Assembly: GCA_937891825.1 (NCBI GenBank)
Contig: CALAHN010000048.1
Coordinates: forward strand, 1 to 35,033
DNA: 35,033 nucleotides
Origin: an uncultured Alphaproteobacteria bacterium
Lineage (GTDB): Bacteria; Pseudomonadota; Alphaproteobacteria; Bin95
Reading direction: 5' to 3'
The translations under genes were made by a program, and so were the position numbers. Each line of letters starts with the position of its first letter. Positions within the stretch are counted from its first letter, which is position 1. Shown in pieces: positions 1 through 35,033 of this stretch. Below the pieces are notes generated by a model. It was not told where the DNA came from. It was given only the letters and a program-made list of their open reading frames with translations, and did not search any database.

Positions 1-724
1 TGAACCCGCAGGCATTGGAGCACATGAACATCGCGAGCTCGCCGATTTCCTCCGGCCGGCCCAGGCGGCCCATCGGCACGTCGGCGGCCGCCAGCTGGAT
101 GCGCTCCGGATCGGCGCCGGCGCTGGCGAGAAACGGGGTCTCGATCGGGCCGGGCGATATCGACAGCGCCCGGATGCCGCGATTTGCGAATTCCCGGGCG
201 ACGCCCATGGTCAGGGTCACGACGGCGCCCTTCGCGGCCGCATAGTGGATCAAGCCGCCCGGCCCGCCGCGCAGATGCGACTGAGACGCAACATTGACGA
301 TCACGCCAGCCTCATTCTCCAGGAAATGCGGCACGATCTCCTGCATGCAGTTGAAGACCCCGGTCGCATTGACCGCCATCGACTGATCCCAGAGGTCCTG
401 GTCGATCTCCAGGAAAGGCGCGCAGCGGCCGGCCGCGCCCGCGCAGTTGAACTGGAAATCGATGACGCCGAAGCGATTGATCGCGGCCCTGGTCATGGCC
501 TTGACGTCGGCGCGCTTCGCGACGTCCGCCTGAACGGCGAGCGCGCCGGCGCCGCGCGTCTTGACCGATGCGGCTATGGCTTCGGCGCCGGCCAGGTCGA
601 TATCGACGCAGACGACATTAGCCCCGGCTCTGGCGAAAATCTCCGCCGTCGCCTTGCCGATGCCGCTGGCGACGCCGGTTATGATGATGGTCTTGCCGAC
701 GAAATACTCTGGCGATATCGACAC
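1..724 (-). CDS. SDR family NAD(P)-dependent oxidoreductase, 3'-truncated by window edge
   Basis: Classical short-chain dehydrogenase; 241 residues are visible and the C-terminus lies outside the window. The N-terminus carries the Rossmann dinucleotide motif TGVASGIG (about residues 16-23). An NCAG element is near 93-96, and the catalytic residues are Ser in NVASQS (about 144-149) and Tyr161/Lys165 in HYAAAK. The PGPIETPF stretch near 191 is the usual SDR PG motif. A GTG start at 724 is chosen because AGGAG lies 7 nt upstream and the Rossmann strand follows at once. It lies 75 nt downstream of ppk2 on the same strand, so it could be the last gene of a UbiD-PPK2-SDR transcript. The substrate cannot be told; the family resembles glucose 1-dehydrogenase/3-oxoacyl reductase-like enzymes. 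Family is secure, function is not. Confidence 0.9.
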   Translation of the reverse strand, partial: MSISPEYFVGKTIIITGVASGIGKATAEIFARAGANVVCVDIDLAGAEAIAASVKTRGAGALAVQADVAKRADVKAMTRAAINRFGVIDFQFNCAGAAGRCAPFLEIDQDLWDQSMAVNATGVFNCMQEIVPHFLENEAGVIVNVASQSHLRGGPGGLIHYAAAKGAVVTLTMGVAREFANRGIRALSISPGPIETPFLASAGADPERIQLAAADVPMGRLGRPEEIGELAMFMCSNACGF

Positions 725-799
725 TGGGGCGCTCCTGCAGGCGTGGTCAGGCGACGCAGGCCGCCCCAGCGTGCGTGCACCTTACAATGCGCCTGAGTG

Positions 800-1588
800 C
801 TAGCGCTCGAGCCACCCCGCTTCCAGCAACGCAGGCGCGAACTGGAATGCGACATTGCGATTGGGCATCGCTAATGCCTTGATTTTGCCCGGATAATCGA
901 ACCGAGACAAAAGGTCTCGCATGATTTCGATGCGCGCCGTGCGCTTGCGATTGGTGCGAACGATCATCCAGGGCGCGGTCGGCAGACTGGTGCGGCGCAA
1001 CATCTCGTCGCGCGCCGCCGTATAGGCGTCGAACTTTTCGATGGCGACGGCGTCGATGCTGGAGACCTTCCAGCTTTTCAGGGGATCGGTGCGCCGCGCC
1101 TCCAGTCGTTCGGTCTGCTCCTCCTGGCCGATGTCCAGCCAGTACTTGACCAGGGTGACGCCAGCCTGGCTCAACATCGCCTCGAATTCCGGCGTGCTTT
1201 CGAGAAATGCTTCATGCTCGGCTGGCGTGCAGAACCCCATCACCGGTTCGACCCCGGCGCGGTTGTACCAGGACCGGTTGAACAGCACCATTTCGCCAGC
1301 CGCCGGCAGGTGCGAAACATAGCGCTGAAAATACCACGAGGCGCGCTCCCGGTCCGACGGCTTCGGCAAGGCGATGGAGCGGACGGCGCGCGGGCTCATG
1401 TGCATCATGATGCGCTTGATGGTCCCGTCCTTGCCCGCAGCGTCGCGGCCTTCGAAGACCAGCGCGATCTTCAGTCCTTCCGCCTGCATGTGCGCCTGCA
1501 GCTTGACCAGCTCCAACTGCTGCTCCAGCAGCCGCCGCTCATACTGCTTGCGCTTGAGTTTCGGGATCGGCGGCGGGCTGTTCGTCAA
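800..1588 (-). CDS. ppk2: Polyphosphate kinase 2 family protein (PPK2)
   Basis: A 262-residue, one-domain PPK2. These cytoplasmic enzymes move phosphate between polyphosphate and nucleoside (di)phosphates. The sequence shows the Walker A loop GRDAAGKDG (47-55), the Walker B region with NRSWYNR (104-110) and the lid segment EARRTDPLKSWKVS (163-176). The N-terminal helix is rich in K/R/E/Q. The start is TTG at 1588; AGAGGA lies about 7 nt upstream, inside the end of the ubiD-family gene, and the two genes are only 3 nt apart, which suggests translational coupling. The sequence does not let me say which PPK2 class (NDP- or NMP-phosphorylating) it is. No classical ppk1 or ppx gene is nearby. Confidence 0.93.
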   Translation of the reverse strand: MTNSPPPIPKLKRKQYERRLLEQQLELVKLQAHMQAEGLKIALVFEGRDAAGKDGTIKRIMMHMSPRAVRSIALPKPSDRERASWYFQRYVSHLPAAGEMVLFNRSWYNRAGVEPVMGFCTPAEHEAFLESTPEFEAMLSQAGVTLVKYWLDIGQEEQTERLEARRTDPLKSWKVSSIDAVAIEKFDAYTAARDEMLRRTSLPTAPWMIVRTNRKRTARIEIMRDLLSRFDYPGKIKALAMPNRNVAFQFAPALLEAGWLER

Positions 1589-1591
1589 TGG

Positions 1592-2986
1592 CTAATCCTC
1601 TTGCAGATGGGCGAGATCGGGCGACGCGGGCCCGGCGATCCAGCGATCCGTCGCCGGGTCGTCTTCGCCCGGCACATGGACTACGACATAGTCCAGCCCG
1701 TCGCGCTTAACTGGCATGGTCGCATCAAGGCCCATCTTGTCGGAAATGCCGTCGTCCGACGATGGATCCAGCCTGGATCCCAGTCCGCCATGCAGCAGGA
1801 CCAGGTCCTTGCCTGCCTGGAAGCGGGTCGCGACCGCCCACTCGACCTTCGTCGCGTCATGCACATCGACATCCTCATCGACGACGATCACCTGCTTGAT
1901 ATCCGCATGGGCGGAGAAGGCGCCGGCGATGATGTTCTTCGGCTCGCCCTCATAGCGCTTCTTCATCCGGACATAGAGGTGGTATCGGCATATCCCGCCA
2001 AGCGAAAGATGCACGTCCATGACGCTCGGGAAGCTGCGCTGGAGCAGCGCCACGATGGTCGCTTCGCGCGGAATGGCGCCCAGCAGCAGATGCTCCATGC
2101 CGGCCGAGACGATGGTGTGGAACATCGGGGCCTTCCGGGTCGTGATCGCGTCGACCTGGATGACCTCGCGTCGGCCGGCGGGGCCGTAATATTGCGGGAA
2201 TTCGGCGAACGGGCCTTCCATCTCGCGCACGTTCGGCAACAGCCGACCCTCGATCACGACTTCGGCGTCCGCCGGAACGCGGACATTGTTCGTAACGCAC
2301 TTCACGACCCGGAGCGGCTTGCCATGCAAGGCACCCGCCACCTCAAGTTCATCGAAGTCGATCGGGACGATCGCCTGGGAGGCCAGCAGGGTCGCGGGAT
2401 CGACGCCGATGGCGATGGCGACTTCAAGCGCGTCGCCCGCTTCCTCCGCCGCCTGGTAAAAGGCGTGCAGATGGCGCGGCAGGATCAGGATCCCCATCCG
2501 GTCCGGCCCGCTGATCTGCAGGCGGTTGATAGAGACATTCTGCACGCCGGTGCGGGGATTGCGCGCGATGATCAACCCGGCCGAGATATAGGGACCGCTA
2601 TCATGTTCGTTGTGCAGCGGGATCGGCAGGTCGCGTAGCAGATCGGGCTCGCGGATGACGGACTGCTGCACGGGCGCGTCCGCCACCTCCTCCCAGGGGA
2701 TGGGATGGTCGACCGCCGAGCGGAAGCAGTCGAGCACGCCGTCCGGCTCGACGCCGAGCGCCTCCGCGACCCAACTGCGGTCGGCCAGCAAGTTGGCGAT
2801 CACCGGGACGTCCGGACCGTTCGCGTCGCCGCGCTTCGGGCCGGGGAACAGCACTGCCTTCGACCCATCCTGGCGTTTCGCGACCGCCGCCACCTCGAAG
2901 TCGAGATCGGCCCCTGCCGTCGCCACGACCAGCCTGTCGGTTTCCGCCAGCCGCCTGAGCCAGCCGCGCAAGGTCCGGTACGCCAT
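1592..2986 (-). CDS. UbiD family decarboxylase (prenylated-FMN dependent)
   Basis: A 464-residue UbiD-family (de)carboxylase, which uses prenyl-FMN for reversible decarboxylation of aromatic or alpha,beta-unsaturated acids. NVSINR (150-155) and EGPFAEFPQYYG (257-268) carry the residues expected for the catalytic Arg-Glu-Glu set: Arg155, Glu257 and Glu262. Spacing is close to that of fungal Fdc1 (R173/E277/E282), and Asn150 fits the metal/cofactor Asn. The C-terminal SDKMGLDATMP is also typical. The start at 2986 is preferred over an ATG six codons upstream (3004) because AAGGAG lies 6 nt before it. No ubiX (prFMN synthase) is in the window, so the cofactor must be supplied from elsewhere. Context gives no evidence for a role in ubiquinone synthesis; a catabolic or tailoring decarboxylase is as likely. 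Confidence 0.92.
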   Translation of the reverse strand: MAYRTLRGWLRRLAETDRLVVATAGADLDFEVAAVAKRQDGSKAVLFPGPKRGDANGPDVPVIANLLADRSWVAEALGVEPDGVLDCFRSAVDHPIPWEEVADAPVQQSVIREPDLLRDLPIPLHNEHDSGPYISAGLIIARNPRTGVQNVSINRLQISGPDRMGILILPRHLHAFYQAAEEAGDALEVAIAIGVDPATLLASQAIVPIDFDELEVAGALHGKPLRVVKCVTNNVRVPADAEVVIEGRLLPNVREMEGPFAEFPQYYGPAGRREVIQVDAITTRKAPMFHTIVSAGMEHLLLGAIPREATIVALLQRSFPSVMDVHLSLGGICRYHLYVRMKKRYEGEPKNIIAGAFSAHADIKQVIVVDEDVDVHDATKVEWAVATRFQAGKDLVLLHGGLGSRLDPSSDDGISDKMGLDATMPVKRDGLDYVVVHVPGEDDPATDRWIAGPASPDLAHLQED

Positions 2987-3090
2987 GTCACACTCCTTTG
3001 CCATCCAGGCGGCCTATATTGCTCGCCAACGCTTTGGCAGGCATCGTATAGCTTTCCGGGCGTCCCGAAACCCGGACTGCGGAACGAATT

Positions 3091-3465
3091 ATGCCTTATG
3101 CAATCGGCCCCAGCATCAGCAGCGTGATCAAGCGCGGCTTGAAGCGCAAATGCCCGAACTGCGGCGAAGGCCGCGCCTTTCTGGGATATCTGACCGTGCG
3201 TGAGCGCTGCGACGCTTGCGGCGAGGCGCTCGGGCATATCCGCGCCGACGACTTCCCGCCCTATCTGACGATCTTCGTGGTCGGCCATATCGTCGTGCCG
3301 CTCGCCCTGATGGCGGAGCAGAGCTACAGCTGGTCGGCCGGGCTGCATATGTCGGTCTGGCTGCCGTTGTCGCTATTGCTGACGCTTCTGGTCCTGCCCG
3401 TCATGAAAGGCGCCGCTGTCGGCGTCATGTGGCGGCTTGGCCTATCCGGCGACGAGCGGCAATGA
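3091..3465 (+). CDS. DUF983 family zinc-ribbon membrane protein
   Basis: A 124-residue protein. Two CxxC pairs (C21/C24 and C40/C43) form a zinc-ribbon-like N-terminus, and two hydrophobic helices follow (about 56-75 and 86-108), the layout of DUF983. The family is widespread in alphaproteobacteria and its function is unknown to me. Its stop overlaps the ATG of the next gene by 4 nt (ATGA), so it is probably co-transcribed with the YcgN-like gene. It diverges from the UbiD gene across a 104-bp gap. The Shine-Dalgarno site is weak (GGA about 9 nt upstream). Confidence 0.88.
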
Positions 3466-3917
3466 CGGGCGACGCCCCGTTCTGGCGGACAAAGCGCCTT
3501 CGGGAGATGACGAAGGCGGAGTGGGAAAGTTTGTGCGACGGCTGCGGCAAGTGCTGCCTTCTGAAGGTCGAGTACGAAGACACCCGCAAGATTCTGCCGA
3601 CATCCGTCGCCTGCAAGCTGCTCGACCTGGAAAGCTGCCGCTGCCAGCATTACCCGACGCGCAAGCGCTATGTGCCGGATTGCATCAACCTGCGCGATGT
3701 CGTCGATCTCGCGACCATCGCCTGGCTGCCCGAGACCTGCGCCTACAAGCTCGTCGCGGAAGGCCGCGACCTGTACGATTGGCACTATCTCGTCTCCGGC
3801 TCCCGCGAAACAGTGCATGAAGCAGGCATGTCGATCCGCCACAAGGTCATCTCCGAAGACGATCTGAACGATGTCGATGAGGACCTGCCCGCCTATGTCG
3901 TCGACTGGAAACTGTGA
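3462..3917 (+). CDS. YcgN family cysteine cluster protein (UPF0260)
   Basis: A 151-residue protein with a dense N-terminal Cys cluster CDGCGKCC (C25, C28, C31, C32) plus further Cys at 51, 59, 61, 74 and 93, the YcgN/UPF0260 pattern. The cluster probably binds metal or an Fe-S centre; the biological role is unknown. The reading frame is open further upstream, but the ATG at 3462 overlaps the DUF983 stop in the coupled ATGA arrangement and starts directly before the conserved W-x-x-K and Cys region, so it is taken as the start. The 3' end overlaps the start of the metallopeptidase gene. Confidence 0.88.
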
Positions 3918-4602
3918 ACAGCTTGTACTGGACGACGGCGACGTCGCGCCTGTCACGATTCGCGTCGACGGCCGCGCCAGGCGCATCACCCTAAAGGTCG
4001 ACCGTGTCGGCGGCCGCGTCACCCTGACCGCGCCGAGCGAGGCTGCCCTCCCCGACGCGCGCCGCTTCATGCAGAAACGCGCCGGATGGATCGCCGCCCG
4101 CCGGGCCGCCGCCCATACGATCGTCCCCTTCGCCCCCGGCACCGCAATCCCGATCTTCGGCGTCGAGCGCGTGATCCAGCATGCCCCGAAGGCCGTCGAC
4201 CCCATGCGGCTGACGGCCGACGCGGCCATAGTCGGCGGGGCGGAAAGCGCCATCGCCCGAACCCTGACGGCTTTCCTGAAAGCGGAAGCGCTGAAACGCC
4301 TCAAGGCCGCGACCGACCGTCATGCCGCCGCCGTCGGCAAGCCGGTCGCCCGGATCACGGTCCGCGACGCCAGGACCCGATGGGGCAGTTGCGCCAGCGG
4401 CGGCCGGCTGTCGTTCTCCTGGCGGCTGGCGATGGCGCCGCCGCATGTGCTGGACTACCTCTCGGCCCATGAATGCGCCCACCTCCGGCACATGAACCAC
4501 GGCCCCGACTTCTGGGCGCTCGTCGCGGAGCTCGACCCGGCCTGGCGGGCGGCGGAGGCCTGGCTGAACCGCCATGGCCCCAGCCTGCGCCGCTATGGCT
4601 GA
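3895..4602 (+). CDS. YgjP-like metallopeptidase domain protein (M48 family / DUF45)
   Basis: A 235-residue protein of the YgjP/WLM-like zinc peptidase group. The C-terminal motif [16 protein letters not shown] holds HExxH (His192, Glu193, His196) and a further conserved His202. RTRWGSC (161-167) is the usual element before the active site, and the basic RARRITLKV near 27-35 marks the start of the conserved domain. The start is uncertain: ATG 3895 has GAGGA 11 nt upstream, while ATGs at 3871 and 3877 in the same frame would add 8 or 6 residues. All of them overlap the 3' end of the YcgN-like gene. The substrate is unknown. It overlaps the next gene, so the four plus-strand genes 3091-5899 form one coupled run. 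Confidence 0.88.
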
Positions 4603-5899
4603 ACCGCTCTCCCAGGCGCGCCTGCTTCAGTTCTGGACGCCGCTTGCGCTGACCTGGGCGATCATGGGGGTGGAGATCCCGGTGATCTCCCTGGCGGTCG
4701 CCCGCCTGCCGGAGGCGACCGCCAACCTGGCGGCGCTTGGGGCCGCGATCGCCATCGCCTGGTTTTCCGAAACCCTGATCACCAACCTGACGGCGATCTC
4801 CCTCCGACTGGCGCGCGACCGGGAAAGTTATGCGGTCGTCCGCCGCTATGCGGTCTTGCTGATCTGCATCGCCTCAGGGGCCAATTGCCTGTTGATCCTG
4901 TCGCCGGCTTTCGGCTGGATGCTGGAGCATGGCCTGGGCCTCGAACCGGACCTGGCGCGCCGCACGACCGCCGCCTACGAATGGCTTCTGGTCTGGCCTG
5001 CCGCCATCGGCGTCCGCCGCTTCTATCAGGGCCAGTTGATCCGGCACGGCCTGACCCGGCGCGTCGCCTATGGCACCGGCGTCCGGCTTGTCGTGATCGC
5101 GCTTGGCGCGCTCGCCGCCGCCTGGACGGGCGCGCTGCCGGGCGCCGAGGCCGGCGCCGCGATCCTGGCGGCCGCCGTGGTCGCGGAAGCGGTCGCCGCA
5201 TGGCTCATGGCGGCATCGGCCGTCCGGACGACGAACGCCACCGACCCGGTCGAAGCCCCGCCCACGCTTGTCGCCTTCTGGCGCTTCTACTGGCCGCTGA
5301 CGGTTATGATGAGCCTCAATCTCGGGGTCGGCGCGCTGGTGACCGTCGGCCTCGCCCGCTCCCAAGATGCGATCATTGCGCTCGCGGCTTTCCCCGTGGC
5401 CCACGGCCTCAACTTCATCGCGCGGGCGACGGTGACGAGCTACCAGGAAGCCGTGATCGCCCTCCTCGGCGAGGCGGAGAGCCATGGCCGGGCGCTCCGC
5501 CGGTTCGCGCTGAAACTCGGCGGCGCCGCGACGGCTGCGCTTGCGCTGATCGCGGTCACGCCGGCGGCCTCCTGGCTGTTTCTCGGCCTGATGGACCTGC
5601 CAGAGCGCCTGATCGAGCCCGCCAGGGAAGCGTTCCTCGCCTTGCTGTTCTACCCGGCCGTCACGCTCTGGTTCGTCTGGAGCCGCGCGCGGCTCACCCA
5701 TCTTCGCCACACGCGCCCGATCGCGACCGCCACATTGCTGGAGACCGTCCTCCTGGCGCTGGCGATGGCGGCGATGGTCGGGCCGCTCGACCTGCCCGGA
5801 GCGACAGCAGCCGGCCTCGCCATGACAGGCAGCCGGCTGATCGCGAACATCTGGCTGGAATATGCGGCGCGGGACCGGTTCCGGGCGCTTGCGCGCTGA
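4595..5899 (+). CDS. Polytopic membrane protein, MATE/ANK-like (MOP superfamily-like)
   Basis: A 434-residue, highly hydrophobic protein with about 11-12 predicted membrane segments from residue 15 to the end. The opening FWTPLALTW, the GVRRFYQGQLIRHG element near 140 and the overall two-bundle layout recall the progressive ankylosis (ANK)/MATE-type flippases, but this is impression only and no signature residue proves it. It is possibly an exporter of a small organic anion or a lipid-linked compound. ATG 4595 gives an 8-nt overlap with the peptidase gene; ATG 4574 in the same frame would add 7 residues. Neither has a strong Shine-Dalgarno, consistent with translational coupling. Confidence 0.75.
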   Translation: MAEPLSQARLLQFWTPLALTWAIMGVEIPVISLAVARLPEATANLAALGAAIAIAWFSETLITNLTAISLRLARDRESYAVVRRYAVLLICIASGANCLLILSPAFGWMLEHGLGLEPDLARRTTAAYEWLLVWPAAIGVRRFYQGQLIRHGLTRRVAYGTGVRLVVIALGALAAAWTGALPGAEAGAAILAAAVVAEAVAAWLMAASAVRTTNATDPVEAPPTLVAFWRFYWPLTVMMSLNLGVGALVTVGLARSQDAIIALAAFPVAHGLNFIARATVTSYQEAVIALLGEAESHGRALRRFALKLGGAATAALALIAVTPAASWLFLGLMDLPERLIEPAREAFLALLFYPAVTLWFVWSRARLTHLRHTRPIATATLLETVLLALAMAAMVGPLDLPGATAAGLAMTGSRLIANIWLEYAARDRFRALAR

Positions 5900-5935
5900 T
5901 CTATCCTGCCGGCGTCACATTGGGAGAAATCGTCC

Positions 5936-7015
5936 ATGCCTGATCGCATCGTCATTGCAGGCGCGCTTGGCGCCGTCGGCCGCGCGGCGCTTGAGCATTT
6001 CGACCGGCTTGAGGGCTGGGAGGTTATCGCCCTCTCACGCCGGGCGCCGGATTTCGACAATGGCGCGACGTGGCTCTCGGTCGATCTGATGGACGCGGCC
6101 GACTGCAAGGCGAAGCTCGCCGGGCTGAAAGGCGTTACGCACCTGGCCTATGCCGCCGTTTACGAGATGCCCGACGTCGCCAAAGGCTGGCTGACCCGGG
6201 AACATGCGGACGTCAATATCGCCATGCTGCAAAACCTGATCCGCCCGCTCGCCGCCGCGTCGCCCAATCTGCGGCATATCTCCCTGCTGCAAGGCACAAA
6301 GGCTTATGGCGGCCACCTCGGGCCGTTCAAGGTGCCGGCGAAGGAGAGCGACCCGCGCTACATGCCGCCGAATTTCTACTACGACCAGATGGACTGGCTG
6401 GCGGAGGAGCGCACGCGGACAGGCGCCGGGTGGCGCTGGACCGTGCTGCGGCCGCAGGTCGTCTGCGGCCTTGCGATCGGCAGCCCGATGAATGTCATTG
6501 CCGGCGTCGGCGCCTTCGCCGCCGTGTCGCGGGAATACGGCATGCCGCTGCGGTTCCCCGGCGGCGATCCGCGCATCGGCGAAGCGACCGACGCCCGCCT
6601 GCTCGCCCGCGCCATGGAATGGGCGGCGACCGACGACCGCGCGGCCGACGAGGTTTTCAACATCACGAACGGCGACGTCTATCAGTGGGAGGTCATCTGG
6701 CCGCGGATCGCCGAACTGTTCGGCATGGAGGTCGGCCCGCGCCACCCGATCTCCCTGACGAGGGTGATGCCGGGCAACGCCCATCTTTGGCCGAAAATCG
6801 TCGAGAAGCATGGCCTGAAGCCCTATAGCTTCGCCGAACTGGTTCCGAGTTGGGGCTTCATCGACTTTGTGCTGGGCCATGGCCAGCGCCCGAACCCACA
6901 CAACATGAGCACGATCAAGGCGCGCAAGCACGGCTTTCTCGACTGCATCGACACTGAAGAGATGTTTGTCGAACTGCTTCGGGAAATGCAGGCCCAGCGC
7001 TATCTGCCGCGCTAG
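5936..7015 (+). CDS. SDR family oxidoreductase, PRISE type (progesterone 5-beta-reductase/iridoid synthase-like)
   Basis: A 359-residue extended (atypical) SDR. The nucleotide-binding motif is GALGAVG (9-15). TKAYGGHLGPFK (Lys122) and NFYYDQMDWL (Tyr148/Tyr149) match the catalytic Lys and Tyr regions of the PRISE family, which reduce activated C=C bonds of enones with NADPH (progesterone 5-beta-reductase and iridoid synthase in plants, homologues in bacteria). The NITNGDVYQW segment near 242-251 is also typical. GGGAGAA lies about 7 nt before the ATG. It ends 1 nt before the convergent YaiI/YqxD stop codon. The likely role is 1,4-reduction of an unsaturated ketone or aldehyde; the substrate is unknown. 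Confidence 0.88.
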   Translation: MPDRIVIAGALGAVGRAALEHFDRLEGWEVIALSRRAPDFDNGATWLSVDLMDAADCKAKLAGLKGVTHLAYAAVYEMPDVAKGWLTREHADVNIAMLQNLIRPLAAASPNLRHISLLQGTKAYGGHLGPFKVPAKESDPRYMPPNFYYDQMDWLAEERTRTGAGWRWTVLRPQVVCGLAIGSPMNVIAGVGAFAAVSREYGMPLRFPGGDPRIGEATDARLLARAMEWAATDDRAADEVFNITNGDVYQWEVIWPRIAELFGMEVGPRHPISLTRVMPGNAHLWPKIVEKHGLKPYSFAELVPSWGFIDFVLGHGQRPNPHNMSTIKARKHGFLDCIDTEEMFVELLREMQAQRYLPR

Positions 7016-7016
7016 A

Positions 7017-7472
7017 TCAACTCGCCTTCGCGCGCCGGATCATCAATTCCAAGGCATTCAGGAAGCGCGAGCGGTCCGCCTTCGAGAACGGCCGCCCGCC
7101 GCCCGCGACGCCAAGCGGATTGGCGGCGCGGATGTCCGCCATCAGGTCGCGCATGCCGAGCTGTTGGCCGATATTATCCGGCGTGAACGGATCGCCGTTA
7201 TGGCGGATCGCATGGGCGCCGGCCGCAATGCATTTGGCCGCAAGCGGAATGTCGCCGGTGACGCAGATGTCCGGCGGGCCAATGCGATCGGCGATCCACT
7301 TGTCGGCCGCGTCGGCGCCTTCCGGCACGATCACGGACTCGACCAGCGGGCTGGGGTTCGGACGGATGCCGCCATTGGATACGACAAAGACCTGGAGGCC
7401 ATGCCGCTCCGCCACACGGTAGATTTCGTCCTTCACCGGACAGGCGTCGGCATCAATGTAGATGGCGGTCAT
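7017..7472 (-). CDS. YaiI/YqxD family protein (UPF0178)
   Basis: A 151-residue protein with the family hallmarks: the N-terminal IDADACPVKDEI, VVSNGG near 30-35, VTGDIPLAA near 71-79 and GGGRPF near 126-131. The fold is a PIN/NYN-like nuclease, suggested by the conserved Asp residues, but no reaction is established as far as I know. The ATG at 7472 is chosen because the conserved domain starts at residue 4; there is only a weak GGAAGAG far upstream. It is convergent with the PRISE reductase and divergent from the TauE gene. Confidence 0.92.
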   Translation of the reverse strand: MTAIYIDADACPVKDEIYRVAERHGLQVFVVSNGGIRPNPSPLVESVIVPEGADAADKWIADRIGPPDICVTGDIPLAAKCIAAGAHAIRHNGDPFTPDNIGQQLGMRDLMADIRAANPLGVAGGGRPFSKADRSRFLNALELMIRRAKAS

Positions 7473-7578
7473 GGCGTCGGGTCTTGATCTCTTCCGAATG
7501 GGGCGGGCAAGCTGGCGGGGACCGTAGTGTGATCGGCATGGGAATGAAAGAGACGACGCCGCAGCGCCCGGCATCGAC

Positions 7579-8355
7579 ATGACGCTAGGCGAAGCCGCTG
7601 GAATGGCGAGCCCACTGGGGTTCGCCGTCGCAGGCGCGGCCGTGCTGCTGGCCGGGTTCCTTCGGGGGTTTGTCGGCTTTGGCGCTGCCTTGATCACGGT
7701 TCCCGTACTGAGCGTGATCTTCACGCCCGCCATCGCGGTCGCGATCACCTTCATCTCGGGCTTGCCGACGGTCATCCAGTTGCTGCCGACGGCGGTGCGC
7801 CATGCCGAACGGGCCTTGGCGCTCCCGCTGACCGTCGGCGCCCTGTTGCTGGCCCCAGCGGGCGCATATCTTCTGATCAGCATCGATCCCCGCGCCCTAA
7901 AGATCGGCATCGCGGTCGCGGTCATTGTCATGGTGGGGTTCTTGCAGACCGGCTGGCGTCCCCGGCGGCCGCCCGGCTGGCGGGCGCTTTTCGGCGTCGG
8001 CGCGGCCGCCGGGCTGATCCAGGGGATCGCCGGCATCGGCGGGCCGCCCGTCGTCGCGGTCGTGCTGGCCCGGCCGAGCCCGCCGATCGTGCAGCGCGCC
8101 AACCTGATCGCGGCCGTCACGGCGCTCTCGCTGTCGACCGCTCTGCCGTTCTGGCGGCTTGGCCTGTTCACCGAGACGGCATTGTGGCTGAGCCTGTTCT
8201 TCGTGCCGGCCCACATGGCGGCGGCGATGCTGGGCGCGCGCTATTTCGCCAAGGGCGGGCAGCGGCACTTCCGGAAAGCCGCCCTCGCGATCCTGGCGGT
8301 CATCGGCGTCGCGACGTTTATCGCGGCGCTCCAGGACTATATCGCGCACGGCTGA
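7579..8355 (+). CDS. Sulfite exporter TauE/SafE family membrane protein
   Basis: A 258-residue polytopic protein with about 8 hydrophobic segments. The two internal repeats carry the family patterns GFLRGFVGFGAALITVP (about 26-42) and GLIQGIAGIGGPPVV (about 142-156). TauE/SafE proteins export small oxyanions or organosulfur compounds across the inner membrane. The start at 7579 is the first in-frame ATG; an internal ATG at 7603 is possible, and neither has a strong Shine-Dalgarno. No sulfur gene adjoins it, so the substrate cannot be named. Confidence 0.9.
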   Translation: MTLGEAAGMASPLGFAVAGAAVLLAGFLRGFVGFGAALITVPVLSVIFTPAIAVAITFISGLPTVIQLLPTAVRHAERALALPLTVGALLLAPAGAYLLISIDPRALKIGIAVAVIVMVGFLQTGWRPRRPPGWRALFGVGAAAGLIQGIAGIGGPPVVAVVLARPSPPIVQRANLIAAVTALSLSTALPFWRLGLFTETALWLSLFFVPAHMAAAMLGARYFAKGGQRHFRKAALAILAVIGVATFIAALQDYIAHG

Positions 8356-8360
8356 CCTGG

Positions 8361-8522
8361 GTTCGATTTGACGGCCTGGCGCAAAGGACCTCGGCGTTTT
8401 GCCCGATGCCGCAGGCATTTTGCCGGGCGCGATCCTTCCGCGATCCCCCGCCCTGACGGTCATCCGTTTCGCCGACAGGGCGAGCGCCGGAATAATTTAC
8501 CGCGATTGCCGTCAAATCGAAC
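8361..8522. repeat. 15-bp perfect inverted repeat separated by 132 bp
   Basis: GTTCGATTTGACGGC at 8361-8375 is repeated as its exact reverse complement GCCGTCAAATCGAAC at 8508-8522. The left arm starts 6 nt after the TauE stop. The interior carries a smaller stem-loop. It could be the ends of a decayed small inserted element or a paired binding site; no target-site duplication is evident. Confidence 0.6.
8449..8482 (+). terminator. Stem-loop downstream of TauE, possible terminator
   Basis: CGCCCTG (8449-8455) pairs with CAGGGCG (8476-8482). After one A-A mismatch, CGG (8457-8459) pairs with CCG (8472-8474), leaving a 12-nt loop. There is no following T-run, so intrinsic termination is only possible, not shown. 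Confidence 0.3.
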
Positions 8523-8671
8523 AATTGTCCATTCGCGAAACACGTGAATTCGCACCTGCAACAGTGCTGATTCCCTTAAAAATAATGGATTTTTTCTGCG
8601 CGCCGTTTGCGTTGCAGCGCTGGGGCCTGCTAAGGCAAGGCCAACGCTCGATAACCGAAAGGCAGAATGCT

Positions 8672-9127
8672 TTGACCGATCCATGGAAGCATGGCGGCGT
8701 CCAGGTCATCCCTGGCGACCAGCTTGACACGAATACGCCGCAGACTCCGGGCATGAACCGCGCCGCCGCGATCAACTTCGCCCGCGCCGGCGCCAAGCAA
8801 TTATGGGCCGGCACCGTCCATATCCACGCCGACGCCAAGACCGGCGTGCATCACCACGGCGCGCTCGAAAGCGTGATCTATGTGGTGAAGGGCCGGGCGC
8901 GCATGCGCTGGGGCGAGAAGCTGGAATATGTGGCCGAAGCCGGCCCCGGCGATTTCATCTTCGTGCCGCCCTACGTGCCGCACCAGGAAATCAACGCCTC
9001 CTCCGAAGAAACACTGGAATGCGTGCTGGTGCGCAGCGACCAGGAAGCAGTCGTCGTCAACCTGGATATCGACCCCGTCGAGAAACCCGAAGCCGTCAAG
9101 TGGATCGACCCGATCCACAAGCACTGA
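8672..9127 (+). CDS. Cupin domain-containing protein
   Basis: A single-domain cupin of about 151 residues. Cupin motif 1 is GVHHHGALESVIYVVKG (three His and a Glu as metal ligands) and motif 2 is GDFIFVPPYVPHQEIN (third metal His). The likely role is metal-dependent dioxygenase, isomerase or small-molecule binding; the family is too broad to name a substrate. A TTG start at 8672 is preferred because AAAGG lies 9 nt upstream and the conserved sequence starts soon after. The in-frame ATG at 8585 would add 29 residues with no family resemblance. A stem-loop follows the stop. Confidence 0.85.
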   Translation: MTDPWKHGGVQVIPGDQLDTNTPQTPGMNRAAAINFARAGAKQLWAGTVHIHADAKTGVHHHGALESVIYVVKGRARMRWGEKLEYVAEAGPGDFIFVPPYVPHQEINASSEETLECVLVRSDQEAVVVNLDIDPVEKPEAVKWIDPIHKH

Positions 9128-9131
9128 CCTC

Positions 9132-9167
9132 TGGCGTCGGCGTGACCAATTCGGCTCGCCGGCGCCA
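9132..9167. terminator. Stem-loop between convergent cupin and LivH-like genes
   Basis: TGGCGTCGGCG (9132-9142) pairs with CGCCGGCGCCA (9157-9167): 11 pairs with one G-U, and a 14-nt loop. It lies 5 nt after the cupin stop in a convergent gap, a usual place for a bidirectional terminator, but no U-tract follows on either strand. Confidence 0.45.
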
Positions 9168-9182
9168 AACCCGCATGGCGCG

Positions 9183-10094
9183 TTACGGCGCACGCCCGAG
9201 CAACCCGCTCGGGCGAAGCAGCAGCAGCGCGGTCAACGCCGCGAACGAGGCGATATCCCTGTAGGCGCCGGGCGCGTAGCCTGTCCAGAATGTCTCGAAG
9301 CAGCCCAGAATAAGCGCGCCCAGCAACGCCCCGGCGATCGAGTTCATGCCGCCTATGGCCGCGACGAACAGGGTCTTCAGCGCCAGCACGAACGATCCGT
9401 AATAGCTGGCGACGCCATAGGCGAGCGTCATCATTCCACCCGCGGCGCCTGCGGCAGCGCCAGCCAGGATCATGGTCAGCATGACCGTCCGGCCGATGTC
9501 GACGCCAGTGAGTTCGACCATCGCCAGGTCGTCGCCGGCCGCCCGCCAGATACGCCCGAAGCGGCTCCGCCAGATCAACAGGCAGATGCCGCCAGCGAGG
9601 CCCAACGCGACCAGCGTAACGATTGCCTGGACAAGGGCTATCTGCACCGGAAACGCTTCGCCGCCGGCCAGCCGCAAGGTCTCGTCAAAGGCGCGCGGCA
9701 GCCAGCGTTCCTGATTGCCGTTCCCTAGCCGCGCAGCTTCCTCCAACGCAACGGCGAACCCCAGGGTCGCAATCAGCACCGCGAGCGCCTTGGCGCGGAT
9801 AAACGGCCGCACCGTCATCCGGTCAATCGCAAACCCGAGCGCGCCGCCATGGGCCACGGCTGCGGCGAGCGCGATCATCAGGAGCGGTCCGACGGCGGCG
9901 CCCGGGTAGCGCGTCTGCAGCAAAACCGCCAAATTGGCTGTCGTGTATGAGGTCGCAATCGCGACCGCGCCAAACGCCAGATTGATGCGCTGGGCCACCC
10001 CGTGCGCCAGGACGTAGGATACCGACATCAAGCCGTAGAGCGCGCTGACAAGCAGCGCGTTCAAAATGAGTTGCAGGGCGAACGCCATGGACAT
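9183..10094 (-). CDS. Branched-chain amino acid-type ABC transporter permease (LivH-like), orphan
   Basis: About 303 residues with 8 or so membrane helices. The resemblance to LivH is clear in the N-terminal NALLVSALYGLMSVSYVLAHG, the central LIATLGFAVALEEAARL, and the C-terminal FVAAIGGMNSIAGALLGALILGCFE and LLLRPSGLLG. LivH is one of two inner-membrane subunits of HAAT-family importers for hydrophobic amino acids, amides or urea. No LivM, LivG, LivF or binding-protein gene is in the window, so this subunit has no local partners. ATG 10094 and ATG 10088 are both possible (AGG 4 or 10 nt upstream); the start region overlaps the start of the divergent lipoprotein gene. ATG 10124 would add 10 residues. 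Confidence 0.85.
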   Translation of the reverse strand: MSMAFALQLILNALLVSALYGLMSVSYVLAHGVAQRINLAFGAVAIATSYTTANLAVLLQTRYPGAAVGPLLMIALAAAVAHGGALGFAIDRMTVRPFIRAKALAVLIATLGFAVALEEAARLGNGNQERWLPRAFDETLRLAGGEAFPVQIALVQAIVTLVALGLAGGICLLIWRSRFGRIWRAAGDDLAMVELTGVDIGRTVMLTMILAGAAAGAAGGMMTLAYGVASYYGSFVLALKTLFVAAIGGMNSIAGALLGALILGCFETFWTGYAPGAYRDIASFAALTALLLLRPSGLLGRAP

Positions 10095-10650
10095 GCTGCC
10101 TGACCGACTGGGAGCCTCCGCCATAATACCCGCCCGACCGCCCGGTTGTCCGGTCCCGCGTCGGCGCCGGTCGCTCTGCATTCCGGCCGCAATGGTTCTC
10201 GCGCTAGGCTTCCTCGTCGCAGCCTGTGACGACAGCGCGGACGACGCGCATCCGGTCGTCGAGATCAAGGGCGGCGGATTCGTCTTCAACTACCGAGAGG
10301 CCGAGGCTTTCTACGGGCTGACGATCCGGCCGCTGCAACGCCTAGCGCCGGGCACAGTGATCGAGGTCGCATTCCAGGACCCGGCAGGCGGTCCCGAAAT
10401 CCTAGTGCGTGAGGAAATCCGCCAGCCGTCGCTCAGCTACATGTTTAGAACGCCGGGGCTAACGGGCGTAGAGGCCGGCGTTGACTACCGGGCGTCGGTC
10501 ACGGTCCGGGGTCCGGGCGACGGCGCCGTGCTTGGCCGCCTGGAGAAAACCTTCCGGTCGAGCGTCGATCAATCGGTCCTGCCGGCCGCGCCGCTGACGA
10601 TCGGCCCGGGCTATATGCCGAACCCTGCCTTGCAGGACCCAACGCCCTAG
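10087..10650 (+). CDS. Putative lipoprotein of unknown function
   Basis: 187 residues with this start. A basic stretch RRRRS precedes a hydrophobic helix ending in the lipobox LVAAC (signal peptidase II type), followed by DDS, so the mature protein is probably anchored to a membrane. The remaining ~135 residues look beta-rich, with Gly/Val-rich strands, and I recognise no family. ATG 10087 has AGGG about 8 nt upstream and keeps the basic n-region; the ATG at 10192 would leave a signal peptide without positive charges. The gene begins inside the start region of the divergent LivH-like gene, so the two may share a promoter zone. Confidence 0.65.
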   Translation: MDMLPDRLGASAIIPARPPGCPVPRRRRSLCIPAAMVLALGFLVAACDDSADDAHPVVEIKGGGFVFNYREAEAFYGLTIRPLQRLAPGTVIEVAFQDPAGGPEILVREEIRQPSLSYMFRTPGLTGVEAGVDYRASVTVRGPGDGAVLGRLEKTFRSSVDQSVLPAAPLTIGPGYMPNPALQDPTP

Positions 10651-10672
10651 ATGCGGGCCGCCTGAGCGCGCT

Positions 10673-12166
10673 TCAGGTGCCGCAGAAGGTTTTGTAGGGG
10701 CTGTCCGATTGCGCCGCCGGCGCCGCATAGGCCTCATTGCCCGCCGCCTCTACGAAGGGCGCGGTCAGGACCGCGAGCAAGGCCTTGAACGGCCCCATGT
10801 CGTCGGCGTCGACGGCGGCGGCGAGCGCTTCTTCGACCTTGTGGTTGCGCGGGATATAGATCGGGTTGACCCGGTCCATCGCGGCCGCTCGGTCCGCAGC
10901 CGCGCCCGTCTCCACGGCGAGGCGCGCCCGCCATTCGACCAGCCATTGATCGAACGCCGCCGGATCGGCGAACGCAGCGCGGGCCGGCGCGTCGTCGCCC
11001 ATGACCGCCGCCGACAAGGCGCGGAAGGTTCGCGTGAAATCCGCGGCCCCCGCTTCCATGGTCGCCAGCAACGCCATCGCCAGATTGAAATCGCCCGGCC
11101 GCTCGCTCGCGAGGCCAAGCTTCGCCCGCATGCCGGCAAGCCAATGGCGGTTATAGGCGTCGGCGAAACTCTGAAGCGCGGCCGTCAGGCTGTCGATGGC
11201 CTTCGCTTCATCAGGATCGATGACAGGGATCAGGGTTTCCGCAAGCCGCGTCAGGTTCCATTGGGCGATCGAAGGCTGGTTGCCGAAGGCATAGCGGCCA
11301 TGTGTGTCGATCGAGCTGAACACGGTTCCGGTCGCATAGGCGTCCATGAAGGCGCAGGGGCCGTAATCGATGGTCTCGCCGGAAATGGTCATGTTGTCGG
11401 TATTCATGACGCCATGAATGAAGCCGAGGTTCATCCAGCGCGCCACAAGGCTCGCCTGGGCTTCGACCACGGCCTCGAAGAACGCAAGATAGGGGTTCTC
11501 GGCGGATTGGACGGCCGGGTAATGCCGCGCGATCGCATAGTCCGCGAGCTGCCGAACCTTGTCCCATTCCTGGCGGGCGGCGAAGAACTGGAACGTGCCG
11601 ACGCGGATATGGCTGGCTGAGATGCGCGTCAGAACGGCGCCGGGCAATGGCGTCTCCCGGTAGACGGTTTCGCCGGTCGCGACGGCGGCCAGCGCCCGGG
11701 TCGTCGGGACGCCAAGCGCTTGCATCGCCTCCCCGATCAGATATTCCCGCAAGACCGGACCGACGGCGGCCTTGCCGTCGCCGCCCCGGGAAAACGGCGT
11801 CTTGCCCGAGCCCTTGAGCTGGATGTCCCGGCGCTTGCCGTCGCGGTCGATCACCTCGCCCAGCAGCAGCGCCCGGCCGTCGCCCAGTTGCGGCGAGAAC
11901 CCGCCGAACTGATGGCCGGCATAGGCCTGGGCGATCGGCCGCGACCCTTCCGGCGCCAGATTGCCGGCGAGCATGGCGAGGCCGTCCGGCGATTGCAGCC
12001 ATGCGGCATCCAACCCCAGGTCCTCGGCGAGCGCCAGATTGAGCATCAGCAGCGCCGGCGCTGGCGCTTCTGCGGCTTTCCAGGGCACGAAAAAGCCTGG
12101 CAGCGCGCGGGCGTAGGTGTTGTCGAACGGAATTTGCGGACGCTCGACGGTATCCATGCTGCTCAT
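10673..12166 (-). CDS. selO: Protein adenylyltransferase SelO (YdiU/UPF0061)
   Basis: A 497-residue pseudokinase-fold AMPylase. SelO moves AMP from ATP, bound in flipped orientation, to protein Ser/Thr/Tyr and is tied to the redox stress response. Visible motifs: [19 protein letters not shown] (81-99), [16 protein letters not shown] with Lys118 (116-131), NTDNM with Asp257/Asn258 and [10 protein letters not shown] with the metal Asp267. The C-terminus is YKTFCGT: Cys495 sits third from the end, where eukaryotic SelO and some bacterial forms carry selenocysteine, and here the codon is TGC. The start at 12166 has AGGAG 8 nt upstream; an ATG-less extension to 12187 is unlikely. It lies 98 nt downstream of a putative selenoprotein gene on the same strand. 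Confidence 0.95.
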
Positions 12167-12264
12167 CTCGCCGTCTCCTGACTTCAAGTCCCGGATATGG
12201 CGCCAGGCGCCCGCATGTCCACCGTCAGGGGCGGCGAACCTGCGGGCGGACTGGCCAACAGGCG

Positions 12265-13080
12265 CTATTTCTTCAACTGCTTGGCCAGCGCTTCCGGCGT
12301 GGTTTCGCCTGCGAAATATTCGAACGGCTCTGGCCAGACATAGGGCAGATCGACCAGCACGCCCGGTTCGGGCGCCGTCGCCGCGAGGCCAAGCGCATCC
12401 CGCAGGATCCGCGTCTGCATCTCGCGGTCGCGCGGCCGGCCGAATGTGTTGCCCATCGGGAAATTCACGAACACGCTGCGCGGCGGCCGCACCAGCGCCG
12501 TGATATCCCGTCCTGTCGAAACCGACACCGTCGGTATGCCGCTTTCCTCAACGACGCGCGCGACCAGACCCACGGTCTGGTGATCGAGCGGTCAAGCAGG
12601 GATCGCGACCAGGAGGTCGACGCCGTCGTCATGCAGCGACTGGGCGAAGGCGGGCCCGGACTCGTTGATGACCTTGCTGCGATTGTAGGTGCGGCCCATG
12701 AAGCCGCTCCAATGGCGCCTGGCGACGCCGCCGATCTCGCCGTCGGCCGCAAGCTCCTTCAAGCGGTCGAGCGGGAAGAGGCAGTTCAGGTCCCGTCCGG
12801 CGTCGGTGTGATCGTAATAGCTGTCGTGGATCTGATACTGATCGAGCGGCGTATCGACGTCGATCGCATCGACCCGATGGTCGTTCCGCGCATTGGCGTC
12901 GAACGGCACGGCCGAGCAATGGGAAATGCCGCCGCTGACGAGCAACGCCACCGTGCATTCCGCCAAGGGTTTCGTCATCGGCGTCCATGGCGCGTCTTCG
13001 TTGACGCTCCATTGGTAGGGCGGGAAGCCCATACTGCCGTATTTGTTGTTGAGCGCCTCGACATACCGGATCGGGTCCAT
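12265..13080 (-). CDS. GrdB/PrdB-like reductase family selenoprotein with in-frame TGA (Sec163)
   Basis: 271 residues if TGA at 12594-12592 is read as selenocysteine (Sec163); conventional calling would split it into a 162-residue ORF and a fragment from about 12573. The family is the glycine/sarcosine/betaine/D-proline reductase selenoprotein B-like group. Before the TGA are [21 protein letters not shown] and [11 protein letters not shown]; after it are [19 protein letters not shown] and [15 protein letters not shown], all in one frame, ending at TAG. The residues around the TGA read VAIPA-U-PLDHQTV. From memory, Cys homologues have a CPVCHQT-like motif here, so Sec replaces the first Cys and Asp replaces the second. 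AAGGAGG lies 9 nt before the ATG. A SECIS-like hairpin follows the TGA. Reaction unknown; probably a thiol/selenol-based reductase. No selA/B/C/D in the window. Confidence 0.85.
12563..12581 (-). promoter_or_regulatory. Candidate bacterial SECIS hairpin
   Basis: In the mRNA, ACCAGACC (12581-12574) pairs perfectly with GGUCUGGU (12570-12563) around the loop GUG (12573-12571). The loop begins 18 nt after the UGA. Known bacterial SECIS elements lie just downstream of UGA, with the apical loop about 16-37 nt away and a G in the first two loop positions; E. coli fdhF has a GU there. This hairpin meets each of those points. Binding by SelB is inferred. Confidence 0.75.
12592..12594 (-). other. In-frame TGA, proposed selenocysteine codon
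   Basis: The plus strand reads TCA, so the minus-strand codon is TGA at codon 163 counted from ATG 13080. The frame before and after it is uninterrupted and conserved in character, and the true end of the gene is a different stop (TAG, 12267-12265). The next codons are CCG CTC GAT CAC CAG ACC GTG GGT. Confidence 0.82.
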
Positions 13081-13258
13081 CGGAATACGCCTCCTTCTCG
13101 CTGGGGATGTGCGGGCGAGCATCCCACATGCCGGAATTGGACGCCAGCCAGGGATTTCGTCTGGCGCTCGCCGGCCTTCCGGGCCATGCTGGCGACCCCC
13201 ATGGCCGCCGCTTGACCCAAGCGTTTCCAATCCGGCCTGAACCTCGGGAGACGCATCC

Positions 13259-14254
13259 ATGGCGCCGCTCGCCATCGCCGTATCCGGCGGCCCCAGGCCG
13301 TCCGAAATCGTGGAGTTGATCAGGCTTGCGGAGGATCTTGGATATGAGTCCGCCTGGGTCGCGGAAGGCCATGGCGGCGACCAGTTCGCCGTGTTGTCCG
13401 CCGCCGCCGTCCAGACATCGACGATCAAGCTCGGCACCGCCATCAGCAGCGTGTTCGTGCGGACCGCCCCCACCATCGCAATGGCCGCGGCGACGCTCGA
13501 CGACCTCTCCGGCGGCCGCTTCATCCTGGGCCTTGGCTCCAGCCACAAGGTCCAGGTGGAGCCGGAACACGGCGTCGTCTATGCGAAGCCGATCACCCGC
13601 ACCCGCGAGACTGTCGCGTTCATCCGCGCCCTCCTGGCCGAAGGCGTCGCCAGCTTCGACGGCGAGACCATCCGGATCGAGAACTTCGATTTGTGGTTCG
13701 AGCGCGCCGACCGCGCCATCCCGATCTATCTGGCAGGCCTGTTCCCGAAAATGCTCCAGGCGACGGGCGAAATCGCCGACGGCGTCATTCTGACCCGCAG
13801 CACCCTGGCGACCGCCGCCGCGACGCGCAAGGACCTCGCCGTGGGCGCAGCGCTTGCTGGCCGGGACGTCAATCAGGTCGCGCTCACCTCGCTGCTGCCG
13901 CTCGCAATCTCCGAGGACCGCGCCGATGCGTTCGACCGGATGCGGCCGGGCCTGGCGTTCTATGTCGGTTTCTTCCCCCGTTACAGGCGGTTGATCGCCG
14001 AACATGGCTTCCAGGATGAAGTCGCCAGGATCGCTGAAGCCTGGGCGCGCGACGACCGGAAGACCGCCATCGGCCGCGTAAGCGACGCGATGATCGATGC
14101 GACGGGCATCGCGGGCACGCCGGCGGAATGCCGCGACAAGATCGACGCCTACCGCGCCTCCGGCATCGACCTGCCAATCCTCAGCCCCTTCGCGCGGGGC
14201 CCAGGGGCCAAGGCGACGTTCGACTTCGCCATCCGCGCCTGCGCGCCCCGATGA
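13259..14254 (+). CDS. LLM class flavin-dependent oxidoreductase
   Basis: A 331-residue luciferase-like TIM-barrel protein using FMN or F420. The family layout is visible: LIRLAEDLGYESAWVAEGHGGDQFAVLSAAA (20-50), IKLGTAISSVFVRTAPTIAMAAATLDDLSGGRFILGLGSS (56-95), and the C-terminal GTPAECRDKIDAYRASGID. It resembles the F420-dependent methylene-H4MPT reductase-like subgroup, but cofactor choice cannot be read from the sequence. GGGAG lies 9 nt before the ATG. Its stop overlaps the start of the molybdenum subunit gene (ATGA), so the two are co-translated and probably act in one pathway. It diverges from the selenoprotein gene over 178 bp. Confidence 0.9.
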   Translation: MAPLAIAVSGGPRPSEIVELIRLAEDLGYESAWVAEGHGGDQFAVLSAAAVQTSTIKLGTAISSVFVRTAPTIAMAAATLDDLSGGRFILGLGSSHKVQVEPEHGVVYAKPITRTRETVAFIRALLAEGVASFDGETIRIENFDLWFERADRAIPIYLAGLFPKMLQATGEIADGVILTRSTLATAAATRKDLAVGAALAGRDVNQVALTSLLPLAISEDRADAFDRMRPGLAFYVGFFPRYRRLIAEHGFQDEVARIAEAWARDDRKTAIGRVSDAMIDATGIAGTPAECRDKIDAYRASGIDLPILSPFARGPGAKATFDFAIRACAPR

Positions 14255-16605
14255 CCGGCCCATCCCTGCCGCATACCGGCGTCGGCGCCCCCGTCCGCCG
14301 GGTCGAGGATCGGCGCCTGATCACGGGCAAGGGGCAGTTTGTCGATGATCTGACCCTGCCCGGCATGGCGTTCGCGGCGTTCGTCCGCTCGCCCCATGGC
14401 CATGCCGAAATCGGCGCAATCGACGGCGCGGCCGCCCTAGCGCTCCCCGGCGTGCTTGCGGTGCTGACCGGGGCCGAGCTTGCCGCCGACGGCGTCCTGC
14501 CACTCTCCCACAACACCGACTGGACCGGCCCGCCCGACGCCGAACTGGCCCTCAAGGACGGTTTCGCGGTCTATGCCCCGCCCCATGTCGCCCTGCCCCA
14601 GGACCGGGCGCGCTTCGTCGGCGAGGCCGTCGCCATGGTGATCGCGGATACGGCCGCCGCCGCCGCCGATGGGGCGGAGCGCGTCACGGTCGACTATCGC
14701 CCGCTGCCCGCCGTCGCCGACGCCCGCGCGGCGCTGGCGGCGGATGCCCCCGTCGTCTGGCCTGACCGGCCAGGCAATATCTCCCTGGACTGCACGGTCG
14801 GCGACGGGGCCGCGGCCGATGCGGCGTTCGCCAGGGCGGCGCACGTCGTCGCGTTCGAGAGTTGGGTGCAGCGCATCGCCGGCGCGCCGCTGGAGCCGCG
14901 CGCTGTCATCGGGTCTTATGATGCGGCGCTGGGGCGGTATGAACTCCGCGCCGCCTCGGGCCGCGGCGTCGTCCAGACGCAGGCCCGCATCGCTGCGGCG
15001 CTTGGCGTCGATCTTGCGTCGGTCCGCGTCGTTTTCGGCGATATGGGCGGCAATTTCGGCACGCGTAACGCGATGAACCCGGAATTACTGTTGCTGCCCT
15101 GGGCGGCCAGGCGGATGGGCCGGCCGGTCAAATGGACGGCCAATCGCAGCGAATGCTTCCTGACCGACTATCAGGGCCGCGACCTTGCGGTCAAAGCCGA
15201 ACTGGCGCTGGACCGGGACGGCCGGTTTCTGGCGCTCCGCGGCGAGAATATCCAGAACCTTGGGGCCTATGCCGCCTACTTCTGGCCGCTTCGCAAAGGC
15301 CTCTCGATGATGCAGAGCGTCTATGCGATCCCAGCCGTCGCGTTTTCCGGAAAGGCGGTCTTCACGAACCTGCCGCCGACCGCCGTCTACAGGAGCGCCG
15401 GCCGTCCTGAGGCGATCTATGTCATGGAGCGCCTGATCGATATCGCCGCCGTCGATTGCGGCTTCGACCGCGTCGATCTCCGCCGCCTGAACCTCATCGC
15501 GAAGGACGCCTTGCCGTTCAAGACCGCCGTCGGCGTCACCTATGACAGCGGCGATTATGCGGCCGCTATGGAGCAGGCGCTCGCCGCCGCCGATTGGGCC
15601 GGGTTCGCCGAACGGCGGGCGGCATCGGCGCGGGCGGGACTCTGTCGCGGCATCGGCATCGCCAACTATATCGAAGTCACCAGCGGCATCCCCCGTGAAC
15701 GGGCGGAGCTGCGGGTCGATCCGGGCGGCCATATCGACCTGGTCGTCGGCACGATGAGCAGCGGCCAGGGCCACGAAACCAGCTTCGCGCAGGTCGCGAG
15801 CGACTGGCTTGGCGTCCCTTTCGGCAGCATCCGGTTCGTCGCGAACACGACGGACCGGGTTTCGGTCGGCGGCGGCTCCCATTCCGGCCGCTCCATGCGC
15901 CTCATCACCATCGCGATCCGCGATGCGATCGCCGACCTGACGGCGAAAGGCCAGGCGATCTCAGGCCATGTTCTGGGCGCGGCGCCAGCGTCGATCGCCT
16001 ATCGGGACGGCCGCTTCGTCACGGCCGACGGGCGAAGCCTCAGCGTGTTCGACGTCGCCCATGCCGCATTGACGTTGAACAGCTTGCCGGAGCCCCTCCG
16101 CGCGCCGTTCGAAGGCATCGGCGATATCACCGACCGATCCGGCGGCTACCCCTACGGCGCCCATGTCTGCGAGGTCGAGGTCGATCCCGAAACGGGCCAA
16201 GTCAAGCTGGTCGCCTGGACCGGCGTCGACGATGTCGGCCTCGCCATCAACCCGATGATCCTGCATGGCCAGGCGCATGGCGCGATCGCCCAGGGCGCCG
16301 GGCAGGCGCTGCTCGAAACCCTGACCTACGAAGCCGGAACGGCGCAATTGCTCTCGGGCTCGTTCATGGACTACGCCATGCCCCGCGCCGACATGCTGCC
16401 CGCGCTCAAAACGCTGATCAGCGAAGTGCCCGCGTCCTCGCATCCGTTCGGCGTGCGCCCAGGCGGCGAAGGCGGCACGACGCCGGCGCTTGGCCTCGTG
16501 ATCAACGCCATCGTGGACGCGCTTGCCGGCTACGGCGTCCGCCATATCGAAATGCCCGCGACGCCGGAGCGGGTCTGGCGGGCGATAGCAGCGGCGCAAG
16601 CATGA
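14251..16605 (+). CDS. Xanthine dehydrogenase/CoxL family molybdopterin-binding subunit, orphan
   Basis: A 784-residue large subunit of the molybdenum hydroxylase family. Molybdopterin-binding motifs are GGNFG (about 266-270), VYRSAGRPEA (379-388, the loop that is AYRGAGR in CoxL-II and aldehyde oxidoreductase types), SSGQGHETSFAQ near 504-515, and GGEGGTTPA with the catalytic Glu740. The VYRSAGR loop lacks the Cys of true CO dehydrogenase (AYRCSFR), so CO oxidation is unlikely; an aldehyde or N-heterocycle hydroxylase is more plausible. The usual medium (FAD) and small (2Fe-2S) subunits are not adjacent. The start at 14251 is fixed by the 4-nt overlap with the LLM gene; the open frame upstream is antisense-like coding noise. 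It is convergent with the MFS gene, 13 nt apart. Confidence 0.92.
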   Translation: MTGPSLPHTGVGAPVRRVEDRRLITGKGQFVDDLTLPGMAFAAFVRSPHGHAEIGAIDGAAALALPGVLAVLTGAELAADGVLPLSHNTDWTGPPDAELALKDGFAVYAPPHVALPQDRARFVGEAVAMVIADTAAAAADGAERVTVDYRPLPAVADARAALAADAPVVWPDRPGNISLDCTVGDGAAADAAFARAAHVVAFESWVQRIAGAPLEPRAVIGSYDAALGRYELRAASGRGVVQTQARIAAALGVDLASVRVVFGDMGGNFGTRNAMNPELLLLPWAARRMGRPVKWTANRSECFLTDYQGRDLAVKAELALDRDGRFLALRGENIQNLGAYAAYFWPLRKGLSMMQSVYAIPAVAFSGKAVFTNLPPTAVYRSAGRPEAIYVMERLIDIAAVDCGFDRVDLRRLNLIAKDALPFKTAVGVTYDSGDYAAAMEQALAAADWAGFAERRAASARAGLCRGIGIANYIEVTSGIPRERAELRVDPGGHIDLVVGTMSSGQGHETSFAQVASDWLGVPFGSIRFVANTTDRVSVGGGSHSGRSMRLITIAIRDAIADLTAKGQAISGHVLGAAPASIAYRDGRFVTADGRSLSVFDVAHAALTLNSLPEPLRAPFEGIGDITDRSGGYPYGAHVCEVEVDPETGQVKLVAWTGVDDVGLAINPMILHGQAHGAIAQGAGQALLETLTYEAGTAQLLSGSFMDYAMPRADMLPALKTLISEVPASSHPFGVRPGGEGGTTPALGLVINAIVDALAGYGVRHIEMPATPERVWRAIAAAQA

Positions 16606-16618
16606 CCTTGCGGCTCGC

Positions 16619-18169
16619 TTACCGGCGGCGGCGCCACAGGAACGCCACCGGCAACAACGGCGCCAGCGCGATAATGCTGAGGGCGACGAAACCGTCCTGG
16701 AAGCCCAGCATGTTGGCCTTCGCCGTCACCACCTGATCGAGATAGCGAAGCGCCGCCCCCTGTTGCTCCGCCAGGGGCAGCCCGAAGGTGGAGAGATGAT
16801 CGCGGACCGTACTGAGCAGTTCGGTCGTCGCGCCGTTCGCGGCCGTCTGGGTCGCGCTCAGACTGCCGGCATGAAACTCGACCCGCTTTTCCAGCAGGAC
16901 GACGAAGCAACTGATGCCTGTCGAGCCGCCCAGCATCAACGACAGGTTGGTGACGCCCGCGCCCCGGCGCATCTGGGCCGGCGTCAGCGCGCCGACGGCG
17001 GTCGTATTCAGGGCCGGCGACACGAAGGCCGAGCCCAGCCGCCCCAGCAGCAGCGCGAACGCCACATACCAGAACACCGTATCCGGGTCCGCGCCCGCAA
17101 GCATGATGACGCTGGCGGCGATGATGACCAGGCCAAACGCCATGATCGCCTGCGCCGGCACGAAGTCCGCGACCCGGCCGGTCATCGGCAGCACCAATGC
17201 GGCGAACAGGCTGCCCGGCAGCAGCATCGAGCCGGCGATCGTCGGCGAGAAGCCTTGGACGATCTGGCCGAAGATCGGGAACGCATAGACGCTGGCGAAA
17301 TTGCCGAAGCCGAAGAGGAACGAGATCGAGAGCGCCGTCACGAACCGGCGATTGCTGAACAGGCTGAGGTCGAGCAGCGTCGCGTTCGGGCGCTTCTGGG
17401 AATAGACAAAAGCCACGCCCGCGACAACGGTCGCGACCGCCAGCATGAAGATGTCGTTCGATTCCCAGCCCCAGCGCTGGCCGTTGCCGAGCATCGTGAA
17501 CCAGCAGAAGACGGTGGCGTTGATCAGCCCAAAACCCAGCACGTCGAACCGCCCGGCGGGCATGCGGTGCTCCTCCGCGGGCAGGAACAGGAAGCCGAGG
17601 AACATCGCGAGGCCGCAAGCCGGGATCGGCGCCAGAAAGATCGCGCGCCAACTGAAGGCGTCGATCGCCATGCCCCCAAGCGCCGGCCCTAGCCCGAGGG
17701 CGACCGTGACGCCCATGCTGAACATGCCCATCGCCAGCCCGCGCTTCTCGACCGGGAAGACCTGGAACAGCACCAGCATCACCAGGGGCTGCAGGATCCC
17801 GGCGGCGAAGCCCTGAAGCACCCGACCGGCGATCAGCACCTGCAAGGAGGTCGCGAAGTAGCACATGAGGGCGGCGCCCGCGAACACCGCCATGACGCCC
17901 ATGAACGCCCGGCGCTGCCCGGTCTTGGCGATCACCCACGAACTGGCGAGCAGGCCCGTGGTGTTCATCGCCAGGAACGCCGAGGACAGGAATTGCGCCT
18001 GCCCCTGCCCGACGCCGAACGCCCCCATGACATTCGGGATCGCGACGTTGACCATCGTCCCGGTGAAGATCGAGGTGAAGAAGGCCGACAGCGCCGCGAT
18101 CGTCGCAAGCCAACGGGCGGCGGGGCTGAAGACGGCCTGCGCGTGCGGCGGGGCGGTGGCGGCGGTCAT
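16619..18169 (-). CDS. DHA2 family MFS efflux transporter (EmrB/QacA-like)
   Basis: A 516-residue transporter with about 14 membrane helices, the DHA2 layout. Family signs are the N-terminal FTGTMVNVAIPNVMGAFG, the loop GRVLQGFAAGILQPLVM, and the antiporter motif C region ALGLGPALGGMAID. It expels hydrophobic compounds using the proton gradient. The ATG at 18169 is taken; a TTG at 18190 would add 7 residues, and neither has a clear Shine-Dalgarno. It lies 107 nt downstream of the oppD-like gene on the same strand, with a possible terminator between, so it may be a separate unit. A TolC-type or membrane-fusion partner is not present. Confidence 0.92.
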   Translation of the reverse strand: MTAATAPPHAQAVFSPAARWLATIAALSAFFTSIFTGTMVNVAIPNVMGAFGVGQGQAQFLSSAFLAMNTTGLLASSWVIAKTGQRRAFMGVMAVFAGAALMCYFATSLQVLIAGRVLQGFAAGILQPLVMLVLFQVFPVEKRGLAMGMFSMGVTVALGLGPALGGMAIDAFSWRAIFLAPIPACGLAMFLGFLFLPAEEHRMPAGRFDVLGFGLINATVFCWFTMLGNGQRWGWESNDIFMLAVATVVAGVAFVYSQKRPNATLLDLSLFSNRRFVTALSISFLFGFGNFASVYAFPIFGQIVQGFSPTIAGSMLLPGSLFAALVLPMTGRVADFVPAQAIMAFGLVIIAASVIMLAGADPDTVFWYVAFALLLGRLGSAFVSPALNTTAVGALTPAQMRRGAGVTNLSLMLGGSTGISCFVVLLEKRVEFHAGSLSATQTAANGATTELLSTVRDHLSTFGLPLAEQQGAALRYLDQVVTAKANMLGFQDGFVALSIIALAPLLPVAFLWRRRR

Positions 18170-18242
18170 CCGGTTCGATGCCAATTCCAACGACGCGGCG
18201 GCATCGCCGCGGGCGCTCGAAATAGCATGGGACCGTCAGAGA

Positions 18243-18271
18243 CGCCAGAAAGCCCCGCCAAGGGCTGGCGG
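18243..18271 (-). terminator. Stem-loop after the ABC-amidase operon
   Basis: On the minus strand CCGCCA (18271-18266) pairs with TGGCGG (18260-18255) around a 5-nt loop, followed by GGCTTTCT. It begins 6 nt after the oppD-like stop. An alternative fold (CGCC-AGCCC with GGGCT-GGCG) is also possible. The short T-run makes termination plausible only. Confidence 0.35.
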
Positions 18272-18276
18272 AAGCG

Positions 18277-19314
18277 TCAGGCCGGCGCCGCGCCGGCGCG
18301 GATGCAGCGCACGATCTGGCCCGCCGCGACCTCGACCGGCGGCGGCGGCGCTTCCAGGCAGCCAGCGATCGCAAGGCCGCAGCGGGGCGCGAAGGGGCAG
18401 CCCTTCGGCGGATTGCTCATGTCCGGCGGCGAGCCCGGGATCGCCTCCAACCGCGCGCCGCGCGATGCGCCATGCACCGTCGACCGTAGCAGGCCGCGCG
18501 TATAGGGGTGAGAGGGCGAGCGAATGACGTCCCGGACCGTTCCGGTCTCGACCATGCGCCCGGCATACATCACCGCCAGCCGGTCGGCGATTTCCGTCGC
18601 GACGCCGACATCGTGCGTGACGAAAATCACGCTCATGCCAAGCTCGCGCTGCAACTGGCGGAGCAGCAGCAGAATCTGGATCTGCACCGTCGCGTCGAGC
18701 GCCGTCGTCGGCTCGTCCGCCAGCAGCAGCTTCGGCGAACAGGCGAGCGCCAGCGCGATCATCGCGCGCTGACGCATGCCGCCCGAAAGCTCGTGCGGAT
18801 ATGCGGCGAGCCGCCGTTGCGGCGACGGGATCTGCACCAGGTCGAACAGGTCGCGCGCGCGCTTCAGGCCTTCGGCCCGGGACTTGCCCATATGACGCTC
18901 GACGGTTTCCGCGATCTGGGCGCCGACCGAAAACACCGGGTCGAACGCCACCATCGGCTCCTGGAAGATCATCGCGACGTCCTGGCCGCGCATGTCCGAG
19001 AGGGCGCTCGGCGAAAGCTGCATCACATCCCGGCCGTCGACGCTGATCTCGCCCTCCAGGCGCGCCCGCTGCGGCAACAGCCGCATGAGCGCGCGCATGG
19101 TGACGCTCTTGCCGGACCCGGACTCGCCGAGGATCGTCAGCACCTCGCCCCGCGCCAGATCGAAATCGACGCCGTTCACGGCCTGGACGGTCGCCTCCCG
19201 ACTGACGAACGCAACCTTGAGCCCGCGCACGCGCACCAGCGGCTCGGCGGTTGCTGCTGCTGCGGCGGCGGCTGACGCTTTGACGGGCGGCTCTGCGAGG
19301 GCGAGATCGTTCAT
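18277..19314 (-). CDS. Oligopeptide-type ABC transporter ATP-binding protein (OppD/DppD-like)
   Basis: A 345-residue ATPase of the peptide/nickel importer family. Motifs: Walker A GESGSGKS (63-70), Q-loop IFQEPM, ABC signature LSGGMRQR, Walker B LLLADEPTTALD and switch His in VTHD. The C-terminal extension with CPFAPRC and further Cys residues is the oligopeptide-binding-protein-dependent domain, which in this family often carries an Fe-S cluster. The N-terminus has an Ala-rich linker (14-22) encoded by GCN repeats. GGAG lies 9 nt upstream. It is the last gene of the ABC operon, parted from its OppF-like partner by the amidase and a 63-residue gene; its start overlaps the amidase stop (ATGA). 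Confidence 0.94.
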   Translation of the reverse strand: MNDLALAEPPVKASAAAAAAATAEPLVRVRGLKVAFVSREATVQAVNGVDFDLARGEVLTILGESGSGKSVTMRALMRLLPQRARLEGEISVDGRDVMQLSPSALSDMRGQDVAMIFQEPMVAFDPVFSVGAQIAETVERHMGKSRAEGLKRARDLFDLVQIPSPQRRLAAYPHELSGGMRQRAMIALALACSPKLLLADEPTTALDATVQIQILLLLRQLQRELGMSVIFVTHDVGVATEIADRLAVMYAGRMVETGTVRDVIRSPSHPYTRGLLRSTVHGASRGARLEAIPGSPPDMSNPPKGCPFAPRCGLAIAGCLEAPPPPVEVAAGQIVRCIRAGAAPA

Positions 19315-20720
19315 AGGTCTGGGCTCCGTTTTGAGAATCCGGTCTCGGCCTCATAGGCCGCGCCAAGGCTATAGAGATCGGCTTCGGCGAAGGGCCGGCC
19401 GATCAACTGGATCGAACCCGGCATGCCAAGCACGGCATCGGGCGTCGGCATTGCGAGGCCCGGCAGCGTCAGATAGTTGAACGGCCGGGTGCAGCGGGAC
19501 AGGCGGGAGATCACGCTTTCGAACCCCTGCCCGGCCCCGACGTCCGTCGCCTCGATCGCCGGCGTCGCGACGTTGCAGGTCGGCGCCAGCAGAATGTCGC
19601 ACGCGCCGAATACCCGCTGGCAGAACTCCGCGACGATTCGGGGCCGAAGCTGCAAGGCCGAGAGATAGTCGACCGCGCTGAAGCGAAAGCCGGGTTCGGC
19701 GCGCGCCAGCATCTGGGCGCCGTAATCCTCCCGGCGCTCCCTGATCCAGTGGGCATGCAAGGTCGCAGCTTCCGGTCCCATCGTCGCAGCCGCAAGCGCA
19801 TTGATGCGCCGCATGTCGCCGACATCGACCTCGACCAGCGTGGCGCCGGCGGCCTTCAGGGCGCCGAGGGCCGCGTCCCTGGCGGCCAGCGCCTCCAGGT
19901 CGGCGTCGTCCTCGAAGTAGCCGCGCGCGACGCCGACCCTGACGCCCCGCGCCTTGGGATTCGCCGCCGCGGCCGCGTAATCCGCGACAGGCATGTCGGA
20001 CGCCGTCGGGTCATCCGGGTCCGCGCCTGCGATCGCCGCGAGCAGCATCGCGTTGTCCAGCACCGTCCGGGTCAACGGCCCGACATTATCCAGCGAGAAC
20101 GACAGTCCCATGACGCCGTGACGGCTGACGCGGGTCTGCGTCGGCTTCATGCCCGCGAGGCCGCAGAATCCGGCCGGCAATCGGATCGAGCCGCCGGTAT
20201 CGGACCCAAGCGCGCCGAAACACAAGCGGCCGCCGGTCGCCGAGCCGGACCCGGACGACGATCCGCCGGTGATGCGCGACGGGTCCCAGGGGTTCCGGCA
20301 GGCCCCGAAATGTTCGTTGTGCCCGGTCGGCCCGAAAGCGAATTCGGCCATGTTCAGACCGCCGAGATAGACCGCGCCCGCGTCGGCAAGCCGGACGAGC
20401 GCCGTCGCGGTCACGGTCGGCTCGAACGTGCGGCGGATCTTGGATCCGCAGGTCGTCGGCTTGCCTGCCCGGTAGTACATGTCCTTATGGGCGAGCGGCA
20501 CGCCCGCGAGCGGACCGAGCGTCGCCCCCTTGGCCCGCTTGTCGTCAATCCGGGCCGCCTCAGCGCGCGCGATATCGGCATCGACCCGAATAAAGGCATT
20601 CAGCTTCGGGTTGATCGCATCGATGCGGCTGAGCGTCGCCTCGGTCAGTTCAAGCGCCGTGAATTCGCCCTTGGCGACGCCTGCCGCCGCCTCCGACAAA
20701 CTGAGATCCGTCAAACTCAT
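19311..20720 (-). CDS. Amidase (amidase signature family)
   Basis: A 469-residue amidase-signature hydrolase that cleaves carboxamides with a Ser-cisSer-Lys triad: Lys79 in AHKDMYY, the Ser cluster in TGGSSSGSGS (151-160), and Ser178 in GSDTGGSIRLPAG. The remaining family elements, NPWDPSRITGGSSSG and GLAGMKPT, are intact. GAAGGAAG lies about 6 nt before the start. It overlaps by 4 nt both the 63-residue gene upstream and the oppD-like gene downstream, so it is firmly inside the ABC operon and is likely to act on the imported substrate. No signal peptide, hence cytoplasmic. The substrate is unknown; GatA-type tRNA amidotransferase is unlikely without GatB/GatC here. Confidence 0.93.
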   Translation of the reverse strand: MSLTDLSLSEAAAGVAKGEFTALELTEATLSRIDAINPKLNAFIRVDADIARAEAARIDDKRAKGATLGPLAGVPLAHKDMYYRAGKPTTCGSKIRRTFEPTVTATALVRLADAGAVYLGGLNMAEFAFGPTGHNEHFGACRNPWDPSRITGGSSSGSGSATGGRLCFGALGSDTGGSIRLPAGFCGLAGMKPTQTRVSRHGVMGLSFSLDNVGPLTRTVLDNAMLLAAIAGADPDDPTASDMPVADYAAAAANPKARGVRVGVARGYFEDDADLEALAARDAALGALKAAGATLVEVDVGDMRRINALAAATMGPEAATLHAHWIRERREDYGAQMLARAEPGFRFSAVDYLSALQLRPRIVAEFCQRVFGACDILLAPTCNVATPAIEATDVGAGQGFESVISRLSRCTRPFNYLTLPGLAMPTPDAVLGMPGSIQLIGRPFAEADLYSLGAAYEAETGFSKRSPDL

Positions 20721-20908
20721 GAAGCGCTTCCTTCGGCAAGCTTGCGAAGCGTCTTGTGCAGGTGATCCGGCTCCGTATCGAAGAGGGAAACGCCGCCGCG
20801 ATCCAGGATCGCCGCCCTGACCGCCGCCTGGGCGCGGTCGGCGCGCGCCGCCGCCTCTGGCGTGTAGACAATGCCTGGAAACGGTTCGTCCGCCTTTGTT
20901 TCAGTCAT
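20717..20908 (-). CDS. Small 63-residue protein embedded in the ABC-amidase operon
   Basis: It overlaps the oppF-like stop (20905-20908) and the amidase start (20717-20720) by ATGA at both ends, and has GAAGGA 8 nt before its ATG, which strongly supports translation. It is mostly helical by composition: an N-terminal FPGIVYTP segment, an Ala/Arg-rich helix (18-36) and a basic C-terminal LHKTLRKLAEG. I recognise no family. Its place beside an amidase-signature enzyme recalls GatC and AtzG, small helical partners of amidases, but sequence resemblance to either is not evident to me, so this is only a hypothesis. Confidence 0.75.
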   Translation of the reverse strand: MTETKADEPFPGIVYTPEAAARADRAQAAVRAAILDRGGVSLFDTEPDHLHKTLRKLAEGSAS

Positions 20909-21924
20909 GCCGGAAGTCCTTCCGCGCTGGATTTGCTATGACCCGAGCCGGCCTCGGCCATATGGCAGGCGACAGACTGCGCGCCGCCCGCGCGGATCGA
21001 TCGCAGCGCCGGCGCCTTCAATTCGCACACCTTTTCCGCGAACGGACAACGGGTGTGGAACCGGCAGCCAGACGGCGGATTGATCGGGTTCGGCGGGTCG
21101 CCGGTCAAGGGCGGCGCGTCGGTGCGCCGGTCCGGATCCATCGAAGGCATCGCGGAAAGAAGGGCGCGGGTATAGGGATGGCGCGGCGATTCATAGATCG
21201 CATCGACATCGCCGATCTCGACGACCTTGCCCAGATACATCACCAGGACCCGGTCGCTGACATAGCGGACGACGTTCAGATCGTGGCTGATAAAGACAAA
21301 CGTCAGGTCGAACTCGCGCTTCAGGTCCATCAGCAAGTTCAGCACCTGCGCTTCGACCGATTTGTCGAGCGCGGATACGGCCTCGTCCAGGATCAGCACC
21401 TCCGGCTCCAGGGCAAGCGCCCGGGCGATGTTGACCCGCTGCCGCTGGCCGCCGGAAAGCTCGTGCGGATAGCGGCGGATGAACAGGTTCGGGTCGAGGC
21501 CCACCTTCGCCAGCAGGTCCCGCGCCCTGGCGCGCGCCGCCGTCTGGCCAAGTCCGTGCACCATTGGTCCGAAGGCGATGCTGCCTTCGACCGGCAGGCG
21601 CGGATTGAGCGACGAATACGAGTCCTGAAACACCATCTGCATGCGCTTGCGCATGTCGTGAACCGCGATGCCCTCTCGGCTGCCGACTTCCATGCCGTCG
21701 AACACGACGGCGCCGGAGTCGGGGCGGATCAGGTGCATCAGCAGCCGCGCCGTCGTCGACTTGCCGCAACCGCTCTCGCCGACGATGCCAAGGGTTTCGC
21801 CCCGCGCTACATCGAAATCGACGAAATCGACCGCCTGCACCTGGGCGACGGTCCGGTTCAGGACGCCGCCCTTGATCGGGAAGTACTTCTTCAGTCCGGA
21901 GACATGGAGGAGCGGCGCTCTCAT
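20905..21924 (-). CDS. Oligopeptide-type ABC transporter ATP-binding protein (OppF/DppF-like)
   Basis: A 339-residue second ATPase of the importer. It opens with LLHVSGLKKYFPIKGG, the OppF-type N-terminus, then Walker A GESGCGKS (49-56), Q-loop VFQDSYSSLNPR, signature LSGGQRQR, Walker B LILDEAVSALD, switch His in ISHD and a Cys-containing C-terminal extension (GCRFHTRCPFAEKVC). The ATG at 21924 is chosen because the upstream permease stop overlaps it (ATGA) and the conserved domain starts here; the Shine-Dalgarno is weak, as expected for coupling. It pairs with the OppD-like protein at 18277-19314 to power the permeases. Confidence 0.95.
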   Translation of the reverse strand: MRAPLLHVSGLKKYFPIKGGVLNRTVAQVQAVDFVDFDVARGETLGIVGESGCGKSTTARLLMHLIRPDSGAVVFDGMEVGSREGIAVHDMRKRMQMVFQDSYSSLNPRLPVEGSIAFGPMVHGLGQTAARARARDLLAKVGLDPNLFIRRYPHELSGGQRQRVNIARALALEPEVLILDEAVSALDKSVEAQVLNLLMDLKREFDLTFVFISHDLNVVRYVSDRVLVMYLGKVVEIGDVDAIYESPRHPYTRALLSAMPSMDPDRRTDAPPLTGDPPNPINPPSGCRFHTRCPFAEKVCELKAPALRSIRAGGAQSVACHMAEAGSGHSKSSAEGLPA

Positions 21925-22832
21925 AGGCGGATATCCATCGCTGTGCGGAGACCGTCGCTCAACATGTTGAAGCTGAGCGAGGTGAGGAAGATCATCGCGC
22001 CGGGCAAGGCTGCGACCCACGGGCTGACATAGATCGATTGCCGGAGGGTGTTCAGCATCAGCCCCCATTCGGGCTTCGGCGGCTCCGTGCCGAGGCCGAG
22101 GAAGCTCAAGCCCGAGGCCAGAATGATGCTGACGCTGATCAAACTGGTCGAGTAGATGAAGACCGGACCCGCCACATTGCTCAGGACATGCGCCCTGATG
22201 ATGGTGAAGGCGTTGGCGCCGCTCGCCCGCGCCGCCTCCACATAGTCGAGATTGCGGATCTGGGTGGTGACGCTTTCCGTAACCCGGGCGATCGGCGGAA
22301 TGAAGACGATGGTCAGCGAGATGATCGCATTAACGATGCCCGCCCCCAACGCGCCGGAAATCGCTATCGCCAGCAGCACCGACGGGAAGGCATAGAACAC
22401 GTCGATCGTACGCATGATCGCCATGTTGGTCTTGCCGCCAAGGAAGCCTGCTGTAAGGCCGAGCATGCCGCCGATCACGAGAGCGAGCGCCACCGGCGAT
22501 ATGCCCATCACCAGGGAAAGGCGGCCGCCATGCAGCAGGCGGCTGAGCATGTCACGGCCCAACTCATCGGCGCCGAGCAGGAAGCCCGGCGTGCCGATCG
22601 GCTTCAAGCGCTTGACCATGTTGGTTTTAAAGGGGTCGGCTGGCGCGAGCACGTCCGCGAAGATCGTGCTCATCAGGATCGTGATCAGGATGCCTGCGAA
22701 GACCAGCGTCACCGGATCGCGCAGCAAGCTTTGCCAGACGGTCGTCCAGTATGACCGCGATTTCGCGGCGACCTGGGTATCGTCGATCGCGGCCTCAGCG
22801 AGGCCGGCGGCGACGGGCGTGGTATCGGCCAT
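21921..22832 (-). CDS. Oligopeptide-type ABC transporter permease (DppC/OppC-like)
   Basis: A 303-residue inner-membrane permease with about 6 helices. The N-terminal cytoplasmic stretch is followed by a first helix (about 44-62), the LGADELGRDMLSRLLHGGRLSL element (about 86-107) typical of OppC-type permeases, and the EAA loop YVEAARASGANAFTIIRAHVLSN that docks on the ATPases. AGGAGGGG lies upstream of the start, overlapping the end of the dppB-like gene 15 nt away. It forms the translocation pore with the DppB-like protein. Confidence 0.95.
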   Translation of the reverse strand: MADTTPVAAGLAEAAIDDTQVAAKSRSYWTTVWQSLLRDPVTLVFAGILITILMSTIFADVLAPADPFKTNMVKRLKPIGTPGFLLGADELGRDMLSRLLHGGRLSLVMGISPVALALVIGGMLGLTAGFLGGKTNMAIMRTIDVFYAFPSVLLAIAISGALGAGIVNAIISLTIVFIPPIARVTESVTTQIRNLDYVEAARASGANAFTIIRAHVLSNVAGPVFIYSTSLISVSIILASGLSFLGLGTEPPKPEWGLMLNTLRQSIYVSPWVAALPGAMIFLTSLSFNMLSDGLRTAMDIRL

Positions 22833-22847
22833 GGGTTCCGTCCCCTC

Positions 22848-23801
22848 CTAGCTGCGCGCCATGCGCGGATCGATGAGCGATTGCAGAATGTCGACCAGCA
22901 GGTTCATCACGACGAAGAACATCGCCAGCACCAGAATGACGCCCTGCAACAACGGGATGTCCCGCCGGAAGATGGCGTCGTTCAACAGGAAGCCTGTGCC
23001 CGGCCAGGAAAACACTGTCTCCACCAGGATCGAGCCGCCGAGCAGGTAGCCGATCTGCAGGCCGGACACCGCCAGCACGGTCGGCGCGGCGTTCGCGCAG
23101 ACATGCAGGAATATCCGAAAGCTTTTCAGGCCCTTGGCTTCAAGCGTCTGCACGAACTCCATGGTCAGGATTTCAGCGACGGTCGCGCGGACGGACCGGG
23201 TGATGATGCCGATCGGGATCACGGAAAGCGTTATCACCGGCAGAATCAGATGGCGCATATGCGCCTGATCCCAAGCCCAGTCCTTCGCTCCGCCGGGGCC
23301 CATGCCCATGGCCGGCAAGACGTTCATCTCGACCGAGAAGATGATCACCAGCACGAGGCCCAGCCAGTAATGGGGGACGCTGACGCCGGCGATGGCGAAG
23401 CCGGTCGCGAGCTTGTCGATCCAGGAGCCTTGATAATATCCGGCGATCGCGCCGATCAGGCATCCAAGCGTCATGCCGATCAGGATCGCGCCGGCTGCGA
23501 GGATCAGCGTGTTGACCACGCCGCCCGCGATCGCCTCGGCGACAGGGCGGCCGGTGGCGAACGAGATGCCGAAGTCGCCGGAAAGCGCCCGACCGAGCCA
23601 GATCGCGTATTGCACCGGGATCGGCTTGTCGAAGCCATAGGCCTCGATCAGGATTTGAACTGTTTCCTTGGGCGCATCTGGCGGAACGACGGCGTTGAGC
23701 GGGTCGCCGGGCGCGATGTGCACCAGCCCGAAGATGATAACCGTGACGCCCAGAGCGATAGGGATCACATAGAGGATACGGCGGGCGATATACGCAAACA
23801 T
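22848..23801 (-). CDS. Oligopeptide-type ABC transporter permease (DppB/OppB-like)
   Basis: A 317-residue permease. The N-terminus (ARRILYVIPIALGVTVIIFGLVHIAPGDP) is the OppB-type first helix with the conserved H-x-x-P-G-D-P element. About six helices follow, with an EAA-like loop FVQTLEAKGLKSFRIFLHVCANAAP and the C-terminal DILQSLIDPRMA. GAGG lies 9 nt before the ATG. It is the second gene of the operon, 97 bp after the binding-protein gene, with a strong GC stem-loop in that gap. Confidence 0.95.
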   Translation of the reverse strand: MFAYIARRILYVIPIALGVTVIIFGLVHIAPGDPLNAVVPPDAPKETVQILIEAYGFDKPIPVQYAIWLGRALSGDFGISFATGRPVAEAIAGGVVNTLILAAGAILIGMTLGCLIGAIAGYYQGSWIDKLATGFAIAGVSVPHYWLGLVLVIIFSVEMNVLPAMGMGPGGAKDWAWDQAHMRHLILPVITLSVIPIGIITRSVRATVAEILTMEFVQTLEAKGLKSFRIFLHVCANAAPTVLAVSGLQIGYLLGGSILVETVFSWPGTGFLLNDAIFRRDIPLLQGVILVLAMFFVVMNLLVDILQSLIDPRMARS

Positions 23802-23844
23802 GGGCGCTGGCCTCGGGCTACGTCAGGCTTGGGAGAACGCGAGC

Positions 23845-23889
23845 GGGGGGCGGCGGCGGCGCTGGAGTCTGGCTCCGCCGCCGCCCCCC
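23845..23889 (-). repeat. Perfect 15-bp GC stem-loop between binding-protein and permease genes
   Basis: GGGGGGCGGCGGCGG (23845-23859) and its exact reverse complement CCGCCGCCGCCCCCC (23875-23889) enclose a 15-nt loop. It begins 9 nt after the binding-protein stop and ends 43 nt before the dppB-like start. Such stems between a periplasmic binding-protein gene and its permeases commonly protect the upstream mRNA or limit read-through, giving excess binding protein; that role is inferred here. Confidence 0.7.
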
Positions 23890-23898
23890 AGGGAACGC

Positions 23899-25530
23899 CT
23901 ATTCCATGTAGACGGACGTCAACGACTGGAACCAGTTGCGGGACTGAACGTAGCCCTTCACCTTGGTTGTCATCGCCCGAGGCGCCACGTCATGGACCAC
24001 CCAGATGAACGCCGCATCGTCAACGGCCCGGGCATGGACCTTCGCCAGGATCGCATCCCGTTCAGCGGGATCGAACGCGCCGTCCGCCGTGCGCAGCAGC
24101 GCATCCATCTCCGGGTCGTCGTAGTAGCCCCAATTGACGCCCTTGGGCGCGCTCAGATCGCTCCGCATGAAGCGTGTGAAGGCGCTGTAGGGGTCCTGGG
24201 TGGTGTAGCTCACGTTGATCACATGGGCGCCGTTGGCTTGCGGCGATTTCGCGCCCGCCCGCCAGAGGTCGATCAGCGCATTCCATTCGGTGACCTCGAA
24301 GTCGATCTTGATCCCGACATCGGCCAGGTTCTGCTGCATGTACTCGTTCATTTGCAGCGGCAGCATCTGGCCGGAACCGCTGGCGGAGATCATGGCTTTA
24401 ATATTCACCGGGTTGTCCGTGCTGAAGCCTGCCTCCTTCAGCAGCGCCTTGGCGGCTTCGGGATCGAACTTCACCTTGAAGGTCGGTTCGCCGAACCAGG
24501 GATCGGTCGGCGTCACGTGACCCACAGCCGGGATCGCATAGCCGCCGAGCAGCGCCTTGATGCCTTCGCGGTCGATGGCGAGGTTGGCGGCCTTCCGCAC
24601 CCGGATATCGTTCCAGGGCGAGCCTTCGACGCGGCTCAAATGCCAGGACCAGATATGCGGGTAGACATTGGCGACCATCTTGAAGCCCTGGGATTCTATC
24701 CTGGGGATCGCATCGGGCGCCGGCGCTTCGATCCAGTCGACCTGGCCGGATAGCAGCGCCGCGGTCCGGGCGTTCGGGTCCGGGATCGGCAACGCGATCA
24801 CCTTGTCCAGTTTCGGCACGCGGCTCGTGTCCCAATGCTCCTTGAACGGCACGAATTCCACGCTTTCGCGCGGCGCCAGGGCCGCAAGCTTCCAGGGGCC
24901 GGTTCCGGATGGCGTTTTCCCGAATTCGTTCCAGTCCTTGCCCGTCTTTTCCCATTGGGCCGGGCTCGCCATCAGGATGTAGCAAAGCTGGAAGGGCACG
25001 AAGCCGCTTGGCTCATGGGTGGTGAATTCGACGGTGTAATCGTCGATCTTCTTGTAGCTCTTGATCGAGGGAATGCGGAAATTCACGAGCGACCCTTGCC
25101 GGGCGCTGAACTGCGGCGAATCCTTGTCCAGAAGCTTGTCGAAGTTGAAGATCACCGCGTCGGCGTTGAAGGTGGAGCCGTCATGGAATTTCACGCCCTT
25201 GCGGAGGTTGAACGTCCACTTGGTCGGATCGTCCTTGTTCACCGACCAGCTTTCCGCCAGGCCCGGAATGAGCGCCGAGGGCTTGTCGTCGGCCGTCATG
25301 TCCCAGTTGATCAAAGCGTCATAGAGCATCAGGCCCATAAACCGGAAGCCTTCGAAGCCCTGGTCGGGCTGGCCGAAGGAAACCGGGATATCGGCCAGGG
25401 TCATGCCCAGACGAAGCGTGCCTTGCGCTTCCGCCGGCTTTGTCAAAGCGGGCGACAGGCTGAGGGCGGTCAACGCCGCCCCGCCCAGCACAGCCGCGAC
25501 GCCGCGGCCGAAAGTTCTACGATCGATCAT
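23899..25530 (-). CDS. ABC transporter substrate-binding protein, family 5 (peptide/opine type)
   Basis: A 543-residue extracytoplasmic binding protein of the SBP_bac_5 class. The N-terminus MIDRRTFGRG plus a hydrophobic segment to about residue 36 (ending near AEAQG) looks like a twin-arginine signal peptide. The core shows LAESWSVNKDDPTKWTFNLRKGVKFHDG, the hallmark of this class, and VRKAANLAIDREGIKALLGGYAIPA further on. GGAGG lies 9 nt before the ATG. First gene of the operon; the ligand is unknown, but the co-operonic amidase points to an amide-bearing compound rather than to ordinary peptides alone. Confidence 0.95.
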   Translation of the reverse strand: MIDRRTFGRGVAAVLGGAALTALSLSPALTKPAEAQGTLRLGMTLADIPVSFGQPDQGFEGFRFMGLMLYDALINWDMTADDKPSALIPGLAESWSVNKDDPTKWTFNLRKGVKFHDGSTFNADAVIFNFDKLLDKDSPQFSARQGSLVNFRIPSIKSYKKIDDYTVEFTTHEPSGFVPFQLCYILMASPAQWEKTGKDWNEFGKTPSGTGPWKLAALAPRESVEFVPFKEHWDTSRVPKLDKVIALPIPDPNARTAALLSGQVDWIEAPAPDAIPRIESQGFKMVANVYPHIWSWHLSRVEGSPWNDIRVRKAANLAIDREGIKALLGGYAIPAVGHVTPTDPWFGEPTFKVKFDPEAAKALLKEAGFSTDNPVNIKAMISASGSGQMLPLQMNEYMQQNLADVGIKIDFEVTEWNALIDLWRAGAKSPQANGAHVINVSYTTQDPYSAFTRFMRSDLSAPKGVNWGYYDDPEMDALLRTADGAFDPAERDAILAKVHARAVDDAAFIWVVHDVAPRAMTTKVKGYVQSRNWFQSLTSVYME

Positions 25531-25835
25531 TCCGATGAGCCTCCATCGTTAATTTTTGTTTGACAGCGTCCTGAACGCAGCAAGCCGCATGCCAAACGGC
25601 GACATCTGCGGGAGCGCGGCAAATTCGAGGCTTTGTGGGAAGCCCGCCGATTGCTGCAAAGCACAAACTTTTTGCGGCAATGAAAAATTCGCGATGAAAT
25701 ATTAGTCATGCCGGTTTCGGCATATCGCCGCCAGGCACATGCCGCTTCGGAAGCTGCGACTGGCGCCCGCCTTGCTTCTACCCGGCATATGGATACGCCA
25801 TCAGCGCCGAAACTGCCTGTCAGGAGACCTCGTCC
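25531..25835. promoter_or_regulatory. Divergent intergenic region with paired TTGCNGCAA palindromes
   Basis: This 305-bp region separates the ABC operon from the divergent Zn hydrolase gene and holds no convincing gene. TTGCTGCAA (25651-25659) and TTGCGGCAA (25672-25680) are each palindromic around one base and start 21 bp apart, about two helical turns; together they also form a larger inverted repeat (25651-25660 with 25671-25680, one mismatch). This is a good candidate for a dimer-of-dimers or looping operator controlling both units. The stretch 25660-25705 is unusually AT-rich and probably holds promoter elements, but I cannot fix a -35/-10 pair. Confidence 0.5.
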
Positions 25836-27071
25836 ATGCCGAAGATCAATCCCGACCGCCTGCTCGGCGACCTATACAGATTACGCGAGTTCGGGGCTTA
25901 CAAGACCGGGGTCCACCGGCCGACCTACGCCCCGGACGATATTGCGTCGCGCCATTGGCTGGCGGCGCGCATGGCCGAAGCTGGGCTGGACGCCAGTATC
26001 GACGGCATCGGCAACGTGATCGGCCGCGCGCCCGGTCCCGGCCCGAAGCTGCTGATCGGCAGCCATTCCGAAACCCAGCCCTATGCCGGCTGGCTCGATG
26101 GCGCGCTTGGCGTGATCTACGGCCTGGAAGTCGCCCGCGCGCTCAGCGAGGACCCGGCATGCGCCGGCCTCGGCGTCGACGTCGCGGCCTGGGCCGATGA
26201 GGAAGGCCACTACAAGTCCTTCATCGGCAGCCGCTCCTTCATCGGCGACTTGACCGAGGACGAGATCGACGGCATCGCCAATCAGCATGACGGGACGCCG
26301 CTCAGGACGGCGCTTGCAGCGGCCGGCCTCAAGGACAAGCCGCGCATTCAGGTCGAGCCGGGCCGGCATATCGGGTTCATGGAAGCCCATATCGAGCAAG
26401 GCGACAGCCTGGAGGCCAGGGGGCTGAAGCTCGGCGTCGTCGCCAGCATTGTGGCGATCTGGCAGTTCCGGATCACGGCGACCGGCATTCAGAACCATGC
26501 GGGGACAACGCGGATGGCGATCCGCAAGGATGCCGGCCTCGCCCTCGCCCGCCTCGCCGTCGCGATCGATGAACGGTTCCCGGCGGTCAAGGCGCCGCTC
26601 TCGGTCTGGACGGTCGGCGACATCGATCTCGAGCCTGGCTTCGGGTCGATCATCCCCGGCAAGGCGACCATGCTGTTTCAGTTCCGCGACGTCGACAAGG
26701 CGCAGTTGCTGCGGTTCGAACGCACCCTGGAAGCGCTCATCAAGGCGGCCAATGCCGCCGGCCCCTGCGCGCTCGAGCTTGAAACCGTGTTCAAGACCGA
26801 ACCGATGGCCATGGCCGAAGCCATCCAGGCGGCGCTGGACCAGGGCTCTGAGGCGCATGCGCCCGGCCTGCATGTCCGCATGCCCAGCGGCGCCGGCCAT
26901 GACGCGCAGGTGCTGGCCGGGATCATGCCAGCCGGCATGCTTTTCATCCCCAGCATCGGCGGCGTCAGCCATCACTGGACGGAGAACACCGCCGACGCCG
27001 ATATCGTCACCGGGGCGGCCGCGATGGCGGATGCGGCGGCGATCCTGCTGAAGGCGGCCGCGAAGGCTTGA
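25836..27071 (+). CDS. Zn-dependent hydrolase, hydantoinase/carbamoylase family (M20-like)
   Basis: A 411-residue member of the M20-like amidohydrolases that cleave N-carbamoyl amino acids, ureido acids and related amides. Metal-site elements: GSHSETQPYAGWLDGALGV (His77, Asp88), WADEEGHYKSF (Glu122/Glu123), EAHIEQG (His185) and the C-terminal GVSHHWTEN. The dimerisation-domain element GIQNHAGTTRMAIRKDAG is present. In the first motif, the usual H-x-D is H-x-E (Glu79). AGGAG lies 9 nt before the ATG. Divergent from the ABC-amidase operon and separated from it by a putative operator region, so it likely processes the same imported compounds. No signal peptide. Confidence 0.92.
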   Translation: MPKINPDRLLGDLYRLREFGAYKTGVHRPTYAPDDIASRHWLAARMAEAGLDASIDGIGNVIGRAPGPGPKLLIGSHSETQPYAGWLDGALGVIYGLEVARALSEDPACAGLGVDVAAWADEEGHYKSFIGSRSFIGDLTEDEIDGIANQHDGTPLRTALAAAGLKDKPRIQVEPGRHIGFMEAHIEQGDSLEARGLKLGVVASIVAIWQFRITATGIQNHAGTTRMAIRKDAGLALARLAVAIDERFPAVKAPLSVWTVGDIDLEPGFGSIIPGKATMLFQFRDVDKAQLLRFERTLEALIKAANAAGPCALELETVFKTEPMAMAEAIQAALDQGSEAHAPGLHVRMPSGAGHDAQVLAGIMPAGMLFIPSIGGVSHHWTENTADADIVTGAAAMADAAAILLKAAAKA

Positions 27072-27094
27072 CGCGCAGTTGAAGCTCTGACGGC

Positions 27095-28738
27095 TCAATC
27101 GAAGCGCAGTTCCTCATACCCCCTTGCCGCCACGTCATCGCACCAGGCGCGATACTCCGGCGCCGTGCCGCTATAGCGGGCAAGGATGCGCTTTTCCTTG
27201 CCGTCGACATTCAGGTTGACGCCGGTCATCCAGGAATCGACCTCGTTGGTCAGCAGGCCCTCGCCTTTCATGGCGACGAATTCGGTCCATTCCTTCACGG
27301 CTTCCGGCCGCGCCGCCACATATGTATGGCCCGATTTATGGGCATGGCCGATCAGGTCCGCGACCCATTCGACATTGTATTCGATGCTGCGCGGAATATT
27401 GCCGAGCGCCGTGTGCGGGCCGACATCCATGAACAGGTTCGGGAACTTCTCGATCATGACGCCGACAAAGGTCGTCAAGCCTTCCGACCGCCATTTGTCC
27501 TTCAGCTTGACGCCGTCCTCGCCGACGATGTCGATCCGGTCCAGGCTGCCGGTGATCGCGTCGAACCCTGTCGCGTAAACGAGCAGATCGAACTCGTATT
27601 CCCGTTCGCTCGTCTTGACGCCCTTCGGCGTGATCCGCTCGATCGGGGTCTCCAGAATGCTGACCAGCTCGACATTCGGCTGATTGTAGACCTCGTAGTA
27701 GCGGGTCTCCTGGGGCACGCGGCGGGTGCCGAAGCCATGATCCTTCGGGATCAGCATCTCCGCGACTTTCGGGTCCTTCACCCGCTCGCGGATCTTGCGC
27801 GCGACAAACTTGGACGCGAGCGCGTTTGCGGCCCGGTCGGTCAGCATGTCGCGGAAGTTCCCTTGCCAGATGCCGAAGCCCGGCGACGCATAGAGATGTT
27901 CGTAAAACGCCTCGCGCTCCTCGTCCGAAACCTCGAAGGTGCCGCGCGGGTCGACGGTGTGAATGAAGCAGGCGGCGGTCTCGCGACACCGCTCGAACAA
28001 TTCCGGATAGCCTTTTCTGATCTCGCGCATTTCCGCGCTATCGATCGGGCGGTTATGCAAGGGCGTGCACCAGTTCGGCCGGCGCTGGAAGACGGTCAGA
28101 TGTCCGGCCGTCTTGGCGATCTCCTGGATCGCCTGAACGCCGGTCGCCCCGGTGCCGATGACGCCGACGCGCTTGCCCTCGAACGTCACCTTGTGCTTCG
28201 GCCAGAGACCGGTGTGATACGCTTCGCCCTGGTAGCTGTCCCGGCCCTCGATCCTCGGATATGTCGGCGCGGAAAGCGGGCCGACCGCCGTTACGACAAA
28301 GCGGCCTGTAGCGCTCTCGCCGCTTTCGAGGGTGACGGTCCAGGCGCGCGCCGCCGCATCGAAGCGCGCGGCGGCGACCCGGGCGGAGAACTGGATGTCG
28401 CGGCGGAGGTCGAACTTGTCCGCGACAAAGTTCAGATAACGCTCGGTTTCCGGTTGCGGCGAAAAATGCTCGGACCAGTCCCATTCGTCCAGGAGTTCCT
28501 GGGAAAACGAGAAGCCATAGGAATAACTTTCGGAATCGAAGCGCGCGCCCGGATACCGATTCCAGTACCAGGTGCCGCCGACGCCTGTGCCCGCCTCGTA
28601 GACGCGGGCGCGGAGACCCAGCTCGCGCAGCTTCAGCAACTGGTACAAGCCGGAAATCCCTGCGCCGATAATAATCACGTCATAGTCGGGCACAGCGTCG
28701 GGCGCCGGGGCCGAACGAACCTGCTGGGACGAAGCCAT
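27095..28738 (-). CDS. Flavin-containing monooxygenase, Baeyer-Villiger type
   Basis: A 547-residue class B flavoprotein monooxygenase. The FAD Rossmann motif is GAGISG (25-30), followed by GGTWYWNRYPGARFDSES (54-71), a strong Baeyer-Villiger hallmark. The fingerprint YQGEAYHTGLWP (169-180) fits FxGxxxHxxxWP with Tyr for Phe, and the NADPH Rossmann motif is GTGATG (195-200). Such enzymes insert oxygen next to a ketone to give an ester or lactone, as in cyclohexanone or steroid-ketone breakdown. AGGAGGA 7 nt before ATG 28738 fixes the start; the longer open frame upstream is not coding. It diverges from the amidohydrolase gene over 226 bp and converges with the Zn hydrolase. Confidence 0.95.
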   Translation of the reverse strand: MASSQQVRSAPAPDAVPDYDVIIIGAGISGLYQLLKLRELGLRARVYEAGTGVGGTWYWNRYPGARFDSESYSYGFSFSQELLDEWDWSEHFSPQPETERYLNFVADKFDLRRDIQFSARVAAARFDAAARAWTVTLESGESATGRFVVTAVGPLSAPTYPRIEGRDSYQGEAYHTGLWPKHKVTFEGKRVGVIGTGATGVQAIQEIAKTAGHLTVFQRRPNWCTPLHNRPIDSAEMREIRKGYPELFERCRETAACFIHTVDPRGTFEVSDEEREAFYEHLYASPGFGIWQGNFRDMLTDRAANALASKFVARKIRERVKDPKVAEMLIPKDHGFGTRRVPQETRYYEVYNQPNVELVSILETPIERITPKGVKTSEREYEFDLLVYATGFDAITGSLDRIDIVGEDGVKLKDKWRSEGLTTFVGVMIEKFPNLFMDVGPHTALGNIPRSIEYNVEWVADLIGHAHKSGHTYVAARPEAVKEWTEFVAMKGEGLLTNEVDSWMTGVNLNVDGKEKRILARYSGTAPEYRAWCDDVAARGYEELRFD

Positions 28739-28964
28739 GATGAGGTCCTCCTGAATGCTGTCGCCTTCTCCCGCCTTGCCGGATTTTCCGGAGGGCGGGC
28801 AGCGCTTTGCTTGATTGTGCGCCGTTGACGATAGCCGAAGCAATCGCGGCTGTGCATGGACGTAATGCCACGGTCCAACGCCCCGTCGCCCCTGGCGCCG
28901 GAGCATGGTAATTTGGCTTCCGACGCCCAAATGCCAGCGACAATGAATGAAGGATCGCCGTGCC

Positions 28965-29825
28965 ATGCCGATCATCGACGCCCAAGTCCATGCCTATGAA
29001 CGCGACCGCCCCGAGCGCCCCTGGGCGGCCGTGCTGCCCGGCCCCGATGAGGTCACCGGCGACGCCATGATCGCCGCCATGGACGCGGCCAACGTCGACG
29101 GCGCGATCCTGGTCTCGCCCTTCACCATGTACCGCTATGACGCAAGCTATGCGATTGACGTTTATAAGAAATATCCAACTCGCTTTCGACTGGTCAAGCC
29201 GGTCGATCCAACCGATCCCGGCGTCGCCGAAACGATCGCAGATTGGGCCGGGACCGAGGGCGCCGTCGCGATCCGGATGATGATGGCCCATGGCCCCGCG
29301 ATCGACGCCGATAGCGCCGGCGTCGCCGAAGTCATGCGGGCGGCGGCGCGCCACGGACTGCCGATCAACCTCCTGTGCTGGGGCAATCTGGGCGATGCGG
29401 CGAAGCTCGCGGCCAAGCATCCCGACGTCACCCTGGTGATCGATCATCTGGGCCTGCAGCAGCCCTTTGCGCCGCCCAAGCCGGACGCGCCCTTTGCCGA
29501 CCTGCCGCAGGTCCTGGACCTCGCGAAGCATCCGAATGTCACGATCAAGATCACCGGCGCCTGCACGCTCTCCCTCAAGCCCTATCCCTACGACGATATC
29601 TGGGACCCGGTGCGCCGCATTGTCGACGCCTATGGCATCGACCATTGCATGTGGGGCACCGACTGGACCCGCGCCGTCAACTTTCTGACCTATTCAGAAG
29701 GCGTTGAGCCGTTCCGCGAAACGACCGCGTTCGCATCCAACGAGCGCGCCGCCTTGATGGGCGGCAATCTCCAGCGGATTTACGACTGGCCGTTTGGCAA
29801 TGCCGCGGCGCCGTCCAGGCCCTGA
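28965..29825 (+). CDS. Amidohydrolase family protein (Amidohydro_2 type)
   Basis: A 286-residue TIM-barrel hydrolase of the Amidohydro_2 group, which includes lactonases and aromatic-acid decarboxylases. Metal-site residues are visible in IIDAQVHAYE (Asp5, His9), VIDHLG near 161-166 and GTDWTRA near 231-237. The enzyme could open a lactone, which would suit the divergent Baeyer-Villiger monooxygenase, but this is inference. ATG 28965 is chosen because AAGGA lies 10 nt upstream; the ATG at 28947 is itself part of that Shine-Dalgarno region. It converges with the subunit-3-like gene, 15 nt apart. Confidence 0.88.
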   Translation: MPIIDAQVHAYERDRPERPWAAVLPGPDEVTGDAMIAAMDAANVDGAILVSPFTMYRYDASYAIDVYKKYPTRFRLVKPVDPTDPGVAETIADWAGTEGAVAIRMMMAHGPAIDADSAGVAEVMRAAARHGLPINLLCWGNLGDAAKLAAKHPDVTLVIDHLGLQQPFAPPKPDAPFADLPQVLDLAKHPNVTIKITGACTLSLKPYPYDDIWDPVRRIVDAYGIDHCMWGTDWTRAVNFLTYSEGVEPFRETTAFASNERAALMGGNLQRIYDWPFGNAAAPSRP

Positions 29826-29840
29826 CTTTTTACCGCTCGA

Positions 29841-30326
29841 TCAGCTCCGCCCGTCGGGACGGAAAAAGGCTGGGCGGCGGCGGATCGGGTCGAGCAAGGA
29901 CCAATCCCCCTGCGCCACCGTATATCCCGCTGGATGCGGCGGCCGCGGGTCCATGCCGAGCGACCGCATGACCCGGTCGTCGCGGTAATAGCATTGAGCC
30001 GTCAGGCTTTCGAGGAAGCTCGCGGCCGCCGGATCGCGCGCCCGGAACGTCGCCGCGACGGCGTCGCGGGCCGCGCCCGAGAGGTCGGCGAAGCGCTGCT
30101 CGCCGCCAGCGTCTTCCGCCGCGCGGTCAAGCGCCGCGAGCGCCGCCTTCAGCGTCCCGATGCGTCGCACGGCGTCGGTCTCGATAGCGGCTGCGATCGA
30201 GGGATCGCCGGCGCTTGGCGCAGCGTGTGCGGCGCTTGCCGGGATGATGCAGTCCGCGACCGCGGCGAGCGTCGCGCGCTCGGCATCGGTCAGGGCCGCG
30301 GCGCCTGGCTGGGTTTTGGCTGGCAT
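29841..30326 (-). CDS. Gluconate 2-dehydrogenase subunit 3-like protein
   Basis: 161 residues. The N-terminal LTDAERATLAAVADCIIPAS (12-31) is the hallmark of the gluconate 2-dehydrogenase subunit 3 family, small partners of GMC-type membrane dehydrogenases. A YYRDDRVMRSLGMDPRPPHPAGY segment near 113-135 contains the usual C-terminal pattern. Subunit 3 proteins usually carry a twin-arginine signal that exports the complex; none is visible here, so this pair may stay in the cytoplasm. AAAGGGA lies 9 nt upstream. It is downstream of the GMC gene on the same strand; the 117-bp gap between them contains a composite palindromic element. Confidence 0.85.
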   Translation of the reverse strand: MPAKTQPGAAALTDAERATLAAVADCIIPASAAHAAPSAGDPSIAAAIETDAVRRIGTLKAALAALDRAAEDAGGEQRFADLSGAARDAVAATFRARDPAAASFLESLTAQCYYRDDRVMRSLGMDPRPPHPAGYTVAQGDWSLLDPIRRRPAFFRPDGRS

Positions 30327-30341
30327 GGGCGTCGGTCCCTT

Positions 30342-30444
30342 TAGAGCATGACGCGCTCAAATGAGCGCGTGGTCCATGCTCTACCTTATTAATATCGATC
30401 AAATTATCCAGTCTTAGGCGTTTCCGCGTAAGACTGGTTTGATC
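30342..30444. repeat. Composite palindromic element of two long imperfect inverted repeats
   Basis: Unit 1 (30342-30383): TAGAGCATG-ACGCGCTCA pairs with TGAGCGCGT-CATGCTCTA around AA, perfect except for a GGTC insert at 30371-30374. Unit 2 (30397-30444): GATCAAA and CCAGTCTTA (with a TTAT bulge) pair with TAAGACTGG and TTTGATC; the tip is GCG-TTTC-CGC. The two units lie 13 bp apart. The right end touches the GMC stop codon and the left end lies just beyond the Shine-Dalgarno of the subunit-3-like gene. The pattern resembles dispersed intergenic palindromes found in many alphaproteobacterial genomes; only one copy is in this window. Confidence 0.75.
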
Positions 30445-32051
30445 TAGTCGAACAAGTTGGCGAGGCGGCTTTTCATCTGGTCCGCCACATAGAGCGCCAG
30501 CGCCTGGATGGTGTTGGTCGGGTTAACGCCGGCGCTGGTCACGAAGATGCTGCCATCGACGATGAACAGGTTCCGGACATCGTGGCTCCGGCCCCATGCA
30601 TTCACGACCGAACGGCCAGGATCGGTCCCCATGCGCGCCGTGCCCATCAGGTGCCAGCCGCCCCAGGGAATCGGCGCCTCGCTTAGAATGTCGGTCGCGC
30701 CGGCGGCTTTCAGGATGTCCGTCGAGCGCGCGATGCCATGATCCAGCATCTTCCGGGTGTTCTCGCTCAATGTATAGCTGATCTTCGGGGCCGGAATACC
30801 ATTGCCGTCCTTGAGGTCGGGGTCGAGCGACACCCGGTTATGCTCCTCCGGCAGGTCCTCGCAGACAGCGACCATGCCGGTCAGCCGGTTATAGAGCGAC
30901 CGGAACGCATCGTGATGCGCCGCGCCCCAAGGCAGGCGGCCATGGCGAAACGCCGTGTTCGCCGTCCGCACCGGCGGCATGCCGCGGGTAATCTCCAGCG
31001 TGTAGCCGCGCACGAAATCCCGGGCGCCGTCGGTTTCATAGAATTGCTGGCTGCGGATCGCCTTGTTCGGTCCCGCGTAGCCGTCGACCTCGTCCGCGAA
31101 CACGCCCTGCACCCAGGCATAGGGGTGGAACATCAGGTTCTTGCCGACGAGGCCCGATGAGTTCGCCAGCCCGTCCGGAAACTGCTTCGAGGTCGAGTTC
31201 AACAGCATGCGGGGCGTGCCGACGCCATTGCACGCCATGACGACGATATGGGCCTTGATCGCATGCAGGTCGCCCTTGGCGTCATAGTAGAGAGCGCCCG
31301 TCGCCATGCCGTCGTCGCCGACAGTGATCTCCCGCACCCGGCAGCGGGTCCGGAGTTCGACGCCGGCGCGCTGAGCATGCGGCCAGTAGGTGACGTCGGC
31401 GCTGCCCTTGGCGCCCTGGGCGCAGCCGGCGCCGCAGGCCCCGAGGTTGATGCACTTGGCGCGGCCGTCGTAATCCTCGGTGATGATCGCCGTGTCGGAC
31501 GGCCACCAATGCCAGCCGAGCTTGTTGAAGCCTTTCGCCAGGGTTTCGCCGGACTTTCCGAACGGCAACGGCGGCAGTTTCTGGGCATTGTCCTGAGGAT
31601 ATGCGGGATCGCCCGCCAGGCCGGCGACGCCGGTCATCCGTTCGTTTTCGGCGTAATAGGGCGCGATGTCGGCATAGTCGATCGGCCAGTCGTCCGCGAC
31701 GCCGTCCAGGCTTTTCACGCGGAAGTCGGAAGGGTGAAAGCGCGGAAAATGCCCGGCATACAGCACGGTACCGCCGCCGACGCCGTTGAAGTTCGCGATC
31801 TTGATCGGGCTGTCGTCTTCGTTGATCGGGTAGTCGGAGGCCAGCCCGCGCACATTGGGATTGGTCGCGAAGTCGCTAGCGGCCCGGGCTTCCCAGTCGC
31901 GCCCGGTGCTGGGATAGGCCAGCGGGTTCATGACGCCGCCCTGCTCCAGGCAGACGATATGCATTTTGGTTTCGGCAAGGCTCCAGGCCATGGCCGCGCC
32001 CGACGCGCCCGCGCCGATAATCAGAACGTCTACAGGCTCATCCGCCGCCAT
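30444..32051 (-). CDS. GMC family oxidoreductase (gluconate dehydrogenase large-subunit-like)
   Basis: A 535-residue FAD-dependent dehydrogenase. FAD motif IIGAGASGAAMAW lies at 11-23. The Cys-rich segment CINLGACGAGC (C-x5-C-x3-C) is typical of the gluconate/sorbitol-type dehydrogenases. The C-terminal GGWHLMGTARMG and NPTNTIQALA carry the active-site His and Asn. It oxidises an alcohol or sugar-like hydroxyl and passes electrons to an unknown acceptor; the cytochrome c subunit usual in such complexes is not in the window. No signal peptide is visible. The start at 32051 has only a weak Shine-Dalgarno (AGGG close to the ATG). It lies between the oxygenase beta subunit and the subunit-3-like gene and probably shares a transcript with both. 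Confidence 0.93.
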   Translation of the reverse strand: MAADEPVDVLIIGAGASGAAMAWSLAETKMHIVCLEQGGVMNPLAYPSTGRDWEARAASDFATNPNVRGLASDYPINEDDSPIKIANFNGVGGGTVLYAGHFPRFHPSDFRVKSLDGVADDWPIDYADIAPYYAENERMTGVAGLAGDPAYPQDNAQKLPPLPFGKSGETLAKGFNKLGWHWWPSDTAIITEDYDGRAKCINLGACGAGCAQGAKGSADVTYWPHAQRAGVELRTRCRVREITVGDDGMATGALYYDAKGDLHAIKAHIVVMACNGVGTPRMLLNSTSKQFPDGLANSSGLVGKNLMFHPYAWVQGVFADEVDGYAGPNKAIRSQQFYETDGARDFVRGYTLEITRGMPPVRTANTAFRHGRLPWGAAHHDAFRSLYNRLTGMVAVCEDLPEEHNRVSLDPDLKDGNGIPAPKISYTLSENTRKMLDHGIARSTDILKAAGATDILSEAPIPWGGWHLMGTARMGTDPGRSVVNAWGRSHDVRNLFIVDGSIFVTSAGVNPTNTIQALALYVADQMKSRLANLFD

Positions 32052-32120
32052 CGCCCTACCCCCGATCGCCTATGCGCCCAAACGGTAGTCCAGCGGCTTG
32101 GCGCCTGCAAACGCCCGTGA

Positions 32121-32696
32121 TCAGAAGAAAATCGACAGGTTCTTCGCCAGCAACACGCTTTGATCCAGAAAGACTTCCCGCCGCGCAAGACGCCAGCCGC
32201 CGTCGGCCCGGCAGAGGGTGTCGTTGCGTTTGCCGATGAAAAAATCCTGCTCGTCCTCGTTCCGGTTGCGGTAGGTGAGGAAGCGGCAGCGGACGGCCAA
32301 CGCCGCGATATCGCCGAAGGGGTCGTCGGCCGTCGCCGCGCCGTCACGGGAAATAATGTCAATCAGGCGGACATTGCTGACCATGCGCGTCGTCCGCGAG
32401 GGCGGCTGCTCCGCCCAATGGACGCCTGTCGCTAGCTGCTTCACCCGCTGGCGGAGCGTCTCGATGCCTTCGTCGAACCAGTTGGCGTCGAAATTTTCCG
32501 CAGTCGTCTCCGCGACCGGCCCGCCGGATTCGGCGTTCCGGACGATCGGCATCCAGATTTTCACGTCATCGGTCAGCATGGCCAGCCAGGCTTCGAAATC
32601 CCGGCCGTCGAGGCAGTCGGCTTCGGCTACGAGGAAGGCCTCGGCCTCGGCCTGGAGCAGCAGGCGCCGGACGGCGCTATCCCATTCAGCCGCCAT
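32121..32696 (-). CDS. Aromatic ring-hydroxylating dioxygenase subunit beta
   Basis: A 191-residue small subunit of the Rieske non-heme oxygenases. The family pattern is visible: EAEAFLVAEADCLDGRDFEAWLAMLTDDVKIWMPI near the N-terminus, SRTTRMVSNVRL in the middle, and FFIGKRNDTLCRADGGWRLARREVFLDQS at the C-terminus. Beta subunits have a cystatin-like fold and give structure to the alpha3beta3 hexamer. ATG 32696 is preferred over ATG 32705 because AAGGAG lies 9 nt before it and touches the other. It overlaps the alpha-subunit stop by 11 nt, so the two are coupled. Confidence 0.93.
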   Translation of the reverse strand: MAAEWDSAVRRLLLQAEAEAFLVAEADCLDGRDFEAWLAMLTDDVKIWMPIVRNAESGGPVAETTAENFDANWFDEGIETLRQRVKQLATGVHWAEQPPSRTTRMVSNVRLIDIISRDGAATADDPFGDIAALAVRCRFLTYRNRNEDEQDFFIGKRNDTLCRADGGWRLARREVFLDQSVLLAKNLSIFF

Positions 32697-34038
32697 GGCG
32701 CGCATCTCCTTCGGCTTCGAAGGGTCCGGGCGCCGCCATCAGGTCCTTCCAACGGCGATAGAAGATGCGGGCGTTGCCCTCGGAGTAGCTGCCGCTCGCG
32801 ACGCCGCCCGCCAGCCCGTCCACCGGCGCTTCCTTGCCAAGGCCAAGCTGGTAGTTGAACGGCTGGCGGCGGCCGATGGCGCCCTGACTGGCCAGGGTGA
32901 CCTGGGTCCAGTTCTCCATGTCGTCCGCCTCGGTCATGCCGCCAGGGCCGGAATAGCGGAGGTAATAGCGGCGGAGCATGTCCTGCACCCGCGCCGGCGT
33001 ATCCCGGTCGACCAGGTACATGCGCCACATCTCGACCTCGGTCGGGCTGATGGGGTGAACAATCGCAAGGCTCCGCGGCTGGTTCGCGTGGAAGGACATG
33101 TTCGGGAAGATCGTGCCGACGACCAGATTGACATGCGCCTTTCCGGCCAGGTTCTGCACCTTGCGCCCGTGGATTTCGGCGTAATAGGCGTTGATCTCGG
33201 CGTCGCCATAGTCGGGCGACAGGTTCAGCGGCGGCTCGGTCGTCGGCGGGAACGCCAGCCCGCCATGGCCGAGCCCTGGAAACCCGATGGCATGGCGAAG
33301 CGGCAGGGCGTCCCGCCGCCCCTTGCCTTTGGCGAGGCCGATTTCCGCAAGGTTGGCCGATTGGTGGCTGACTTCGTGATAGAGGTCGCCCGCGAAATTC
33401 TCCGCGACCGTCTTCCAGTTGCAGCGGATGCGCCATTTCTGGACGCCGCCCAGCAACTGGCTGCCGCCGGGCGAGCCGTCGCGGCCATCGAGCGCCACAT
33501 CGAGATAGCGCCGCATGTCGCCAAGATAATCTTCCAGCGGCGGCGCGTCCGGGTCCCAGTTCGCCCAGATCGAGCCCTTGTAGTTCACGACGTTCGGACA
33601 GCGCTTCAGCCCCCACCGCACCCGGTCGAGTTGGCCCGAATAGCCCTCCTCCGAGCGCGGCACGCCGATCAACTGGCCTGGAACCTCGACCCGCTCCCGG
33701 TTCGTTGAGAAGCTCCAGCCGTGATAGGGGCAGGTGAAAAGCGCCGCATTGCCCTGATCGAAGCGACAGACCCGCATGCCCCGATGGGGGCAACTGTTCA
33801 GGAAGACCATGATCTCGCCCTGACGGCTCTGGGTCAGGATGACGGAATCGTTCCCCATACGGCTGACGAAAAAATCGTCCGGCGCCGGGATCCGCCCCGC
33901 GTGGCCCACGAGCAGCCAGGAGCGCGCGAACACCCGGTCCAGTTCCAGCTCATATAGGTCCCGGTCGACAAACAGCTCCCGGCTGATGACCCCGTTATCC
34001 GCATCGACCAGCGCGTCGAAATCCCGGTTCAGCGACAT
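32686..34038 (-). CDS. Aromatic ring-hydroxylating oxygenase subunit alpha (Rieske)
   Basis: A 450-residue catalytic subunit. The Rieske 2Fe-2S ligands are in CPHRG (Cys83, His85) and CPYHGW (Cys103, His106). The mononuclear iron site lies in NWKTVAENFAGDLYHEVSHQSA (Asp218, His221, His225) with the carboxylate in EADDMENW (Asp372 or Asp373). The two iron His are separated by three residues rather than the four of naphthalene dioxygenase. AAGGAG lies 7 nt before the ATG. Together with the beta subunit it hydroxylates an aromatic ring, but no ferredoxin or reductase gene is nearby, so electrons must come from elsewhere. Upstream on the same strand is putA, 71 bp away. Confidence 0.95.
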   Translation of the reverse strand: MSLNRDFDALVDADNGVISRELFVDRDLYELELDRVFARSWLLVGHAGRIPAPDDFFVSRMGNDSVILTQSRQGEIMVFLNSCPHRGMRVCRFDQGNAALFTCPYHGWSFSTNRERVEVPGQLIGVPRSEEGYSGQLDRVRWGLKRCPNVVNYKGSIWANWDPDAPPLEDYLGDMRRYLDVALDGRDGSPGGSQLLGGVQKWRIRCNWKTVAENFAGDLYHEVSHQSANLAEIGLAKGKGRRDALPLRHAIGFPGLGHGGLAFPPTTEPPLNLSPDYGDAEINAYYAEIHGRKVQNLAGKAHVNLVVGTIFPNMSFHANQPRSLAIVHPISPTEVEMWRMYLVDRDTPARVQDMLRRYYLRYSGPGGMTEADDMENWTQVTLASQGAIGRRQPFNYQLGLGKEAPVDGLAGGVASGSYSEGNARIFYRRWKDLMAAPGPFEAEGDARHGG

Positions 34039-34109
34039 GGCTGCGCTCCTTCAAACACTTGGCGCCCATGAGAGAATCTTTGCAGCCCCGCCGCAAGGCC
34101 AGAAATTCC

Positions 34110-35033
34110 CTAACCCGCCATCGCCAGCAGCGATGCGTTGCCGCCGGCCGCGGTCGTATCGATGCAGAGCACTCGCTCATGGGCGTAGCTGATGCAATCG
34201 ATCCGGCGGGCGATCAGCGGGATGCGGGCCCCGGCTCTGGCCGCCAGGGCCTGACGGAGCGCCGCACCGCCGCCTTCCGACGCGACGGCGTCGACCTGCA
34301 GCCGCGCCAACGCCGCTGGATCGAGCCCGCCGTTCGCCGCGAATAGCGGCAAACCCGCGTCGATCAGGATCCGAACCGCCGCCATTGCGTCGGGCGCGAC
34401 GGCGACGACCCCGTTCCCGGCCCGGAGCGCTTGCACCGCCTGGTCCAGCAGCGCATCGGCGCTCGGGCCGAGGCACAGGACCCGGCCGCGGGGCGCGAGC
34501 CAGAGCCGGTTCGACTCGCCCGTCGGCCCCGGCAGATCGATCGGCCCCATGTCGAGGGCCGCAGCCGCGCTCATCGCGGTCCGGGCGCGCCCGCGGAGCG
34601 CATCCCGCAGCGTCGATACCTGGTCGCGCCGGGCGGCCCATGCCCCCATGTCGAGCGCCGCCAGGGCGGCCGCGACCTCCGCCTCGGGGACCGTGTTCGC
34701 CGTGTCCGGAGGCGACGCCGCGGCCGCCAGCGGCCGCTGCCGGAAGCGCTCCAGGTAGAACGGTCCCCCGGCTTTCGGCCCCGTTCCCGACAGGCCCTGG
34801 CCGCCGAAGGGCTGCGACCCGACGACCGCGCCGATCTGGTTGCGGTTGATGTAGAGATTGCCGACCGCGGCCGTATCGACCACGTCCTGCACCCGCCCGT
34901 CGATCCGGGTATGCAGGCCGAAGGTCAGGCCGTAGCCGGTCTCGTTGATGTCGGCGATGACGCCCGCGACATCGCCGGCTGTCAACGGCGGCGTAAAAAC
35001 CAGCCAATTGGCGGCGCAAAAGTCTACCACTGC
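34110..35033 (-). CDS. putA: Bifunctional PutA (proline dehydrogenase/P5C dehydrogenase), C-terminal fragment at window edge
   Basis: 307 residues of the C-terminal part are visible; the gene continues beyond the right edge. NRNQIGAVVGSQPFGGQGLSGTGPKAGG is the well-known end of the aldehyde dehydrogenase (P5C dehydrogenase) domain of PutA, and the segment after it, ending in RRIDCISYAHERVLCIDTTAAGGNASLLAMAG, is the usual C-terminal domain of long PutA proteins. PutA oxidises proline to glutamate. The catalytic Cys lies outside the window. A DNA-binding N-terminal domain, if any, cannot be judged. Stop codon TAG at 34110-34112. Confidence 0.95.
   Translation of the reverse strand, partial: AVVDFCAANWLVFTPPLTAGDVAGVIADINETGYGLTFGLHTRIDGRVQDVVDTAAVGNLYINRNQIGAVVGSQPFGGQGLSGTGPKAGGPFYLERFRQRPLAAAASPPDTANTVPEAEVAAALAALDMGAWAARRDQVSTLRDALRGRARTAMSAAAALDMGPIDLPGPTGESNRLWLAPRGRVLCLGPSADALLDQAVQALRAGNGVVAVAPDAMAAVRILIDAGLPLFAANGGLDPAALARLQVDAVASEGGGAALRQALAARAGARIPLIARRIDCISYAHERVLCIDTTAAGGNASLLAMAG

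Follow-up and report, generated by a model that had tools for sequence, protein, structure and literature searches.

A gene on the minus strand of the window, the stretch of 35,033 nucleotides analysed here, almost certainly encodes a real selenoprotein with selenocysteine (Sec) at codon 163, as judged from sequence comparison. The protein is a relative of PrdB and not PrdB itself, and it belongs to a clade in which the second cysteine of the UxxC motif is replaced by aspartate (UxxD). As far as literature searches go, this clade is an undescribed variant of a known superfamily, and the window protein probably catalyses an as yet undescribed reaction based on selenium. Selenium enzymes form a small set, and PrdB and GrdB are known from anaerobes whose amino-acid reduction involves a pyruvoyl partner. 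A clade in which most members keep Sec without the second Cys and, nearly always, without that partner suggests another use for the same selenium centre.

The UGA codon and its decoding

The gene occupies positions 12265..13080 (minus strand) and is preceded by a Shine-Dalgarno-like AAGGAGG (13090..13096, minus strand) 9 nt 5' of the ATG. A sequence-only reading of the window had described the frame from 13080 to 12265 as open except for a TGA at 12594-12592, closed by TAG and carrying recognisable family sequence on both sides of the TGA. The frame was indeed found to begin with ATG, to contain TGA in frame exactly once (12592..12594, codon 163) and to end with TAG at 12267-12265, and the NCBIfam model TIGR04483 (PrdB) spans residues 28-248 and so reaches across the TGA (E 3.4e-47). 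With Sec163 inserted, as that reading proposed, the product is 271 amino acids long; were the TGA a stop, residues 163-271 (109 residues) would be missing. A gene caller that takes TGA as a stop would shorten genes of this kind. The warning that conventional annotation would truncate the protein does not hold in general: clostridial prdB containing TGA is annotated at full length.

The codon aligned to TGA163 was compared codon by codon in 90 genes, comprising 4 from the window's own genome, 58 from the genome_contigs set and 28 from related whole genomes. It is TGA in 84, TGC in 5 and TGT in 1 of these genes, i.e., a Cys codon in 6 of 90, so that every homologue has either TGA or Cys at this position; the set includes near-copies, the L037 and L084 proteins being identical. 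Seven pairwise comparisons gave similar dN on the two sides of the TGA, 0.13-0.19 before it and 0.14-0.21 after it, with dN well below dS wherever dS was computable (upstream dS was saturated in two of the seven pairs).

The machinery for Sec insertion is present in the source genome, an assembly of 4.3 Mb in 163 contigs that is 99.97% complete. All four genes that had been named as the critical check, selA, selB, selC (tRNA-Sec) and selD, were found: the tRNA-Sec, with anticodon TCA, scored 71.5 bits against a cut-off of 47, and selB, selA and selD scored 423.8, 512.2 and 276.3 bits, respectively, all above their cut-offs. A wider survey for selB at a threshold of 1e-60 queried 50 of 58 loci and covered 49 genomes, mostly metagenome-assembled genomes (MAGs). 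Among the 44 genomes with a TGA homologue, selB was matched in 39 (38 over the curated cut-off) and gave no match at this threshold in five, mostly MAGs. It was still matched in three of the five genomes with a Cys homologue; the genomes of the Cys forms L056, which is complete, and L068 gave no match at 1e-60.

A SECIS-like hairpin with an 8-bp stem and a 3-nt GUG loop lies 11-29 nt after the TGA (12563..12581, minus strand), where the RNA reads CCAGACC-GUG-GGUCUGG. Because Rfam gave no match at gathering scores anywhere in the window, the element was judged by folding and comparison. The six outer pairs are all intact in 55 of the 56 Sec genes of the UxxD subfamily; at least one outer pair is broken in each of its five Cys genes, pair 18-26 in all five. 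The loop GU is kept in 56/56 Sec genes versus 1/5 Cys genes of the clade. At Gly171, whose codon falls within the stem, 55 of the 56 Sec genes use GGT (the 56th codes for Asp) and none of the five Cys genes does; GGT accounts for 18% of Gly codons elsewhere within the same Sec genes. One stem pair varies (GC in 49, AT in 5, GT in 2). Since the rows are related, probabilities attached to these comparisons are only nominal. The hairpin is less regular in the UxxC relatives that have a TGA: of 28, 17 have all six outer pairs, 9 have five and 2 have four. Synonymous redraws of the window gene folded the hairpin equally well in 116 of 5000 cases, and the weight therefore rests on the comparison, not on the single fold. 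SelB and tRNA-Sec would decode UGA163, aided by the hairpin just downstream. A broken gene, with the TGA arising by nonsense mutation or sequencing error, has nothing in its favour beyond the TGA itself. This reading was rejected, with negligible probability, since 84 of 90 genes, drawn from many assemblies, share the TGA at this codon, the hairpin is conserved, dN downstream is similar and the Sec machinery is present.

The UxxD clade among PrdB relatives

Family models place the window protein near PrdB and outside it. Its TIGR04483 score of 160.9 bits is below the curated cut-off of 300, and the annotated PrdB proteins of Peptoclostridium and Terrisporobacter score 310.2 and 424.7 bits with the same model. 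The Pfam GRDB model (PF07355) matches residues 24-156, before the TGA only, at 30.4 bits, over its gathering score of 22; one clade member, L068, lies slightly under that score at 21.8. The protein fails the GrdB, GrdF and GrdH models, with at most 36.1 bits against cut-offs of 602.2-800, as well as TIGR01918 (31.4 against 65.45). A sequence search of solved structures returned no credible relative, and phage records gave no match.

PrdB, the 26-kDa selenoprotein subunit of D-proline reductase, is homologous to the window protein over residues 28-248 with Sec in the same column, and the Peptoclostridium protein is about 38% identical to it. The two differ in that PrdB has UxxC where the window protein has UxxD, in falling into separate tree groups, in the score below the PrdB cut-off, and in the lack of a match to a PF09338 (pyruvoyl-type) partner in the window protein's own genome. 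PrdB is also without the N-terminal part, with conserved Y6, Y14, G18 and Y22, that the window protein shares with UPVCHQ paralogues. Assignment as a true D-proline reductase PrdB is not supported, given the score, the UxxD motif and the missing partner.

The UPLD motif, Sec163-Pro-Leu-Asp166, lies at 12583..12594 (minus strand) and has Asp at the position occupied by Cys in PrdB and the paralogues. Asp166, within a UPLDHQ motif, is invariant in all 57 UxxD rows, and the same column is Cys in 25/25 UPVCHQ, 4/4 UPNCTR-like and 3/3 PrdB rows. The clade is also invariant in SGFMGR (125-130) and at N66, D71, D86, Y89, N206 and M209; the other groups lack several of these residues. Cys42, Cys55 and Cys100 are present in 50, 43 and 49 of the 57 UxxD rows, respectively.

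The 57 UxxD rows group together, with support of 96/93, in a tree built from 91 proteins, and the three Bacillota PrdB proteins are separate from this group (100/100). The UxxC relatives also fall outside the group, and their own unity is unsupported (37/10). Sec is kept in 56 of the 61 rows of the clade. The five Cys forms (L049, L052, L056, L068 and L077) cluster together inside it at 92/91, just below the star of the tree tool, and this grouping suggests that a single change from Sec to Cys lies behind them. One of these, L056, comes from the complete genome of Kordiimonadales bacterium IMCC3096 and allows tests that require no selenium incorporation.

The source genome holds four PrdB-like matches including the window gene, each with one in-frame TGA. 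The three paralogues, L002 (contig C152) and L004 (C59) together with L003 (C44), carry UxxC motifs (UPVCHQ or UPNCTR) and belong to the same family; they differ from the window protein in keeping the second Cys, in their 32-39% identity to it and in their position outside the UxxD tree group. The L003 type is 424 amino acids long, with a long C-terminal extension.

Contigs of the clade are labelled Pseudomonadota, Myxococcota, Actinomycetota, Acidobacteriota and Hydrogenedentota. The record names cover alphaproteobacteria, gammaproteobacteria and a member of the Burkholderiaceae, together with Deltaproteobacteria (Myxococcota in the tree), Acidimicrobiia and other Actinomycetota, and one contig each of Lambdaproteobacteria, Acidobacteria and Hydrogenedentota; nearly all are MAGs, and isolated odd labels may therefore be binning errors. 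When 95 relatives were searched, 21 had any match and only three (the window's own genome, G001 and G040) had one above 50% identity, which makes the UxxD gene patchy in its distribution.

PrdB-type selenoproteins from marine metagenomes likewise come from marine bacteria in which the PrdB family is commonly found with Sec. The Sargasso Sea data yielded 42 PrdB Sec genes with the motif UXXC, known since 2005 (PMC1088965), and the GOS data yielded 235 Sec and 110 Cys members with the motif UxxC (PMC2398784). The idea of a PrdB-like selenoprotein outside the clostridia proved sound for the window gene but was not new in itself, since marine examples are described in the accessible parts of these two papers (PMC1088965, PMC2398784). 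The same parts give the family motif as UxxC with no UxxD, a distinction from the window protein that is drawn from their descriptions. Reviews, in the portions available, also list the PrdB motif as UxxC (PMC9312934, PMC13188914). Searches of the selenoprotein literature, with most subscription papers outside their coverage, found no report of a UxxD clade or of selenoproteins called 'PrdB-like'.

Genomic context and the possible reaction

The partner genes of classical amino-acid reductases were sought genome-wide. PF09338, the pyruvoyl partner of the GrdE/PrdA type, had no match in the window's own genome, in a search in which no named control matched either, and none in 48 of the 49 genomes holding homologues; it was matched in the remaining one, at 1e-140, and the model does detect PrdA (E 1.4e-22). 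GrdA (PF04723) also had no match across the own genome, again with no control matched in that search. No prd gene occurs among the window ORFs scanned or in the 25 most frequent families of scanned neighbours. The sequence-only reading had concluded that the gene does not belong to a classical amino-acid reductase, and this holds as far as the PF09338 and GrdA searches reach.

The classical scheme involves a Schiff base on the pyruvoyl group, attack by Sec, and resolution by the Cys of UxxC. With the adjacent Cys and the pyruvoyl partner both missing, it would not work as such here. In a predicted model of the protein (pLDDT 93.3, pTM 0.92), Sec163 follows a strand (156-160) and precedes a helix (164-179), and this position at the start of a helix can be interpreted as the usual place for a nucleophile. 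Foldseek returned nothing at E 0.001 or better, and the fold accordingly does not point to a reaction; the best VIA-align match was a LacI-type protein (Z 8.6, rmsd 7.6, 152 residues aligned), an arrangement that is common.

The reading preferred here, with a likelihood a little short of even, is that of a real, stand-alone UxxD selenoprotein whose lone Sec163 selenolate is recycled by an outside thiol or a non-adjacent Cys. The product would be a PrdB-related alpha/beta protein from a clade whose genomes, one of 49 excepted, have no pyruvoyl-type partner gene. A small organic substrate would be attacked at an electrophilic centre by the Sec163 selenolate, working as the only nucleophile, and a C-X bond (X being perhaps N, S, O or halogen) would be cleaved reductively; Asp166 and His167-Gln168 may tune or protonate the selenolate. 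The selenium adduct might then be freed by an outside thiol, e.g., glutathione or thioredoxin, or by one of the non-adjacent residues Cys42, Cys55 and Cys100, and not by an adjacent Cys; the frequency of these three residues among clade members leaves room for a dithiol-type mechanism that employs a distant Cys. More tentatively, the UxxD clade may have freed the PrdB fold from both its partner and its second Cys, so that the selenolate-Asp pair carries out a new C-X cleaving or other nucleophilic reaction.

A likeness may be seen in FarB of the proposed fluoroacetate reductase of Synergistota, which is described as a GrdB-family selenoprotein without a conserved CxxC; FarE is described as lacking the pyruvoyl-forming cysteines, and the authors propose that Sec attacks the C-F bond of fluoroacetate (PMC10838667). 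FarB differs in being GrdB-type and anaerobic and in sharing its operon with an antiporter, a radical-SAM protein and FarE, and the comparison draws on the accessible description only (PMC10838667). The precedent is only partial, because FarB keeps the GrdE-type partner FarE.

The surroundings of the gene bear on what else the protein might do. Mechanically called ORFs were clustered around 61 loci, and a Pfam scan covered 98 of the 105 neighbouring ORFs upstream and 101 of the 106 downstream (12 very long or fragmentary ORFs were omitted). Luciferase-like and TauD-like proteins each occur at 12 of the 61 loci, in positions and on strands that vary, and for this reason neither the clustering nor the Pfam scan of these loci supports a conserved operon. 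TauD/TfdA dioxygenases make up 6/98 upstream and 5/101 downstream ORFs scanned (11/199), luciferase-like monooxygenases 6/98 upstream ORFs, and O-methyltransferases 5/101 downstream ORFs. Within the window, a luciferase-like monooxygenase gene lies divergently upstream. These oxygenases, the commonest neighbours, are what would lend substance to a detoxifying selenol reductase or peroxidase (1-Cys-like). Its substrates would be peroxides, sulfoxides or further oxidised products of the oxygenases that lie near some copies, with an outside thiol as the reductant. That role is unlikely, however: the neighbour families are common generally, their share is small and no background rate stands behind the counts, and no thioredoxin-fold entry appears among the 50 Foldseek matches listed.

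The same neighbours count against a non-redox selenol, in which the protein would be a racemase, lyase or transferase whose acid-base or covalent catalyst is Sec163; Asp166 would be paired with it, and no resolving Cys would be needed. Such a role would fit the invariant Asp at the second-Cys position (57/57) and the lack of a recurring electron-donor gene among the neighbour families listed. It is nonetheless rather improbable, as the commonest neighbours are oxygenases and as the relatives with a known reaction, GrdB and PrdB, are reductase subunits according to the available part of a review (PMC13188914).

Very improbable is a PrdB subunit of D-proline (or other amino-acid) reductase whose PrdA-like pyruvoyl partner was missed. 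PrdB is the best-matching family (TIGR04483, E 3.4e-47), residues such as Y89, D97, N99, R106, M128 and G129 are common to both proteins, and PF09338 does occur in one of the 49 homologue genomes. Yet the score falls short of the cut-off and of both annotated PrdB proteins (160.9 against 300, 310.2 and 424.7 bits), UxxD stands in place of UxxC, the own genome and 48 of the 49 homologue genomes gave no PF09338 match with a model that detects PrdA, and prd genes were not found among the scanned window ORFs or the 25 commonest neighbour families.

Directly downstream of the window gene lies a gene for a SelO protein adenylyltransferase (10673-12166, minus strand). Among loci whose flanks are in many cases short, SelO adjoins a PrdB-like gene only here and on a Roseomonas plasmid (L114), where the PrdB-like gene is a Cys form, and a functional link was set aside, the adjacency being taken as chance for that reason.

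Other plasmids also carry members of the family. A Haematobacter plasmid (L113, 4001-4741) has a Cys PrdB-like gene with the motif CPIC, annotated as selenoprotein B family, which adjoins a class III aminotransferase gene and cobalamin genes. A Peptoclostridium plasmid (L112, 4935-5648) has an annotated prdB with the Sec motif UGTC and no prdA within the 5-kb surroundings shown.

The window's own genome looks rich in Sec genes. Beyond the PrdB-like genes, it holds five UGSC-family matches (L117-L121, on contigs C112, C72, C4, C104 and C12, respectively), two of them over the cut-off and each with one in-frame TGA; the match on C104 lies close to selD.
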